Positions 1 through 64,000 of a DNA stretch of 64,000 nucleotides are shown piece after piece. Under the pieces are notes generated by a model. That model saw only the letters and a program-made list of their open reading frames with translations. It was not told the origin of the DNA and did not search any database. A program made the position numbers and the translations under genes. Source of the stretch: Cytophagales bacterium WSM2-2 (GTDB lineage Bacteria; Bacteroidota; Bacteroidia; Cytophagales; Cyclobacteriaceae). The stretch's first letter is position 1. Each line of letters starts with the position of its first letter. The DNA is taken from contig BNHL01000001.1 of NCBI GenBank assembly GCA_015472025.1, forward strand, positions 4,576,001 to 4,640,000, written 5' to 3'.

Positions 1-1
1 T

Positions 2-3000
2 GCCCCGTGGATCGATGCCAACGGAAATTATACTACAGGACAACTCTCCGTTAAGGTTGTCACTGATGAACAGGGGCACCAGGTGCGTGAATATACCGAC
101 AGGCTTGGTCGTGTGATTTTGCGCAAAGCACAGGCCGTTGAAACGCCTTCGCTCAACAACTCCAATCACTGGACGCAGACCTATTATATCTATGATGACT
201 TTGGCTTGCTCCGTTTCGTACTTCAGCCTGAATTGGTAAAAAGATTTGTAGACGGAACGATTACCACCATTATACAAACTGATCTTGACAAGCTGGCGTT
301 TCAATACAGCTACGATGAACGAAAGCGTATGATCCGGAAACAATCGCCTGGTGCCGGTGCGGTTTGCATGGTCTATGATGACCTTGACCGCGTGGTAATG
401 TTACAGGATGCTGTTCAGAAAGATGCATTTAACTGGACCGTTTCCAAATACGATGCACTCAACAGGCCAGTGATCACTGCACTGTACCATCATTCTGCTG
501 ATATCGATCAGTCAACAATGAAGGGGCTGCTCGCCACGAATAATACAACTTATATCAATGAATCATACGATGGTACTACAACGCATGGCTACACCAACAA
601 TGTGTGGCCGACCAGTCTTACGATCCTTACCGTGAACTACTACGACAACTATGATTTTGTCACTGACCTTTCACTCGGATCTTCATTCCAGTTTAAGAAC
701 GATGACATATCCGGCCAGGAAGCTTCGCGTAACGAAGTGGTGACAGGGTATGTCACGGGCGTGAAGACGAATCTCATCGGGTCGTCTAACTACTTGTATT
801 CCGTTACTTACTATGACGGAAAATTCCGCTCTGTGCAGAGCATCCTTCAAAACACCAAGACAGGAGTTAACAGGACAACGAACCTCCTGGATTTCCCCGG
901 TAAGATTGTAAAAAACCTGCGCACCTATGTTGTCAGTTCAGCTACCACCTCTGTACTGGAGTCTTTCACGTATGATCACGCTGGACGTGTTACTGCAACG
1001 AAGCACTCACTAAATAGCGGGACTGAAATCGTTATTTCAAAACCCGCCTACAATGAATTGGGGCAGGTGATCGAGAAAAACCTTCACAGCGCAGATGGCG
1101 GTGCCAACTTCAAACAAAGCGTTGACTTCCGGTACAACATCCGGGGCTGGCTTACCAGGATCAACCAAAGTGATGTGACTTCCGTGGCCTCGGGAGATGC
1201 GATAAAAGACTATTTCGGTATGGAGTTCGCGTATGTAAACCCTTTCGCAAGCCTGGGAGGCAACGCGTACTTCAACGGTAATATTTCCACGATCAAGTGG
1301 AGCAACGGGAGCAGTAAACAGCAGGCGTATGCCTTTAGTTACGATGCACTCAACCGCCTTACCGATGCGCGGCATCTTGACAACGACAGCACGCTGATGA
1401 ACGGAACATGGACACCGCACTACTATGCGTACAGCGAGCGCGGAATAACTTATGACATGAACGGAAACATCAAGTCACTAAATCGTTATGGATTCTTTGG
1501 TTCTGCCATGGATAAACTGACTTACAACTATACTTCGGGGAACCGTCTTTCTTCTGTGGTGGATATTGGTGATGCTTCGGGCTTCACCAATGGCACTACT
1601 GGCAGCGATGCTGATGATTATGCATACGATAAGAACGGGAACATGACCCAGGACAAGAATAAGAATATAACTACGGTGAGTTATAACTACATGAACCTGG
1701 CCGAGCGGGCTACGAAGGGCACGGGAGATTACGTGCAATACACGTACGATGCTTCCGGCCGAAAGTGGGCGCAACAGGTGACCGGGGCAACTGCCAAGAC
1801 AACGGATTACATTGGAGAACTTGTCTTTGAAGGTAATGCATTGAAGATTATCCAGACTTCCGAAGGTCGTGTACTACCGGATGGAGCCAACTGGGAATAC
1901 CAATACGACCTGAAAGACCACCTCGGCAATGTGCACGTCACATTCACCACCAAGCAACAGCAGACCTCCACTTATACCGCTGGTTTTGAGACAGCTAACC
2001 AGACTAGTGAGAGGTCAACTTTTTCACCTTCTTACCCGCCTGATGGCAGTGGTGTCATCAGTACGGTGGCGCCCAATGCGCATAGCGGAAACAATTCGCT
2101 TTGGCTGAATGGTGGATATAACGGACAGGTGGGCCTTGCCAAGAATTTCAGCGTGATGCCGGGCGACCAGGTCAGCTTACAGGCTTATGCCAAGTACAGC
2201 ACACCATCGGGTACGGGTGCGGGAACTTCTTCGTTTGTTGCTGCGCTGCTTGCTGCATTCAATCTCCAGGCCCCGGCTTCCGGTGAAACAGGGACTGCCG
2301 CAGCAGGAGTAAACACGTTCGGCAACTGGGAGATAGGCTCGGGTGGAGACCGCAACGGAAGTGATGCGATGAAAATATTTGCCACCATCATTCTGTTCGA
2401 CCGCAACTATAACTTCATTGATGTGGCTTACCAGGCTGTGCAGAGCGATGGAAGCCTCAACGTAAATTACACAGTGAAAGAAGCAGGCTATGCCTATCTT
2501 TATGTAAGCAACGAACATCCGTACCTGACTGACGTGTATTTCGATGATATCACCATGGCGCGCACACCCTCACTGATTGTGAGCACCTCGGATTATACTC
2601 CGTTCGGTCTGAGCTACCGGAAGGGACAGGCGCAAGGTAGCGTGGAGCAATCCAACCTCTATAATGCCAAGGAACTGCAGGATGAGCTTGCCCTGAACTG
2701 GTACGATTTTGGAGCACGCATGTATATGCCTGAGATTGGAAGATGGGGGGTAGTTGACCCGCTCGCAGAGAAGAACCGGAGATGGAGCCCCTACACGTAT
2801 GCGATGAACAACCCGGTACGGTTTATCGATCCGGACGGAATGGACCCGGACGATGTGGTAGATACCAATCTTTCACCAGAGGGAGGCACAGCACAGGTCT
2901 TCCCACAAGGTGAAGAGATTTATAATACAGTGGCGTATGAACCGGATCTTGATTTGTGGGGAGATTTGAGACGAAGATACCCGGACTGGGCAGGGTATGG

Positions 3001-3496
3001 TGGAAATAGTTGGAGCGATGAATCTGATTGGGGGTATGCGGGAATGGATATACAGCAAGATGATCCAAACATGAAGAAGGTGCTGGGTATTGTAAGTAAG
3101 TATAGCATGTATGGTGAAAAAAACCCGATCAATTGGATAATAGACTATGATCTTAAAGAGGTGAAGAAATATGAGGGAGGAGTGACTGATCCGTTCTTAA
3201 CAAACGGCAAGAGAAATATTTATCTGAGCCCAGAAAATTTTAACGGACAGCCGGATGAACTGGACGCGCTCTTCATTGTGATGGGACATGAGTTCGTTCA
3301 CTCTATTGACTACGATAAAAGGTTTGATGATTTGTTATACACCAAATATTCTGCAAACGATGTTCAAAATATCCTTGAGTACCGAGGTTACAGTTTTGGC
3401 GCTGTTGCAGAGCAGGCTCGAGGAGTTAGCATAGGGCAAGCATCTATGAGAGACTTTTATAAGGCAAAATTACCAGTTGGATATTTAGGGAAATGA
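2..3496 (+). CDS. RHS/YD-repeat protein with C-terminal HExxH metallopeptidase-like domain (5' end outside window)
   Basis: The reading frame is open from base 2, so the gene begins before the window. The visible 1,164 codons carry many YD-type repeats (for example YDALNRP, YDASGRK). The conserved RHS-repeat-associated core lies near 2640-2850 and ends in the usual YAMNNPVRFIDPDGM signature. After this core the last 200 or so residues are unrelated to the repeats, as expected for the exchangeable C-terminal tip of polymorphic toxins. This tip contains HEFVH (codons at 3287-3301), a zincin-type zinc-binding HExxH motif. In known RHS proteins the repeats form a shell around the toxic tip. A toxin role and the delivery route are inferences. 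The tip and the genes after it are visibly more AT-rich than the core, which suggests tip replacement. The stop overlaps the next start by ATGA. Confidence 0.85.
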   Translation, partial: APWIDANGNYTTGQLSVKVVTDEQGHQVREYTDRLGRVILRKAQAVETPSLNNSNHWTQTYYIYDDFGLLRFVLQPELVKRFVDGTITTIIQTDLDKLAFQYSYDERKRMIRKQSPGAGAVCMVYDDLDRVVMLQDAVQKDAFNWTVSKYDALNRPVITALYHHSADIDQSTMKGLLATNNTTYINESYDGTTTHGYTNNVWPTSLTILTVNYYDNYDFVTDLSLGSSFQFKNDDISGQEASRNEVVTGYVTGVKTNLIGSSNYLYSVTYYDGKFRSVQSILQNTKTGVNRTTNLLDFPGKIVKNLRTYVVSSATTSVLESFTYDHAGRVTATKHSLNSGTEIVISKPAYNELGQVIEKNLHSADGGANFKQSVDFRYNIRGWLTRINQSDVTSVASGDAIKDYFGMEFAYVNPFASLGGNAYFNGNISTIKWSNGSSKQQAYAFSYDALNRLTDARHLDNDSTLMNGTWTPHYYAYSERGITYDMNGNIKSLNRYGFFGSAMDKLTYNYTSGNRLSSVVDIGDASGFTNGTTGSDADDYAYDKNGNMTQDKNKNITTVSYNYMNLAERATKGTGDYVQYTYDASGRKWAQQVTGATAKTTDYIGELVFEGNALKIIQTSEGRVLPDGANWEYQYDLKDHLGNVHVTFTTKQQQTSTYTAGFETANQTSERSTFSPSYPPDGSGVISTVAPNAHSGNNSLWLNGGYNGQVGLAKNFSVMPGDQVSLQAYAKYSTPSGTGAGTSSFVAALLAAFNLQAPASGETGTAAAGVNTFGNWEIGSGGDRNGSDAMKIFATIILFDRNYNFIDVAYQAVQSDGSLNVNYTVKEAGYAYLYVSNEHPYLTDVYFDDITMARTPSLIVSTSDYTPFGLSYRKGQAQGSVEQSNLYNAKELQDELALNWYDFGARMYMPEIGRWGVVDPLAEKNRRWSPYTYAMNNPVRFIDPDGMDPDDVVDTNLSPEGGTAQVFPQGEEIYNTVAYEPDLDLWGDLRRRYPDWAGYGGNSWSDESDWGYAGMDIQQDDPNMKKVLGIVSKYSMYGEKNPINWIIDYDLKEVKKYEGGVTDPFLTNGKRNIYLSPENFNGQPDELDALFIVMGHEFVHSIDYDKRFDDLLYTKYSANDVQNILEYRGYSFGAVAEQARGVSIGQASMRDFYKAKLPVGYLGK

Positions 3497-4110
3497 TTGT
3501 TCTATTAAATTTTATCTTAGCAGGATGTGGACTTATAGATAGTCTTCATTCAGACAGTCTTAGATTGCATGTGATAGACAAGGAGATTCGCATGAAGCAG
3601 GGAAGCACCACGGTAACGTTTAATATTAGCATTGTCAATAAGTCAGATAGTAGTTTGTTGTTGTATAATTTCAATGTTGACCCGGATATTGCTTTTAGAG
3701 AAGAGGCTTTTTTTTGTAACTCAAAAATTGCGGCTCGCGGAGTGATTTTTGTTTATGATTATCACATGAAAGATCTATATGCTAGAAAGAGCAGGATTCA
3801 CGATGTGGCGGGTTATAATTCTATGACTGAGGAGAAACTAAAAAACAAACTGAACGAAAGTAGATTGAAATTTAGAGACTCATCACAAATTGTCAAGCGT
3901 GGTGAGCAGCTAGTTCTGACGAAAAAAGCTGATCTTAAAAATGTTCAACTAACAAGGGGAATTTACTATTTGAAATTTATTTATTCCTCTGGGGAGTATA
4001 CTAGTAATATGGTATCAGAGAAGGATATGTCTGAGGATAAGGCAAAGTACAGGGTTAGAATTTTTAAAGGTTGCATAAGTTCAGGTGTAGTTAGATTAAT
4101 AGTTGAGTAG
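3493..4110 (+). CDS. Small lipoprotein, candidate immunity protein for the RHS tip
   Basis: A 205-residue protein that I cannot assign to a family. It starts with a very short signal peptide and a lipobox, FILAGC, with the lipidated Cys at residue 12, so it should be membrane-anchored. The rest is polar with beta-rich stretches such as VTFNISIVNKSDSSLLLYNF, which look like an immunoglobulin-like fold. Its ATG overlaps the RHS stop codon (ATGA), so translation is probably coupled. In polymorphic toxin loci the gene immediately after the toxin tip usually encodes immunity, and that is the basis for the proposed role. Base composition is AT-rich like the toxin tip. Function is not shown by any motif. 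Confidence 0.7.
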   Translation: MIVLLNFILAGCGLIDSLHSDSLRLHVIDKEIRMKQGSTTVTFNISIVNKSDSSLLLYNFNVDPDIAFREEAFFCNSKIAARGVIFVYDYHMKDLYARKSRIHDVAGYNSMTEEKLKNKLNESRLKFRDSSQIVKRGEQLVLTKKADLKNVQLTRGIYYLKFIYSSGEYTSNMVSEKDMSEDKAKYRVRIFKGCISSGVVRLIVE

Positions 4111-4218
4111 TACTTGACAAGGAGTTGTAATTGGCTTTGTGGGCTTGAGGGAATATATGTGCATGGTGATCAAATATGATTGGGCACCGAGTTTTCTAAC
4201 ATTTATGACAAGACCACA

Positions 4219-4497
4219 ATGAAAAAAATTATTGTTATACTATTCACAACTATGGTACTAGGTTGTGGTAAAGCATCAGATCAAAACTATGAAGACCTCA
4301 AAAAGGTCTCAGTGAAAATGAAGATCAATGAAGTACATTCCGTGATGAGAAATAAACCGTTGAATCTTGAAACTGCGCCTTGGGCTGACTCGCTGCTAGT
4401 AGAAAATTATGAGTCGCCCGCTGGAGCTTCAGATCATTATAAAATCATTTACAAAAAAAGAGACAGTATTGTGGTTCGGGTGGAATGGGGGGATTGA
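4219..4497 (+). CDS. Small lipoprotein, unknown function
   Basis: A 92-residue protein if the ATG at 4219 is used. An in-frame ATT/TTG-type upstream extension to 4180 is possible, but MKKIIVILFTTMVLGC is a textbook Bacteroidota lipoprotein signal, so the later start is preferred. The lipobox is MVLGC. The mature part has the pattern KMKINEVHSVMRNKP, which loosely recalls the helix-turn of BamE/SmpA-like small outer-membrane lipoproteins, but the similarity is too weak to assign. It is AT-rich like the preceding gene and may be part of the same RHS-associated cassette. No partner can be named. Confidence 0.6.
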   Translation: MKKIIVILFTTMVLGCGKASDQNYEDLKKVSVKMKINEVHSVMRNKPLNLETAPWADSLLVENYESPAGASDHYKIIYKKRDSIVVRVEWGD

Positions 4498-4565
4498 ATA
4501 GTAAATCAAGCAAATTCAAGTATGCCTAAATTTTTAGGATTAGTATCTGGGCCAGAGTTGTTTTT

Positions 4566-4688
4566 ATGGAAAAACTCCTGACCATTTTATTTCTTTTGAT
4601 GATGACCATTACATCATCATGCCACTGGGTTGTTGTTGGTCGACCACCAACTTTTATTTTGAAGACTGAATCCCGAATTTCCGAGTAG
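4566..4688 (+). CDS. Possible 40-aa lipoprotein peptide
   Basis: ATG at 4566 opens a 40-codon frame, MEKLLTILFLLMMTITSSC..., ending at TAG 4686-4688. It has a basic-hydrophobic leader followed by a lipobox-like TSSC. The mature peptide would be only about 22 residues, so this may be a real tiny lipoprotein, the signal-peptide remnant of a broken gene, or chance. It lies between two AT-rich lipoprotein genes and the His-rich gene at 4732. Confidence 0.3.
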   Translation: MEKLLTILFLLMMTITSSCHWVVVGRPPTFILKTESRISE

Positions 4689-4731
4689 TCGGAACAATTG
4701 GAGATCATTTAAAAAGCTAAATTGCGCTATC

Positions 4732-5109
4732 GTGAAACTAGCGAGCGCAAGAATATTACTTGGAATTTTTTTACTGTCGGTCTCCCTTATTCAACTAATT
4801 GAACTGGGGCACGAGGTCTTGCACACTTTTAAAAATCCGGTTCATTATCATAGCGCCCGCAAATACAAAGACTTCAAAGATCATTCTTTAGAGGATCATC
4901 ATTTTCCAAAGATGAAATTTGCTCACGAGATGAACGAACCACAGCAGCCCAATAATTTTATTGCTCTGGCCTACGTTTTCTTTCAACCACTGTATCTCTT
5001 TGATTTTTCACGTTCTGCGCATGCAAGAGTTTCTGGCTCAGAGATTATCAATCGTGAGTATGCAGTTTACCATTCCCCTCCAACTCCGCCTCCCTTGGTG
5101 GTCGCTTAG
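4732..5109 (+). CDS. His-rich membrane-anchored small protein upstream of TonB receptor
   Basis: A 125-residue protein starting at GTG. An N-terminal hydrophobic segment (residues 7-24, ARILLGIFLLSVSLIQLI) is followed by a His-rich stretch (HEVLHTF, HYH, DHSLEDHHF, FAHEM), then a second hydrophobic patch (FIALAYVFFQPLYLF) and a proline-rich tail, SPPTPPPLV. I do not recognise the family. Histidine clusters suggest transition-metal binding. It sits 64 bases upstream of a TonB-dependent receptor on the same strand, so the pair may act in metal uptake or sensing. That role is inferred from composition and neighbourhood only. Confidence 0.65.
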   Translation: MKLASARILLGIFLLSVSLIQLIELGHEVLHTFKNPVHYHSARKYKDFKDHSLEDHHFPKMKFAHEMNEPQQPNNFIALAYVFFQPLYLFDFSRSAHARVSGSEIINREYAVYHSPPTPPPLVVA

Positions 5110-5173
5110 TCACGAATTTTTCCAGTATTCAAATATTTGAAGCAGGTGCTCCCTTGTTCAAAAAACGCTATTC

Positions 5174-7408
5174 ATGAAAACAACACTACTATATATATAT
5201 TCCTGCCTGTATGTGTTCCCTGTTTTTTCACAAGGGATGTTGCAAGGCACTATTTCAGACCATGAAAAAACGCCCTTAACGGGCGCCAATATTTTTCTTA
5301 AAGAAATCAACAATAGCCAGGTAGCAGATGCCTCTGGCAAATTTCAGTTTCAAAACCTTAAACCCGGTAAGTACACCATGGTGACATCGTTCATCGGCTA
5401 CAGCACACGAACCGACACCGTTAGCGTTCAGGATGGAGCGCCAACTCATTTGGAAGTGGAACTTAAATCGGGAGCAGTTCAATTGTCTGATGTGGTGGTG
5501 ACATCATCACCCGATCGCCCGATAAACACACTCTCTGAAGTTGATATAAAATTCCGTCCCATAAATACTTCGCAAGACGTTTTGAGAATGGTACCAGGTC
5601 TGTTCATTGCTCAGCATGCCGGTGGCGGTAAGGCTGAACAGATTTTTCTTCGTGGCTTTGACTGCGATCACGGCACCGACATTAATGTGGATATGGACGG
5701 ACTTCCTGTGAACATGGTTTCACACGCGCACGGTCAAGGCTATGCTGATCTTCATTTCCTCATGCCCGAGATGATCAACTATGTTGATTTTGACAAGGGC
5801 CCTTACTTTGCGAATAAGGGTGATTTGAATACCGCTGGTTATGTTTCCTTTCAGACCAAGAGGCGGCTCGACCGCAATTTTGCAAAAATGGAAATAGGGT
5901 CATTCAATACCGGACGAATGGCTGCGGGGATAAATATTCTGGAGACAAAAAAGTCAAACGCGTTCGTAGCATCTGAGTTCTTCAAATCAGACGGGTTCTT
6001 TGTGAACAACCAGGACTTTTCGAGATTCAATTTTCACGGCAGATTTAACTCGCAACTTTCACACCACACTAACCTTACTGCAGTATTTACTGCTTTCTCC
6101 AGTAAATGGAACGCGAGCGGACAAATACCCGATCGGGCAGTTGAAGAGGGAATCATCTCCCGATACGGATCAATCGATCCAACCGAAGGCGGTAATACCA
6201 ACCGTTTCAATTCTTACGTGAAACTCGTTCATGATTTTGACAACGGGGGCTCATGGGAGAACCAGGTGTTTGCCATCCGCTACGACTTTAATCTCTTCTC
6301 AAATTTTACGTTCTACTTGCATGATCCTGTTAACGGTGATCAGATCAATCAAATTGACAGCCGTTGGATTTATGGCTACAGGTCCCGGTACCAGAGGACA
6401 TCAACTATTTTCGGAAAGACACTTAAGACCGATATAGGAGCAGGAGCCCGACTTGACAACATCGATAAAAATGAGCTTGATCACATGGTAAAGAGATCCT
6501 TTCTTAATCATATGCAGTCTGGAGCGGTCAAAGAGTTAAACATTAACGGTTACTTAAGTGAGACTATCTTCTTGACCAATAAGTTTTCAGTAAATGCCGC
6601 CTTGCCTTTGGACTTTTTCAATTTTAATTATCACGACAATTTAAATGCAATTCAACCGCGTTCCGTTGGGAAGACCATTGTCAGCCCTAAACTGAATTTT
6701 AACTACCAGGTGAATCAAAACGTGAGCCTGTTTGTGAGGTCAGGCACAGGCTTTCATTCTAACGATGCTCGTGTAGTCGTTGCTCAGGATGGAAAGGATA
6801 TTTTACCGAGGGCTTACGCATTGGATGTGGGAGCAGATTTTAAGTTGACGCCTCAATTGCTAATTCACACAGCATTATGGCGACTTGATCTTGATCAGGA
6901 GTTTGTGTATTCGGGTGATGAAGGTGTAGTAGAGCCAAGCGGGAAAACAACCAGGGAAGGAATTGATGTTTCAGTACGTTATCAAATAAACTCATGGCTC
7001 TTCGCTGACCTGGACGCAAACTTTACGAAGCCACGAGCAGCAGGACTACCTGAAGGGCAGAATTACATTCCGCTTGCTCCGGTGCAAACGAGCATAGCCG
7101 GACTGAGCTTTAGGAAAGGTCTTGGCTTAAATGGGAGCGTGCGATACAGATATATTGGTGACAGGCCGGCAAACGAGGATAATACTTTGGTTGCCAGGGG
7201 GTATTTCATCACGGATGCGATTTTAAATTACACCAGGAAATCCTGGGAAGTTGGAATGTCGATTGAAAATCTTTTTGACGTACAATGGAAGGAAGCTCAA
7301 TTTGACACAGAGTCAAGGCTGAAGAATGAAGCCGCTCCTGTGGAAGAAATTCACTTCACACCAGGAACGCCTTTTTCGATGCGATTGAGGTTCACAACGT
7401 ATTTTTAA
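5174..7408 (+). CDS. TonB-dependent outer-membrane receptor
   Basis: A 744-residue receptor with a signal peptide (cleavage after about residue 20, PVFSQG), a CarboxypepD_reg-like beta-sandwich at residues 22-100 (GTISDHEKTPLTGANIFL, SFIGYS), a plug domain at about 105-230 (RMVPGLFIAQ, IFLRGFDCDHGTD) and a long 22-strand-type barrel ending in an aromatic residue (RLRFTTYF). The plug has unusual Asp/His runs (FDCDHGTDINVDMDG, SHAHGQGYADLHF). It should import a ligand across the outer membrane using TonB-ExbBD energy. It is not of the SusC length (about 1,000 residues) and has no SusD neighbour, so a small ligand such as a metal complex is more likely than a glycan. The His-rich protein just upstream supports that, but the substrate is not proven. 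Confidence 0.88.
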   Translation: MKTTLLYIYSCLYVFPVFSQGMLQGTISDHEKTPLTGANIFLKEINNSQVADASGKFQFQNLKPGKYTMVTSFIGYSTRTDTVSVQDGAPTHLEVELKSGAVQLSDVVVTSSPDRPINTLSEVDIKFRPINTSQDVLRMVPGLFIAQHAGGGKAEQIFLRGFDCDHGTDINVDMDGLPVNMVSHAHGQGYADLHFLMPEMINYVDFDKGPYFANKGDLNTAGYVSFQTKRRLDRNFAKMEIGSFNTGRMAAGINILETKKSNAFVASEFFKSDGFFVNNQDFSRFNFHGRFNSQLSHHTNLTAVFTAFSSKWNASGQIPDRAVEEGIISRYGSIDPTEGGNTNRFNSYVKLVHDFDNGGSWENQVFAIRYDFNLFSNFTFYLHDPVNGDQINQIDSRWIYGYRSRYQRTSTIFGKTLKTDIGAGARLDNIDKNELDHMVKRSFLNHMQSGAVKELNINGYLSETIFLTNKFSVNAALPLDFFNFNYHDNLNAIQPRSVGKTIVSPKLNFNYQVNQNVSLFVRSGTGFHSNDARVVVAQDGKDILPRAYALDVGADFKLTPQLLIHTALWRLDLDQEFVYSGDEGVVEPSGKTTREGIDVSVRYQINSWLFADLDANFTKPRAAGLPEGQNYIPLAPVQTSIAGLSFRKGLGLNGSVRYRYIGDRPANEDNTLVARGYFITDAILNYTRKSWEVGMSIENLFDVQWKEAQFDTESRLKNEAAPVEEIHFTPGTPFSMRLRFTTYF

Positions 7409-7440
7409 GATGTCTCCAAATGGGCGCATTGAATGCCAAG

Positions 7441-9807
7441 TTATTCTTCGCGCAAGTTGTCTATCGGATTGGTTCTTGAGGCTTTAATGGTTTGTAGCCC
7501 GGTGGTCAGCAATAAAATCAAAACCATGATCAACGCAGGCACAAAGAAATAGATGTTGCTGAGTTCGGTTCTATAGGCAAAGCCACTCAGCCATTGGCTC
7601 ATCCAGTAATAGCCCAAAATCCAGGCGATCAGTGTCGCTATCAGTATAACTTTGACATAGCCTGAATAAATTAAACCAACCAGCTGCGTGGTAGAACTTC
7701 CAAAAACTTTGCGCACACTGATCTCTTTTAGTTTGCGATTCAATAAGTAAGTAGTGAGTCCTACCAACCCAATACCCGCGATGATGATAGCAATAATGGA
7801 AAAGGAAGTGTAAGCGCTTGTCAAGCGAGATTCGGTGGCGTACAATTGTTGGATTTTACTGTCTAAGAAATAGTACTCCAACGGATAGCCCGGATAGAGT
7901 TCCTGCCATTTCTTGTCGAGAGTCGCTAATTGAGTTTGAACATCACCGGCATCGAGCTTCACAGAAACAAAACGGAAATTCTGATGATATGCATACATGA
8001 TCACGGGTTGGATAGCCATATGGAGTGTTGCGAAGTTGAAATCTTCAACAACGCCAACTATCCGGCCTTTTACCTGGCCGGTGACTAACTGGCCAATGGG
8101 TTCTGACAAGTGAAGTTGTTTAACTGCTGCTTCGTTGAGTATCACATCGGCCAGCGTGTCTTTCTTTTGTAAATCGGGGAGGCGGCCTTCCTTTAATTTG
8201 ACTTTATAGAGATCAAAGAAGTTCTCATCTACAAAGAACACAGCCATGGTCTGCTCACCTGATTCGGAACCTGTGAAGGTGTAGGTGTAAGTATATGCGT
8301 TGTTGATGGCGGGTACGCTCGATGAATAACTTGCTTTGAGAACTCCAGGCAATCGGCTGATCTCATTGACAAACGTAGTGTGTTTCTCGTTTTGCGATCT
8401 GTCTTTTACAGGGATCACAATGACGTTATCACCGGTGAACCCCAATCTGGCTGACTTCAAGAAACTGAATTGATTGGCTACAACCCAGGTGGCCGCAATC
8501 AGTAAAATCGAAATGCAAAATTGAAAGGTGATGAGTGTAGTCCGCATGCCTGATTTGCTCATGCTATTTTTCTGCGGCCGTGAAATGCTTAAGATATTGA
8601 GTCTGGTGGTTTGGATGGTGGGTATGATACCCGAAAGAAAACCAATGATGGCAGTGAGCACAATGGCCGGTGCGATGAGCCACTGGCTACTTAAAACAGA
8701 GACCTGCTTGCCAGTAGAAGCGTTGAAATAAGGTTCAGCGATGAATGTGAACACAACAGATGCAATCAATGCAACCGTGCAGATCAGAACAGACTCGATC
8801 CAAAAATAAGCTGACAGATGAAGTCTGCCTGCACCGAGAACTTTCTGCACGGAGATTTCCTTGAAGCGCGTGGTCAGTGTTGCTGTCGATAGGTTGATGA
8901 AATTGGCACAAGCCATCAATAAAATGAACACAGCGATGGTGCCCAGCACATACGAATAACTATCACGGCTGTTGGGAGTGATTTCGTCTTTTAAATCAGA
9001 ATGCAGGTGGATTGATTTCAACGGCTGTAAGTACAGTTTCTCTTTGACTGACACCCACTCGGGAGCATTCTTTTTAATGAACTCAGGAAATTCTGATTGA
9101 AGTTGTTCCGGCCTTGACCCGGGAGTCAGTAGCACATAAGTATAATGATCCATCCACCCCCAATGATTAATTCTCTTTTCACTCATGAATTGATCAAGCG
9201 AGGCAAACGTGACGAAGGCATCGGCCACAAAGTGTGAGTTGGCCGGCATTTCATTGATGATGCCAGTGATCTTCAGGTCAGCAACGTTGTTAAGTCGGAG
9301 CGACTTTCCAATCGGGTCATCGTTGTTAAAGTATTTTTTGGCGAGAGCTTCGGTAATGACAATTGAATTTTTATCCGTCAATGCAGATGCGGCATCTCCG
9401 CGGAGAAGAGTGATGTCAAAAACATCAAACAGCGTGCTGTCGGCAAAGAATACGCTCTCTTCATAAAACTTGACATCATTACGCGAAAGCAAATCGGTTC
9501 CCGGGTTCTTGCGGAGTCGCACCACATTCTCAACTTCAGGATACGAGCCTTTTAAATACTGACCAATAGGAGCACTCGTTCTTGCCCAGTGAACGGTGTT
9601 CCCTTCTTCCGAGAAATCCATCACGATACGGTGGATACGATCGGCTTTCTTATGATAAGAATCAAAATGATACTCATCATAAATGAACAGCGAGATCAAA
9701 AAGAGACAAGCCAACCCAATGGCGAGCCCAATAATATTTATTAAAGTGAACAACCTGTTTTTGCCAAACAGGTTTCGGAGGCTTAATAGAAAAAAGGAAC
9801 GTATCAT
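7441..9807 (-). CDS. MacB/FtsX-type ABC transporter permease
   Basis: A 788-residue membrane protein with the duplicated architecture common in Bacteroidota: N-terminal transmembrane helix (residues 20-45, LINIIGLAIGLACLFLISLF), a periplasmic MacB_PCD-like domain, an FtsX permease unit (about 285-400), a second helix plus periplasmic domain, and a second FtsX unit at the C-terminus (about 670-780). The motifs KEISVQKVLGAG and KEISVRKVFGSS mark the two FtsX units. Family members work by mechanotransmission with an ATPase and move peptides, lipoproteins or antimicrobial compounds. No ATPase gene lies next to it, so it must rely on one encoded elsewhere. It is convergent with the TonB receptor gene. 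Substrate unknown. Confidence 0.9.
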   Translation of the reverse strand: MIRSFFLLSLRNLFGKNRLFTLINIIGLAIGLACLFLISLFIYDEYHFDSYHKKADRIHRIVMDFSEEGNTVHWARTSAPIGQYLKGSYPEVENVVRLRKNPGTDLLSRNDVKFYEESVFFADSTLFDVFDITLLRGDAASALTDKNSIVITEALAKKYFNNDDPIGKSLRLNNVADLKITGIINEMPANSHFVADAFVTFASLDQFMSEKRINHWGWMDHYTYVLLTPGSRPEQLQSEFPEFIKKNAPEWVSVKEKLYLQPLKSIHLHSDLKDEITPNSRDSYSYVLGTIAVFILLMACANFINLSTATLTTRFKEISVQKVLGAGRLHLSAYFWIESVLICTVALIASVVFTFIAEPYFNASTGKQVSVLSSQWLIAPAIVLTAIIGFLSGIIPTIQTTRLNILSISRPQKNSMSKSGMRTTLITFQFCISILLIAATWVVANQFSFLKSARLGFTGDNVIVIPVKDRSQNEKHTTFVNEISRLPGVLKASYSSSVPAINNAYTYTYTFTGSESGEQTMAVFFVDENFFDLYKVKLKEGRLPDLQKKDTLADVILNEAAVKQLHLSEPIGQLVTGQVKGRIVGVVEDFNFATLHMAIQPVIMYAYHQNFRFVSVKLDAGDVQTQLATLDKKWQELYPGYPLEYYFLDSKIQQLYATESRLTSAYTSFSIIAIIIAGIGLVGLTTYLLNRKLKEISVRKVFGSSTTQLVGLIYSGYVKVILIATLIAWILGYYWMSQWLSGFAYRTELSNIYFFVPALIMVLILLLTTGLQTIKASRTNPIDNLREE

Positions 9808-10183
9808 TTGGAGATTTGGTAAGTTGAGGCATTTCAGGTCTGACCCTCATTTAGTTCTCGAGAATAGCAGTTAAGCAAACCGTCAGCAGTCTTATAAGCC
9901 TGCGTCATAGTTTGGTGTTGTGCAATCTTTACCACAAACTTATCATAAGTGTAGTGATAGACTGAAACTAGATTGTTAAAGGTTCTTAAACCAGTTGTTA
10001 ATCTATCTTTTTTGAGTGTCGCAGTCAAAATGAAAAGAACTACTCGGCTGCAAGCCCTGGTTGTTGTTGTTGGTCTCCAGCCCTTGCCGGAGTTCTTCTC
10101 TGGCAAGTTTTAAAAAAGCAATCTCCTTTAAGATTCTGGACGTGGAGTAGACTTTGTTACACCTTAATCAACAACAACCTGGA
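9808..10183. other. Intergenic stretch without a convincing gene
   Basis: 375 bases between two minus-strand genes. A 90-codon minus-strand frame (9834-10106) starting at TTG has no family signature and a poor composition. A second minus-strand frame reads like a helical fragment (KEIAFLKLAREELRQGLE, near 10060-10130) but has no start codon and stops early, so it may be a gene remnant. No hairpin terminator was recognised. Confidence 0.4.
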
Positions 10184-10960
10184 CTATTGTTTATAATAAA
10201 AGTACATCGTCACAAATGTCGCTGAATTAATAGTTGTCGTTGCTTTGCCTGGTAAGCCGTTTACAATACTATCATATTGATAACGCATGATATATGATCC
10301 ATAAGCTGTAACCTGCAGGGGAGCGTTTTCATTAAGAGATCTCTCGCCCAGAACAGACGGGTTGTAAGGGATATGCCGATTGACATTTACCTGGTAAAAA
10401 GGATTTTTCAGACCCGAAATTTGGATATTAAACCATCGGCCATCCTGGGTAATATTGCTGCCGTCATAGGTTAACGTATCGATATTGCCGTCACTCGAGT
10501 TTGTAATAATTATTTGATTCTTCGAATAGCTGTAAAACTCATAGAAGCCTTCCTCATCACTCACTGCCCGGTACCTTTTTTGAGTTAACCTCGCATGCTT
10601 GTCGTAGGTGTAGTCTTCGATTGGGCTAAGTCTACCTTGATTGTAATGAATTGCCTTATACGGTAGTGTATCAACCTGACTATAGTAATAGATCAGGCTA
10701 TCCGGATATGAGATGACTGCTTGCGGGGGGGGATGAAGTAAATCGGTTACTACAGATTGTAATCTGCCAAGATTGTCATAATGGTACTCCTTCGTTACAT
10801 CCGGAATTGCAGACTCGTTCGGTGTTTCAAACGCAACATATTTCGCCAGGTAAATTCTATTTCCGGAAATTGAGTTTGTGATGGTATCTTTTTGGCAAGA
10901 GCACATGGCAAAAATGATAACACCAATAACTATAGCGCCTATTTGCGTGCGGTTCTTCAA
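10184..10960 (-). CDS. YD-repeat-type lipoprotein (DUF4595-like)
   Basis: A 258-residue lipoprotein. The signal is IVIGVIIFAMCSC with the lipobox at MCSC. The mature part has a few RHS/YD-like units such as YHYDNLGRLQSVV and YTYDKHARLTQK alternating with strand-rich segments, which is how the DUF4595-type lipoproteins of Bacteroidota look. Function in the family is unknown. It should be attached to the inner or outer membrane and face the periplasm or surface. It is divergent from the response regulator gene. There is no operon partner. Confidence 0.75.
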   Translation of the reverse strand: MKNRTQIGAIVIGVIIFAMCSCQKDTITNSISGNRIYLAKYVAFETPNESAIPDVTKEYHYDNLGRLQSVVTDLLHPPPQAVISYPDSLIYYYSQVDTLPYKAIHYNQGRLSPIEDYTYDKHARLTQKRYRAVSDEEGFYEFYSYSKNQIIITNSSDGNIDTLTYDGSNITQDGRWFNIQISGLKNPFYQVNVNRHIPYNPSVLGERSLNENAPLQVTAYGSYIMRYQYDSIVNGLPGKATTTINSATFVTMYFYYKQ

Positions 10961-11076
10961 ATTAAACGATTAGTTCTTAAAATTACCTTATTCCCAGGTG
11001 GGTTACAAAGATCCTTAGCTTCCCTGAAGTCTTCTCCTTCGCCGGGTACTTAGTAAGATGATCGTTCAAGTATTTA

Positions 11077-11111
11077 CGTGATACTTTCGTGATATTGGAT
11101 ACGTATCTTTG
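11077..11111 (+). promoter_or_regulatory. CGTGAT direct repeat and -7 box upstream of the response regulator
   Basis: CGTGAT at 11077-11082 and again at 11088-11093, start-to-start spacing 11 bases, followed by TATCTTTG at 11104-11111, which fits the Bacteroidota TAnnTTTG -7 element. The response-regulator ATG is at 11126. The same arrangement occurs before the metallophosphoesterase gene (13400-13433). An 11-base tandem repeat upstream of the -7 box is typical of OmpR/PhoB-family activator sites, so this is a probable autoregulatory site. Confidence 0.6.
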
Positions 11112-11125
11112 TGACAAAGTGAGGC

Positions 11126-11848
11126 ATGAAGAACGTTTTAGTCGTTGAAGATGACCAGGATATATCCAAACTGATCACCATTCATTTAACGGATTTGGGC
11201 TGTCGGGTAGAGGTTGCCGGAAGAGGTGACCTGGGTTATCAACGTGCGCGTGAAAGTGCTTTCGATTTAATTGTTCTTGATGTTATGCTGCCACACATGG
11301 ATGGGCTACAAGTGTGCATGAAACTCAGAGCGGCAGATATTACCAGTCCCATTCTTATGCTAACTGCCAAATCAGAAGAGATTGATAAAGTGCTGGGATT
11401 GGAAACAGGCGCTGATGACTACCTTACCAAGCCTTTTAGTGTGCGGGAATTTATTGCTCGCGTTAAGGCTATTTTTAGACGTACCCATCTTAATAATTCG
11501 CAGTCTGAGCTTCAAAAGCCTACCCTGAAGTTTGATGAACTGATCATCAATCAAGAGAAACGAAAAATTTCGGTCAGCGGAAATCGCGTAGAACTCACGC
11601 CCAAAGAGTACGATTTGTTACAATTGCTTGCATCGAGTCCCGGGAAAAGTTACAGCCGGGAAGATTTACTAAGCCTGGTCTGGGGTTATGAATTTAACGG
11701 CTATGAACACACCGTCAATTCGCACATCAACAGACTTCGATCGAAAATTGAACCTGATTTTTCGAAGCCCAAATACATCCTTACCACATGGGGAATAGGT
11801 TATCGCTTTAATGATGAGATCACTCATGAAAAGATCAACGATCTCTAG
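11126..11848 (+). CDS. OmpR/PhoB-family response regulator
   Basis: 240 residues in two domains. The receiver domain (1-115) has acidic residues D9/D10, the phosphoacceptor D52 in LIVLDVMLPHMDG, T80 in LMLTAK and K102 in LTKPF. The C-terminal winged-helix DNA-binding domain (about 130-232) has the usual LTPKEYDLLQLL, YSREDLLSLVWGYE and VNSHINRLRSKIE elements. It should be phosphorylated by the histidine kinase encoded directly downstream, which overlaps its 3' end. Identical CGTGAT repeats precede this gene and the 13.5 kb operon, so those are its likely targets. The stimulus is not shown by the sequence. Confidence 0.95.
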   Translation: MKNVLVVEDDQDISKLITIHLTDLGCRVEVAGRGDLGYQRARESAFDLIVLDVMLPHMDGLQVCMKLRAADITSPILMLTAKSEEIDKVLGLETGADDYLTKPFSVREFIARVKAIFRRTHLNNSQSELQKPTLKFDELIINQEKRKISVSGNRVELTPKEYDLLQLLASSPGKSYSREDLLSLVWGYEFNGYEHTVNSHINRLRSKIEPDFSKPKYILTTWGIGYRFNDEITHEKINDL

Positions 11849-13325
11849 CCGCGACTATCTCACTTTTTTTGCCACAGCGAAGGGTAGCCTGTTTTGGAGA
11901 ATATCCGGTCTCTTCCTGCTCATCTTTATCCTGCTCGGGATTTCATTTGATTTCATTACCATAACGCTGGCCAAACGGTATTCCGATGAGACAATGCAAA
12001 AGTTGAATGCCAATGTCGCTTCGCACATGCTGCAACATGTGAAACCATTTGTGAATGGGAGCTTAGATGAAAAGTCGTTGGAAACGATCATGCGCTCCAT
12101 GATGGCAGTTAACCCTAGCCTGGAAGTCTATATCATTAGTCCGGACGGCACCATGCTCACCTCCGTAGTTCTTCATCGAGAGGTCAAACCCAGAACAATT
12201 TCAACAGAACCGATAAAAAAATTTATTAAGGATAAAGGAAACTCGCTTATTTATGGCGATGACCCACGCAACATCGGTAAGTCCAAAATATTTTCGGCAG
12301 CTCCCGTCTACGAGAATGGCGTTTTACTTGGTTATGTGTACATGGTATTGGCCGGATCCGAATTTGACAGTATAGCCTTAGCTCTCCAGGAGAGATACCT
12401 GGAAAAGATCGGCCTTCGTTCGTTTGCTGTGACATTAGGTGCAGCTTTCTTAATCGGCCTGTTTTCATTATGGCTATTAATGAGATCTCTGCGAGACATC
12501 ATAGATGGCGTGAAAAAAATAGGGCAGGGAGATTTGAATGCAAGAATAAGAATCCAGTCAGAAGGAGAGCTTGGTCGATTGTCCGTCACTATTAATCAAA
12601 TGGCTGAAATGCTATTGCAGAATCTCGATAAACTCAAAGAAGTAGATATTCTTCGAAGAGACCTGATTGCCAATATCTCACATGACATCAGAACGCCAAT
12701 CTCCATTATTCATGGTTACGTAGAAACTCTCATCATTAAGCAAAAGGAACTAAGTGAAGAACAAAGGGCAGAATACTTAAAAACAGTAATTACCAATACC
12801 GAGCGATTGGAGCGCCTGGTCGCGGACTTGTTTGAACTCTCAAAACTTGAATCAAAACAAATTACCCCCAAGAAAGAAATTTTATACCTGTTGGATTTAA
12901 TACAGGACCTGGGTGCCAAATACAAGCTGCGCGCAAATCAGAAGAGTATCACTTTTGAAGCCGAATGCTCCATAGGAAACCCAACGGTTCACGCTGACGT
13001 AGCTATGATCGACAGGGTTCTTCAAAACCTTATTGACAATGCCATCAACTACACACCTGAATTTGGCAAAGTCAGGGTCTTTGTTAGTGGTGACGGTGAA
13101 AAAGCGATAATAGAAGTTTCAAATACCGGTCAAGGCATTCCTCCTGATGAAATCCCCAAAATATTTGATCGGTACTATAAGGTTGAAAGTTTAGCCGGTC
13201 GTGGCACCGGCTTAGGCCTCGCTATCGTTAAAAATATCCTGGATATGCATGATACAAAGATCATTGTGCATTCTGAACCATCTAAAAATACATTTTCATT
13301 CACCTTGCCATTGGTGCTAAAGTAA
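11826..13325 (+). CDS. Sensor histidine kinase
   Basis: 499 residues from the ATG at 11826. An in-frame ATG at 11811 would add five residues. The order is: TM1 (FWRISGLFLLIFILLGISF), a periplasmic sensor region of about 140 residues (with VYIISPDGTML, a PAS/Cache-like strand pattern), TM2 (LGAAFLIGLFSLWLL), HAMP, HisKA with the phospho-accepting His in ANISHDIRTP, and HATPase_c with N box NLIDNAINY, G1 SNTGQGIP and G2 GRGTGLGLAI. It overlaps the response regulator gene, so the two form a coupled two-component system. The sensed signal is unknown. The adjacent YceI/cytochrome operon suggests redox, lipid or envelope stress, but that is inference. Confidence 0.95.
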   Translation: MKRSTISSRDYLTFFATAKGSLFWRISGLFLLIFILLGISFDFITITLAKRYSDETMQKLNANVASHMLQHVKPFVNGSLDEKSLETIMRSMMAVNPSLEVYIISPDGTMLTSVVLHREVKPRTISTEPIKKFIKDKGNSLIYGDDPRNIGKSKIFSAAPVYENGVLLGYVYMVLAGSEFDSIALALQERYLEKIGLRSFAVTLGAAFLIGLFSLWLLMRSLRDIIDGVKKIGQGDLNARIRIQSEGELGRLSVTINQMAEMLLQNLDKLKEVDILRRDLIANISHDIRTPISIIHGYVETLIIKQKELSEEQRAEYLKTVITNTERLERLVADLFELSKLESKQITPKKEILYLLDLIQDLGAKYKLRANQKSITFEAECSIGNPTVHADVAMIDRVLQNLIDNAINYTPEFGKVRVFVSGDGEKAIIEVSNTGQGIPPDEIPKIFDRYYKVESLAGRGTGLGLAIVKNILDMHDTKIIVHSEPSKNTFSFTLPLVLK

Positions 13326-13399
13326 GATCATCTGATCGCTCTCTTCCTAACCGCCATATCAGAGTTGATATCCTGATTAAACAGGAAAGTTTAATACTT

Positions 13400-13433
13400 C
13401 GTGATTTTTCCGTGATACTCTTTTTTGTCCTTG
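13400..13433 (+). promoter_or_regulatory. Second CGTGAT direct repeat, promoter of the metallophosphoesterase operon
   Basis: CGTGAT at 13400-13405 and 13411-13416 (spacing 11 again), followed by TGTCCTTG at 13426-13433, which aligns with the TATCTTTG of the response-regulator promoter at nearly the same distance (15 versus 16 bases from the second repeat). The shared geometry suggests that one regulator, most simply the OmpR-type protein encoded next door, binds both sites. Confidence 0.55.
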
Positions 13434-13478
13434 CACGTATTAAAACAAGACAGAATAAGAATCAAAAACAAAGCTATT

Positions 13479-14486
13479 ATGGATAATCAAAAACACAATC
13501 ACACCCATGGCCATGAAGAACTTAGCAACGACACTATTGACAGGGCGGAATTCCTGCGTTGTATGGCATGGGCGGGAACAGGCGTTCTATGGATGGTGTC
13601 GGGTGGAGTCCTGAAGTCATTCGGAATGAGCCAGATGATTGACAAATCAACTGGTCAATTAAAAAATGGCCTGGTGATTCCAAAGTCTGATTTCAGCTTT
13701 GTTCAAATAAGTGATAGTCACATTGGTTTCAGCAAGCCTGCGAATACTAACGTGGTGGAAACGCTGCAAGCCGCGATAGCAAAGATTAACGCTATGCCCG
13801 TTGCCCCTTCGTTTGTATTGCACACCGGTGACCTCACACACCTGGCGCAGCCCGAAGAATTTGACACTGTTGAGCAGACCTTAAAAAGTGTCAAGACTGA
13901 GAAAATATTTTATGTTCCCGGTGAACATGATGTTACGGACAATGGTAAACAATACATGGAACGTTATGGCAAAGGTACCGCGGGAAACGGATGGTACAGC
14001 TTTGACTCACACGGAGTTCATTTCATTGGATTGGTTAATGTGTTGAGTCAGGGTGATGGCGGTCTTGGTTTGCTGGGAAAGGAACAGATTGAGTGGTTAG
14101 AGAAAGACGTCAAGAACCTTTCCAGCAGTACGCCTATAGTAATCTTTGCTCACGTTCCGCTCTGGGCCGTATATCCGCAGTGGGGTTGGGGAACAAGCGA
14201 CAGTGCTCAGGCTCTTTCATACCTCAAACGTTTCGGGTCGGTAACGGTATTAAATGGCCACATCCATCAGACCATGCTTAAGGTGGAAGGAAATATCACC
14301 TTCCACTCAGCTACATCTACTGCCTTTCCGCAACCTGCACCGGGTGCTGCACCTGCACCAGGTCCAATGAAAGTTCCTGCAGAAAAACTTCGCTCTGTGC
14401 TGGGGATAACTCAGGTAGACTATGTTGAACATAAGCACACACTGGCAATTACAGATTCTCCTCTGCTGGAGGATGCGAAAAAATAA
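13479..14486 (+). CDS. Secreted calcineurin-like metallophosphoesterase
   Basis: 335 residues from the ATG at 13479. An upstream TTG at 13425 is less likely because it would overlap the -7 box. The N-terminus is His-rich (KHNHTHGHEE) and is followed by a hydrophobic segment (MAWAGTGVLWMVSGG), suggesting export or anchoring. The metallophosphoesterase motifs are in order: SDSHIG, LHTGDLTH, PGEHD, FAHVPL and LNGHIHQT. The usual GNHD motif reads GEHD, with Glu149 in place of the catalytic/metal-bridging Asn. It should hydrolyse phosphoesters with a dinuclear metal centre; the substrate is unknown. It is the first gene of an operon with YceI and a cytochrome c. Confidence 0.9.
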   Translation: MDNQKHNHTHGHEELSNDTIDRAEFLRCMAWAGTGVLWMVSGGVLKSFGMSQMIDKSTGQLKNGLVIPKSDFSFVQISDSHIGFSKPANTNVVETLQAAIAKINAMPVAPSFVLHTGDLTHLAQPEEFDTVEQTLKSVKTEKIFYVPGEHDVTDNGKQYMERYGKGTAGNGWYSFDSHGVHFIGLVNVLSQGDGGLGLLGKEQIEWLEKDVKNLSSSTPIVIFAHVPLWAVYPQWGWGTSDSAQALSYLKRFGSVTVLNGHIHQTMLKVEGNITFHSATSTAFPQPAPGAAPAPGPMKVPAEKLRSVLGITQVDYVEHKHTLAITDSPLLEDAKK

Positions 14487-14519
14487 CTTTTCCAATCATT
14501 TACTGATTCAAAACATCGC

Positions 14520-15047
14520 ATGAAAAGTAAGTTGACTATTGCGATCTGCGTGATGGCAAGCTATGTCAGTGCTCAATACAAGCCAATACAGAGCGCATCG
14601 TCAATTGAGTTTAATGTTAAATATATTGGAATCAACACGAGGGGTACCCTTGAAGGGGTAATGGGGCAAATTAAATGGGGGGGCTCCTTGGTTGATTCCA
14701 AATTTGACATTTCCGTAGATGCTAATTCCATTCAAACCGGTGTTGAATTGCGAGACAAACATCTCCGGGACGCTGATTTCCTGGACGTGTCGAAATATCC
14801 GTTGATCCGGTTTGTTTCCAGTGAGATAACAGCAAGCAACACCAGTGGTACTTTTCTTATGCGGGGTCAGCTTACCCTAAAAAATCATTCCAAAGAAATT
14901 TCTTTCCCCTTTACGGCAACTTCCATTACCAATGGGTTTCAATTCAAAGGATCTTTTGTTATAAACAGGCAGGATTTTGAAGTTGGAAAGAGCGCGGTTA
15001 TTTCAGATAAGGTAGAAGTAGCAGTAAACGTGTCTGCAGTAAATTAA
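14520..15047 (+). CDS. YceI-family periplasmic lipid-binding protein
   Basis: 175 residues: a signal peptide (MASYVSAQ cleavage region, about residue 19) and a single YceI lipocalin-like beta-barrel with the characteristic VDANSIQTGVELRDKHLRDADFLDVSKYP segment (residues about 61-90) and a C-terminal VEVAVNVSAV strand. Members bind isoprenoid or amide lipids inside the barrel and are periplasmic. It lies 33 bases after the metallophosphoesterase gene and 6 bases before the cytochrome gene, so the three are co-transcribed. YceI proteins often sit beside cytochromes, consistent with a quinone or isoprenoid role, but the ligand is not shown. Confidence 0.92.
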   Translation: MKSKLTIAICVMASYVSAQYKPIQSASSIEFNVKYIGINTRGTLEGVMGQIKWGGSLVDSKFDISVDANSIQTGVELRDKHLRDADFLDVSKYPLIRFVSSEITASNTSGTFLMRGQLTLKNHSKEISFPFTATSITNGFQFKGSFVINRQDFEVGKSAVISDKVEVAVNVSAVN

Positions 15048-15053
15048 AAAAAT

Positions 15054-15458
15054 ATGAAACGCCTGCATTCAATTCTCATCACTCTCGCATTTGGCTGTGT
15101 ATTTATTATTAACGTTCGCGCTGTTAAGAGTAGCCCTCCTGCAAATGATTATGCAAATCTCCAGGTGCTTCCGAAAGACATAAGCACGAAAGAACTTCAG
15201 CGCATCATGGTGGATGAATTTCAAGACGGCCTGGGCGTGGGATGCGGCTATTGTCATGCTACAAAAAAAGGAACTATCCTTCTCGATTATGCGAGCGATG
15301 AAAAGCCTGAAAAAGAAATAACACGCAAGATGATGCGAATGACAATGGATATTAACAAAACTCATTTTGGTCTGGAAAAGGTCGAAACCGTGAGCAGCTT
15401 AATGCCTGTGACTTGCAGCACTTGCCATCGGGGAAAAGCACATCCTGAGAACGAATAG
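15054..15458 (+). CDS. Small dihaem c-type cytochrome (reaction-centre cytochrome-like)
   Basis: 134 residues: a signal peptide (residues 1-23), then two haem-attachment motifs, CGYCH at 64-68 and CSTCH at 121-125, with a Met-rich helix between them (RKMMRMTMDINKTHFG) that can supply an axial ligand. The layout (LPKDISTKELQRIM, then CxxCH, then helix, then CxxCH) matches the small Bacteroidota proteins related to the photosynthetic reaction-centre cytochrome c subunit family. It should carry electrons in the periplasm. It is the last gene of the metallophosphoesterase-YceI operon, with a strong terminator 120 bases further on. Confidence 0.9.
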   Translation: MKRLHSILITLAFGCVFIINVRAVKSSPPANDYANLQVLPKDISTKELQRIMVDEFQDGLGVGCGYCHATKKGTILLDYASDEKPEKEITRKMMRMTMDINKTHFGLEKVETVSSLMPVTCSTCHRGKAHPENE

Positions 15459-15578
15459 ACCGATAGTGGCAATTTTCTCGCAATCCGCGAGCAGCTCCAT
15501 TCATAACGCGTAACAACAATTAACGCAGAAGCCAGGAGAGGACCCTTTGATAGATTAATTCGAAATTACGCCATTGCA

Positions 15579-15607
15579 AAATCATCAGGAGCTCTGATGA
15601 TTTTTTT
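15579..15607 (+). terminator. Rho-independent terminator of the YceI/cytochrome operon
   Basis: A perfect 10-bp stem, AAATCATCAG at 15579-15588 pairing with CTGATGATTT at 15594-15603, five-base loop, and a run of seven T at 15601-15607 on the plus strand. No gene lies between it and the cytochrome stop codon at 15458. Confidence 0.85.
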
Positions 15608-15713
15608 GCCTTCATGGCTAACAGCTCCAACAGCACCAGAGTCGCGATCACGCAATAACATCAGCCCTGATTATTAGATACACAGGTTTGTCTCAGTCAG
15701 ACGAAATAAAAAA

Positions 15714-15734
15714 CCAGAGCCACTCAGGCTCTGG
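15714..15734 (-). terminator. Terminator of the TIGR03118-type gene
   Basis: A perfect 8-bp stem, CCAGAGCC at 15714-15721 with GGCTCTGG at 15727-15734, loop ACTCA. Read on the minus strand it is followed by TTTTTTATTTC, a U-tract, so it ends the minus-strand gene at 15788-16864. The A-rich run on the other side lets it also act weakly on the plus strand. Confidence 0.8.
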
Positions 15735-15787
15735 TAAAAACAAACAAAAAAAAAAAAACAAACTTTTTTCCCAGGTATCTACTGGAC

Positions 15788-16864
15788 TTACATCTTTTCG
15801 AGGTATCCAAAAAGACCATGATCTTCATCGCCAGGCCCTGCAGTAAAATACAGCCGGTTGGGGTTTGTCGGGGCAACCAGATCAAACGTAAGTGCCCATA
15901 ATCCGGGAATGCTGATAGGAGCCCCTTTGCTCATGAGCTGCCCCTGATAAGTTCCGTTAGAATTGAATACGTTAATACGGCCATCACCAAAATTTCCGAT
16001 AAGAATTGCATTTTCTTCCTGACCAAACGAAAATGCCAGACTTGGTACTCGCACAATGGCCCAGGGAGAGTTAAGTGTGCCTTGGGTTGCAAACCGTTTG
16101 ATAAGACCGCCAATGGGTGTATAGACATCAACGAAACCTCTGCCTGCTCCGCTATCGTCATCGTTATTATCCGGAGCCAGTTGCCTGGCATAAGTTACAT
16201 ACAATACACCGTCAATGTTCTGGATGTTAAACGGAGCATAGCCTGCCGGTATGTTCGGGTCTTTAAACAAGTAGTTGGTGACAGGATGAAAATTAGTATC
16301 AAATACATCAATTTTTCCATTATGAAAGTCGGCCGCGTAAATAAAGTTAGAACCACCGCAGTTTGCCAGAGTGACCCCTTTGTAAACTGCATTGGTTGAA
16401 GAAAACGTAACAGCAGTGCCTCCTGTATTTTTGTTCCACGCTGAAATAGCCCCGTCCTCTGTGGCGAAGATGAACAGCGCGGGTCCGGCATTCGGAATAA
16501 TGAAATCAGTAGTATTGTTAAAAACAATTCCTGTTGGTGAGGCGGCATTTGGATTAGCTCCGAGAGGTATGTTTACTGGTGCCAGCTTCTGATTGCCATT
16601 CTCATCGTAAACAACTGTTGAGCCAGAGTGGTTAGCGCTTATCCAGATCAAGCCGGTAGGGCCGATGGCAATTCCCCAGGCATTTAAAAGATTAGGATCA
16701 GCTCTTTCACCACCGGCACCATTGTCTGATACCAGATTTACCTGCTGATAACCAGCGGGAGGAGTAGTGTATTTTGAACTACAACTCGTAGTCAACACAA
16801 GCGCAATTAGCGATACAAACGAGCCAATGAGGAACCAACCAATTTTGAGAATTTTATTCATCAT
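15788..16864 (-). CDS. TIGR03118-family lipoprotein
   Basis: 358 residues with a lipoprotein signal (LVLTTSCSS, lipobox TTSC). The mature protein is a six-bladed propeller-like repeat protein of the TIGR03118 family; the segment LLNAWGIAIGPTGLIWISAN (about residues 60-80) and the closing PTNPNRLYFTAGPGDEDHGLFG are family hallmarks. NHL-like motifs recur (PWAIVRVP, NAILIGNFGDGRINVF). The biochemical function of the family is not established. It should be anchored to a membrane facing outward or into the periplasm. Monocistronic with its own terminator. Confidence 0.88.
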   Translation of the reverse strand: MMNKILKIGWFLIGSFVSLIALVLTTSCSSKYTTPPAGYQQVNLVSDNGAGGERADPNLLNAWGIAIGPTGLIWISANHSGSTVVYDENGNQKLAPVNIPLGANPNAASPTGIVFNNTTDFIIPNAGPALFIFATEDGAISAWNKNTGGTAVTFSSTNAVYKGVTLANCGGSNFIYAADFHNGKIDVFDTNFHPVTNYLFKDPNIPAGYAPFNIQNIDGVLYVTYARQLAPDNNDDDSGAGRGFVDVYTPIGGLIKRFATQGTLNSPWAIVRVPSLAFSFGQEENAILIGNFGDGRINVFNSNGTYQGQLMSKGAPISIPGLWALTFDLVAPTNPNRLYFTAGPGDEDHGLFGYLEKM

Positions 16865-17151
16865 GATTTTGATTTTTAAATTCTCTAAAACTATTATTCT
16901 TCAGTCACGAAAAGATCACAGAAAAGTGACGTTTCTGCGCTGTGAACACCGTCAAAATCTGCGAAGAATCAATGGTTAAGGATGTCAAGAAGGTCAACGG
17001 CAGCAGATTTTTTTTCTGCCTAACGTTGGGGCACACTGGTTTATATAGATTCAGAAATGGAAGAATTTTACAATGATTTGAGACACTACTGCCAGTATGA
17101 AATTCCAGTGTATCCATAGTTTTGTTTCTCCTTTGGCGTTAGGACTAATCC

Positions 17152-18942
17152 ATGATGATGTTGCGTTGTTTCTTTGTTCTAGTCTTGTCTTTTGCAATTT
17201 GTTTTTCCGGAAGCAGCCAACCAGGCGTACATAAAAAGCCGTCTGCATTGTTAAACCCATCATTCCGTTCACCTGTGAAGAAACCGGGGCGGTTCACGAC
17301 AAACTCTAAAAAGAGTTCATCTAATAGTAAGAGACAGTTGTCGGAACGTATTATGAGTGTGCGCAAGTTCCCACGAGGATATATTCACAGCCAATGGGAT
17401 GCCGCCAAAGAGAAGTTTGTCGTTGTTGACAGCAAGTCGGTGGTTAACGTGGATGCCAGTAACCTGCGCATCTATTCAATAGGACCGAGTGACACAACAA
17501 AGATCAGTGCTCTGGCGCTGGATGTTAATATTAAGAATGAAGACATCCTGGATTACCTCTTGTCTGATTATGATGTTATCAACGTTATCAACTTAGGCTT
17601 AGGTTCCATGCGTGACGTAGCACGTGGGGCATGGTCTAATAGTGTCTTGAAAGCAGAGGACAAAACAAGAAATGGCAATAGTTTTGTCACTATCCAATCG
17701 TCCAGTGAAAGAGAAAAACTTCCCTTCGGATACCGATACAGAGATTCAATTTATACTCGCGTGCATTGCTCACCAACAAACGACAACATATCTGAGATAA
17801 TTGAGTCAAAGAGCCACCGGGAAGACACGTTATGGATTATTGATAGCTATGCCATACAGAAGAATTGTGCAACTGGCGAGGTTATACCGGAATGGAAGTA
17901 CAAGTACAAATACAACATGCGGGGTAACCTGATAGAAAATACAGGTTACACGAAACTTGGCGACTATGTACTGACTGACAGTATCACATATGATTATCTA
18001 GGCCGGGAAATGACTTATATCCATGTACTCTCCAATGGAGATTCTGTTCAGGAGAATACGAAGAATGAATTTACTTACGATGGAAACAACGTCCAGTTCA
18101 ATTCCCAATTCAAATGGGATGGTACTGCCTGGGTGCAGACAGCGCGGACTGTGAGAACAATGGATGTGAAAGCCGTGACAACTTATATTTATACAGAGCA
18201 AAAGATTGCCAACGGCACTTGGACTGACTATTTGCGCTCCACTTATCAGTATGATGGACAGAAACGAGTAATCTATAATACATCGGAATACATCGAGCCG
18301 ACAACACACGAGTGGGTAGGTTATTCGTCGAGGTATAGCTACTATAAAGGCGACCTGGTCAAAGAAGAAGTAGACTATGCTTACAACTTAGGAGGAAGCC
18401 GGAGGAAATATACGTATGGCAGCAACGACCAAATCGTGCAGATCGAAGTATTTAACTGTTATGGCGATGCGGAATGTGCATTGGAATTGTATGTGCCTGT
18501 CTCCAAATTTGAATACGCTTATCCTGCATCCGATACACTGGATTACATGCGAAGCTGGACGACTGATGATCATGGGGTCTATCAGCGGATGGACTCGCTT
18601 GCCAACGTTTATGATAAGAATGGTGACTTGAAAGAAATGTATTACGAAAGCCTCGGGATAAACAAAAGAGATCGATATAAATTCGTCTACGATGCCGTGA
18701 CTGGTATTTCAGAAAGTAATCCAGATATCGCCATTTATCCCAACCCTGCGAAGAACAATTTGTTCATCCAAACCCCATGGAAAGACTTCATGGTAAGTAT
18801 TTATGATTTTAAAGGCTCACTAATGGCCAGCTATTCAAACCCGCAAGGTCCCGTAGATGTGTCTTCGCTTGCTGATGGACTGTATTTCGTACAGATCAGC
18901 TCAGGTGTAAAACGGTTCAGCTCAAAAATCGTAGTGAGGTAA
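17152..18942 (+). CDS. Secreted YD-containing protein with T9SS C-terminal sorting domain
   Basis: 596 residues: a signal peptide (residues 1-22), a basic Ser-rich linker (SKKSSSNSKRQLS), a domain of unknown type with YD/RHS-like units (YDYLGREMTYIH, YQYDGQKRVIYN), and a C-terminal type-A sorting domain of about 75 residues beginning IAIYPNPAKNN and ending FSSKIVVR. The sorting domain directs export across the outer membrane by the type IX secretion system and then cleavage or attachment. The body gives no enzymatic motif. The gene is monocistronic. ATG at 17152 is followed by two more in-frame ATGs, so the exact start could shift by two codons. Confidence 0.88.
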   Translation: MMMLRCFFVLVLSFAICFSGSSQPGVHKKPSALLNPSFRSPVKKPGRFTTNSKKSSSNSKRQLSERIMSVRKFPRGYIHSQWDAAKEKFVVVDSKSVVNVDASNLRIYSIGPSDTTKISALALDVNIKNEDILDYLLSDYDVINVINLGLGSMRDVARGAWSNSVLKAEDKTRNGNSFVTIQSSSEREKLPFGYRYRDSIYTRVHCSPTNDNISEIIESKSHREDTLWIIDSYAIQKNCATGEVIPEWKYKYKYNMRGNLIENTGYTKLGDYVLTDSITYDYLGREMTYIHVLSNGDSVQENTKNEFTYDGNNVQFNSQFKWDGTAWVQTARTVRTMDVKAVTTYIYTEQKIANGTWTDYLRSTYQYDGQKRVIYNTSEYIEPTTHEWVGYSSRYSYYKGDLVKEEVDYAYNLGGSRRKYTYGSNDQIVQIEVFNCYGDAECALELYVPVSKFEYAYPASDTLDYMRSWTTDDHGVYQRMDSLANVYDKNGDLKEMYYESLGINKRDRYKFVYDAVTGISESNPDIAIYPNPAKNNLFIQTPWKDFMVSIYDFKGSLMASYSNPQGPVDVSSLADGLYFVQISSGVKRFSSKIVVR

Positions 18943-19054
18943 TGATTGGAGTGATGAGTAAAAGTTCAACGTGTCTCAATGGTTCAAGAGACCATTGAAT
19001 GGAACATTATTCATTTAGCTTGGAGTTCAACTAAGCCTTTCCTTGATTTTGTCA

Positions 19055-19073
19055 AATCAGGCATTTCCTGATT
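19055..19073 (+). terminator. Possible terminator after the T9SS cargo gene
   Basis: AATCAGG at 19055-19061 pairs with CCTGATT at 19067-19073 across a five-base loop, followed by a T-rich tail, CTTCTTGCTT. A second 7-bp hairpin lies just before it (CAATGGT 18977-18983 with ACCATTG 18991-18997). The tail is not a pure T-run, so confidence is moderate. Confidence 0.45.
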
Positions 19074-19164
19074 CTTCTTGCTTGGGTAAACATCATTTTT
19101 GTTATCAGTTAAGGTCAAGAAATCGTGATAAAAATGAACCCAACAAACAACAAGATGTCAAAAT

Positions 19165-20265
19165 ATGAAAATAGCTATCGTACTAAATACCTCCTGGAAT
19201 ATTTATAATTTCAGAATGGGTTTGATCCGTGCGCTTCAGGCCGAAGGCCACGAAATACATACCATTGCTCCATTGGATGATTACACACATTATCTTACCG
19301 GAGCCGGATGTATTCATCATCCTTTGAAAATGGATAGACGAGGCGCTAATCCTATTAGGGACTCTGCGCTCATTTTTGAGTTATTCTTTATTTATCTCCG
19401 GATAAGACCTTCCGTAATTCTTCATTTCACGATCAAACCAAATGTTTACGGGTCTCTTGCAGCGGCATTTTTAAGAATTCCTGTTATCAATAATGTATGC
19501 GGCCTCGGAACTGTTTTTTTGAAACGAAATCTCGTCTCGGCCATTGCAGTCTTCCTGTATAAAATATCGTTCTGGTTCCCTAAGAAAGTCTTTTTTCAGA
19601 ATCAGGACGATCGCGTCTTGTTTATAGCCAGAAAACTGGTAGCGGATGAAAAAGCTGATTTGATACCTGGCTCAGGGATAGATCTCACTAAATTCCGACC
19701 GATGAAATTCAAGAGAAATCATTGTTTTACTTTTTTGATGATTTCCAGATTGATCCTTGACAAAGGAGTATTGGAATTTGTTGAGGCAATTAAAAAATTG
19801 AAGATGAAGGGGATTAATGCAAAATTTCAAATTCTCGGGAACAAGGACCCGTTGCATAAACGAGGTATCAAACTGGAAACAGTAGATGAGTGGATCAAAA
19901 ACGGATTAGTAGAATATCTGGGAACCAGCGATGATGTACGAATGCACATTGGAAATGCCGATTGCATTGTTTTGCCGTCTTATCGTGAAGGCACTCCACG
20001 GGCACTGCTGGAAGCCGCTAGTTGCTCTAAACCTATCATAACCACAGATGCTCCCGGCTGTCGGCAAGTAGTGATAGATTGGTTCAACGGATTTCTTTGC
20101 AAGATCAAAGACGCTAATGACCTTGCTCTCAAAATGGCGGACATCTTTTCCCTTGATGATAAATCTCTAAAGCTGCTAGGAGAAAACGGTCGTAAGCTGA
20201 TGGAGAGTGAATTTGATGAAAGTATTGTAATCGGAAAATATATAGATGCTGTTAAGGCCATTTAG
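19165..20265 (+). CDS. Family 4 glycosyltransferase (GT-B fold)
   Basis: 366 residues, two Rossmann-like halves. The N-terminal half opens MKIAIVLNTSWNIYNFRMGL and has the glycine-poor acceptor side; the C-terminal half carries the GT4 E-x7-E motif in REGTPRALLEAASC and the ITTDAPGCRQVV loop that contact the nucleotide sugar. The closest recognisable type is the PglA/WcaL-like group that adds a hexosamine or hexose to undecaprenyl-diphosphate sugars. Members act on the cytoplasmic face of the inner membrane in polysaccharide or glycoprotein synthesis. It stands alone, without other biosynthesis genes, so its pathway cannot be named. Confidence 0.88.
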   Translation: MKIAIVLNTSWNIYNFRMGLIRALQAEGHEIHTIAPLDDYTHYLTGAGCIHHPLKMDRRGANPIRDSALIFELFFIYLRIRPSVILHFTIKPNVYGSLAAAFLRIPVINNVCGLGTVFLKRNLVSAIAVFLYKISFWFPKKVFFQNQDDRVLFIARKLVADEKADLIPGSGIDLTKFRPMKFKRNHCFTFLMISRLILDKGVLEFVEAIKKLKMKGINAKFQILGNKDPLHKRGIKLETVDEWIKNGLVEYLGTSDDVRMHIGNADCIVLPSYREGTPRALLEAASCSKPIITTDAPGCRQVVIDWFNGFLCKIKDANDLALKMADIFSLDDKSLKLLGENGRKLMESEFDESIVIGKYIDAVKAI

Positions 20266-20430
20266 GATATAAACATACCATCTAAGAGCCTCCGTAAGTC
20301 GCATAACCCGTTTTGGAAAGGGGACTCCAAGACCCGAGAGTTCGCCGGGTATCGGAATTCATAAGATTTAGAGTCATGATCAATGATCAATTTTAGGCAC
20401 ATTTTTAATGATCCACACCAGGCACAGATT

Positions 20431-20469
20431 TAATTGTGTTTAAGTCAAACTAATTTCTGGCGCTAATCC
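20431..20469 (+). repeat. Non-coding repeat block A, left copy
   Basis: This 39-base block matches 46213-46251 with four mismatches. The perfect core starts TGTTTAAGTCAAACTAATTT. It is followed 152 bases later by block B, whereas only six bases separate the blocks in the right copy. Confidence 0.75.
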
Positions 20470-20621
20470 CTGATTTCATCGGTTTTGGTTGAGATTTCGG
20501 TTTAAGTCAATATCAAGAATTAACCTCTCTTAAGCTTCCTTGGTCAAGTTATTATCTGAAATACATAATCACTAGTCACTAAACGGGATGAGGTTATCGT
20601 CTATTGATTTGTTTACTCCCA

Positions 20622-20650
20622 AAATAACTATCGAATATGGATCGCCAATT
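20622..20650 (+). repeat. Non-coding repeat block B, left copy
   Basis: This 29-base block matches 46258-46286 with two mismatches; the core is AAATAACTATCGAATATG. Confidence 0.75.
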
Positions 20651-20771
20651 CACTCCATACTCTGATTCAGGTGCAGTTTTGTAGGCTGTCATCAAATCGA
20701 AAGTGTGGTTCGCAATAGTGAGGTAATCCATGTGTAACAGTGAAATCAATAGGTTTAAGTTATTGAGAATT

Positions 20772-21788
20772 TTAAACTCGCTTTGAAGACTCTCGCACGA
20801 TTAATGAGCTTCTGATTAACCTTTCTCGAATTGGATGTTCTGGATGTTTTATCTGATCGATCAAAACTTCTGCAGCAACTGAACCCAAATCGTAGGCAGA
20901 TAGGTCGATTGTACTTAGCGATGGTTCGACAAACCTCCCAATGCGCTCGTTGTTGAACCCCAAGACAGCGATGTCTTTTGGAATCTGAAGTCCGCGTCTC
21001 TTGATGTGGTGGATCATTTCGATTGCAGCATAATCATTTATCGCGAAGATGCCGTCTGGTGGGTGCAGCAAATCGAGCAAATAGTTTGTGTACTGCTCTA
21101 CATTGCCGCCTTTAAAATGAGACTTAATAATATATTCTTCCTGAACCGGAATACCGTGTTTCACCAAAGCATCTATGTACCCTTGAAGCCTGTCTTTACT
21201 ATTGTTTAAATGCTGAGGCCCTGATATCCATGCGATCCGCTTACATCCCTGTTCAATGAGGTGTTCGGTTCCTTCTCGTGCAATCTCATAATTGTCAGTA
21301 ACAACTTTTGACGTGTTCAGGTCTTTGGCGATTCGGTCGAAGAATACAACTGGAATTTTTTTCTGCAATAGTAAATCAAAGTGCTCTGCATTATCGGTTT
21401 CTTCCGATACTGAAATGAGTATCCCGTCTACCCGTGCCCCGATCAGCGATCGTAAATTATTTTTCTCAGCGAGGAGTGATTCATCAGATTGACAGATAAT
21501 AATATTATAGCCCGCGAGGTTGGCGATGCGCTGGATTCCCGCAATCGCTTTAGAAAAAAAACGATTCATCGTTTCAGGAATGATTACACCGATGGTATTG
21601 GTGCGTTGTTGCTTTAAATTCAGCGCAATGGTGTTGGGCTGATAATTCAGTTTCTGTGCAACTTCCAGTATTTTTTTGCGCGTTTCAATGTTAACATCGG
21701 AATGTTCTGACAGTGCCCGCGAGACAGTTGACTTGGAAATTCCCAACAACTTTGCGATGTCTTTTATGGTCACTGACTCGTTGTTCAT
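20772..21788 (-). CDS. LacI-family transcriptional regulator
   Basis: 338 residues. The N-terminal LacI helix-turn-helix is VTIKDIAKLLGISKSTVSRALSEH with the hinge helix near 50-60, followed by a periplasmic-binding-protein-like effector domain (60-338: NTIGVIIPE, DGILISVSEE, FFDRI, DGIFAINDYAAIEMIHHIK). It binds operator DNA in the cytoplasm and responds to a sugar or sugar acid. It is divergent from the ECF sigma gene and the polysaccharide locus, so it probably controls them, with a uronate-derived metabolite as the likely effector (inference). It is one of two LacI proteins flanking the sigma factor gene. Confidence 0.93.
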   Translation of the reverse strand: MNNESVTIKDIAKLLGISKSTVSRALSEHSDVNIETRKKILEVAQKLNYQPNTIALNLKQQRTNTIGVIIPETMNRFFSKAIAGIQRIANLAGYNIIICQSDESLLAEKNNLRSLIGARVDGILISVSEETDNAEHFDLLLQKKIPVVFFDRIAKDLNTSKVVTDNYEIAREGTEHLIEQGCKRIAWISGPQHLNNSKDRLQGYIDALVKHGIPVQEEYIIKSHFKGGNVEQYTNYLLDLLHPPDGIFAINDYAAIEMIHHIKRRGLQIPKDIAVLGFNNERIGRFVEPSLSTIDLSAYDLGSVAAEVLIDQIKHPEHPIRERLIRSSLIVRESSKRV

Positions 21789-21894
21789 ATTTCTATAAAT
21801 CCTAAAATTTCAGTTGCGTGGCCAGATTTCGTGAGCTTTGGGATCGATCCCGGGAACGGTCTTGGTAAAATATTTATTGATTCCCAAAGCTTTC

Positions 21895-21914
21895 ATTGTA
21901 AATATTATTACAAT
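21895..21914. promoter_or_regulatory. Inverted repeat in the LacI/sigma divergent region
   Basis: ATTGTAA at 21895-21901 and its exact complement TTACAAT at 21908-21914, separated by six bases. It lies between the divergent LacI (start 21788) and sigma (start 21946) genes, a natural operator position. A second, 10-base palindrome CAATCGATTG at 21930-21939 with the central CG typical of LacI operators is just before the sigma start. Confidence 0.45.
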
Positions 21915-21945
21915 CGTGTGAAATCAGGTCAATCGATTGCACAAG

Positions 21946-22557
21946 ATGACTCAAATATCGACTCTTAGCCGGCAAACATCAAAGGCGCCTTCAACTAAAA
22001 TTGAGACGGCCACGCGGAGCCTGGATAATTTATTTCAGCTGGTTGTGTGTTCAGATGACCAGATGGCTTTCGGGCAGATTTTCGAGTCTACCTACACATT
22101 GCTATGTGGGGTCTCTTTTCGAATTACAAAGAACTCCGAGTCTTCAGAAGAAATTGTTGACGATGTATTCTACTCGTTCTGGAAGAATCGCAAGACAATC
22201 AATGTCACCAGGTCGTTTTCGCTGTATTTGATTGCTTCCGTACGCAACCGTTCGTTGGATTATCTCCGGAAATTGAAGAATGAAAATTCGTCCTCACTGG
22301 AGGATGCTTCCGGGATAATCAGCGTTGAAACCATCGCCTCCGATGCCATGGCATATGAAGAATTGGAAAATCATATTACAACTGCTATCCAATCGCTGCC
22401 ACGACAATGCCGACTAATTTTTTTGATGAGTAGAGAACAGGATCTTACCTACAAGGAGATATCCAAACAGTTGGGCCTCAGCATAAAGACAGTTGATACA
22501 CAGATGGGAAGAGCATTAAAACACATCCGAAATGAGCTGAAAGCGTACGGAATCTGA
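21946..22557 (+). CDS. ECF-type RNA polymerase sigma factor
   Basis: 203 residues from ATG 21946 (an in-frame TTG lies at 21937). Region 2 is at about 30-105 (FGQIFESTYTLLCGVSFRIT, EIVDDVFYSFWKNR) and region 4 at about 140-200 (LPRQCRLIFLMSREQDLTYKEI with the HTH QLGLSIKTVDTQMGRALKHI). This is the Bacteroidota sigma-70 family 1 type that often controls SusCD loci. It is followed by a 79-residue protein resembling only the cytoplasmic part of an anti-sigma factor, then by a LacI gene and SusC, so it likely drives the downstream locus. Confidence 0.92.
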   Translation: MTQISTLSRQTSKAPSTKIETATRSLDNLFQLVVCSDDQMAFGQIFESTYTLLCGVSFRITKNSESSEEIVDDVFYSFWKNRKTINVTRSFSLYLIASVRNRSLDYLRKLKNENSSSLEDASGIISVETIASDAMAYEELENHITTAIQSLPRQCRLIFLMSREQDLTYKEISKQLGLSIKTVDTQMGRALKHIRNELKAYGI

Positions 22558-22620
22558 TTTAAATATCATTTTTTCTCTCGATTAATGTAGGGGCAAAGCC
22601 TTAAATTCACCGTCATATCC

Positions 22621-22860
22621 ATGACAGTGAAACCGGATTTAAAGCAACTCAATGAAACGATGGCCCGTTGCCTTGCGGGTGAATGCAGTCCGGAAGAACT
22701 GTCAAAATTACAATCTATCCTGTCAGATAACCCTGATTTAAAAGCTGAATATGAGCTTGTTACTTTGTTATTCGGTAAGAAAAAGCACGGTGATTTGTCG
22801 TCAGATAAAAAGCATTTCGAAAAGATCAGGGATCGCCTTAAGAACGAAGGATTAATGTAG
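22621..22860 (+). CDS. Small anti-sigma-like protein without membrane anchor
   Basis: 79 residues, predicted all-helical. The segment ETMARCLAGECSPEELSKLQ resembles the N-terminal sigma-binding domain of FecR-type anti-sigma factors, where a helix pair is followed by ELxxLLxxNPEL (here SILSDNPDLKAEYE). The usual transmembrane helix and FecR periplasmic domain are absent; the protein ends with KNEGLM and a proper stop just before the LacI gene. If it binds the sigma factor it would be a soluble regulator not linked to a TonB receptor. That role is inferred from position and weak similarity. Confidence 0.7.
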   Translation: MTVKPDLKQLNETMARCLAGECSPEELSKLQSILSDNPDLKAEYELVTLLFGKKKHGDLSSDKKHFEKIRDRLKNEGLM

Positions 22861-22863
22861 CCG

Positions 22864-23886
22864 ATGGACAAAGGAGCAAGGATAGCTGACATCGCCCACA
22901 AACTTGGACTTGCAACTTCTACTGTTTCAAGAGCATTAAACAATCATCCGCGCATCAGCAAGGAAACGAAGCAAGCCGTAAAGCTCGAGGCAAAAGCATT
23001 TAACTATCAGCCTCATCGGTTGGCTGCCGCCCTTCGGAACGGAAAAAGCAAAGTCGTCGGTGTGATCATTCCTACGATTGACCGAAATTTTTTCAGTTCC
23101 ATTGTCAGAGCAATCGATGACGAATTACGAAAAGAGGGATATCAGACAATGATATTTCAAACGTATGACGATCCTTCGCTCGAAGCCGCAGCAATAGATG
23201 TTTTGCTGAATTTACGTGTGGATGGCGTCATCGCAACACTGTCAAAACGCACTACCAATTTTGATCATTTCCAGAAGGTAAAAAACAAAGGGATTCCAGT
23301 AGTGCTGTTCGATCGTGCCAGTGATGAATTGGATTTTAGCCACGTGATTATTGACGACTTCATTGGTGCATTTCGTGCGGTGGATCACCTTGTCAGTCAG
23401 GGATACAAGCGCATTGCTCATTTCACCAACGTTCAGAAAATTAATATCTTCAAGGAACGGCTTCGCGGATATCGTGAGGCACTGGAAAAAAACGGCATCC
23501 CCTTTTTGCAGGAGCTGATCATTGAAAGTGATATGCAGCTGGAGGACGGAAGGCTAAGCATGCAAACTTTGATTAATGGAAATATCCAACCAGATGCCGT
23601 GTTTTCTTCGAGCGATCTGGCCGCCATGGGTGCTCTACAAGTACTTAAGGAAAACAACATTCGTGTGCCCGAGGAAGTAGCCATTGTTGGTTTCAGCAAC
23701 GAGCCATTCACCTCTTTCAGCGATCCACCAATCTCTTCGGTCGATCAGCACTGTAAGCGCATGGGTAATACAGCCTCTGAAATTTTCCTTGAGGAGATAA
23801 AACGAAACTCCATGGAGAAATTTATTCCCAGGAAAGTAGTTTTCACACCCGAATTGGTTATCCGGAAATCTTCCCTCCGGAATTAA
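22864..23886 (+). CDS. LacI-family transcriptional regulator (second)
   Basis: 340 residues with LacI HTH at the N-terminus (ARIADIAHKLGLATSTVSRA) and a sugar-binding effector domain (KVVGVIIPTIDRNFFSSIV, GVIATLSKRT, VLFDRASDE, PDAVFSSSDLAAMGALQVL). It starts three bases after the 79-residue gene, so it belongs to the sigma operon. It is clearly paralogous to, but diverged from, the minus-strand LacI at 20.8 kb. It is probably a repressor or activator of the SusC operon that begins 103 bases downstream. Confidence 0.93.
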   Translation: MDKGARIADIAHKLGLATSTVSRALNNHPRISKETKQAVKLEAKAFNYQPHRLAAALRNGKSKVVGVIIPTIDRNFFSSIVRAIDDELRKEGYQTMIFQTYDDPSLEAAAIDVLLNLRVDGVIATLSKRTTNFDHFQKVKNKGIPVVLFDRASDELDFSHVIIDDFIGAFRAVDHLVSQGYKRIAHFTNVQKINIFKERLRGYREALEKNGIPFLQELIIESDMQLEDGRLSMQTLINGNIQPDAVFSSSDLAAMGALQVLKENNIRVPEEVAIVGFSNEPFTSFSDPPISSVDQHCKRMGNTASEIFLEEIKRNSMEKFIPRKVVFTPELVIRKSSLRN

Positions 23887-23919
23887 AATAATCCCCAGAT
23901 AAAAAAATCAATCTGCGTT

Positions 23920-23934
23920 GTAGGGGACACCTAC
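23920..23934 (+). other. Small hairpin between LacI and SusC genes
   Basis: GTAGG at 23920-23924 pairs with CCTAC at 23930-23934. It could be a weak terminator or 5' leader structure of the SusC transcript. No T-run follows. Confidence 0.3.
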
Positions 23935-23988
23935 TGCCGTTTGCGTCTTAAATAATAATCGCAGGATTCTAAACCTAAAATAAAATCT

Positions 23989-26900
23989 ATGACGCAAACT
24001 CTACTTAACAGTTTGAAGCGTGCGCGTTATGCGCTGGCTCTTCTTTGCCTGTTATGCACTCCTCATCTTTATGCCCAACAAAGTCTTATAGTGACCGGAG
24101 TGGTGAAAGATGATGGTGGTGTTGCTCTTCCCGGTGCCAATATTGTTGTGAAAGGAACAACAACGGGTACTGTCACTGATGGAGAGGGAAAATATTCGAT
24201 TGCAGCGCCTGATGCTGAATCTGTTTTGATCTTTTCGTTCATCGGCTACAAAAGTCAGGAGGTGACCATTGGCCAGCAGACTACCATAGACATCACGCTG
24301 GCGGCAGACATTTCCACTCTTGCTGAGGTGGTGGTAGTAGGATATGGTACGCAGGAGAAAGTAAACATGACGGGAGCAGTTAGTGCCGTCAAGTTTGACG
24401 AGAAAATTACCAGTCGCGCATTGTCCAATGTTTCTTCCGGGTTGGCAGGACTAGTTCCCGGCCTTACAGCCACTCAGTCCAGAGGGATGGCCGGTAATAA
24501 CAGTGCTCAACTGCTGATACGGGGTCTTGGTTCTGTGAATAACAGTGGGCCACTGATTGTCGTGGATAACGTGCCCGATATAGATATCAATCTGATCAAT
24601 TACAACGACATTGAAAGCATCTCCGTGTTGAAAGATGCCGCCTCCGCAGCTATCTATGGATCGCGTGGAGCTAATGGTGTGGTTCTCGTTACGACCAAGT
24701 CAGGCAAAGGGCTCAAAAAGACCTCCATCACCTACAACGGTTCTTATGGGATTTCCCACCCAACCAGGTCGCCCAAATTTCTGGCGGATTATGCGAGAGC
24801 GCTCACACTGGAGGACCAGACTGCAGCAACGAATACGGTGCCAGCGTCACTACCATTTAAGTACGGCACCATCGATCAATGGATGGCCATGGGTATGGTT
24901 GATCCTTTGCGTTTTCCCAACACCAACTGGTGGGACGTCATCTTACGTACTGGAAGCGTCTCTAACCATTCCCTTTCGATGACAGGCGGAAACGACAGGT
25001 CGAATTTTTTCATTTCAGCGGGCATCATGAAGGAGAAAGGTCTGCAGATCAACAATGACTATACCAGATCTAATATCCGCTTCAGCTATGATTACAAGCT
25101 GAATAAAAATATGAACACGGGAATGAAGGTGGCTGGCAACTGGTCTGATAACACTTTCTCACTTCCCGAAGGATTCTCACAAAACGTTGCAGATAATACG
25201 GCCGGTGAGGATATGCAATATGCTATCGCTGGTATTACACCCTTTGATCCCGTCTCAGGAAACTTTGGGGGAGCCATGGCTTATGGTGAAAATGTTCAGG
25301 CATACAATCCCTACACACAATATGTAAACCGTCTGAATCACCAGAATCGTCAGGAGGTATACCCACAAATTTATTTTGACTGGACTCCAATCAAGGGACT
25401 CACAGCCGGTGCCGTTTATAATATGAATTATTACAATCAGTTTACCTGGAATGCGGATACTCCTAACCAAGCCTACAATTTTCAGACAAACTCCCTCGGA
25501 TCAAGAGTATATGTCGCTTCTAATGCCGGTATAACTAATACTACAAATACCGGCTTTAAAACTCAGCTCAACGGTCGACTTAACTATACTACCAAAATAG
25601 CTAAGAATCATGATCTCAGCGGCTTGTTTATTTACAGTGAAGAATATTGGAATGATCGCACGCAGAGTGCTACCCGACTTGACCGACTTTATTCTGCTCT
25701 TCACGAACTTGATGCCGCAATTGGTACACAATCTGTATCAGGCAACTCCAGCACAGAAGGACTTCGCTCGTACATTGGTCGTATTAACTATTCTGCGTTT
25801 GGCAAATACCTGTTTGAAATAACCGCTCGCTATGACGGTTCGTCCAAGTTTCTTCCCGGTCACCAATATGGATTCTTCCCTGCTGTTTCTGCGGGGTGGC
25901 GTTTCAAAGAAGAGTCATTCATGTCAAATGTCAATTGGCTTGCCAATGGAAAACTGAGGGCTTCCTACGGTTCGTTGGGTAACATTAGCGGTGTGGGTCG
26001 CACGCAACAGCAATCAACGTTGCAGGCCGGACATTATATGACTGATCCGTCAACAATCGCAAAAGGCCTTGTTAATTCAAAACTGCTCAACCTGGATCTC
26101 ACCTGGGAGGCTACCAAAGTACTTGACATTGGTCTTGAATTGGGTTTCCTGAATAACCGGCTGACGGCTGAATTTGATTATTACGATCGTCTCACCACTG
26201 GAATGCTCTTACCTACATCGTTGTCGATACTCTTAAGCGGTGGCTACAGCGCACCTCAGCAGAATATCGGAAATCTACGCAACCGTGGTGTTGAATTGAC
26301 CCTTGGCTGGAGAGATATGATCGGTGACAAAATATCTTATTCTATCCGCGCCAACGGATCGTACAATACAAACTACATCGAACAATGGAGTGGATACCTT
26401 GGACGAGGTGCGACTCCGAACGGAAACTATACATTCCTGAATATGCCGTATAACTACGTTTACACGTATGCGGACAAAGGTATTGCGCAGTCCTGGCAAG
26501 ACGTTTATAATGCTACTCCGCAAAGTGCTTCTCCCGGTGACGTCCTGCGTCAAGACGTGAACGGAGATGGCCGCATCGATGAAAACGACAGAAAAGCACT
26601 TCCTGGTGTTTCACGCGACAGGCCTAATTTCAACTATGGTATCACCGGCAGTATTTCGTACAAAGGATTTGATTTCCAGATTTTGTTACAAGGTGCTACT
26701 GGGAGAAGAGATTTCTGGCTTAACATTTACAACACCGTTAATCCTGTTACTACTCGGTATGCCTTCTCGCCTGATCACTGGACTAATCCATGGTCTCTTG
26801 ACAATCGCGATGGTGCCTGGCCGCGTTTAGGTGGGAACGCAAATAGCACAGCGAACGGACCTAACCCAACGCAGACTACATTCTGGCTGGACAAATTGGA

Positions 26901-27114
26901 CTATATGCGCGTTAAGAATATCCAACTTGGATATAGAATACCAGCAACCGTTCTCAACCGGATAAAAATGTCTTCCTGCCGTATTTATGCTTCGGCTGAT
27001 AACCTGTTTACGTTCACTAAGTACCGCGGACTGGATCCTGAAAAAACGAGTGCAAGTCGTGATGTCTATCCCCTCGTCCAATCCATCAGCTTTGGTGCCA
27101 GCATCACTTATTAA
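23989..27114 (+). CDS. SusC-like TonB-linked outer-membrane glycan importer
   Basis: 1,041 residues, normal SusC length. Signal peptide (cleavage near LYAQQ), CarboxypepD_reg domain at about 33-110 (GVVKDDGGVALPGANIVVKG), TonB box-like VVVVGYGTQEK, plug (about 118-230, LIRGLGSVNNSGPLIVVDNV, AAIYGSRGANGVVLVTTKSG) and a 22-strand barrel ending SFGASITY. It pairs with the SusD lipoprotein encoded 11 bases later to bind and import oligosaccharides across the outer membrane. It is the first gene of the co-directional run with uronan-active enzymes. The glycan cannot be read from SusC itself. Confidence 0.97.
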   Translation: MTQTLLNSLKRARYALALLCLLCTPHLYAQQSLIVTGVVKDDGGVALPGANIVVKGTTTGTVTDGEGKYSIAAPDAESVLIFSFIGYKSQEVTIGQQTTIDITLAADISTLAEVVVVGYGTQEKVNMTGAVSAVKFDEKITSRALSNVSSGLAGLVPGLTATQSRGMAGNNSAQLLIRGLGSVNNSGPLIVVDNVPDIDINLINYNDIESISVLKDAASAAIYGSRGANGVVLVTTKSGKGLKKTSITYNGSYGISHPTRSPKFLADYARALTLEDQTAATNTVPASLPFKYGTIDQWMAMGMVDPLRFPNTNWWDVILRTGSVSNHSLSMTGGNDRSNFFISAGIMKEKGLQINNDYTRSNIRFSYDYKLNKNMNTGMKVAGNWSDNTFSLPEGFSQNVADNTAGEDMQYAIAGITPFDPVSGNFGGAMAYGENVQAYNPYTQYVNRLNHQNRQEVYPQIYFDWTPIKGLTAGAVYNMNYYNQFTWNADTPNQAYNFQTNSLGSRVYVASNAGITNTTNTGFKTQLNGRLNYTTKIAKNHDLSGLFIYSEEYWNDRTQSATRLDRLYSALHELDAAIGTQSVSGNSSTEGLRSYIGRINYSAFGKYLFEITARYDGSSKFLPGHQYGFFPAVSAGWRFKEESFMSNVNWLANGKLRASYGSLGNISGVGRTQQQSTLQAGHYMTDPSTIAKGLVNSKLLNLDLTWEATKVLDIGLELGFLNNRLTAEFDYYDRLTTGMLLPTSLSILLSGGYSAPQQNIGNLRNRGVELTLGWRDMIGDKISYSIRANGSYNTNYIEQWSGYLGRGATPNGNYTFLNMPYNYVYTYADKGIAQSWQDVYNATPQSASPGDVLRQDVNGDGRIDENDRKALPGVSRDRPNFNYGITGSISYKGFDFQILLQGATGRRDFWLNIYNTVNPVTTRYAFSPDHWTNPWSLDNRDGAWPRLGGNANSTANGPNPTQTTFWLDKLDYMRVKNIQLGYRIPATVLNRIKMSSCRIYASADNLFTFTKYRGLDPEKTSASRDVYPLVQSISFGASITY

Positions 27115-27125
27115 TCTTGATAATT

Positions 27126-29024
27126 ATGACTACTAAAAATATTACTACTAAGATTTCACGGGTAACGGCTGTGCTGGTATTCATGGCCGTGATTCAGTTA
27201 CTGACTGCGTGCTCCAATCTGCTGGACCAGCCATCGACAACTGAAGTGCCTACCAATCAGTTCTGGCATACCGAAACAGATGCTACCATAGCCCTGATGG
27301 GTGCTTATTCAGCCGTTCGTCCATGTTTTGACAGAGATTACTATTTTGATGGTCACGGAGAATTCGTTCTAATGAATTTTAATTCTTTGGCTGCCAGCAA
27401 TCCATACAACGGTTGCACATTTACTACGCCAATCGGTTACGGTGCCAGTTTCGACAATTATTACAAGTACCTCTATGCTGCTGTGATTCGCGCGAACTAT
27501 GTTATTACGAATGTAAATTCGATGCTGCAGAACTCTACATTCTCCGCAAGTTCGACAGCAAATCTTCAATCGATTATAGGTGAAGCAAGCCTTTTGCGTG
27601 CCTTAGTATACTTTCGCCTGATTTCACTGTGGGGAGATGTTCCTTACTTTGAAACTGTACCCTCAGGAATTGGCGAGAACAATGCGATCTATTCCACATT
27701 GCCCCGCACGCCCATCGGTGAAGTAAAAGATAAAATACTTGCCGATTTGACCAATGCGTATAATACACTTCCTATTAAAAAAATAGGCGCAGGCCGTGGC
27801 TCAAAACCGGCAGCGCTGGCATTGAGGGGTAAGGTACAGTTGTTCTGGGCGAGCTGGAATAAGTTTGGCTGGCCTGAACTCAGCACATTTGTTCCTGATC
27901 AGAGTCAGGCAACGGCAGCTTATACAGCAGCAGCGGCAGATTTCGATGCTGTTATTAATAACTTCGGATTAACCCTGTATCAGGGTGGAGCTCCAGGCCA
28001 GATTGATGCACTGGGTGCCGCGAATACATTGCCTAACTATTTCTATCTCTTCCAGCCTGCTGCGAGCAACGACCTGGGTAACACGGAATTTATCATGTCG
28101 TTTAATCATGGAACTACAAACACTGGTCAGGGTGAAGAATTGATGCGCGAATTTGGCACTCGCACAAACCAACAGGGACAGGGAGGAACTAAGCCACGCG
28201 CTGCACTGGCAGACAGGTATCAGTTAATTAGTACCGGTGGTTTTGCCGCTCCACTTGTAAAGGGTAATCCTGCTCCGACATCGGATGCCAATAACACCGT
28301 TATTCCTCCATCAACTGCCAATCATGCGCTTAATCCGCAGAGCTATGCTAACCGCGATTACCGGATGAAGGCTACCATCATGTGGAACTTCGAACAGATT
28401 TTAGGATCGAGTGGTCTTAAATCAACGGGCATGTCGCCTTTCATTTACGGGAACAATGCGCAGTCAATAAAAGTCAATTCACCAACAGCCAATTATGTTA
28501 CCGTTAATGCAGACAACAATAACACCGGATATCTTCCCCGCAAATTCATACGCAACTACATAGGGCAGGATAGGTCCGATGGTGACTTTAGCTGGCCGGT
28601 AATACGTCTTGCTGATGTATACCTCATGTACGCAGAAGCGACCAATGAGTTGAGTGGTCCGCAGGCAGGTGCCATTGCCCTGGTCAATAAAGTTCGTGCT
28701 CGTGGAAATCTTCCAGCGCTGGCCGGAGCAAGTATAGCAGGCTATGCCGGTTTCTTCGCTGCGATTGAGCAGGAGCGCATTGTAGAACTGTGGGCGGAAG
28801 GAATGCGTGCTTTTGACCTGCGCAGATGGAGGGCCTACGAGCGTGCATGGGACCCTACCGGTACCAACAACGGAACTGATACCAGAGACACGAAGAATAA
28901 CATCACGGCAACGTATTTCAGGAACGCTTCACCACTCGACTATCAAAGGTGCTACATCTATAAAATCCCACAGAGTGAGCGCGACAAAAATCCGAACCTT
29001 ACCCAAAATACACCCTGGTTGTAA
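27126..29024 (+). CDS. SusD-like glycan-binding outer-membrane lipoprotein
   Basis: 632 residues from ATG 27126 (TTG 27117 in frame is less likely). Lipoprotein signal with lipobox LTACS, then the SusD/RagB fold: NQFWHTETDATIALMGAYSAVR at the start, the TPR-like helices (LRALVYFRLISLWGDVPYF) and the conserved C-terminal block RLADVYLMYAEATNEL and ERIVELWAEGMRAFDLRRW. It forms the lid over SusC and binds the polysaccharide at the cell surface. At 632 residues it is longer than most SusD proteins (about 500-580), with added loops around 330-480. Confidence 0.96.
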   Translation: MTTKNITTKISRVTAVLVFMAVIQLLTACSNLLDQPSTTEVPTNQFWHTETDATIALMGAYSAVRPCFDRDYYFDGHGEFVLMNFNSLAASNPYNGCTFTTPIGYGASFDNYYKYLYAAVIRANYVITNVNSMLQNSTFSASSTANLQSIIGEASLLRALVYFRLISLWGDVPYFETVPSGIGENNAIYSTLPRTPIGEVKDKILADLTNAYNTLPIKKIGAGRGSKPAALALRGKVQLFWASWNKFGWPELSTFVPDQSQATAAYTAAAADFDAVINNFGLTLYQGGAPGQIDALGAANTLPNYFYLFQPAASNDLGNTEFIMSFNHGTTNTGQGEELMREFGTRTNQQGQGGTKPRAALADRYQLISTGGFAAPLVKGNPAPTSDANNTVIPPSTANHALNPQSYANRDYRMKATIMWNFEQILGSSGLKSTGMSPFIYGNNAQSIKVNSPTANYVTVNADNNNTGYLPRKFIRNYIGQDRSDGDFSWPVIRLADVYLMYAEATNELSGPQAGAIALVNKVRARGNLPALAGASIAGYAGFFAAIEQERIVELWAEGMRAFDLRRWRAYERAWDPTGTNNGTDTRDTKNNITATYFRNASPLDYQRCYIYKIPQSERDKNPNLTQNTPWL

Positions 29025-29053
29025 AATGATTTCAAATGTTTAAGAATAGCTCT

Positions 29054-29515
29054 ATGAAAAAATATACTAACGCTAAAATTGCAACTGCGGTATTGCTTGT
29101 GCTTGCCTGCGCAGTGTGCTGCACGAAGGAGTATCCGATAGACGAAGACGGATTATTGATCACGACCAGAATTTCATGTTATGCCAGTAATTTTGATCTG
29201 TTGGGAACTGACTTTATAAGCGTGGTAACCTCTACGACAGCAATTCCGGCAACGTCAACTACTCCTGCAATTCCTTCCACCCGGAATGTAGTTATTGACA
29301 CCGTAGCGCAAACCATTAATGTGCAAGTGGCTTTAGGCACAGACTTGAAAAACCTGTATCCTCAGTTTACACTCGTAACGGATGCAAAACTCAGTCCTAA
29401 GATCACCGGCAAAGTTGATTTTTCTGATTTAGCGAATCCTAAAAAGTGGACCGTTATTTCTGGTAATCGCCGGGTAAAAAAAGAATACACTGTAACGGTG
29501 ACGGTTCAACAATAA
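29054..29515 (+). CDS. Small surface lipoprotein of the polysaccharide locus (DUF5018-like)
   Basis: 153 residues from ATG 29054 (29036 is an in-frame alternative). Lipoprotein signal LACAVCC. The mature part has one beta-sandwich ending in the pattern WTVISGNRRVKKEYTVTVTV, similar to DUF5018-type domains that occur as modules in SusCD-linked lipoproteins. It includes a Thr/Pro/Ala-rich linker (TTAIPATSTTPAIPSTRN). Its position directly after SusD suggests a surface glycan-binding accessory role. Confidence 0.7.
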   Translation: MKKYTNAKIATAVLLVLACAVCCTKEYPIDEDGLLITTRISCYASNFDLLGTDFISVVTSTTAIPATSTTPAIPSTRNVVIDTVAQTINVQVALGTDLKNLYPQFTLVTDAKLSPKITGKVDFSDLANPKKWTVISGNRRVKKEYTVTVTVQQ

Positions 29516-29534
29516 TCACTAACCTGACTCAACT

Positions 29535-30566
29535 ATGAAATTAAAATATACACATCAGTTAACGGGGTTTCTTTTGCTCGTGATTTTTGCAGTGGCTTGC
29601 GGGGATGATAAATACCAGGTCCCTAAAGCAAAGCGGGAATTTCAGGACGATTGCATTAAACGATCACTGGGACCCAACCTCGTGAACTACAGGCTTGAGT
29701 TTGCTTATGCCATGGCGCTTCCGCAGGATATGGGAGAGATCGTATCTGCCCAGGTGGAAGCTTCTATCCCGGGAGCGGTAGACGCAGTCACACCGACCAA
29801 CGGTACCTTCCTTGAACACCGCGCGTACTCGACCGATGGTGGCGGAAATGATAAACCGGTGCAGATTGCAGATCCGTCTTCAACCGAAGGCGGCCTGACG
29901 AAAGTCACTTTTACTCGTGATACGTTCGCTGTTACGCTGCGCTACTTCTATAAAATTCCGCCCGAAGCAAAAGGTCAAAATGTGAGTTTTACATTTTCAG
30001 CCACAGACAGCAATGGAAAAACGATATCAATGAAAATGGGACCTTATGCAGTTTCTTCCATGGACATGGTGCTTGATAAAGTAGTGACAGATAATACAGC
30101 CATGTACATTTCAATTGCTGATATGGCTGTTTACACAGCAGCACAGGCTGCCGCGATCCCAGACAAAATTGATTTAGTGTATCTATATCGTGCGTTGGTT
30201 CAACCCCCGGCACCTGCCGCTGCGTTAACCTTTAAACACGCATTGGTTGCTCCTGCGACTGATCCGACCTATCTACCTGGCGTAACGCTTCCGGCTGGTG
30301 TAAACAAGAACACAAAGATGATCGAGGTGCTTAGTCTCCGTGATCAACAACTTGCCCGGTTGCAGTATGGTATTTTTATTGATGATCTTGATTTTAAGAA
30401 ATTAGATACTTCCACGGCTTCCAATTTTACTATCAATTTGAAGAATGAATCAGGAGCCTGGATTGAAACAGCAGATGGGCAGTACAGGGCATACATCTAC
30501 ATTAATTCTGTGAATGATGCTTCCAAAACTATGACGATCAGTATGAAAAGGCTGACCATGTTTTAG
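29535..30566 (+). CDS. Surface lipoprotein, DUF4466-like, probable glycan-binding protein
   Basis: 343 residues. Lipoprotein signal LLVIFAVACGDD; mature domain with YQVPKAKREFQDDCIKRSLGP at the start, matching what I know of DUF4466 proteins found after SusCD pairs. Beta-rich throughout and without catalytic motifs. By position and type it should sit on the cell surface and bind the polymer for the SusCD complex. The family assignment is from recall of the N-terminal pattern, so moderate confidence. Confidence 0.7.
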   Translation: MKLKYTHQLTGFLLLVIFAVACGDDKYQVPKAKREFQDDCIKRSLGPNLVNYRLEFAYAMALPQDMGEIVSAQVEASIPGAVDAVTPTNGTFLEHRAYSTDGGGNDKPVQIADPSSTEGGLTKVTFTRDTFAVTLRYFYKIPPEAKGQNVSFTFSATDSNGKTISMKMGPYAVSSMDMVLDKVVTDNTAMYISIADMAVYTAAQAAAIPDKIDLVYLYRALVQPPAPAAALTFKHALVAPATDPTYLPGVTLPAGVNKNTKMIEVLSLRDQQLARLQYGIFIDDLDFKKLDTSTASNFTINLKNESGAWIETADGQYRAYIYINSVNDASKTMTISMKRLTMF

Positions 30567-30585
30567 ACTAAATTCTGTTTTCCTA

Positions 30586-32463
30586 GTGAGAAAGCTTTTA
30601 TTCCTTTTGTTGATTTTTTTTGGAGCGATTTCAATCGCAAGTAATGCGCAGGAGATAACACTGCCCAGGCTGGAAAAATGGCCGGCACATCCGCGCATCC
30701 TTTTACTGAAAGGAGAGGAAAGTGCAATTGAAAAACCCATTCGGGATAATCAGACCTGGAAAAAAATGCATGAAGCAATTCTTCGTGCGAGTGATGCCAT
30801 CATCGGACAACCAGTCCTGGAGCGTAAGCTCATCGGAAGGAGGTTGCTTAGCAAAGGCAGAGAATGCGTTCGGAGAGTATTTTACTTAGCCTATGCCTAT
30901 CGAATGACGGGCGAGAAAAAATATCTGCTCCGGGTAGAAGAAGAAATGCTTGCCATAAGCCAATTCAGCGACTGGAACCCATCGCACTTTCTTGATGTAG
31001 CTGAAATGACGATGGGTTTGTCCATCGGCTACGATTGGTTGTACGACAAACTTTCTTCCGAATCAAAAAACACCATTCGTGAAGCGATACTCAAAAAAGG
31101 ATTGGAGCCGTCATTCAATGAGCAATACAATGGATTTCTCCGGGCAACACACAACTGGAACCAGGTCTGTAATGCCGGAATGACCTATGGAGCGTTGGCA
31201 GTTGCAGAGGATTATCCTGAAATTTCAAAACAGGTTATTGAGCGGGCATTGAAATCGATTTCATTGCCGATGGCTGATTACAAGCCTGATGGTGGTTATC
31301 CGGAGGGATACAGCTACTGGACTTATGGAACATCGTTTAACGTCATGTTCCTGAGCGCTATCGAAAAAGCATTTGGTTCTGATTTCGGATTATTACAAAG
31401 TCCAGGGTTTTTAAATACGGGTTCCTTCCTTGAAAATATGACCGGCCCTACCAATAAGAGTTTTAACTGGAGTGATAGCGGACCGGGTCTAAACCTCAGC
31501 CCTGCGATGTTTTGGTTCGCACAGCGAAATCAGGATCCCTCGCTTTTATGGGCAGAGAAAAAATACCTGGACAAATCAGACTACACATCGCTTACCAATG
31601 AAAGACTGCTTCCAGCCACTCTTATTTGGGGAAAGGATATCCAGTTAAGCCGGATAGATGCTCCAGCACAAAAGGTTTGGGTCAGTCAGGGGCCAAGTCC
31701 GGTTGCCATGATGCGCACCTCCTGGACAAATCCCGATGCGATCTATCTTGGATTTAAAGCCGGTTCTCCTTCAGTGAATCATGCACATATGGACATTGGC
31801 TCTTTCGTTATGGAATGGGGTGGTGTGCGATGGGCCTCCGATTTCGGTTCCCAGGAATATGAATCACTCGAATCAAAAGGCATTCAAGTATTCGGGCGCA
31901 CACAAGATGCGCAGCGATGGACAATTTTTCGAGCGAATAATTTTTCACACAATACATTAACGGTGGATGGCAAATTGCAATTGGTAAAAGGGTATGCAAA
32001 AATCGATCGTTATTCCGACAAACCTGGATTTTATTACGCTATTTCCGACCTGTCCTCAGTGTATGAAAATCAACTGGCAAATGTCAAAAGAGGTGTGGGA
32101 ATTGTTGACAATAGTTATGTAGTTGTGCGGGATGAACTGAAAACACTTGACAAAAATGCAACCATTCGCTGGACCATGTTAACCTCAGCGGATGTTTCGA
32201 TAACAGGGGATAACACTGCAGTATTGAAGAAGGACGGAAAGCAACTTACACTTCAAGTTGAGTCTCCGGCAAAAATTTTTCTAAAAACCTGGAGCACAGA
32301 ACCTACGACAACATACGATGCTCCTAACCCCGGAACGGTGTTCGTAGGTTTTGAGGTAGTCGTCCCCGCAAATCAAACGGAAACATTTGCCGTCAAACTG
32401 ATACCGCAGGATGTGCATCAAAAAACAAGAACAGAAATCGGGTCTTTACAACAATGGAAATAA
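30586..32463 (+). CDS. Heparinase II/III-type polysaccharide lyase
   Basis: 625 residues, GTG start with a signal peptide (ISIASNAQE). An N-terminal (alpha/alpha)-toroid (about 30-370) carries HNWNQVCNAGMTYGAL and PEGYSYWTYGTSFNVMFL, the Asn/His and Tyr segments of the lyase active site; the C-terminal beta-sandwich domain has NHAHMDIGSFVMEWGG, the Heparinase_II_III motif with the zinc/catalytic His. Such enzymes cleave uronate-containing glycans by beta-elimination and leave an unsaturated uronate. The GH88 encoded next would remove that residue. The exact PL family (15, 17, 21, 37 or other) cannot be fixed by eye. Confidence 0.88.
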   Translation: MRKLLFLLLIFFGAISIASNAQEITLPRLEKWPAHPRILLLKGEESAIEKPIRDNQTWKKMHEAILRASDAIIGQPVLERKLIGRRLLSKGRECVRRVFYLAYAYRMTGEKKYLLRVEEEMLAISQFSDWNPSHFLDVAEMTMGLSIGYDWLYDKLSSESKNTIREAILKKGLEPSFNEQYNGFLRATHNWNQVCNAGMTYGALAVAEDYPEISKQVIERALKSISLPMADYKPDGGYPEGYSYWTYGTSFNVMFLSAIEKAFGSDFGLLQSPGFLNTGSFLENMTGPTNKSFNWSDSGPGLNLSPAMFWFAQRNQDPSLLWAEKKYLDKSDYTSLTNERLLPATLIWGKDIQLSRIDAPAQKVWVSQGPSPVAMMRTSWTNPDAIYLGFKAGSPSVNHAHMDIGSFVMEWGGVRWASDFGSQEYESLESKGIQVFGRTQDAQRWTIFRANNFSHNTLTVDGKLQLVKGYAKIDRYSDKPGFYYAISDLSSVYENQLANVKRGVGIVDNSYVVVRDELKTLDKNATIRWTMLTSADVSITGDNTAVLKKDGKQLTLQVESPAKIFLKTWSTEPTTTYDAPNPGTVFVGFEVVVPANQTETFAVKLIPQDVHQKTRTEIGSLQQWK

Positions 32464-32473
32464 GCGTTGAATT

Positions 32474-33649
32474 ATGAATCGTAAACTTCTACTAATATCG
32501 TGCTGCTCTGTCATACTCCTGGCATTCATCGCCAAAGCAAAGTTGGACACGGCTAAAAACTTCAAGGTGATCGAAGGTCACTTGTGGAACAGCGCCTCAT
32601 CGCTCACAGATACACTACGTTTTCCACGCACCACAGCACCGGATGGAAAGCTGAAAGCCGTGCCTTCAAACGACTGGACCAGTGCATTCTATTCCGGAAA
32701 CCTTTGGTACATGTACGATCTTACCAAAGATAAAAAATGGGAAAAGGCAGCCAGGCGCTGGACAGCAGGCCTGGAAAAAGAAAAATACAATACCCATACA
32801 CACGATCTTGGATTCATGCTTTATTGTTCGTTTGGAAACGGTTTGCGCCTGACAAATGATCCAGCGTATAAAGCGATCTTGGTGCAGGGTGCAAAATCGT
32901 TATGTACTCGTTTCAATAAGAAAGCCGGTGTCATCAAATCGTGGGATCATGGCAAGTGGCAGTTCCCGGTGATCATTGACAACATGATGAATCTTGAATT
33001 TTTATTCTGGGCCACCAAAGTTACGGGCGACTCAAGTTTTTACAAGATTGCAGTGACTCACGCCAACACTACATTGAAAAATCATTTTCGTGCTGACAAT
33101 AGCAGTTACCATGTACTCGACTATGACACACTTACAGGAAACGTAATTGCCAAAGTAACGGCACAAGGCTATGCGAACGAATCGGCCTGGGCGCGTGGAC
33201 AAGCGTGGGGGCTTTATGGATACACAGTCACTTACCGGGAAACAAAAGATAAGCAGTACCTCGATCAGGCTGTGAAGATTGCGGAATTCTTTTTGAACCA
33301 TCCCAATCTTCCTAAAGACAAAGTGCCTTACTGGGATTTTAACGCTCCTAATATTCCGAACGAAGAACGCGATGCGTCAGCTGCAGCCATCGCTGCCTCT
33401 GGTCTGCTGGAGCTAAGCGCATATGTAAAGAATGGAAGCAAGTATGTGAAAGCTGCTGAGGAGATACTTACCAGTCTAAGCACTCCGGCATACCAGGCTG
33501 AAGTTGGTACAAATAATAATTTTATCCTGAAACACAGTGTGGGACATAAACCTGCCAAGTCGGAAATAGATGTGCCTATCATTTATGCGGATTATTATTA
33601 TATCGAAGGCCTTCTCCGGTATGACCGCATGATGAACAAAAAGAAATAG
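32474..33649 (+). CDS. GH88 unsaturated glucuronyl hydrolase
   Basis: 391 residues, signal peptide (1-22), then a single (alpha/alpha)6 barrel. D111 in THDLGFM and D169 in IIDNMMN correspond by position and context to the two catalytic Asp of Bacillus UGL. Other family blocks are ESAWARGQAWGLYGY and PYWDFNAPN...ERDASAAAIAASGLLEL. It hydrates the 4,5-unsaturated uronic acid left by lyases, releasing it as a keto-uronate. It is exported, probably periplasmic, and follows the lyase by 10 bases. Confidence 0.95.
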   Translation: MNRKLLLISCCSVILLAFIAKAKLDTAKNFKVIEGHLWNSASSLTDTLRFPRTTAPDGKLKAVPSNDWTSAFYSGNLWYMYDLTKDKKWEKAARRWTAGLEKEKYNTHTHDLGFMLYCSFGNGLRLTNDPAYKAILVQGAKSLCTRFNKKAGVIKSWDHGKWQFPVIIDNMMNLEFLFWATKVTGDSSFYKIAVTHANTTLKNHFRADNSSYHVLDYDTLTGNVIAKVTAQGYANESAWARGQAWGLYGYTVTYRETKDKQYLDQAVKIAEFFLNHPNLPKDKVPYWDFNAPNIPNEERDASAAAIAASGLLELSAYVKNGSKYVKAAEEILTSLSTPAYQAEVGTNNNFILKHSVGHKPAKSEIDVPIIYADYYYIEGLLRYDRMMNKKK

Positions 33650-33673
33650 ATGAGTAGGTGTTTAGATTAGGTT

Positions 33674-33700
33674 TGGCGACTGGCTTTTGGCTGGTCGCCA
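33674..33700 (+). other. Stem-loop between GH88 and DUF4861 genes
   Basis: TGGCGAC at 33674-33680 pairs with GTCGCCA at 33694-33700, followed by TTTGTTACTTT. It could attenuate or stabilise the long operon transcript at this 78-base gap, the largest within the run. Confidence 0.4.
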
Positions 33701-33727
33701 TTTGTTACTTTCAGACGGTTCTAAAAA

Positions 33728-34909
33728 TTGAAACAGATGAAACAGGTATTGTCAGTGCTCAGTATTTTTCTGGTCTCGTTCTCCCCGGTGAAAACGAAAA
33801 AAGAAGTGTGTGTTAAAAACACGTTGGCGATTGTCCGTCACGAAGTAGTATCCATTTCCAAAAACATACTGACTGAATTGAAGGATGGAAATGCTGAGAA
33901 GACCTGGGTTGTAAAAGAAAAAAAGAGCGGCACAGTGGTACTCAGTCAGGGTATCGATCATGACGGTGACGCACTTGTCGATGAACTGATTTTTGAAGTG
34001 ACACTAGGGCCTAATGAAGTAAAAGAATTTGTAGTTTCTCTGGGAGATGAAACAAAGTCAAGCCCTTCTGCGCTAAGTACGCATTCACGCCTGGTACCGG
34101 AGCGCATCGATGATTATGCATGGGAAAATGATCTTGTTGCTTTTCGAACGTATGGTCCCGAAGCACAACGCCTTGTTGATGAAAAGCAAAAAGGAGGGAC
34201 GCTATCCAGCGGATTGGATTGCTGGCTTAAGCGGGTAAATTATCCGGTGATCGACAAGTGGTATAAAAAGTATGTTGACGGAGGCACGTATCATAAAGAC
34301 GATGGAGAAGGTTATGATCCCTATCACGTTGGTGCCAGCAGGGGATGTGGCGGTATTGGGGTGTGGAAGAATGATTCTCTCTATGTTTCAAAAAACTTTG
34401 TGTCGTCCCGAAGGATTGCTGAAGGGCCTCTTAGAAATATTTTCGAGCTCACGTATGCTCCATGGCAGGCAGATGGATCTGTTGTACAAGAAACAAAACG
34501 GATCACCATTGACCTTGGTGAGCAATTATATAAGGTTGAAGAAATATTCTCGTCCGATAAGAGATTACCGAACATAACCATCGGGGTTACGCTTCATGAA
34601 AAAGCAGGCAAGGTCACAGTGGACGAACGACAAGGATTATTTTCATATTGGGAGTCTCTTGATGATTCAGAATTGGGAACGGCAGTGATAATAAATCCGG
34701 CAGATGTAATTTCACATTCCGATTTTCGAACGAAAAAAAAGGATTTGAGCCAGCTTTACATCATTGCAAAACCTCAAAGCGGTCTTACTTACTACACGGG
34801 CTATGCCTGGAAAAAAGCCGGAGCTATTACCTCATCCGAAGAATGGGTTAATTACCTCTCCACATTTTCAAAAAGACTGAACACTCCTCTAACCGTGACT
34901 TTCAAATGA
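33728..34909 (+). CDS. DUF4861 protein
   Basis: 393 residues with a signal peptide (VLSIFLVSFSP). The whole protein matches the DUF4861 pattern: DHDGDALVDELIFEV near the start of the beta-sandwich, RIDDYAWENDLVAFRTYGPE, GEGYDPYHVGASRGCGGIGVW (His/Asp-rich, a plausible active site) and a C-terminal half with YYTGYAWKKAGA. The family recurs in loci for uronate-containing polymers; I know of no firmly established activity. Its stop overlaps the next lyase start (ATGA), which suggests a functional link with that enzyme. Confidence 0.85.
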   Translation: MKQMKQVLSVLSIFLVSFSPVKTKKEVCVKNTLAIVRHEVVSISKNILTELKDGNAEKTWVVKEKKSGTVVLSQGIDHDGDALVDELIFEVTLGPNEVKEFVVSLGDETKSSPSALSTHSRLVPERIDDYAWENDLVAFRTYGPEAQRLVDEKQKGGTLSSGLDCWLKRVNYPVIDKWYKKYVDGGTYHKDDGEGYDPYHVGASRGCGGIGVWKNDSLYVSKNFVSSRRIAEGPLRNIFELTYAPWQADGSVVQETKRITIDLGEQLYKVEEIFSSDKRLPNITIGVTLHEKAGKVTVDERQGLFSYWESLDDSELGTAVIINPADVISHSDFRTKKKDLSQLYIIAKPQSGLTYYTGYAWKKAGAITSSEEWVNYLSTFSKRLNTPLTVTFK

Positions 34910-36072
34910 GAATTAACTATCTGCTCAGTGTCCTTCTGGTAATTAGTATTGTACAGCAGTTGTCAGCGCAGGACTATCGAAGTAAAGCTACCGAAGTTCT
35001 GCGCAAGCAAGTTCTTAGTGAAGCAGAATGGGCGTTGAAACAACAACCGGTTACAATTACTGCGAGTTCATCCCCGAGAAGCGCTGGGACCAAAAATGAT
35101 TTTTTCTCGGAGGCGGACTATTTTTGGCCCGATTCATTAAATCCCCAAGGCCCGTATGTGAACCGCGATGGTATGACTAACCCGGGGATCTTCACCGACC
35201 ATCGGTTCGCGATGATTCGTTTCAGCAGGATCATAGGATCACTTGCATCGGCTTATGTTCTCACCGGAAAAGAAATCTATGTAAAGCACGCGATGATCCA
35301 TTTGAAAGCGTGGTTTATAAACGCAGATACACGCATGAATCCAAACATGGAATTTGCTCAGGCAATCAAGGGACGTGTTACCGGCAGGGGCTTTGAAATC
35401 ATTGATACAATCCACCTCATGGAAGTAGCCCAGGGTGTTAAGAGGATGGCAAATGCAAATGGGTCAGATGCTTCTGTGATTGAGGGCACCAAAAAATGGT
35501 TTGCAGATTATCTCATATGGCTCACCTCTCATCAATACGGCAAAGATGAAATGAACACGAAGAATAACCACAGCACGTGCTGGGTTATGCAGGTGGCGAG
35601 CTATGCCACACTTACCGGCAATCAGGAACTGCTTAACTTTTGCCGTGATCGTTACAAAACAGTTTTGCTTCCCAACCAGATGGGAGAGGACGGAAGTTTT
35701 CCATTGGAGATCAAAAGAACAAAACCGTATGGCTATTCTATTTTCAACCTGGATGCGATGGTTATGGTGTGCCATATTTTATCAGATGCAAAAAATGACT
35801 TATGGAATTTTCAGACGGCTGATGGTAAATCAGTTCGAAAGGGATTAGATTTTTTATATCCGTTCATTCGAGATAAGTCGTCCTGGCCGCATCAGAAGGA
35901 TGTAATGTATTGGGAGAACTGGCCTGTAGCACAACCATGTTTGCTATTCGGAGCCCAGGCGTTCGGTAACGAAGAATGGTTCTCAACCTGGAAAAACCTG
36001 GATCATAAACCCGAAGTGGTTGAGGTTGTTCGCAATCTCCCGATACGAAATCCAATTATCTGGTTTTACTGA
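34906..36072 (+). CDS. Alginate-lyase-superfamily polysaccharide lyase (PL5/PL38-like)
   Basis: 388 residues, signal peptide cleaved near LSAQD. The (alpha/alpha) toroid of PF05426 is recognised from EADYFWPDSLNPQGPYVNRDG, NPNMEFAQAIKGRVTGRGFEI and the catalytic pair NNH (N221-H222) in MNTKNNHSTCW, followed by RTKPYGYSIFNLDA with Y275/Y277. Enzymes of this type cut mannuronate or glucuronate polymers by beta-elimination. With UxuA and GH88 in the same operon a glucuronan-type substrate is more likely than alginate, because alginate loci normally lack mannonate dehydratase. It is exported and translationally coupled to DUF4861. Confidence 0.88.
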   Translation: MRINYLLSVLLVISIVQQLSAQDYRSKATEVLRKQVLSEAEWALKQQPVTITASSSPRSAGTKNDFFSEADYFWPDSLNPQGPYVNRDGMTNPGIFTDHRFAMIRFSRIIGSLASAYVLTGKEIYVKHAMIHLKAWFINADTRMNPNMEFAQAIKGRVTGRGFEIIDTIHLMEVAQGVKRMANANGSDASVIEGTKKWFADYLIWLTSHQYGKDEMNTKNNHSTCWVMQVASYATLTGNQELLNFCRDRYKTVLLPNQMGEDGSFPLEIKRTKPYGYSIFNLDAMVMVCHILSDAKNDLWNFQTADGKSVRKGLDFLYPFIRDKSSWPHQKDVMYWENWPVAQPCLLFGAQAFGNEEWFSTWKNLDHKPEVVEVVRNLPIRNPIIWFY

Positions 36073-36101
36073 ATCCGAACTCGCAAACTCTACTTATTTA
36101 A

Positions 36102-37286
36102 GTGAAACATTTAGAACAAACGTGGCGGTGGTTTGGGCCAAAAGATCCGGTGAGTCTTCAAGACACGAGGCAAGCTGGCGCAACAGGCGTGGTAAGTGCA
36201 CTGCATCATGTTCCGAATGGTGCCGTCTGGACAGTCGAAGAGATCATGATCAGGCGAAATGAAATCGAGAAGGCCGGGCTAACCTGGTCAGTTGTAGAGA
36301 GCATTCCCATTCACGAAGATATCAAGAAGCAGAAACCGGGTTTTGAAAAGTATATCGAGAATTACAAACAGAGTATTGTCAATCTTGCGCAATGCGGTGT
36401 TCAAACAGTATGTTACAATTTCATGCCAGTACTGGACTGGACCCGCACGGATCTTGGTTACGTAATGGAAGACGGGGCGCGCGCGCTTCGTTTTGATGCG
36501 ATTGCTTTCGCGGCATTTGACTTGTTTGTATTGCAAAGGAAGAGTGCAATTAATGACTATTCACCGAAACGGTTAGAACAGGCAAAGACTTATTTTGAAA
36601 AATTAACAGCGGAATCAATTCATAAGCTTCAGAAAAATATCCTTGCCGGACTACCCGGCGCAGAAGAGGGATATACACTCGAAGAGTTTCAGAAAGCCCT
36701 TGACGAGTACGAAGGTATTAATGATCAACGATTGCGTTCCAACTTGTATCATTTTGTAAGAGAAGTGGCCCCTGTTGCGGAACGTGAAGGCGTGCATCTT
36801 GCAATACATCCTGATGATCCTCCCTATTCTATATTCGGATTGCCACGTGTGCTTAGCACGGAATCAGATGCAAGACAATTGTTGGACGCTTATTCGTCTC
36901 CGAATAACGGTTTGTGTTTTTGTACGGGGTCGTTTGGCGTGCGTGCTGACAATGACCTTGTTGGAATGGTGAAGCGCTGGGGTAATCGCATTAACTTCGT
37001 TCATCTCCGCAGTACAAAGCGTGATGAAGAGGGAAATTTCTTTGAGGCGGATCACCTCGCTGGCGATGTAGACATGCCTGGGGTCATGCTAGAGTTGATT
37101 CGAGAACAACAAAAGCGAAAAAGATCAATTCCATTCCGCCCAGATCACGGGCACCAGATGCTGGACGATCTGAATAAAAAAACGAATCCCGGGTACTCCG
37201 CCATTGGCCGGCTCCGTGGCCTGGCAGAGCTGAGAGGACTTGAAACAGGGATTCAATTCATGATGAACAATAAAATGCTTTTATAA
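36102..37286 (+). CDS. uxuA: Mannonate dehydratase
   Basis: 394 residues, the same length as Escherichia coli UxuA, similar over the whole chain. TIM-barrel family signatures include [20 protein letters not shown] at the start, [58 protein letters not shown] and [10 protein letters not shown], which carry the His/Cys/Asp metal ligands. It dehydrates D-mannonate to 2-keto-3-deoxygluconate in the cytoplasm and needs Mn2+ or Fe2+. Its presence in the operon shows that glucuronate-derived mannonate is an intermediate. The uronate isomerase UxaC is not in the window. Confidence 0.97.
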
Positions 37287-37287
37287 C

Positions 37288-39738
37288 GTGAAACGGATTC
37301 TGTTTTTACCCGCAGTTTTGTTGGTCGCTCTCACAGGAAGTGCGCAGCAGAAGATAAGGCTAAACGATCACTGGGAATTTCTGAAGCAGGATCTTGGCGG
37401 AATATGGGAAGCTGTCCGTCCAGTAGGAAAGGGCAACCCGGAGAGTGTGCCGCTATGGGAAAATGTTTCGTTACCGCATTGCGTCAATGCAGCAGACGCA
37501 GTTGATCCCGATGTGAATTATTACCAGGGCCCGTCCTGGTATCGTACACATCTTTCCGTTAAAAATCCGTATGCGAATGGAAGGACATTGCTTCACTTTG
37601 AAGGAGCTGGTCAAAAAACAGATGTGTACGTCTATACAACTAAAGCCGGAAATCATGTCGGTGGATATGACGAATGGACGGTTGACATTACAGATGCTGT
37701 TAAAGAATTTGAAAAGAGCGAAGTATTCCAAAAGCAATTCAACGGTAAGATTCCCTTATCGATCCGTGTGGATAATTCGCGTGACCTGGAGATGATCCCT
37801 TCCAGTTTATCAGACTTTAATATCTATGGCGGAATTTATCGTTACTTGAATTTGGTTTACGAGCCAGCAGTTTCATTCGCGCATCTTTTGGTGAAAACGG
37901 AAACAGATAAAGAAGGAAAATCGGGAGAGATCCAGGTACGAGGTGTTGTCAGAAATCCCGGGCGAATCGCTACAGGTGAAGTGTTGATCAGGCTTCTTGA
38001 TCCGGCAGGCAAACTCGTTCAGCAAAAGCAAATGAATGTAAATATGACCAGCGATACGATCACTCTTACTTCATTCCTTATTAAGAAACCCCAGGTGTGG
38101 TCCCCTGATCAACCTTTTCTTTACACTGTTGAATCAACGCTCAAGACTTCGGCCGGTGAAAGCAAGCACCAGGAAAAAATCGGATTCAGAAATTTTGAGT
38201 TTGTGAATAAAGGCCCGTTTCTGCTGAATGGTAAACGGCTCTTATTGCGTGGCACGCATCGTCATGAAGATCATGCCGGAGTTGCTGCGGCCATGACCGA
38301 AGAAATGATTCGCAAGGAGATGCTCATGATGAAAGAGATGGGTGTGAATTTCATTCGTCTGGGTCACTACCAGCAATCACGGATCGTACTCGACCTTTGC
38401 GACAGTCTAGGCATTGTAGTGTGGGAGGAGATTCCGTGGTGCCGTGGTGGCCTGGGTGGAGCTATATATAAAGAGCAGGCACGGAACATGCTCAGGAACA
38501 TGATTGCTCAGCACTACAATCATCCCTCGATAATAATCTGGGGGCTGGGAAATGAGAACGACTGGCCTGGAGATTTCCCCGAATTTGACAAAGAAAAAAT
38601 CAGAGTGTTCATGAAGGAGCTAAACGATTTGTCGCATCGTCTTGACCCGTCACGCAAGACAGCGATTCGCAGATGCGATTTCTGTAAAGATATTGTTGAT
38701 GTGTATTCCCCGTCAATCTGGGCAGGATGGTATCGCGGTATCTATACAGAATATAAATCAGCTTCAGAGGCAGAAATGAACAAAGTCAATCATTTTCTGC
38801 ATGTGGAGTGGGGGGGAGACAGTCATGCAGGGCGTCATTCAGAGAATCCGGATAACGCATTAAGCAAAGTCCTAACCAATAGTGGCGCTGATGAACGTGC
38901 TGGAGATGCTTCCTTATTTGGTGGGTCTGCACGCGTATCAAAAGATGGCGACTGGAGCGAATCGTATATCTGTAATCTGATCGACTGGCATCTGAAAGAA
39001 CAAGAGGATATGCCGTGGCTGACAGGAACTGCTTACTGGCCATTCAAGGATTTTTCAACACCTGTGCGACCTGATAATCCTATTCCATACATGAATCAGA
39101 AAGGTGTCGTTGCTCGCGATTTCACGAAGAAAGAATCTTACTACGTATTTCAATCGTGGTGGACGAACAAGCCAATGGTTCACATTTATGGGCATTCATG
39201 GCCTGTTCGCTGGGGTGAAAAAGAAGAAGAGAAAATGGTGAAAGTATATTCCAATGGTGAGGAAGCGGAGTTGTTTCTAAATGGAAAAAGTTATGGCGTT
39301 AAAAAAACAAACCGAAAAGATTTTCCCGCATCAGGACTTCGTTGGATGCTGAAATTCAAGGAAGGTGAAAACAGAATTCATGTTGCAGCAAAAAAGGGAA
39401 ATGCGAAAGTTGAAGATGAAGTTGTATTTACCTATCAAACTGATAAATGGGAAAAGCCATCGAAGCTTATTCTTGAGAAAATAGAGGAAGAAAATGAGAT
39501 CGTTACGCTACAAGTGAAATTGCTGGATAAAAATAATACCCTTTGTCTCGATGCTTCGAATGTAGTTGACTTTGATCTCGCTGGCGATGGAGCCCTGATC
39601 GATAACCAGGGAACATCTGACGGTTCGCGTAAAGTTCAAGCTTACAATGGTCGTGCTATTATCCGTGTAAGAAGGAAGGGGAATAGTGTTGTAAGCGTGA
39701 AAGTTGATGGATTAACCACTTCGTTTATCGAGTTATAA
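37288..39738 (+). CDS. GH2 glycoside hydrolase (beta-glucuronidase/beta-galactosidase type)
   Basis: 816 residues from GTG 37288, signal peptide (LLVALTGSAQQ). Sugar-binding jelly-roll domain at about 25-190, Ig-like domain to about 300, TIM barrel about 300-590, and C-terminal Ig-like domains (DUF4982-type, VYSNGEEAELFLNGKSYG). The acid/base is E423 in GLGNENDW and the nucleophile E507 in HVEWGG. GH2 retaining enzymes remove beta-linked galactose, glucuronate or mannose; which one is not decidable here. It follows uxuA by one base, so it is in the same operon. Confidence 0.93.
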   Translation: MKRILFLPAVLLVALTGSAQQKIRLNDHWEFLKQDLGGIWEAVRPVGKGNPESVPLWENVSLPHCVNAADAVDPDVNYYQGPSWYRTHLSVKNPYANGRTLLHFEGAGQKTDVYVYTTKAGNHVGGYDEWTVDITDAVKEFEKSEVFQKQFNGKIPLSIRVDNSRDLEMIPSSLSDFNIYGGIYRYLNLVYEPAVSFAHLLVKTETDKEGKSGEIQVRGVVRNPGRIATGEVLIRLLDPAGKLVQQKQMNVNMTSDTITLTSFLIKKPQVWSPDQPFLYTVESTLKTSAGESKHQEKIGFRNFEFVNKGPFLLNGKRLLLRGTHRHEDHAGVAAAMTEEMIRKEMLMMKEMGVNFIRLGHYQQSRIVLDLCDSLGIVVWEEIPWCRGGLGGAIYKEQARNMLRNMIAQHYNHPSIIIWGLGNENDWPGDFPEFDKEKIRVFMKELNDLSHRLDPSRKTAIRRCDFCKDIVDVYSPSIWAGWYRGIYTEYKSASEAEMNKVNHFLHVEWGGDSHAGRHSENPDNALSKVLTNSGADERAGDASLFGGSARVSKDGDWSESYICNLIDWHLKEQEDMPWLTGTAYWPFKDFSTPVRPDNPIPYMNQKGVVARDFTKKESYYVFQSWWTNKPMVHIYGHSWPVRWGEKEEEKMVKVYSNGEEAELFLNGKSYGVKKTNRKDFPASGLRWMLKFKEGENRIHVAAKKGNAKVEDEVVFTYQTDKWEKPSKLILEKIEEENEIVTLQVKLLDKNNTLCLDASNVVDFDLAGDGALIDNQGTSDGSRKVQAYNGRAIIRVRRKGNSVVSVKVDGLTTSFIEL

Positions 39739-39748
39739 AGAGCAGGCA

Positions 39749-42418
39749 ATGAGATTTTTATATAGTTTAATATTCATCGTTCTGCCGTACCTGTTGCCGG
39801 CACAAGGTCGTATCAAACAATCCATTAATACAAACTGGTGGTTTCATAAAGGTATTTTGGATGAACCCCAGTTGAAAAGCCCGGGCACTCATTGGGAAAC
39901 GATAGCCCTGCCACATAGTTACAATACACACGATGTGCTGGACGATGAGCCTGACTATTATAGAGGTGACACCTGGTACAAAAAGATGATCTACGTTCCG
40001 ATTTCCTGGAGCGACAAAGAAGTATACCTCTTTTTCGAAGGTGTTAATCAAGTAGCAACCGTTTATGTCAATGGAAAATTGGCTGGAAAGCATGTGGGAG
40101 GGTATACTGCTTTCCGTTTCAAAATAAATAATTTCATTCAGTTCGATGCCGGGAATGAGATTATCGTAAAAGTCAATAATGCATTCAATGAAGATATTCC
40201 TCCGCTCACCGCGGACTTCACTTTTTTTGGCGGAATTTATCGTGATGTATATCTCGAGGCGTTAAGCCGGGTTCACTTTGACGCAGCCAATTTTGCTTCA
40301 AGTGGTGTGTTTGTCTCGACACCAAACGTCAACTGGGAGAATGCATCCGTAACAATTCATGGCGAGATCGTCACTTCTTCAAGTGCAGAGAGAAACATTT
40401 CGGTGATTAGTAAATTGATTGACCCGAAGAATGCCCTGATTGCTCAGCAGGAGACGAAGATCAAATTGAAACAAAATCAGAAGGCATCGTTCGTTCACGA
40501 CAAGATCAATGTTACAAAACCAGAACTATGGAGTCCTGAACGACCAACACTTTATCGCGTTGTTACCGTTCTTGTTGATGCTAAGACTGGAGAACAATTG
40601 GATGAGTTCAGTACCCCGGTCGGCTTTCGGTGGTTTTCATTCACAGGCGACAAGGGTTTTTCTCTGAATGGAAAACCGTATAAGATCTGGGGCACGTCAC
40701 GTCACCAGGACTATCCATATAAGGCCAATGCACTGTCGGATATCCAGCATGTCAAAGATGTACAGCTTCTGAAGGAGATGGGTGGAAATTTTCTGCGTGT
40801 CGCTCACTATCCTCAAGACCCGGCTATTCTTGAGGCATGTGACCGGTTGGGAATTCTGGCTTCTGTTGAGATTCCGGTTGTCAACACCATCACAGAGTCC
40901 ACAGCGTTTAAAAAGAATTCAATGCAAATGCTGATGGAAATGATCCGGCAGAATTACAATCACCCGAGTGTAATCATGTGGGCATATATGAATGAAGTAT
41001 TACTTCGTGTGCCTTCATTCAACAATGATAAATCACGTCAGGAAATCTATTTCAAGAACGTAGCAAAGCTGGCTACTACATTGGATAGTCTAACGAGGAG
41101 AGAAGATTCCGACCGTGTTACCATGATGGCATTCCATGGTAACTATGGTTTGTATAAGCGCCTGGGCATGATTCAAATTCCTATGGTAGCAGGGTGGAAT
41201 TTATACCAGGGTTGGTACAGTGAGAATATTAAAGGCTTCGGGGAATTTTTAGATAAACACTTTGCAGAATTTCCCCAGGTGCCAACGCTGATAACGGAGT
41301 ATGGTGCAGATGGCGATCCTCGCGTCAGAGGGTTTTCACCGGTCCGGTTCGATAAGACCGTAGAGTATGAGACATATTATCACAAAGAGTATATCAAGGC
41401 GATTGAGGCCCGGTCTTTTGTCAGCGGTGGTTTAGTTTGGAACCTTGCTGATTTCAACTCTGAAACGCGTGCGGAGAGCATGCCACACACCAATAATAAA
41501 GGGCTGTTGGATTCGTATCGTCAACCGAAGGATGCTTATTTCTTGTATCAATCCTATTTGTTGAAAACACCATTCATTAAGATTGGATCGCGAAGCTGGA
41601 ACGTGAGAGGGGGAGTGGCGATATCCGAAGATAGTTTGTATGCCGTGCAGCCCGTTGAGATTTATACCAATACAGATCATATTGTTTCGCTTCGCAATAA
41701 TGGAAAGCTGGTTGGAACAAAAACTCCATCGAATGGTATCGCACAATTTGACGTGCATTTCACCGATGGGCTCAACCAATTGGAAGCAAGTAGCACTGAT
41801 GCGCGAGACGTTGTGGATATACGTTTTCAGTTGCAACCGAGTCAGTTGAATTCAAAGAAGCTTCCGTTTAAAGAAATTAACATCAGCCTGGGAGACCAAC
41901 GGTTTTATATTGATCAAGAACAAAACGTCTGGTTGCCGGAACAGCCCTACCAGAAAGGCAGTTGGGGATATATCGGGGGTGAAGTATTTGTTCCTGCCAA
42001 TAAGGGAAGGCAACAATATGGTTCCGACAAAAATATTCTCGGTACGGATGATGACCCTGTCTATGAAACGCAGCGCACCGGCATTCAGCAATTCAGACTT
42101 GATGTTCCCGATGGACAATACGAAATAACATTTCATTTCGCGGAATTGGATGGCGGTAAAAGGAGAGAGGCGCTCGTTTATAACCTGGGAAATGGCGACC
42201 CCGCTTCTGGTAATAGTGCAACTCGAACGTTTGATGTGAAGATCAACGACCGGAAAGTGATCGATAGACTGAGCAATACCAATTACCTGATTCCGGAAAC
42301 AGCATATGCATCTAAAACGATTACCAGTGCAACAGACGGAAAAGGTATAGTAATAGATTTTATAGCTATCGAAGGTGTATCGATATTAAATGGCCTACAA
42401 GTCAAAAGAATATATTGA
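39749..42418 (+). CDS. GH2 glycoside hydrolase with C-terminal malectin-like domain
   Basis: 889 residues, signal peptide (LPYLLPAQG). GH2 N-terminal jelly roll (IKQSINTNWWFHKGI, LPHSYNTHDVLDDEPDYYRG), Ig-like domain, TIM barrel with acid/base E416 in AYMNEVLL and nucleophile E517 in ITEYGADGDPR, an Ig-like DUF4982 module, and a malectin-like carbohydrate-binding domain from about residue 705 to the end (FAELDGGKRREA). The two GH2 proteins in tandem are only distantly similar, which suggests different linkages. Exported; acts on oligosaccharides after the lyases. Confidence 0.93.
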   Translation: MRFLYSLIFIVLPYLLPAQGRIKQSINTNWWFHKGILDEPQLKSPGTHWETIALPHSYNTHDVLDDEPDYYRGDTWYKKMIYVPISWSDKEVYLFFEGVNQVATVYVNGKLAGKHVGGYTAFRFKINNFIQFDAGNEIIVKVNNAFNEDIPPLTADFTFFGGIYRDVYLEALSRVHFDAANFASSGVFVSTPNVNWENASVTIHGEIVTSSSAERNISVISKLIDPKNALIAQQETKIKLKQNQKASFVHDKINVTKPELWSPERPTLYRVVTVLVDAKTGEQLDEFSTPVGFRWFSFTGDKGFSLNGKPYKIWGTSRHQDYPYKANALSDIQHVKDVQLLKEMGGNFLRVAHYPQDPAILEACDRLGILASVEIPVVNTITESTAFKKNSMQMLMEMIRQNYNHPSVIMWAYMNEVLLRVPSFNNDKSRQEIYFKNVAKLATTLDSLTRREDSDRVTMMAFHGNYGLYKRLGMIQIPMVAGWNLYQGWYSENIKGFGEFLDKHFAEFPQVPTLITEYGADGDPRVRGFSPVRFDKTVEYETYYHKEYIKAIEARSFVSGGLVWNLADFNSETRAESMPHTNNKGLLDSYRQPKDAYFLYQSYLLKTPFIKIGSRSWNVRGGVAISEDSLYAVQPVEIYTNTDHIVSLRNNGKLVGTKTPSNGIAQFDVHFTDGLNQLEASSTDARDVVDIRFQLQPSQLNSKKLPFKEINISLGDQRFYIDQEQNVWLPEQPYQKGSWGYIGGEVFVPANKGRQQYGSDKNILGTDDDPVYETQRTGIQQFRLDVPDGQYEITFHFAELDGGKRREALVYNLGNGDPASGNSATRTFDVKINDRKVIDRLSNTNYLIPETAYASKTITSATDGKGIVIDFIAIEGVSILNGLQVKRIY

Positions 42419-42429
42419 AGAAATGAATT

Positions 42430-43257
42430 ATGTCATCTTACATTGAAAATTTATTTACACTCAAGGGTAAAGTTGCCGTTGTCACCGGAGGCACCGGAGT
42501 CTTAGGAAGCGCCATGTGTTATGCACTTGCAAACGCTGGAGCGAAAGTAGTGATACTGGGCAGGCGAATGGAAGCCGCGAACGTGATTGTGTCAAGCATT
42601 GTGAGCAGCAAAGGAGAGGCCATGGCTGTTTGTTCTGATGTGATGGATGCAGATCAGTTAAAAGATGCCCGATCTAAAATCATAGAACGATTCGGCACCA
42701 TTGACATCCTCGTAAACGGGGCTGGTGGTAACATACCAGGTGCTGTGGTGGCACCGGACGAAAGTTTCATGGATCTGAAGATGAATGATTTCCAGAAGGT
42801 GATGGAACTGAATTTGACCGGTACAGTATTGCCATCTCAGATATTTGGAGAGGTTATCGTTAAAAACAAACGAGGTGTTATCATCAATATCTCTTCTCTG
42901 ACCGCCTTTATTCCGCTAACGCGTGTCGTTGGCTACTCAGCAGCAAAGGCTGCCGTCAGTAATTTCACGCAGTGGCTTGCAGTTGAGATGGCAAAAAAGT
43001 ATGGAGATGCTATTCGCGTCAATGCCATTGCTCCGGGTTTTTTTCTGACAGAACAGAACCGTTCGCTGTTAACTAAAAGTGATAATACTTTAACGGATCG
43101 GGGCAAGCTGATCGTTCAGAACACGCCTTTTGCAAGATTTGGCAAAGCAGAGGAATTATGTGGAACACTCCTCTGGTTATGCTCAGATGCGGCTTCTTTT
43201 GTTTCGGGTGCTATTGTTCCTGTGGATGGTGGGTACAGCGCATTCTCTGGCGTGTGA
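42430..43257 (+). CDS. SDR oxidoreductase, probable D-mannonate oxidoreductase (fructuronate reductase)
   Basis: 275 residues, classical short-chain dehydrogenase. NAD(P)-binding glycine motif TGGTGVLG (19-26), NGAGGN, and the catalytic Ser in NISSLTAF followed by Y169-x3-K173 in YSAAK. The N-terminus SSYIENLFTLKGKVAVVTGG and the insertion GGNIPGAVVAPDESFMDL match the SDR-type enzymes that accompany uxuA in Bacteroidota and reduce D-fructuronate to D-mannonate. It is the last gene of the long run and supplies the substrate of UxuA. The product is cytoplasmic. Confidence 0.88.
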   Translation: MSSYIENLFTLKGKVAVVTGGTGVLGSAMCYALANAGAKVVILGRRMEAANVIVSSIVSSKGEAMAVCSDVMDADQLKDARSKIIERFGTIDILVNGAGGNIPGAVVAPDESFMDLKMNDFQKVMELNLTGTVLPSQIFGEVIVKNKRGVIINISSLTAFIPLTRVVGYSAAKAAVSNFTQWLAVEMAKKYGDAIRVNAIAPGFFLTEQNRSLLTKSDNTLTDRGKLIVQNTPFARFGKAEELCGTLLWLCSDAASFVSGAIVPVDGGYSAFSGV

Positions 43258-43740
43258 ATCCAATATGGTCACTGAGTAGAATGGCCAGTGGCTTTTATTC
43301 TGACTATCCATCGGATGGATTAGATATAATAGCCCAATTATAAGATCAAACTTCCGTGATTATTGACTTATCTTCGGAAGATATAGATATAAGTTCCGTA
43401 ATTTATATGTCTAATAGCCGAATTATAAGACTTATGTTCCGAATATAAGTGTCTAAGAGTTCCGAAGGTTGATCTATTAACACCGAACAATTAGACATTA
43501 GGAGGGAAGCCTGATAAATAGGCGATTTACGAAGGAACTGTGTTCCATATTTGTCCTGTTTTAAGTTTACGTTTTGTGTAAACATATTTCAGGGCTGGAC
43601 AATTGCGAGAATCCGTCTGCAAAAGTGATAATTGAAAAGTCAGATCAAAGATTTAACTTAACTTCTCTGATTAATCAAACACGAGATGGCCAATTAATTA
43701 TCACCAGATGCATGTCACAGATAGCAAAAATTAATAATAC
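43258..43740. other. Intergenic region with degenerate tandem repeats
   Basis: 483 bases without a gene. From about 43327 to 43466 two imperfect units of about 85 bases occur: TAATAGCCCAATTATAAGA at 43327-43345 and TAATAGCCGAATTATAAGA at 43412-43430, each followed by repeated ...TAAG...TTCCG words. The rest is AT-rich with no recognised signal. Confidence 0.5.
43327..43466 (+). repeat. Imperfect tandem repeat, two units
   Basis: Unit starts at 43327 and 43412 share 18 of 19 bases; each then carries ATAAG and TTCCG words several times (43349-43355, 43391-43398, 43436-43441, 43459-43464). The words form partly complementary ATAAG/CTTAT pairs, so RNA structure is possible. Confidence 0.5.
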
Positions 43741-45450
43741 ATGAATTTGAACATCGATGCTGAAAAGCAAAATACGTATGACGCCATCGTAGTGGGTTCC
43801 GGCATCAGCGGTGGCTGGGCTGCCAAAGAGCTTACCGAGAAAGGACTGAAAACATTGGTACTTGAGCGCGGTCGCGATGTAAGGCACGTGATGGATTACC
43901 CTACGATGACGAAGGATCCATGGCAACTTCCACATGCGAATAAGTTAACAACTACGGAATTGAAATTTTTTCCCGTGCAATCACGCACCGGTTGGGTAAA
44001 TCAATCCAACCAACACTGGTGGGTAAATGATTTGGAGAACCCGTATACGGAAATCCAACCTTTCGATTGGATCAGAGGCTACCATGTTGGCGGACGTTCT
44101 ATTATGTGGGGCAAGCAAACCTATCGTTTGTCAGACCTGGATTTTGAAGCCAATGCCAAAGAAGGAATTGGTGTTGACTGGCCGATTAGGTACAAGGATA
44201 TTGCGCCCTGGTATGATTACGTAGAAACGTTCATCGGTGTGAGCGGTCAGGCGGAAGGAATACCGCATTTGCCGGATGGCAAATTTTTGCCCCCCATGGA
44301 ATTGAATTGTGTAGAGCTGCTCTTTAAAGAAAAAGTAGCGGAGAAGTTTAATGGGAGGAAAGTTACCATTGGCCGTGCCGCTCATTTAACGGCACCGCTT
44401 CCGCATGACCCTAGTCGTGGTGTTTGTCAAAGTCGAAATATGTGTGACCGTGGATGTCCGTACGGTGCCTATTTTAGCAGCAATGCCTCCACACTTCCAT
44501 TTGCTGCAAAGACCGGCAATATGACATTGAGGCCCCACTCGATTGTGCACTCCATTATCTACGATGAAAAGAAAGGTAAGGCGATTGGAGTGAAAATACT
44601 GGATGAAAAAACGAAGGACGAGATCGATTACTTTGCCAGAATTATCTTTCTCAATGCTTCAACGTTGGGAAGCACTTTTATTTTACTCAATTCTATTTCA
44701 CAACGATTCCCTAATGGGCTTGGAAACGGAAGCGATCAATTGGGAAGGAATTTAATGGATCATCAATACCGTGCGGGTGCCAGTGCAACGGTAGAGGGGT
44801 TTGAAGACAAGTATTACATCGGTCGCAGACCCAACAACTTTTATATTCCCCGCTTTAGAAATATTGGCGCTGACAAGAGAAAAGATTACTTGCGAGGCTT
44901 CGGTTATCAAGGTGCCGGGGGCAGAACAAACTGGACACGTGGTGTGAAAGAAATGTCTTTTGGAGAGGAATTAAAAAATGAACTGACCACACCAGGTCCA
45001 TGGCAAATTGGCATGGGTGGATTTGGCGAGTGCCTTCCTTACGCGGATAACCGGGTGACGATGAACAAAGAGAAGAAGGACGTGCATGGGCTTCCCACGT
45101 TAAACATCGATGCCGGCTGGAAAGAGAATGAAAAAGCCATGCGGAAGGACATCATTGCAGCGGCAGAAGAAATGTTGGAAGCAAGCGGCTTTAAGAATGT
45201 TTCCACTTTTGATGGTGCTGATAATATTGGTTTGGGAATTCATGAAATGGGCACCGCTCGCATGGGCCATGATCCCAAAACTTCGGTGCTCAACAAATGG
45301 AACCAGGTTCATGAAGCGCCCAATGTTTTTGTTACGGATGGAGCCGCAATGACATCGTCTGCCTGCCAGAATCCGTCTCTCACCTACATGGCACTTACCG
45401 CACGCGCTGCCCACCATGCAGTAGAAGAAATGAAAAAAGGAAATCTTTAA
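43741..45450 (+). CDS. GMC-family FAD oxidoreductase (glucoside/gluconate dehydrogenase catalytic subunit type)
   Basis: 569 residues. N-terminal FAD-binding motif AIVVGSGISGGWAAKEL with a distal Glu in TLVLERGRD, GMC_N blocks (GGRSIMWGKQTYRLSDLDF), a Cys motif CQSRNMCDRGCPYGAYFS that could hold a [3Fe-4S] cluster or disulfides, and the GMC_C active-site region IHEMGTARMGHDP and SSACQNPSLTYMALTARAA. It has no signal peptide of its own; the next gene has a Tat signal, so the pair is probably exported together. Such enzymes oxidise sugars (for example C3 of glucosides) and pass electrons to a cytochrome c, none of which is encoded here. Confidence 0.92.
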   Translation: MNLNIDAEKQNTYDAIVVGSGISGGWAAKELTEKGLKTLVLERGRDVRHVMDYPTMTKDPWQLPHANKLTTTELKFFPVQSRTGWVNQSNQHWWVNDLENPYTEIQPFDWIRGYHVGGRSIMWGKQTYRLSDLDFEANAKEGIGVDWPIRYKDIAPWYDYVETFIGVSGQAEGIPHLPDGKFLPPMELNCVELLFKEKVAEKFNGRKVTIGRAAHLTAPLPHDPSRGVCQSRNMCDRGCPYGAYFSSNASTLPFAAKTGNMTLRPHSIVHSIIYDEKKGKAIGVKILDEKTKDEIDYFARIIFLNASTLGSTFILLNSISQRFPNGLGNGSDQLGRNLMDHQYRAGASATVEGFEDKYYIGRRPNNFYIPRFRNIGADKRKDYLRGFGYQGAGGRTNWTRGVKEMSFGEELKNELTTPGPWQIGMGGFGECLPYADNRVTMNKEKKDVHGLPTLNIDAGWKENEKAMRKDIIAAAEEMLEASGFKNVSTFDGADNIGLGIHEMGTARMGHDPKTSVLNKWNQVHEAPNVFVTDGAAMTSSACQNPSLTYMALTARAAHHAVEEMKKGNL

Positions 45451-45461
45451 TGCTTAGAATT

Positions 45462-46064
45462 ATGAACAGGAGAGAAGCGATACAAAAAACAGCATTGACA
45501 TTAGGTTACGCGATTTCTGCCACGGCTGTGTTGGGGGTATTAAAGGGGTGCAAAGCAAAACCTGATCTCGTTTACAAACCGGTTTTCTTCACCGAAGACC
45601 AGGCAAGAACAGTAAGCGAATTGGCAGAAATTATTTTACCTAAAACTACTACACCGGGTGCGAAAGATGTGGGGGTGCCAGGATTTATTGACGACCTGCT
45701 GAAGGAGGTATACACAAAGGAGGAGCAGGAAGATTTTTTGATAGAATTGACTGCGTTCGATGAAGAGGCAAGGAAAGATTATGGAGACATTTTCGGACTA
45801 CTGGAGAAGGAAGACCAACTGGCATTTGTAAAAAAGAAACATGACGAGGCAATGAATTCGGATGAAGCAAAGCGCCCGGCAGGCTTTAGAAGTTACTCGA
45901 AGAAAGGTGAATTTCCGTTTATCCTTAAGATGAAAGAGTTAACACTTCTTGGATTTTTTACGAGTGAACCAGGCGCCACCCAGGTGTTGCAATACAATCA
46001 GGTTCCCGGCCCTTATCAAGGCTGTGTACCTTTAGAAAAAGTTGGAAAGACCTGGGCTGTTTAA
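45462..46064 (+). CDS. Gluconate 2-dehydrogenase subunit 3-type gamma subunit
   Basis: 200 residues from ATG 45462; ATG 45450, overlapping the previous stop, would add four residues. A Tat-type signal (MNRREAIQKTALTLGYAIS) with a lipobox-like LKGC at its end suggests export as a lipoprotein. The body matches the gluconate_2-dh3 family (FTEDQARTVSELAEIILPKTTTPGAKDVGVPGFIDDLL). The family acts as chaperone/exported partner for the FAD subunit encoded just upstream, forming a periplasmic sugar dehydrogenase. Substrate unknown. Confidence 0.92.
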   Translation: MNRREAIQKTALTLGYAISATAVLGVLKGCKAKPDLVYKPVFFTEDQARTVSELAEIILPKTTTPGAKDVGVPGFIDDLLKEVYTKEEQEDFLIELTAFDEEARKDYGDIFGLLEKEDQLAFVKKKHDEAMNSDEAKRPAGFRSYSKKGEFPFILKMKELTLLGFFTSEPGATQVLQYNQVPGPYQGCVPLEKVGKTWAV

Positions 46065-46446
46065 AAACATCCTCGCCTTTAACGGTAATTCGCTTTCAAG
46101 TAGTGTAGCGTATGTTAGCAAGGAGTCCCCGAGTAGTACATTAGTACCCTCGCCAGTGTCGCCTCTTTTCAGCAGAGTCACCGTTTTCGTCTGCGTGGTT
46201 GAAGTAAGAAGCTAATTTTGTTTAAGTCAAACTAATTTCTGACGCCAAACCTTGAATAAATAACTATCGAATATGCATCGTCAATTTGATAGTAGTATCC
46301 TGATGCCAGGTTACATACCAATTGCTCTCTGGCACAATCCCATCGCACACGGTCCGCAAGACCAAGCCTCTGGGGTTTTAAAAAGAAGCCCCAGTTGGTA
46401 TATTGGAATCAATTTTGAAAAACTTACGGAATCTTAATTATTTGTT
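46065..46446. other. Intergenic region at the boundary with the accessory island
   Basis: 382 bases. It contains the right-hand copy of the two repeat blocks (46213-46286) and a hairpin, CTGGGG with CCCCAG (about 46373-46394). No gene or transposase remnant was found. Gene content changes here from carbohydrate metabolism to defence-like genes. Confidence 0.5.
46213..46286 (+). repeat. Non-coding repeat A+B, right copy
   Basis: 46213-46251 matches 20431-20469 (35 of 39) and 46258-46286 matches 20622-20650 (27 of 29). The blocks are 6 bases apart here and 152 bases apart in the left copy, so one copy has an insertion or the other a deletion. Confidence 0.75.
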
Positions 46447-46845
46447 ATGGCAACAGCGACATTAACAATCAAAGACGAAACTAGTGGTGGCAAAATCATC
46501 AATGAAATTAACATTTCCTTAAAACAGGAGAGTGTATCTGTTCAGGAGATTATAGAGGCGAGAGTTGAATATGAGGTTAAGGTCTACAACGATAAGTTGC
46601 CTGAATATTTTCAAGGACTCGTCCAACCAACCAACGCTGAGAAAACTTTAAATGGCTACAAAATGAGGGAGCGGAAAAAAGTAGACCCAGAAAAACAAGT
46701 TTATATCGCCCTGGATGCTTTTCAAAAAAATGCCTACTTCGTGCTTGTTGATGATAAGCAAGTAGAATCGCTTGAGCAAACGATTGTTGTCAAACCTCAG
46801 ACAGTGGTCAGCTTTGTAAAACTTACTCCACTAGTCGGGGGATAG
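46447..46845 (+). CDS. Candidate ubiquitin-like (beta-grasp) modifier ending in Gly-Gly
   Basis: 132 residues ending exactly ...VKLTPLVGG-stop. The C-terminal third (VDDKQVESLEQTIVVKP, then TVVSFVKLTPLVGG) matches the last strands and tail of MoaD/ThiS-type proteins, where the common ending is like EVAFFPPVTGG. The N-terminus shows a strand hairpin (TATLTIKD, KIINEINISL) followed by a helix (SVQEIIEARVEYEVKVY), the beta-grasp order; residues 49-90 are an insertion. With Gly-Gly already exposed no processing protease is needed. The gene ends one base before the DUF4132 gene, and an E1-like gene completes the operon. No molybdopterin or thiamin genes are near. The Ubl assignment is inferred from tail, strand pattern and context. 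Confidence 0.75.
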   Translation: MATATLTIKDETSGGKIINEINISLKQESVSVQEIIEARVEYEVKVYNDKLPEYFQGLVQPTNAEKTLNGYKMRERKKVDPEKQVYIALDAFQKNAYFVLVDDKQVESLEQTIVVKPQTVVSFVKLTPLVGG

Positions 46846-46846
46846 T

Positions 46847-49414
46847 ATGGACTTGATTAATGCTTTTAAAAAAGTTTTCTCGTCCAAAGAGGAGAGGAAA
46901 TTCTTGGACATAATTTCAGATGCTCACAATGAGTTGGAGGCTAAGGGCGGAAATTATTGGTCATTAAAACCTAACGAGTTCAAATCATACGATGTGTTGG
47001 CAGGTTTGCCTGACAAGGAAAAGGTTGGGTTTATCATTTATTGCGTTAAGGAAGTTCATGAGTACTATAAAGGAAGAACAACCTTTGGTGGAAATGATAA
47101 GGCTTGGATTGAGTCTTACATTCGGAACGCTTTTTATCAGCATCTGCTAAAAACGAAGATGCATTGGGATGCCTCAGATGTGGTAGCAATTGCTGAGACA
47201 TTTCAATCAACGAGAAGAAACGATTGGACTGGCATCACGGGATGGCCGCTCGGATTGTTTGTGAACCAGATTGAAAAAAATTTTAAAGAGCGTTTGCCTG
47301 ATGAAGTAAAGGCGGTTTTGCTAAACCTCAAGTCAGAGATTGAGAAGATAAAATCAAATGCTCAAAAGGACATCCACAAAGTGTTCGATAGGATCGAAAC
47401 GATATTATTCGAGTCAGAGCATGGAGAAAGTGTTGTCAAGCCAGTGATGTTCGGCGATGATGATGAATTTGCAACCTATGCTAATTCGATCATCAAGGAG
47501 CTGCCTGATGAAGATAGAATTCATTGGCATCAGTTGATTGCGTTTGCGCAAAAGGCGTCTGGCTCAAAGCCAAGCGCAAAATACCACGACCAGTGTCGTG
47601 AGCTATTCAAAGAGCTTGGAGTGGAGAAGTTCAAAAAACAATTAAACGATTGGTTTGACTTCATCGCGCACATGAAAGAGACCGAGCGGCAACGCACATT
47701 TGATTACGGCAATGGAAGGATTCAGAACTATACCACACATGTCTTTCTTTCAGCTCCTAATGTTGATTCAATAAAAGGTCTGGTTTGGATGTGTGCGCAT
47801 TTTTATGATTCTCGAACACTCCACGTACTAGCTTCTCTGGCGGAAAGAGCTTTCAAAAAAATTCCGGGGCAAGGGCCAGCTGCTGCCTCTATCGGGAATG
47901 CCTGCCTCTACACCTTGTTTAAATCAAAGGGTTTGGAAGGAATTGGTCATTTGTCTCGACTAAAGCTTCGCATCAAACAAAACAGCACCCAAGCGTTAAT
48001 CGACAAATATTTGTTGGAAGCCGCCAAGCTACAAGGAGTTACAGTTTCCGAAATTGAGGATCTCGCGGTCGACGATTTCGAACTTGTTGAAGGCAAGCGT
48101 GAATTTGAAATAGAAGGATATAAGTTCAAATTAAACATCAAAGGTGTCGGTGATGTTGAACTAGGGTGTTTCAAACCGGATGGGGCAGCGCAGAAATCCA
48201 TTCCCACGATAGTGAAGGATAAAGCACCTGACAAGATCAAGAAAGTTAAAGAGCTTGTCAAGAAAGTCGAGATTTCTACGACCGCTCAGCGCGATAGAAT
48301 CGACAGGATGCTCAGGAGCCAGCGAGTTATGACATGGGATTATTTCAATCAGCATTACTTTGGTCATGGCTTGATGTCATTCCTGGCAAAGAATATCATA
48401 TGGCACTTTGAAACAAATGCAGTTGGATGCGAAGCGATATGGCACAATGATGCATGGCATGAAGCAGATGATACCTCAATAAAGGTTAGTGCTGAAACGA
48501 AAGTTTCGTTGTGGCATCCGGTAAGCTCTAGCGTTGAAGAAATAAAACAGTGGCGGGAATACTTAATAGAGAACAAAATCAGTCAGCCGATTAAGCAAGC
48601 ATTTCGTGAAGTGTATATTTTAACGGACGCGGAAGTCAACACGAAGACGTACAGCAATAGAATGGCCGCGCACGTTATCAAACAACATCAGTTCAACTCT
48701 CTAGCTAAAACACGAGGCTGGAAGTACTCTTTGCTTGGTGCGTATGATGATGGGCGTGCCAATGAGGCAGCTGAACTGAATCTTGCGGAGTACGGATTGA
48801 GAGCAGAATACTGGGTGAATGAAGTTAATGCCGATGGAGCGTATAACGACACCGGAATCTGGAATTATGTAGCAACAGATCAAGTTAGGTTCGTAAATAC
48901 AGATGCCAATCAACCGATTGAATTAGTGAATGTCCCGAGAGTTCCATTTTCCGAAGTGATGCGTGATGTTGATCTTTTTGTTGGAGTTGCTAGTGTTGGA
49001 AATGATCCAACCTGGAATGACAGTGGGGGTGTTCCAGCCTACAGGGACTATTGGCAATCGTATTCATTTGGAGAGCTAACCGAGATCGCAAAAACGAGAA
49101 AGGAGACCCTTGTGCGATTGCTTCCGCGTTTAAAGATCGCTTCAGTGGCTACAATTCAAGATAAATTCCTGGTGGTAAGAGGGAAAATTAGAACTTATAA
49201 AATTCACATCGGAAGCACAAATATTTTGATGGAGCCGAATGATCAATACTTGTGCATAGTTCCAGACCGATCACAAAAACCAAAAACTGAGAATCTCTTC
49301 TTACCTTTTGAGGGAGACACTGGGCTTTCAGTGGTGCTTAGCAAGGCTTTCCTTTTAGCTGAAGATACCAAGATTACTGACTCCACAATCACTTCCCAAA
49401 TAAACCGGAAGTAA
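46847..49414 (+). CDS. DUF4132 protein, central gene of the Ubl/E1 operon
   Basis: 855 residues, no signal peptide or membrane helix. The C-terminal half carries the DUF4132 pattern: REVYILTDAEVNTKTYSNRM, FNSLAKTRGWKYSLLGAYDD, the acidic strand segments around VPFSEVMRDVDLFVG and VVRGKIRTYKIHIGSTNILM (about residues 580-830). The N-terminal 400 residues are helical and unassigned. DUF4132 occurs in MolR-like proteins of unknown biochemical role. Here it lies between a Gly-Gly protein and an E1 enzyme with gaps of 1 base and a 1-base overlap, so it may be the target, a ligase-like partner or the effector of the conjugation system. None of these is shown by a motif. Confidence 0.82.
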   Translation: MDLINAFKKVFSSKEERKFLDIISDAHNELEAKGGNYWSLKPNEFKSYDVLAGLPDKEKVGFIIYCVKEVHEYYKGRTTFGGNDKAWIESYIRNAFYQHLLKTKMHWDASDVVAIAETFQSTRRNDWTGITGWPLGLFVNQIEKNFKERLPDEVKAVLLNLKSEIEKIKSNAQKDIHKVFDRIETILFESEHGESVVKPVMFGDDDEFATYANSIIKELPDEDRIHWHQLIAFAQKASGSKPSAKYHDQCRELFKELGVEKFKKQLNDWFDFIAHMKETERQRTFDYGNGRIQNYTTHVFLSAPNVDSIKGLVWMCAHFYDSRTLHVLASLAERAFKKIPGQGPAAASIGNACLYTLFKSKGLEGIGHLSRLKLRIKQNSTQALIDKYLLEAAKLQGVTVSEIEDLAVDDFELVEGKREFEIEGYKFKLNIKGVGDVELGCFKPDGAAQKSIPTIVKDKAPDKIKKVKELVKKVEISTTAQRDRIDRMLRSQRVMTWDYFNQHYFGHGLMSFLAKNIIWHFETNAVGCEAIWHNDAWHEADDTSIKVSAETKVSLWHPVSSSVEEIKQWREYLIENKISQPIKQAFREVYILTDAEVNTKTYSNRMAAHVIKQHQFNSLAKTRGWKYSLLGAYDDGRANEAAELNLAEYGLRAEYWVNEVNADGAYNDTGIWNYVATDQVRFVNTDANQPIELVNVPRVPFSEVMRDVDLFVGVASVGNDPTWNDSGGVPAYRDYWQSYSFGELTEIAKTRKETLVRLLPRLKIASVATIQDKFLVVRGKIRTYKIHIGSTNILMEPNDQYLCIVPDRSQKPKTENLFLPFEGDTGLSVVLSKAFLLAEDTKITDSTITSQINRK

Positions 49415-50151
49415 TGGACAACAAGCGTTACATAACGCAAATAGCAGTTCCTGAAATAGGCTTCGAGGGTCAAGAAAAAATCGTCAAAGCAAAAGTGCTT
49501 GTCGTTGGGGCTGGCGGTCTCGGCTGTGCTGTGCTGAGTTATATTGTTGGAATGGGTGTTGGAACTGTGGGAATTGCGGATGACGATACAGTTCACATTA
49601 GCAATCTCCACCGGCAAATTCTCTACAATGAATCACATTTGGGTAGACTAAAAACGGAAGTGGCTTCGCAACAGCTTCAGCTTTTGAATAGCAATGTTGA
49701 CTTCAATGTAATTATTCAGCGAATAGCTTATGACAATGTGGATCAATTTTGCAGTGGTTACGATGTGGTGGTTGATTGCACTGATAATTACGAATCTAGA
49801 AAAATGCTCGATTCGTTTTGCTTTAGGACGAACACACCTCTAGTATTTGGCGCGGTACAGCAATTCGAAGGGCTCGTATCAGTGTTCAGTTACCATGGTG
49901 GCCATTCTTACTTGGATTTGTTTCCCGATGAGATTGATAGCCAAACTTTTGGTTGTGCTCAAGAGGGGGTAATGGGACATGTTGCAGGCTATGTTGGATG
50001 TCTCATGACTAACGAGATAGTGAAAATAATCATAGGATTGGATAATGTACTGTCGGGTAAAGTTCTTTCGATAAACATGAAATCTGGAACTAATAGGCTC
50101 TTAAGTTTTAGGGAGGTACAGGGTAAAATCTGTCCAGCCAATGGAGATTAG
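49414..50151 (+). CDS. E1-like adenylyltransferase (MoeB/ThiF family)
   Basis: 245 residues, a complete ThiF-fold enzyme. Nucleotide-binding GAGGLG (32-37), the DDDTVHISNLHRQIL segment with R67 as the Arg finger, DCTDN (121-125) with the Mg/ATP Asp, and C181 in GCAQEGVMG at the position of the conserved Cys of MoeB/ThiF. The zinc site is mostly lost: the usual CxxC before LF reads SYLD (165-168) and the second pair reads CPAN (240-243). It should adenylate the C-terminal Gly of a beta-grasp protein, and the only candidate nearby is the Gly-Gly protein two genes upstream. The ATG overlaps the DUF4132 stop (TAATG). Confidence 0.93.
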   Translation: MDNKRYITQIAVPEIGFEGQEKIVKAKVLVVGAGGLGCAVLSYIVGMGVGTVGIADDDTVHISNLHRQILYNESHLGRLKTEVASQQLQLLNSNVDFNVIIQRIAYDNVDQFCSGYDVVVDCTDNYESRKMLDSFCFRTNTPLVFGAVQQFEGLVSVFSYHGGHSYLDLFPDEIDSQTFGCAQEGVMGHVAGYVGCLMTNEIVKIIIGLDNVLSGKVLSINMKSGTNRLLSFREVQGKICPANGD

Positions 50152-50472
50152 CTTGACTTAGATTTTCTCAGCCACTTTTCAAGCCCGACGGTCATGGAGT
50201 TGCTAAATAGAAGTTGCAATGACCTTCTGTAACTATCTCATAATCAAATAGCCAGGCAGAATATCTGCTAAATGGATTTTGCAATTAACTGAATATCAAA
50301 TAATTAATGGTGTCAGTAAAAAACTGGTATACTATTGGCCGCCCGACGGCTTTTTTCAGTAGTCGTGCAAAGGCCTGCCTAATTTTCATTATCAAAACTC
50401 TTCGAAGGGCTTTAGCAAACAGGTGAATTTTGCCGGGGTATGTAATGTATATTATTGGCGGGATGCCACTAA
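50152..50472. other. Intergenic stretch with a broken XRE-gene tail
   Basis: 321 bases. It contains a degenerate copy of the 3' end of the XRE gene at 53.4 kb (50369-50418) and a weak hairpin, GCCG/CGGC followed by six T, at 50338-50356 that may end the Ubl operon. A 75-codon minus-strand frame here is a shadow without family signs. Confidence 0.5.
50369..50418 (+). pseudogene. Remnant of an XRE-regulator 3' end / direct repeat, left copy
   Basis: Bases 50392-50418 are identical over 27 positions to 53603-53629, the end of the intact XRE gene including its stop codon. The match continues upstream with a one-base indel and several substitutions (GGCCTGCC against AGCCTGCC). The indel breaks the frame, so this is a gene fragment left by duplication or recombination. 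Confidence 0.65.
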
Positions 50473-52146
50473 TTGATCCCTCAACGAAGGTGGCGAAGTT
50501 CATTTTTGGCAAAACGATTTTTTCGTGAACTTCGATCCGACGTTAAATGGAACAGTCGAGGTACTTTGAAACATCCAGATCAAAATCAACATAGAATACC
50601 TCAGGTTTATTTGCGCCAATGGTCATTTAAGGATCGCGGCAATGCAGACACTGTTTGCGTCTTAAAAAAGGGAGACCCAGTTGCACACGCTAAGCATGTC
50701 AAAAATTTTACGGCCGAAAAAAATTTATTTGATACAACCGTTCATGACGAAGGTTTCGAAAGGTTTTTTGACGAAAAATGCAAGTATGTAGAAAGTAACT
50801 ACCCCAGATTGCTGTCAGCTTTAAGCACAAATACTTACGATGGACAAGCGCGAATTTATCTAACGGAGTTTATGTCAAACCTGTTTGTGCGCCAGCGTAA
50901 AACTTTTGAATTCCTAATGTCCATAATCGAGCAAAAGCATCTACGTGTGAAGTTCTTAAACGAAATTGCTATGCTTGAAAAGGACGAAGATCATTCGCTG
51001 ATCAAAGGGGTATATGAGGAAGTGGCTATCGACTCAGATCACACAGTTGAGAGTAAAGTTAGTGCTGTAATACTTCAGGCATGGAAGCATTTCAAGGAAG
51101 TGCTGAGTCGGTTTGATCACGTACTCATAAAAGCGCCTCCAGATCGAAGTTGGTTTACCTCGGACAATCCAATTATTACAGTGAACTTTGGGAAAGATGC
51201 TTGGTTTGTCGGTCCCGATGCTGAAATGTATTTTCCAATTTCAAAAGAATATCTGGTATACATGTTTTTCAACGGCCTGGGGACGAACAGTATGCTTCGT
51301 ACGATGCCACTTGATATTCCCACGGAGGTCTCCTGCGAAATATTTGACAACGTCATGCATAGTGTCATAAAAGAGAGTAAGCCCGACTATTTTATCCTGG
51401 GAGAGGACTTATGTCTTTTGAATATGGAGACAGGCGAATATCAAAAATCGTACAGGCCTGTCGACCGATCAGAACCACATGAATACCGAACCAAGGTTGC
51501 TCTTATGGATACTCCAACACCACCAAACCTCGATGACAAAAATTTAGAGAAGCTTCTAACGAAACTCGATGCAGAATTTGAGCCCATTATATTACAGGTA
51601 GAAACTCACCAAGATGCTATTGAAAATGAATGCATAGCCATCGTGGATCGAATGATGAGTGAAAATGGGGGAAAGCGAATTTTGGGCTGGCAAATTTGGC
51701 AAGGGCCTTACATAATGGAGGCGGAATTTCACGCTGTTTGGGAGACCCTCGAAGGGGTGCTTAAAGATGTCTCATTTAAAAAAGTCAAGGTGAAGGACAT
51801 AGTTTTTGTTGAAGATGAAAGATTGACATACGAAGGCAAGCAGATAAATAACGTGAGGTTAAATCTTCTTGAGATTTCCCTAGTAGACGATTTCATAGAA
51901 GCCTGCAATCAGCAATTTAGATTATTGAACAAAGGTAAGCGAGGTCTCCTTTACGGTAAGGAATTAGCGGACCATCTTACAACCGACCAACTCAACAATA
52001 TAGGTCATGTTAACCATGTTAAGTCATTAATTCTAAAGCTGCTTAACTCTGGTGGAGACAAAAATTCGCCTTGCCCTTGCAACGAGAGACGGAAGTATAA
52101 GAATTGTCATGGCGAGTTAGTGACAAAATTGAAACGGCTTGACTGA
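50473..52146 (+). CDS. DUF4238 protein with C-terminal SEC-C motif
   Basis: 557 residues from a TTG at 50473; no ATG occurs before the conserved part, and another TTG at about 50567 is also possible. The DUF4238 domain begins HRIPQVYLRQWSF and includes FFDEKCKYVESNYPRLL, LTEFMSNLFVRQRKTFE and RSWFTSDNPIITVNF (about residues 35-300). The last 20 residues are a SEC-C zinc motif, PCPCNERRKYKNCHG. Proteins of this kind occur in defence or mobile islands, usually with unknown activity. It lies between the two copies of the XRE-tail repeat, so it may have moved with that segment. Confidence 0.82.
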   Translation: MIPQRRWRSSFLAKRFFRELRSDVKWNSRGTLKHPDQNQHRIPQVYLRQWSFKDRGNADTVCVLKKGDPVAHAKHVKNFTAEKNLFDTTVHDEGFERFFDEKCKYVESNYPRLLSALSTNTYDGQARIYLTEFMSNLFVRQRKTFEFLMSIIEQKHLRVKFLNEIAMLEKDEDHSLIKGVYEEVAIDSDHTVESKVSAVILQAWKHFKEVLSRFDHVLIKAPPDRSWFTSDNPIITVNFGKDAWFVGPDAEMYFPISKEYLVYMFFNGLGTNSMLRTMPLDIPTEVSCEIFDNVMHSVIKESKPDYFILGEDLCLLNMETGEYQKSYRPVDRSEPHEYRTKVALMDTPTPPNLDDKNLEKLLTKLDAEFEPIILQVETHQDAIENECIAIVDRMMSENGGKRILGWQIWQGPYIMEAEFHAVWETLEGVLKDVSFKKVKVKDIVFVEDERLTYEGKQINNVRLNLLEISLVDDFIEACNQQFRLLNKGKRGLLYGKELADHLTTDQLNNIGHVNHVKSLILKLLNSGGDKNSPCPCNERRKYKNCHGELVTKLKRLD

Positions 52147-52407
52147 AAAATAATTCGTCGCCAAATACGGGATTTAGATCACACAAATCCTGGAAATTAA
52201 TATTGACGAATCTACTTTTTTTTTGTGGTTCCACTCTTTCATCTTGAAATAGACTTGAGAGATTTTTTGTAGAAACGAGAAACTGCCCGTTCGCATGCAG
52301 CAAATCCCCGGGATGGGCGGGCTGTGCTGAACGCATTGTTCCCTGGATGAGCTCACATCAATTACTTAATGTGAAGCCTTCTCGACATACAAGCTATGAG
52401 GTAAGAG

Positions 52408-53304
52408 TTACAGTCGAACTCCCCTGTATGTTTGGCTTTTTCCTGACAGTGCGACGATAACGTATTCATTCTTCGTCAGTTTTTTAATAGCGTATCGTTG
52501 GAAGTTGTAAGTCAGAAATCCGTCTTCCAGATTATAAAGGACCTTTCCTTTGTTATTGGCACTTTTTGCCATTCCATCTTTGAAATACTCGATTACAACA
52601 GAATTGTCAACACGCCATCTTCCGACGAGTGTTATGTTCTTTCCGTTGTCGTACTCTTCTTGACAGAACAATTCTCCATCGCCATTGTTTTTTATCCATG
52701 TGCCATGCTTTAAGCCGGACTTATAGTGCCCTTGTTTGAAAAGAGTTCCATTGTCAAGATATTCTGTGTACGTGCCATTGAAATCGTCATTTGTAAACTC
52801 AGCCTCGAATTTCTTTTTGCCATTTGAATAGAAAAATAAGCCGGGCCCGTCTTTCCGGTCGTCCTTTGTCAAAAACTGCTCGGCAATCTGTCCGTTTTCA
52901 TACCAGACAGTAACTTGTCCATTTCTTTTGTTCCTTGAATAGACCGACTCACTTGATTTTTTTCCACTTTTGAAAAATGTCTCCAGTTTTCCGTCGAGGG
53001 AGTCATTGACGAAATGTGCAGTTTCTTGTAACGCACCATCATCATAATAAACTTTCCAATCACCGGCTTTCCGATTATTTTCATAACTACCGTCAAGGTT
53101 CAGTTGACCGTTGGGATACCATTTCTTATAGAAGCCATCTTTCAATTGGCTGCCATTACTGGTTTCCGTGTATTGAAATCGTTCGGCCAGTTTTCCGGTC
53201 AGTGGATCTTTGAGCTCGGTTTCTTTACGACTACTACAGCTTGTAAGTAGACTAACAGCGATAAAGACAAGGATAGATGATTTGTGGGATGAGGAAACGT
53301 TCAT
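52408..53304 (-). CDS. YwqK-type MORN-repeat lipoprotein
   Basis: 298 residues. Lipoprotein signal LLTSCSS. The mature part is a run of MORN-2-like repeats (NGQLNLDGSYENNRKAGDWKV, NGQVTVWYENGQIAEQ, NGTYTEYLDNGTLFKQ) of the YwqK family, which databases label as antitoxin in toxin-antitoxin systems although the lipid anchor here argues against a cytoplasmic antitoxin. No toxin gene is next to it. It is divergent from the XRE regulator and shares the palindrome-bearing intergenic region. Function uncertain. Confidence 0.85.
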   Translation of the reverse strand: MNVSSSHKSSILVFIAVSLLTSCSSRKETELKDPLTGKLAERFQYTETSNGSQLKDGFYKKWYPNGQLNLDGSYENNRKAGDWKVYYDDGALQETAHFVNDSLDGKLETFFKSGKKSSESVYSRNKRNGQVTVWYENGQIAEQFLTKDDRKDGPGLFFYSNGKKKFEAEFTNDDFNGTYTEYLDNGTLFKQGHYKSGLKHGTWIKNNGDGELFCQEEYDNGKNITLVGRWRVDNSVVIEYFKDGMAKSANNKGKVLYNLEDGFLTYNFQRYAIKKLTKNEYVIVALSGKSQTYRGVRL

Positions 53305-53346
53305 AACAACGGATTCATTGACCTAAAACTAGGAATAAATACTCAA

Positions 53347-53364
53347 TAACACATATATGTGTTA
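53347..53364. promoter_or_regulatory. Perfect 18-bp palindrome, probable XRE operator
   Basis: TAACACATATATGTGTTA is fully self-complementary. It lies in the divergent region 35 bases before the XRE ATG (53399) and 43 bases before the YwqK-type start (53304), a typical autoregulatory operator position for small HTH_3 repressors. Confidence 0.6.
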
Positions 53365-53398
53365 ATCAAAACCTTAGGCTTTCTTGATTTTCGACCCG

Positions 53399-53626
53399 AT
53401 GACGAAGATCAGGGATCCGAAATTGCTACAGCAGTTTGGGAAACATTTGAAAGAACTTAGGCAACAAAAGGGCTTATCTCAAGAGGAACTAGCTAATGAC
53501 TCGGACATACCTATAAATCAAATTGGCCGAATCGAAAGAGGCGAAATCAACCCTTCCCTAAGTACGTTGAGTTCGATAGCAAAAGCCTGCCGCATTTCTT
53601 TGTCAAAACTCTTCGAAGGGCTTTAG
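53399..53626 (+). CDS. XRE-family HTH regulator
   Basis: 75 residues from ATG 53399 (TTG 53384 in frame). It is a single HTH_3 domain: LLQQFGKHLKELRQQKGLSQ, EELANDSDIPINQIGRIERG, EINPSLSTLSSIAKACRISL. No other domain. Such proteins bind palindromic operators as dimers, often their own promoter. The 3' end including the stop is part of a 27-base direct repeat found 3.2 kb upstream. Confidence 0.92.
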   Translation: MTKIRDPKLLQQFGKHLKELRQQKGLSQEELANDSDIPINQIGRIERGEINPSLSTLSSIAKACRISLSKLFEGL

Positions 53627-53629
53627 CAA
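53603..53629 (+). repeat. Direct repeat, right copy (end of the XRE gene)
   Basis: 27 bases identical to 50392-50418. It covers the last eight codons and stop of the intact regulator gene. The interval between the copies holds the DUF4238 and YwqK-type genes. Confidence 0.8.
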
Positions 53630-53717
53630 TGATTTGTCCTCGCGGCATGCAGCAAAGAGGAATTTGCTGTCGCGTGAGATTTCAGGCAGCAGGATCTCCA
53701 AATATGAGTCGTGCAAC

Positions 53718-55418
53718 CTACCAGAAAAGAAACTTTCCACTCTGCTTTTCATAAAGGTTTCGTTCGTTTTTGAACCCCATAGTTTTGCGGTACTGAGAGT
53801 CAAATATATCACCGAGATCAGGTTTTGTAATGATTACGTCAGCGTGCTTAAGTCGTGCTTTTTTCAATTTGCTACTAAGAAACCCACCACATATTTCCAG
53901 TTCATCGGAACAGACCAGCTTTCCATGGAGTGTTTCTCGCATCAAAAGGAAATCAACAAAATCTTCAGGCCGACGCTTTTGAGCTATCATTGTGAGAAAG
54001 AATATTTCAAGGTCGTCAAGTGTCACTGCCCAGGGGAACAGGTCATCTTCATTTTCTAGTTTAAGCAGGGTCGATAGGTCACACTGAACTTGGCCAAATG
54101 ATTCAAGATTGACAATAATTGAAAAATCGAATTCGTACAACGTTGTATCAATTTCATCGATGACCTTTCCATTTTTATCAGTAATCCTTAATGGAACTTC
54201 ATCAATGAATTTTTTCTCAATGCGTCGTGATTGTTCATGGCCGTATCCAATGGAGGCTTTGAAGTCATTGGTAATTCGAACAAATGCCTTATCAGGATCG
54301 CGAAATGGCTCACGAAGAGCATATCCTTTGGTTTCGATGATAAATGCATATTTTTTCCAGAGTACCAGAATATCCTGCTCACAGCTATCCACATAATACC
54401 CCCGGTAAATTTTAAAGCTGTCTTTCAAAAATGTCTTAAAAAGATCTTCGATCCGATCTTCGAGTAAGGTGCCTTTTCGAGCAATATATTTGTCCTTATT
54501 TACCGCGCTGACTTTTTCCAACAGCTTGTTGACCGCATGGATTACTTGCTTGACATCAAACACCTGGTACATCCCATCTCCAATGTCCAATATTGGTCTT
54601 TCATAAAGTGGATTACCAGGTCTTGTCTCCGTGTAATAAAGAAAGTCAGTTTTACTTCGCTTAGTTGACAAAAGATTCAAAACCGTCCTCACTTTGCCCT
54701 CCGGTAATTCCTTAGTAATAAGCTCGGAGGGATAAAACCTGTCGATGACGCCTTTATCGGTCAGGTAAGTGCTAGTGGGAGCATATTCTTCTCCCATTTC
54801 CTTAATGAAGTCAGGGGCTTCTTCTGCAACTCCCATTTTGATTTTTGTATACTTGTTCCAATTGGGGCGAAGCAATTCCTTTTGCAAGGTATGGGCCTGA
54901 AAATTTTTGTGTCTCAACTGATCAAGGCTTTCATAAAATCGGATGAAGTCCTCTGTCTTTACACCTGTTGCATTCTCAATGTCACCATCAAGTGGGCTAA
55001 ATAAGTCTCTGACCCAATTGACTACCTGTTCTTGGTAATTAAGTGGTCCCTGGTTGAAGTAGGAGAGGAACGAAGGCATAGCTACCTGTCTCACCCGCTT
55101 CCACTCCTCAGTCACATCTTCCGGCTTGGAGGGAAAAAAGAGCTGAGTATACTCCGCTTCAATTTCATTGAGGAGTGTAACAATTTGGTTCCACTTTTCA
55201 GGGTCATACCGAACGTCGTACCCGTTGGATGGATCAGAAGTGACATTTAATCCCGCCAAATAATATAGTTGGCGCTGCGGTGATGAGAGTCCTCCCAATT
55301 GATCGCTTGCCCGTTCTCTGCCAGCATGAATTAAGGAAAATAAGTCCCCAAGCAACCAGTCCTCGTTGTAGGTTGCGATGATTTCCTTCAATTTTCTGGA
55401 TTTACTTTCAAGGCTCAC
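53718..55418 (-). CDS. Putative PD-(D/E)XK nuclease, third gene of the ATPase operon
   Basis: 566 residues from GTG 55418. I do not recognise the full-length family. The middle has a good PD-(D/E)XK signature: E320 in GTLLEDRIEDLF, D349 in CEQDILVLW, then E362-T-K364 in FIIETKG, with hydrophobic strands around each residue. This is the arrangement of restriction-type and defence nucleases. The first 300 residues are mostly helical. It starts 20 bases after the 142-residue gene and closes a three-gene operon with an AAA ATPase. A DNA-cleaving defence effector is the simplest reading, but this is inference. Confidence 0.75.
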   Translation of the reverse strand: MSLESKSRKLKEIIATYNEDWLLGDLFSLIHAGRERASDQLGGLSSPQRQLYYLAGLNVTSDPSNGYDVRYDPEKWNQIVTLLNEIEAEYTQLFFPSKPEDVTEEWKRVRQVAMPSFLSYFNQGPLNYQEQVVNWVRDLFSPLDGDIENATGVKTEDFIRFYESLDQLRHKNFQAHTLQKELLRPNWNKYTKIKMGVAEEAPDFIKEMGEEYAPTSTYLTDKGVIDRFYPSELITKELPEGKVRTVLNLLSTKRSKTDFLYYTETRPGNPLYERPILDIGDGMYQVFDVKQVIHAVNKLLEKVSAVNKDKYIARKGTLLEDRIEDLFKTFLKDSFKIYRGYYVDSCEQDILVLWKKYAFIIETKGYALREPFRDPDKAFVRITNDFKASIGYGHEQSRRIEKKFIDEVPLRITDKNGKVIDEIDTTLYEFDFSIIVNLESFGQVQCDLSTLLKLENEDDLFPWAVTLDDLEIFFLTMIAQKRRPEDFVDFLLMRETLHGKLVCSDELEICGGFLSSKLKKARLKHADVIITKPDLGDIFDSQYRKTMGFKNERNLYEKQSGKFLFW

Positions 55419-55438
55419 TAGGATTTATGGATAGGTTT

Positions 55439-55867
55439 TCATTTTTGAGTGGGCCAAAACTTGTGGTCCTTATCAAGGAAGACTATATGGAATACGTGGT
55501 CGTCAACGTAGCCGGCAACTACTTCTTTGCTCTTGTCGGTTAAGTGCATGACCGCCCATGTTACACCTTGAATGTGCAGCGGAACTTTAAACTCTGAATT
55601 TGGCGGAAAATCCACTTTAGTGTACTGCTTAATGTATTGCTTATGAAGAGCCTCTTGCACTGAATGTTGCCCGACAAATTTCATTCTTATGAAAAGGTCA
55701 TCAAGAAGGCCCAACTCTTGCCACTGTTCGACGGATTGTCCTTCAGCGACTACATGATGGGTCATGCTAAAGACGACTTTCTTGCCTCTGGTCTTTTCGG
55801 CCTCCCTTTTTCCCTGTTCCCTTAAATACGCCGGGTCAACTCTTTCTTTTTTCCGCTTCTGACTCAT
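55439..55867 (-). CDS. 142-aa protein coupled to the AAA ATPase
   Basis: 142 residues, cytoplasmic. A basic N-terminus (SQKRKKERVDPAYLREQGKREAEK) is followed by a compact alpha/beta domain ending VDDHVFHIVFLDKDHKFWP. I cannot assign a family. Its ATG overlaps the ATPase stop (ATGA), so it is translated with the ATPase. Small partners encoded like this beside AAA_15-type ATPases are often toxins or adaptors in abortive-infection systems; that is context only. Confidence 0.7.
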   Translation of the reverse strand: MSQKRKKERVDPAYLREQGKREAEKTRGKKVVFSMTHHVVAEGQSVEQWQELGLLDDLFIRMKFVGQHSVQEALHKQYIKQYTKVDFPPNSEFKVPLHIQGVTWAVMHLTDKSKEVVAGYVDDHVFHIVFLDKDHKFWPTQK

Positions 55868-57075
55868 ACGTAAACAAGATCATTAACATTTTTAATGTCC
55901 ATCTTTTCAGATGTTCCAAATACATTGTCCAAGTACTTCTTATCGAAAGCGGAGGAGTTCCTTACAGTACTTGAGCTAAAGTCGGACATCGGATATAACT
56001 CAGACGCACCGAATTGATCACGTCGAACGAACCAAATCTGATCACGCCTGAAGAGTTTTTTGTTCAGTAGAGTGACATCGTGAGCCGAAAATACCAGTTG
56101 AGCACCTCTTTTATTTAGCTCCTGAAACAAGTGAATCAGGCCACAGGACAAGTTCGGATGAAGTTTTGAATCAAATTCATCCACAAATAAAATCCTTCCA
56201 TTCCTCAAAGTGTCATACACTGGCCCAAGCATATGGATTAGTTTTTTGGTGCCCGTAGACTCCACGGAGACATCAAATGGCACAACTCCGATTAGCAGGT
56301 CGTTCTCGTCAAACTTATTGTGGTAGGTAACTATTTCCCCATCTTTTTCATCCGCTTCAACATTGGTGACCTCCAGATATTTCAAGACCGACGCCGCCCA
56401 TTTCTTGAAATTCGTATCCGTCTTAAGCAGCTTCGCAGTGTACTTACCGTATTTTTCCTCATGCAGGCCACTGATGACATTTACATTAGAGAACCAGTCT
56501 ACTATAGTTCGGGATATCTTTTGATTATTTTGGGCTAGATGACTAATAAATAAAACATTTGCATTTACTTCACTTTTATACTTGTCGCCCTCTTCGAATG
56601 ACTCTGAATTTATTTCAAAGACATTACCCTCTGTTCTATTAAAAAGGAGGACCTCTCGTTCCTTTTTTCTATATAACCATTCCTTTTTTATCTCGGAACC
56701 TTTGACTTCAAACCCATACCGGTATACTTCCATGTCCTTAAGAAAGGAGACTTCATACATCGTGTTGTTGTTTTCATCTCTTGTGTTCAGGAAGAATGGA
56801 AGGCTTAATGTCCTCTTCCGTTCGGATTCAGGAAGCAGTGATTCTGAAAAAGAATGCTGAATGAAGTTACTCATTGAATTGATGGCATAGACGAAATTGC
56901 TTTTCCCGCCCCCGTTAGGTCCGTATATAGCTGCGGTCTTAAGCAGGTTAAAGCCTTTGTCAGTCTTGATGATATTCGCCTTTTGATGCTCTTTGAAAGA
57001 TTTGACGGCCGTCATCAAGAACCGCGTATCATTCCTGAAAGAAAGGAAATTTCTGAATTTGAATTCAATTAGCAT
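55864..57075 (-). CDS. AAA_15-type ATPase (OLD/RecF-like)
   Basis: 403 residues. The N-terminus MLIEFKFRNFLSFRNDTRF is typical of SMC/RecF-like ATPases in defence systems. Walker A is AAIYGPNGGGKSNF (G52-S59 region), the D-loop/Walker B is GRILFVDEFDSKLHPNLS, and the switch motif is VFSAHDVTLL. There is no coiled-coil long enough for an SMC, and no TOPRIM. It is the first gene of a three-gene operon with the 142-residue protein and a PD-(D/E)XK nuclease. It should sense or bind nucleic acid and use ATP to control the other two products. Confidence 0.9.
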   Translation of the reverse strand: MLIEFKFRNFLSFRNDTRFLMTAVKSFKEHQKANIIKTDKGFNLLKTAAIYGPNGGGKSNFVYAINSMSNFIQHSFSESLLPESERKRTLSLPFFLNTRDENNNTMYEVSFLKDMEVYRYGFEVKGSEIKKEWLYRKKEREVLLFNRTEGNVFEINSESFEEGDKYKSEVNANVLFISHLAQNNQKISRTIVDWFSNVNVISGLHEEKYGKYTAKLLKTDTNFKKWAASVLKYLEVTNVEADEKDGEIVTYHNKFDENDLLIGVVPFDVSVESTGTKKLIHMLGPVYDTLRNGRILFVDEFDSKLHPNLSCGLIHLFQELNKRGAQLVFSAHDVTLLNKKLFRRDQIWFVRRDQFGASELYPMSDFSSSTVRNSSAFDKKYLDNVFGTSEKMDIKNVNDLVYV

Positions 57076-57251
57076 TTTATTTGTTTAATAATGGCTCAAT
57101 TAGTTAATTAATCGTATATTATGCAAATTATTTGCAATTTTATCATTTAACGTCATTGAATCAAATTTAGTTTCCCTCCGAGGCAATGTTTTGGCTCAAG
57201 CAACGGTTCGGGCGATGGTTTCCTTCAGTTATGTTAGACAAGCTGCCAAAA

Positions 57252-58976
57252 TCACTGCGACGGCAAGTTCTCGGTCAATTTCAAAGCATCGGCTATTCTT
57301 TGAACATAGTTGCGACTTCCGTGGTTGATGTTCTTAAGATAAGTCGCATTGAAGTATTGCTCAATTGACTCGTTCATAATAACCGAATTCTCAACGGGAT
57401 TCTTTTTTGGTCTTTGTTTGCTCCGATTTTTTATAGCTTTTTGATAGGAAAGAATGATGCTTTTAAAAGAAAATTTTTTATCTGTTATCAAATCAATGTT
57501 ATCGGTGAAAAATGATAGATTCACCATTGTCAACGGTTTAACTGAATTAAAAGCATTGATTGGATTCTCAACCAACTTACACTCGAACTGAGCTGTTAGA
57601 TATTGGCCAATTCCAGGCATGCCGAAATGTCTGTCTGTGTATATGAGTATCGGATAAATTACTAGGTTTCGCCTTTTGAGATTTAATTCTTCAAATGATT
57701 GTGACTCAAAAGTACCTCTTTCCAAATGGCAAACATGTTTATAAAGCTGTCCAATACCTTTCTTATTTGTGTTGAATTTCTTATCAATTTCATCCTTAAT
57801 TGAAGCATATGATGGATTCTGGAGAACCTCTGCGGAAAAAAGAGAATCCTTGACCTCAAATAAATAAATGTACTTTCCTGAACGAATGTAGGCATCTGGG
57901 AGCCCTGGGCTCTTTTCGTCGTCAAATAAAACGACGTTACTTCCGCCTCTGAAGACTGCTCGCAATGCTCTTCTAAACAATACCTGTTCAACAATTCTTT
58001 GCGATACATATTTCTTAAATAGTACGAATTGGTTGAACCCAATCTTTTTATCGATGCCTGATAATTTATAAAAATCAAATACAAGTGATTCATGAATTTT
58101 AGACGCTAAAAAATTCCAATTGAGAACCAAAAATGATCCGTTGCTCTTAAGAAGCGGTCTTTCCTTAATTCCACTATAAGCTCGGTGAAGATTTTTGTTA
58201 GTTACATATTCCTGAACGTCAATTGACAGCAATGAAAATAATGATGTGAATCCGGGCGAATCTTTTATCGACCATGGATAATCCGATTGCTTATTCTGCT
58301 CATAAATATGAGAGCCTTGAGCGATCAACATTACAAGATCAAGCACGTAATTCCAGCTCGATGGCTTATTGACCTTTTTCAAGAACGACGAATAGTAATC
58401 TTTATACTCACTATTAGATTCAAAATAGTTCAGCATTGTAATTGCCTTTGGAATCTCGGTTAAGGGGTTTACGTGGCCTTCAATACTAAATTGCCTTACA
58501 AGAAGAGGCCATAGCCGGTTATGGAATGGATCGAGTTTATCTATAGAATCGTTTTCAAAAATCGTCGTATGGGGTTCATTCACCTTTTCAGAAATTACTA
58601 GATATGCTTTAAAGAAATTCAAACGCTCAATTTGGCTAGCTATCATTCTGCCTTGCCGATAGTTTAGCAGTTCATGATGAATAAACTCTAGGGAATATCG
58701 AATAGAAAAAAAGGCGTGCTCGACTGAAGGTAGCTTGGCCATTCGCGTGGCGGCTTTTCGTAATACCTCATTTTTTGCATCAAAATCTTCACCGTCGAGT
58801 AATTCCGATACAATTTTTAACTGGCTTTTTAAGCCTTGATCCACATATAGTTGTGCATTGATTATCGAAAGCAATGTTATTATGCCCTCTGAGGAAAGTC
58901 CGGATAATAATTCTTCAATTGAAGGAACTGGTCCGTCAAAAATATCTAAATAGCTTAGGCTGATGAGCATCTTCAT
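57252..58976 (-). CDS. Unrecognised protein with PD-(D/E)XK nuclease motif
   Basis: 574 residues, cytoplasmic. The N-terminal 320 residues are helical and unassigned. A PD-(D/E)XK core follows: E330 in RIVEQVLFRRALRA, P360-D361 in PGLPDAYIRSG, and E374-V-K376 in YLFEVKDSLF. The D to ExK spacing (13) is the same as in the 566-residue protein of the preceding operon. Monocistronic, same strand as the ATPase operon. It resembles the type of standalone nuclease-like proteins of defence islands. Substrate unknown. Confidence 0.75.
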   Translation of the reverse strand: MKMLISLSYLDIFDGPVPSIEELLSGLSSEGIITLLSIINAQLYVDQGLKSQLKIVSELLDGEDFDAKNEVLRKAATRMAKLPSVEHAFFSIRYSLEFIHHELLNYRQGRMIASQIERLNFFKAYLVISEKVNEPHTTIFENDSIDKLDPFHNRLWPLLVRQFSIEGHVNPLTEIPKAITMLNYFESNSEYKDYYSSFLKKVNKPSSWNYVLDLVMLIAQGSHIYEQNKQSDYPWSIKDSPGFTSLFSLLSIDVQEYVTNKNLHRAYSGIKERPLLKSNGSFLVLNWNFLASKIHESLVFDFYKLSGIDKKIGFNQFVLFKKYVSQRIVEQVLFRRALRAVFRGGSNVVLFDDEKSPGLPDAYIRSGKYIYLFEVKDSLFSAEVLQNPSYASIKDEIDKKFNTNKKGIGQLYKHVCHLERGTFESQSFEELNLKRRNLVIYPILIYTDRHFGMPGIGQYLTAQFECKLVENPINAFNSVKPLTMVNLSFFTDNIDLITDKKFSFKSIILSYQKAIKNRSKQRPKKNPVENSVIMNESIEQYFNATYLKNINHGSRNYVQRIADALKLTENLPSQ

Positions 58977-59030
58977 ATGTCTGTAGATTACTCAGGATGG
59001 ATTGGGTTAGATTCTATCTAAATATTTGAA

Positions 59031-59100
59031 CGAATTGTTGGGCGACGTTAGGAGCCTCAAACGGCATCGACTGTTAAGTCGAGCGCGAAACAAATTCGTT
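59031..59100. other. Structured intergenic element
   Basis: A perfect hairpin TCGACT-GTTA-AGTCGA (59067-59082) sits inside a wider imperfect inverted repeat (AACGAATTGTTG near 59031 with AACAAATTCGTT near 59090). It may be a transcription terminator or a small RNA structure between two minus-strand genes. Confidence 0.35.
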
Positions 59101-59153
59101 TCACTTCACAACTGTGGTACAACTTAAAACGTTCAGGCAGAATCTTCGGCCTC

Positions 59154-61835
59154 TTAATTCGAAAAATGCTTGACATATATTTTTACTAGTCCTTCAACAG
59201 GGTTCCTTAGAATATACTCCTGGGTAATTTTTTTGATTACATCGTGCTTTTTGAATTCCTCAAAATACCAATCTGAGTGAAACTCAAGTAGCCACATCGG
59301 GTTGAATTTGTTGTAGTTAAAGCCGCTAAGGTTCATCAGCCAGATAAAATATGGTTCTTGCTGAGCAAGCTTTTGGTAGATTTTTTCTTTTAAGTTCACC
59401 TTGTATTTAAATGCCAGATCAATTAAGAAGTTGATCCGTCTGTTTCGTGTAACTTTTTGAAGAAAATATCGCTCATTCTCTCTCTCCCGATCCGTCTTCG
59501 GAACGGCAGCAATTGCTTGTGGTAGGAATGTTTTAAAATCGATAACTCCGCGAAGTGCAGCAATGTAATAATCATCAAAATTAAAGTGCTTTTCAAGTTT
59601 GTTCCCAACTGCTCTGGTTATTGTCAGTTTTTGAACATCGCTTGCTGTCACCCAAAATTCTGCCAACGTATAAACATCCAGTGTCGACGGGTCTGCCTTG
59701 AGTAGATCAAGAGTGGACACAATTGATTGGTCGGTTCTTGTATAATCTGGAAAGTGTTTTCTAAGTAAATTAGGTACGCCATTTTTTATGCCATCATTTT
59801 TGAATTTTTTTTCTGTAAGCGCAAGGACGTACAAATCGTCAAGCAAGGTCGGGCTTATTTTTTCATACTTTCTATTAATAATATTGACCAGGTATCCGAC
59901 AACTGAGGATTCAACAAAGTTGAAGTCCTTGACTCCTAGTATGAGCTGTTTTAGAAATTTATTTAGTTCTTCTTTTGACAGTTCAAGAACTGATAACAAT
60001 ACGCAGGTATTACGAATAACATCATTCATTTTTTTGATAAAAAAATAATTTGGCGACTCGCTGTCCTTTTGGACAAACCGTTCAATATCCTGAAATGAAC
60101 TAATAAAATTGCTAATCAATCTTAGAAACCTATCCTTCGACTTGCCTTCAAAATTCAGAGCCGTCACGTTATGCCGAGTGATTACTTGATTCATTCTCAA
60201 GGAGGAGCCCTGCAATAGAAATGTTCGCAGTAACCAGGAATCAACTCCCTTCATTGCAGTATTGTTCTCATTTAAAAGATTATTTAGTTTGATTGCTCCA
60301 GTGAAAGTCTTGTCAAGCAGTAAACTGTAGCCGGCAACTACGTCATGTGCAATCAGATTAAACTCTACAAAGTTCTTCGTTTCTAAAAACTCGCTTAAGA
60401 AGCGTGGAGAGTAATCTGCTGAAGTCCAACCGCCTAGCTTGTCATTCTCATAAGTCGAATCAATCTCATACCGTTTTTCGTCCATCTCGCGGTTAGCATA
60501 GTTAATGAAACTCCCTTGTAAGATCCACTTAAGCACTGAAATAACTTCATCCTTTACTATCCCGTTTTTCCGGAAGATGTAAAGTTCATCGTCAAGGTTG
60601 ATGCCGTTGATGTATTCGTCAATGGAACGGCTGTCATCTCCAAAGTAGTTCCACCGGTAAAGTTGCCTTGCATTAGCAAGCGTGTACTTACACATGAAGT
60701 ACGCCACGTAGTTCTCATTTTTTTTGAATTTTTCAATGAGTTTTTTATATAGTTGAAAACTCTCCTTAAGATTTCCAAGTTCTAAATGGGTGTGGGCATT
60801 GCGGAGAAGACCGTAAGGTGTTTTTGGTTTGACAGTATTTACTTTACTCAATGAACCTGTGATATCAAGATTATAGAATCGGCACCGTTCACAGTCGCAA
60901 GAGCCGGTGACGTACAACTTATGTATGCAAATTCGTTTGTTGACACTTTTTTCTGGAAGATTATTTATGTGATGGATCGAATGTTTGTAAAAGAAATTTA
61001 ATATGCTTTTTAAAAGGTCTGCTCTATTATCAATTGCATTCTCTGTATGACTGCTTAATCTTACTTTATTTCCTTTCCGGGTTAGACTTTCAAAAAAGGT
61101 GAGCAATGCAGGGTTATCGGAATATAGCGTCTGCTCTGTTTCTGAGTAGTAACTGTGTGAATCAATTGAATTTGTAAATGGGGGTAGGCGCTGAAGAATA
61201 TGCATAGGCAAAATTGCCAGCCCCTGAAATGTTTTGAACAGGTGCTCGAAATCTTCAAGTACTGTTGTTTTCTTGTCTTCATGAATGGAGTTGCTGACAG
61301 ACTTGAGCTCACCTTCAATCAGGAAATCTCTTTCCCGTCTGTTGCTTGCACTCTCCTTAAGCACAGTGTCGTATATGAGTTTGGCTGCTTCTGGATTTAG
61401 GACTTGATTAAATTGAATTGCAACGGTTTCTTGCTGCATCCAGTTTGGCTTTTTGTCTCTTAAAGTTTTGACAAAGTCGGCTGTCCATTGATAGTAAAAA
61501 GTCTTTGTTTCTTTGACGTATAAAATATACATCGAGAGCTGCCGCTGACTAAGCAGATATTCAACATTATCGGTTTCAACCTGAACGCTGGGCTGCTTTT
61601 TGTTTCTTGATTTCTCAGTTGCTTTTATTTGTACAGCGAAGCTACTTCCAAGATGAATTTCTGAATTCTTTAGCTCTATCTCGAGGTCTACGCCCATGTC
61701 GTTTTCGACCACTCGTATTTCGAAATACTCATCGGTTAAGACGTTGTGCAGTTCTCTTACAGATTCCTTTTCGAGGTCTTTCTTGCGATTTCTTTGCGGC
61801 CCCTTCGTTTTGTGACTTGCTTTTACTTTCGTCAT
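59154..61835 (-). CDS. DUF4365 protein with nuclease-like N-terminus and Cys cluster
   Basis: 893 residues. The N-terminal domain (about 20-165) is DUF4365, a PD-(D/E)XK relative: E24, D50 and E52 in MGVDLEIEL, and Q69-I-K71 in FAVQIKAT. A Cys cluster follows at C303, C313, C315 and C318 (GSCDCERCRF), a possible zinc site. The remaining 570 residues are helical, with TPR-like segments around 350-420. DUF4365 proteins are frequent in defence islands and mobile elements. It is monocistronic. Its ATP or NAD dependence cannot be judged because no such domain was seen. Confidence 0.82.
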   Translation of the reverse strand: MTKVKASHKTKGPQRNRKKDLEKESVRELHNVLTDEYFEIRVVENDMGVDLEIELKNSEIHLGSSFAVQIKATEKSRNKKQPSVQVETDNVEYLLSQRQLSMYILYVKETKTFYYQWTADFVKTLRDKKPNWMQQETVAIQFNQVLNPEAAKLIYDTVLKESASNRRERDFLIEGELKSVSNSIHEDKKTTVLEDFEHLFKTFQGLAILPMHILQRLPPFTNSIDSHSYYSETEQTLYSDNPALLTFFESLTRKGNKVRLSSHTENAIDNRADLLKSILNFFYKHSIHHINNLPEKSVNKRICIHKLYVTGSCDCERCRFYNLDITGSLSKVNTVKPKTPYGLLRNAHTHLELGNLKESFQLYKKLIEKFKKNENYVAYFMCKYTLANARQLYRWNYFGDDSRSIDEYINGINLDDELYIFRKNGIVKDEVISVLKWILQGSFINYANREMDEKRYEIDSTYENDKLGGWTSADYSPRFLSEFLETKNFVEFNLIAHDVVAGYSLLLDKTFTGAIKLNNLLNENNTAMKGVDSWLLRTFLLQGSSLRMNQVITRHNVTALNFEGKSKDRFLRLISNFISSFQDIERFVQKDSESPNYFFIKKMNDVIRNTCVLLSVLELSKEELNKFLKQLILGVKDFNFVESSVVGYLVNIINRKYEKISPTLLDDLYVLALTEKKFKNDGIKNGVPNLLRKHFPDYTRTDQSIVSTLDLLKADPSTLDVYTLAEFWVTASDVQKLTITRAVGNKLEKHFNFDDYYIAALRGVIDFKTFLPQAIAAVPKTDRERENERYFLQKVTRNRRINFLIDLAFKYKVNLKEKIYQKLAQQEPYFIWLMNLSGFNYNKFNPMWLLEFHSDWYFEEFKKHDVIKKITQEYILRNPVEGLVKIYVKHFSN

Positions 61836-62009
61836 ATAAGTCCGTTACCTTGAAGACGAAGATACAAAACAGTGGGGCTTGATCTCATACCTTTTCTATA
61901 CGTTAAGAGGTTGGCAGGAGTTATTATCATACTCCAGCCGGACTTTAAATTTCTCCAATTATCTTCTGGCCTTCATTGTCTAGTCAAGCTCATGGAACTC
62001 ACTTTAGGC

Positions 62010-63038
62010 CTATTGTGACAAGTCGATCATCAAATGAAACATCTCAACACCCTGTGAGCCATGGCAGGATTTTGCAATTCTTAGGTGATTAACATTACCG
62101 AATTTGCTTGACAAATCTTCAAATCCCTTCTGTGCATCGAACGCGAAAGGAGGGGGAAAGGCTGCCGTTGACACGTCTGTTTTATAGGATGCCCAGGTAC
62201 TGTCAACACGAGCTTTGGCCCCTAGATAGTACACTACCATAAAGTATCTATCCAGGTACTTCACATAACCAAAGGATTTCAAAACATGCTTTTGAGTTTC
62301 CTTCTTATTTTTTCCACTCAGTATCAAAGCTTCAAACAGCGCGATTGTATTACCGCCTGACTCAATTGTTAGGTCAGTCTCGCCGGCGCCTATTCCAGAC
62401 GTCGAACGTCCTTTTCGGGCCTGGTCATGTATGCCCCAAGCCCAAATATCGAACCGTAACTTTAGAATCGCCAAGAGGAGATCGGTAAACCTGTCCTCAT
62501 GACGGTTTTTTTTTATGCCCTCTATCTTGTCCAAAAGAATTCTTGATGCCTTTACAAATTCATTCAGAATAAATTCGCTCAATATTCTTTTGTCATTTAC
62601 GACATCTGGCGTGATAAGCGGCAGGTCTCTAGCCTCCAAACCGCGAACCATCATTAAACTTCTCTTAAGGCTTTCAAGTAAATGCCTGGTCACAGAATTA
62701 TTGAAAATGTGCTGTATGTTCTCGGCCACTGGTATTGCCTCTTCGGCCAAGAAAGCTTCGGCCTGCAGGGCGTATTCGTAAGCTAATTCATGTAATTTCC
62801 TCTCATTGTAGAATTGGTAGATAACCGGTATCGCGAGTTCATCATACAAATATCTTTTCGGCAATCGACTCAAAATCTGATCAAACCTGGCGGTATCCTT
62901 TGATGCTGTATAGAAAAATAGATTGTTGCTGTCAATCGCATCGGCATACTCGCCGAGACCCTTTTTCTCTTCCTCAGATAACTGGTTGACAAACGAGTTC
63001 CAGTCTTGGTTGGCTTGATTTAGTAAAACGGAGTTCAT
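62010..63038 (-). CDS. Unrecognised protein with degenerate PD-(D/E)XK-like motif
   Basis: 342 residues, helical N-terminal two thirds. A strand pair, ETDLTIESGGNTIALFEAL, looks like the PD-(D/E)XK core with D222 and E236, but the Lys position is Leu (EAL), so catalysis is doubtful. It is followed by YLDRYFMVVYYLGAKA, a plausible next strand. Its ATG overlaps the stop of the upstream 309-residue gene (ATGA), so the two are translated together. No family name can be given. Confidence 0.6.
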   Translation of the reverse strand: MNSVLLNQANQDWNSFVNQLSEEEKKGLGEYADAIDSNNLFFYTASKDTARFDQILSRLPKRYLYDELAIPVIYQFYNERKLHELAYEYALQAEAFLAEEAIPVAENIQHIFNNSVTRHLLESLKRSLMMVRGLEARDLPLITPDVVNDKRILSEFILNEFVKASRILLDKIEGIKKNRHEDRFTDLLLAILKLRFDIWAWGIHDQARKGRSTSGIGAGETDLTIESGGNTIALFEALILSGKNKKETQKHVLKSFGYVKYLDRYFMVVYYLGAKARVDSTWASYKTDVSTAAFPPPFAFDAQKGFEDLSSKFGNVNHLRIAKSCHGSQGVEMFHLMIDLSQ

Positions 63039-63964
63039 GTCGATTCAATTGCGGTTAAAGTTTCGCTTCTATAAATATGATAAGCGTAACGGATATTTTT
63101 CGGATCTTTGGAAAGCATGGCTTTCAAAATGGCTGTGCCTTCTTTATAATTCCTCGCGTTGTAAATCTGGTGCAATGCAATAAAAAATTCCCGAGTGCTC
63201 CGGAATTTTTCGACGAAGTCTCTATGGGAAAATTCTGGGATGGTAATTGGTAAATTCTTAACAGCTTCAAGGTCTTTGCTCTTGAAAGCTAGTAGTAGAT
63301 TTACTTCAAAAAGGAAGAGTTGTGTACCTGCATCACTTTTCCCTACGCGGTCAAAATGATCACGAATCCTATCAAATAACGGTCTTGCTAGCTTCCAATG
63401 ATTCTCAGAATTTACTGCCTCAAGTAATGCATGTTGCAGTTCCGTAACGGTAGATGCATCTCTGATAAAGTCTTCGACTTTGATTTGATTAATTTTTTTC
63501 GAGATTAATTCTCGGAGACGTTGAGCATCAAGAGCATTAGTTGCCATAAGCATTCTGTGCAAGTCCGAATCTCTTGCAAAGAATTCACTAAAAAATTCTT
63601 CTTGCAGATGCAAAGGAAAGGAATTCACACAACGGTAAAGTAAGGCAGTCATGGTTTGGTAATAGATCTCAGGGCCAAATACACTTACGCTTTCCTCAAA
63701 GATGTCAACTCGCTTGTGAGGCAAATCATCTATCGCATAAGTTATGGCGAGCTTACTGATCCACGTTATAAGCAAGTTCCTGGTACGCGCTACTGGCAGC
63801 CGATCAATCTCATATAGGTCTTGGTTTTGATTCAGCGAGATTAGAGCAAGCATTGCAGTTTTCAAAAACAATTTAGCTTTCTCCAGTTGCTCTTTATTTG
63901 CGGAGTTATATTTAGAAGTCGTCGTGTCAAATTGCAATGACGCGAGAAAAGCTTCAGACAGCAT
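63035..63964 (-). CDS. Unrecognised helical protein, upstream partner of the 342-aa gene
   Basis: 309 residues, nearly all helical with a TPR-like periodicity (for example VDIFEESVSVFGPEIYYQTM and ELQHALLEAVNSENHWKLA). No catalytic motif, signal peptide or membrane segment. The start ATG lies 36 bases from the window edge, so the operon may continue beyond. Its stop overlaps the next start by ATGA. By coupling it should form a complex with the 342-residue protein, perhaps as a sensor or scaffold; function is not known. Confidence 0.65.
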   Translation of the reverse strand: MLSEAFLASLQFDTTTSKYNSANKEQLEKAKLFLKTAMLALISLNQNQDLYEIDRLPVARTRNLLITWISKLAITYAIDDLPHKRVDIFEESVSVFGPEIYYQTMTALLYRCVNSFPLHLQEEFFSEFFARDSDLHRMLMATNALDAQRLRELISKKINQIKVEDFIRDASTVTELQHALLEAVNSENHWKLARPLFDRIRDHFDRVGKSDAGTQLFLFEVNLLLAFKSKDLEAVKNLPITIPEFSHRDFVEKFRSTREFFIALHQIYNARNYKEGTAILKAMLSKDPKNIRYAYHIYRSETLTAIEST

Positions 63965-64000
63965 TGTGAGAATTATCTTGTCTTCAAAGCATAAATAAAG

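What the first reader, a model, noticed from the sequence alone, without database searches (positions are those of the whole stretch)
46447..50151. Three-gene ubiquitin-like system: Gly-Gly beta-grasp protein, DUF4132 protein and MoeB/ThiF-type E1
The 132-aa protein ends exactly in LVGG-stop, and its last 30 residues follow the MoaD/ThiS ending (VSFVKLTPLVGG). The third gene is a full E1-like adenylyltransferase. The middle gene is an 855-aa DUF4132 protein. Gaps are 1 base and a 1-base overlap, so the genes are one unit. No MoaA/E, ThiC/G, E2 or JAB protease gene is nearby, so cofactor synthesis is unlikely and the exposed Gly-Gly needs no processing. Bil and CBASS Cap2 systems use E1 enzymes, but I know of none built on DUF4132. 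The operon sits in a defence-like island. It may conjugate the small protein to DUF4132 or to phage or host targets.
Basis: partly seen in the sequence, partly recalled or inferred. Interest (0 to 1): 0.93.

Follow-up and report, generated by a model that had tools for sequence, protein, structure and literature searches.

The report
Ubiquitin-like protein with E1 and partner
A small bacterial protein predicted to fold like ubiquitin, and ending in the same exposed Gly-Gly, is encoded with a large partner protein and sometimes with its own activating enzyme; the partner has kept one cysteine wherever the Gly-Gly is kept, which points to an undescribed ubiquitin-like relay.

Summary
A (132 aa, ends LVGG), B (855 aa, DUF4132 + DUF7737) and C (245 aa, ThiF/MoeB-type E1) form one unit. 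A is predicted to be beta-grasp; its ten best fold matches are ubiquitin-like proteins or MoaD, none below E 0.001. In 80 related loci, 78 of 79 complete A genes end in L[VI]GG, B is found in 73 and C follows B in 13; six more genomes have all three. No other neighbour recurs in more than 9 loci. Five genomes with C, the window's included, have no other MoeB-type E1 and no MoaA, so molybdopterin synthesis does not explain C. New lead: B's C803 is present in 56 of 56 B from non-W loci and in 0 of 13 B whose A ends in Trp; fresh loci gave 10 of 10 and 0 of 5. On the tree this is one event. The D. radiodurans pair is drA0165-drA0166, published as DNA-damage induced. Most likely E1 activates A and B's cysteine receives it. 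Phage defence is not supported; targets are unknown.

The parts
46447..46845 (+). A: predicted ubiquitin-like (beta-grasp) protein, 132 aa, C-terminal LVGG exposed
46594..46731 (+). A residues 50-95: conserved insert (small hairpin plus helix) between the first helix and the third core strand, with two invariant positions (A88, F92)
46837..46842 (+). codons of G131-G132, invariant in 86 of 86 aligned A proteins
46847..49414 (+). B: 855-aa partner; predicted helical N-terminal half and alpha/beta C-terminal half without a PDB match
48182..48721 (+). DUF4132 domain of B (residues 446-625)
49088..49402 (+). DUF7737 domain of B (residues 748-852)
49253..49255 (+). codon of C803 (YLCIVP), the only Cys invariant in 52 aligned B; proposed acceptor of A
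49414..50151 (+). C: ThiF/MoeB-type E1 adenylyltransferase, 245 aa
49954..49956 (+). codon of E1 C181, invariant in 14 of 14 operon E1s, in the alignment column of the Cys in ThiF's RNCRTAGV stretch

Best explanation
A is a ubiquitin-like protein made with an exposed Gly-Gly. Step 1: a MoeB/ThiF-type E1 adenylates the Gly-Gly carboxylate; this is C where the operon has it, and a housekeeping MoeB elsewhere. Step 2: activated A passes to C803 in the DUF7737 domain of B as a thioester or persulfide, so B takes the place of an E2/E3-type enzyme. Step 3: from B, A goes to a protein (or gives sulfur to a small molecule), in Deinococcus under genotoxic or oxidative stress. Shown by sequence and prediction: fold, Gly-Gly, E1 residues, gene linkage, and the joint loss of Gly-Gly end and cysteine. 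Inferred: steps 1 and 2. Unknown: the target in step 3.
For: Fold: 79-sequence AlphaFold2 model (pLDDT 77, pTM 0.68) with bb-alpha-insert-bbb order and a loose tail; the ten best Foldseek hits are ubiquitin-like or MoaD, human MoaD (5mpo_A) with probability 1.00 and TM 0.62 on the target. Tail: 78 of 79 complete A genes end in L[VI]GG. E1: G35, R67, K80 and D124, which align with MoeB Gly41, Arg73, Lys86 and Asp130, and C181 are invariant in 14 of 14; operon E1s form one side of a branch (SH-aLRT 96) apart from the housekeeping ones (after discounting five rows that are the operon E1s themselves). C is the only third gene that recurs widely beside A-B: A 84, B 87, C 14 loci, next family 9. E1 supply: 26 of 26 genomes with an A-B pair and no linked C have a strong MoeB-type match in an open frame of 355-448 aa; of 12 with C, 7 have one (six in frames of 357-398 aa, G449's in 239 aa) and 5 do not (Fisher p 0.0016, not corrected for kinship). 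Cys-Gly link: Cys in 56 of 56 non-W B and 0 of 13 W-type; prediction noted beforehand and met in 10 of 10 and 5 of 5; 2 of 2 further Deinococcus. Of 38 C-terminal positions invariant in 28 Gly-Gly-type B, C803 is the only one absent from all 18 W-type B. Over the C-terminal part, D. radiodurans B is 48% identical to a W-type B and 26% to the window's, yet keeps Gly-Gly and Cys. Three of three DUF4132 proteins without an A gene in the stretch examined, E. coli YehI among them, lack DUF7737.
Against: No biochemistry. The Cys-Gly link rests on one evolutionary change. Most loci have no C: 13 of the 66 that hold at least 3.3 kb after A. A MoeB-type match is common anyway: 167 of 247 Bacteroidota genomes, and 17 of 18 W-tail genomes have an E1-family match too. 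Foldseek E-values are weak, TM on the query is 0.31-0.41 for the leading hits, and other beta-grasp proteins (staphylococcal superantigen-like) appear lower in the list. Profile comparison of A with MoaD is not significant (P 0.06). C803 lies at the end of a short predicted strand and could be structural. No deconjugating protease was seen. W-tailed A proteins stay paired with B, so pairing does not need activation. Three Gly-Gly A genes stand without B (L035, L051, L082), and one B with the Cys (L024) has no A in its 12.5 kb. In D. radiodurans, A pulled down 157 proteins with tags at either end, which is not specific evidence for conjugation.
Confidence: 0.5

Rival explanations
1. Sulfur carrier: E1 turns A into a thiocarboxylate, and B (with C803) uses the sulfur to thiolate a small molecule, tRNA or protein, as ThiS-ThiG or MoaD-MoaE do.
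For: A looks like MoaD; genomes without C carry MoeB-type open frames of 355-448 aa, long enough for the MoeB-rhodanese fusion known from elsewhere (rhodanese part inferred, not tested); E1 C181 sits in a ThiF cysteine column. A cysteine in B would also fit an acyl-persulfide.
Against: Operon E1s are 194-245 aa, too short for a rhodanese part; no sulfurtransferase-like gene recurs among the clusters printed (clusters were not annotated one by one); DNA-damage control in Deinococcus is unusual for a biosynthetic enzyme.
Confidence: 0.28
2. Non-covalent partner: A's tail simply docks into B to fold or switch it, and the E1 is a side acquisition.
For: A-B pairing is wider than the E1 and survives where A ends in Trp; G313, a W-tail genome, has no E1-family match at E 1e-20.
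Against: It does not explain the invariant terminal glycine, the E1 lineage kept in genomes without another evident client, or the joint loss of Gly-Gly end and cysteine.
Confidence: 0.15
3. Molybdopterin synthesis: A and C stand in for MoaD and MoeB.
For: The window's genome has a lone MoaE and no MoaD above cut-off; earlier authors linked DUF4132 to molybdopterin.
Against: That genome has no MoaA match; four other genomes whose only MoeB-type E1 is C have neither MoaE nor MoaA; 23 of 26 A-bearing genomes have a separate ThiS/MoaD-family gene above cut-off.
Confidence: 0.03
4. Anti-phage conjugation system like Bil or Bub (not exclusive of the relay above).
For: Defence-like genes lie downstream in the window (AbiLi-like AAA, 7e-78); Bub operons are also induced by DNA damage (passages of PMC13373217).
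Against: No E2 or JAB family in the window genes scanned; a crude JAB motif occurs in 2 of 2,467 reading frames of 91 stretches, one of them inside a B gene; neighbours elsewhere show no recurring defence family.
Confidence: 0.12

Closest known systems
MoaD/ThiS with MoeB/ThiF
   Same: Beta-grasp protein with free Gly-Gly and a single-domain E1 of the same family
   Different: A is 132 aa with a conserved insert, is not matched by the ThiS profile, and is tied to B instead of MoaE or ThiG
SAMP/UbaA and Urm1/Uba4 (recalled; MoeB residues and Uba4 mechanism from passages of PMC12355090)
   Same: Ubiquitin-like protein and MoeB-type E1 without a classical E2
   Different: Here a large partner with a candidate acceptor cysteine is encoded with the Ubl
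Bil, Bub and 6A-6E bacterial ubiquitin-like operons (passages of PMC1779556 and PMC13373217)
   Same: Operon with Ubl and E1; Bub induced by DNA damage
   Different: No E2 or JAB peptidase found; B has no match to a PDB chain or to their parts in the libraries searched
DRA0165 (SEP068184)-DRA0166 of Deinococcus radiodurans (passages of PMC8533742 and PMC9650054)
   Same: It is the same A-B pair: A ends ALAGG, B has DUF4132 and DUF7737 with FLC
   Different: Published as a stress peptide and a DUF protein; longer B with DUF5724; no E1 in the 18-kb stretch; the words ubiquitin and Gly-Gly or glycine do not occur in the two texts
MolR/YehI (DUF4132)
   Same: DUF4132 domain
   Different: No DUF7737, and no A-family match in 35 kb around yehI

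Membership tests
Ubiquitin-like (beta-grasp) proteins | Beta-grasp fold | tested here: met
   AlphaFold2 and Foldseek; consistent family but best E only 0.0036
Ubiquitin-like (beta-grasp) proteins | Exposed C-terminal Gly-Gly | tested here: met
   86 of 86 aligned
Ubiquitin-like (beta-grasp) proteins | Activation by an E1 and attachment to a target | not testable with these tools
   needs biochemistry
ThiS/MoaD family (PF02597) | Match to the Pfam profile | tested here: not met
   no ThiS match to A; hhalign P 0.06
ThiF/MoeB E1 family (PF00899) | Profile match and catalytic residues | tested here: met
   4e-66; invariant residues
Bil/Bub/6A-6E operons | Linked E2-fold protein and JAB peptidase | tested here: not met
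   none in window genes scanned; only the SEC-C tail of the downstream gene touches E2 models; elsewhere only a crude JAB motif scan and gene clustering were done
CBASS Cap2 | E1-E2 fusion protein | tested here: not met
   C is 245 aa with one E1 domain
DUF4132 (MolR-like) | DUF4132 profile | tested here: met
DUF4132 (MolR-like) | WGR domain, as reported for MolR-type proteins (passages of PMC8533742 and PMC11674859) | tested here: not met
   no WGR match in B or in six relatives
Cysteine-dependent ubiquitin transferase (E2/HECT/RBR-like) | Catalytic Cys forming a thioester with the Ubl | tested here: inconclusive
   C803 tracks the Gly-Gly, one event; chemistry untested

The most novel reading that the evidence does not exclude
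B is the founder of a new class of ubiquitin-like transferase: DUF7737 carries the acceptor cysteine, so E1, Ubl and B form a complete conjugation cascade without any E2 fold, used in a bacterial stress response and present in several phyla.
Probability: 0.33. Interest if true: 0.96.

Novelty: new variant of a known kind. Interest (0 to 1): 0.9.

Why it matters
It ties three unexplained things together: DUF4132/DUF7737 proteins (three papers in the held library), an orphan stress peptide of D. radiodurans, and E1 enzymes with no evident cofactor client. It names single residues (A G132, B C803, E1 C181) whose change would test the idea in one gel. If right, ubiquitin-like transfer has evolved a transferase outside the E2 fold.

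Tried and rejected
Tried without result: a shared operator upstream of A (best palindromes in 4 loci, three of the four within one group of Hymenobacter loci, against 2-3 in shuffles); phage records; fold of B against PDB (helical-repeat matches lead, none below E 0.001); profile-profile match of A with MoaD. Loss of a zinc CxxC as a mark of the operon E1 was dropped because the housekeeping ones lack it too. SOS neighbours: one Hymenobacter genome has UmuD-UmuC before one A-B pair and an S24-type repressor before the other, but no other locus showed UmuDC, and only one weak partial match to the repressor was found elsewhere (L048; L108 is the same contig as L025).

In one search five rows labelled trans are the operon E1s themselves. 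In one search the second line used 6 of 10 by mistake; the right count of linked E1 in the Flavobacteriaceae sample is 5 of 10 Gly-Gly loci against 0 of 19 W loci (p 0.002; the two sets are not one sample). The comparison of invariant positions used 28 Gly-Gly-type B: 21 of the 52 of alignment A6 and 7 others.
Full report
What is there. The three genes stand as described: A 46447-46845, B 46847-49414, C 49414-50151, one base between A and B and one base shared by B and C. B carries DUF4132 and DUF7737, C is a ThiF-family E1. A has no significant family match.

A is predicted to be ubiquitin-like. The model made from 79 sequences has two strands, a helix, an insert and three strands, with an uncertain tail (pLDDT 77, pTM 0.68). 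The ten best Foldseek matches are ubiquitin-like proteins or MoaD; E-values are modest (best 0.0036, none below 0.001), and other beta-grasp proteins follow lower down, but human MoaD aligns with probability 1.00. The authors of PMC9650054, who studied the Deinococcus relative, also got MoaD and SAMP1 as near structures by I-TASSER (passages). Sequence profiles do not reach MoaD.

The Gly-Gly end is conserved. A scan of the genome collection gave 179 relatives, of which the best 80 were returned. Of 79 with a complete A gene, 78 end in LVGG or LIGG; the other (L054) has a stop just before the tail. Relatives in Nonomuraea, Novosphingobium and three Deinococcus end in GG too. MAG records titled Cyanobacteria, Chloroflexota, Leptospirales and Armatimonadota are among the 80, but binning errors are possible.

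A-B is the core, C is the optional third gene. B was found in 73 of the 80 loci; the gap to A is 20 bases or less in 61 of 81 loci measured. C follows B in 13 of the 80, or 13 of the 66 with at least 3.3 kb after A, and in six more genomes, G843, G656, G853, G836, G449, G626. Clustering all neighbours gave A 84, B 87 and C 14 loci; the next family reached 9 and looks like an ABC ATPase. C comes and goes on the tree of B (8 changes, at least 5 forced), while the 14 operon C proteins lie on one side of a branch (SH-aLRT 96). So one dedicated E1 lineage seems to have been repeatedly lost or moved.

Where the E1 comes from. All 26 genomes with an A-B pair and no linked C have a MoeB-type match elsewhere (20, 6; in one of them, G878, A is broken). 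Of 12 with C, five do not: G000 (the window's), G116, G117, G836, G843; their other ThiF-family matches are weak (E 8e-43 or worse). The phylum rate of a strong match is 167 of 247 and 17 of 18 W-tail genomes have an E1-family match, so presence alone is moderate evidence, and relatedness is not corrected. In G116, G117, G836 and G843 MoaE and MoaA were not found; ThiG was tested in G000, G116 and G117 with only weak barrel matches, not in G836 or G843. G000 has a lone MoaE but no MoaA and no MoaD above cut-off. C therefore has no evident cofactor client there, and A is the obvious one. Completeness is 99% or more for G000, G836 and G843 and is not given for G116 and G117.

A natural control. 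A sister branch of A ends in Trp: GTYW, GAYW, GSYW, GRLW or GGW, with a longer B that adds DUF5724 in the two scanned. Across 19 such loci (14, 5; stretches of 7-15 kb) no C was found. One such genome, G313, has no E1-family match at E 1e-20.

The cysteine. In 52 aligned B proteins the one invariant Cys is C803. It is present in 56 of 56 B from loci that are not W-type (in L024 no A is linked, in L054 A is broken), and absent in 13 of 13 W-type B. I wrote down the prediction and fetched further loci: 10 of 10 non-W B had it (G591 repeats L053; in G626 A is broken) and 0 of 5 W-type did; D. psychrotolerans and D. ficus have Gly-Gly and Cys. Of 38 C-terminal positions invariant in 28 Gly-Gly-type B, 31 are also invariant in 18 W-type B and only C803 is absent from all 18. 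Over the C-terminal part, Deinococcus B is nearer to a W-type B (48%) than to the window's B (26%), so the Cys follows the Gly-Gly, not the family. On the tree, however, this is a single change: strong in specificity, weak in number.

Function known so far. The RDRM motif listed for drA0165 starts 82 bases before A in L021, so L021 A-B is drA0165-drA0166. PMC8533742 reports DdrO control and an IrrE-dependent rise of DRA0166 after mitomycin C; PMC9650054 reports that DRA0165 rises after radiation and H2O2, that its deletion makes cells more H2O2-resistant, and that it binds thioredoxin (passages). PMC9650054 says there is no RDRM and no relative outside Deinococcus; the first is contradicted by PMC8533742, the second. 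The words ubiquitin and Gly-Gly or glycine occur in neither text. A search for DUF4132 with ubiquitin found one paper, a Leptospira domain list, and a search for DUF5724, DUF7737 or DUF4132 found three papers, none on such a system. The held library lacks most subscription journals, and one main Bub paper was not held.

Conclusion. The best reading is an E1-Ubl-B relay with C803 of B as acceptor; sulfur transfer through the same residue is the main rival. Defence is possible but has no direct support.

Noticed in passing
window 55439-57075 (-): AAA ATPase matching AbiLi (7e-78) with a 142-aa gene overlapping it; likely a separate defence-type pair.
   Followed up: no
window 50473-52146 (+): 557-aa DUF4238 protein with a SEC-C tail; only that tail touches E2-associated PADLOC models.
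   Followed up: partly
window genome C1:2.293 Mb (L139): Second E1-like gene: ThiF domain after a weak, below cut-off JAB-like region, perhaps another ubiquitin-like system.
   Followed up: partly
window genome C1:3460292 (L167 7284-7715): Lone MoaE gene in a genome without MoaA or MoaD above cut-off.
   Followed up: partly
L025 2471-7421; L026 3069-7162: In one Hymenobacter genome UmuD-UmuC precede one A-B pair and an S24-type repressor precedes the other.
   Followed up: partly
L102, L104, L106 upstream of A: Hymenobacter loci share a TTGCTAA...TTAGCAAA-like repeat before A, seen by eye, possibly an operator.
   Followed up: no
L179 2099-7631; L180 6733-10642: G837 carries both a W-type pair and a Gly-Gly pair with an unusual 1161-aa B.
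   Followed up: no
L177, L178: A ends in AGGW, one residue past Gly-Gly, with no Cys in B; whether the Trp is removed is unknown.
   Followed up: no
L169 8050-8493: W-type locus whose B is reduced to a 147-aa remnant while A is intact.
   Followed up: no
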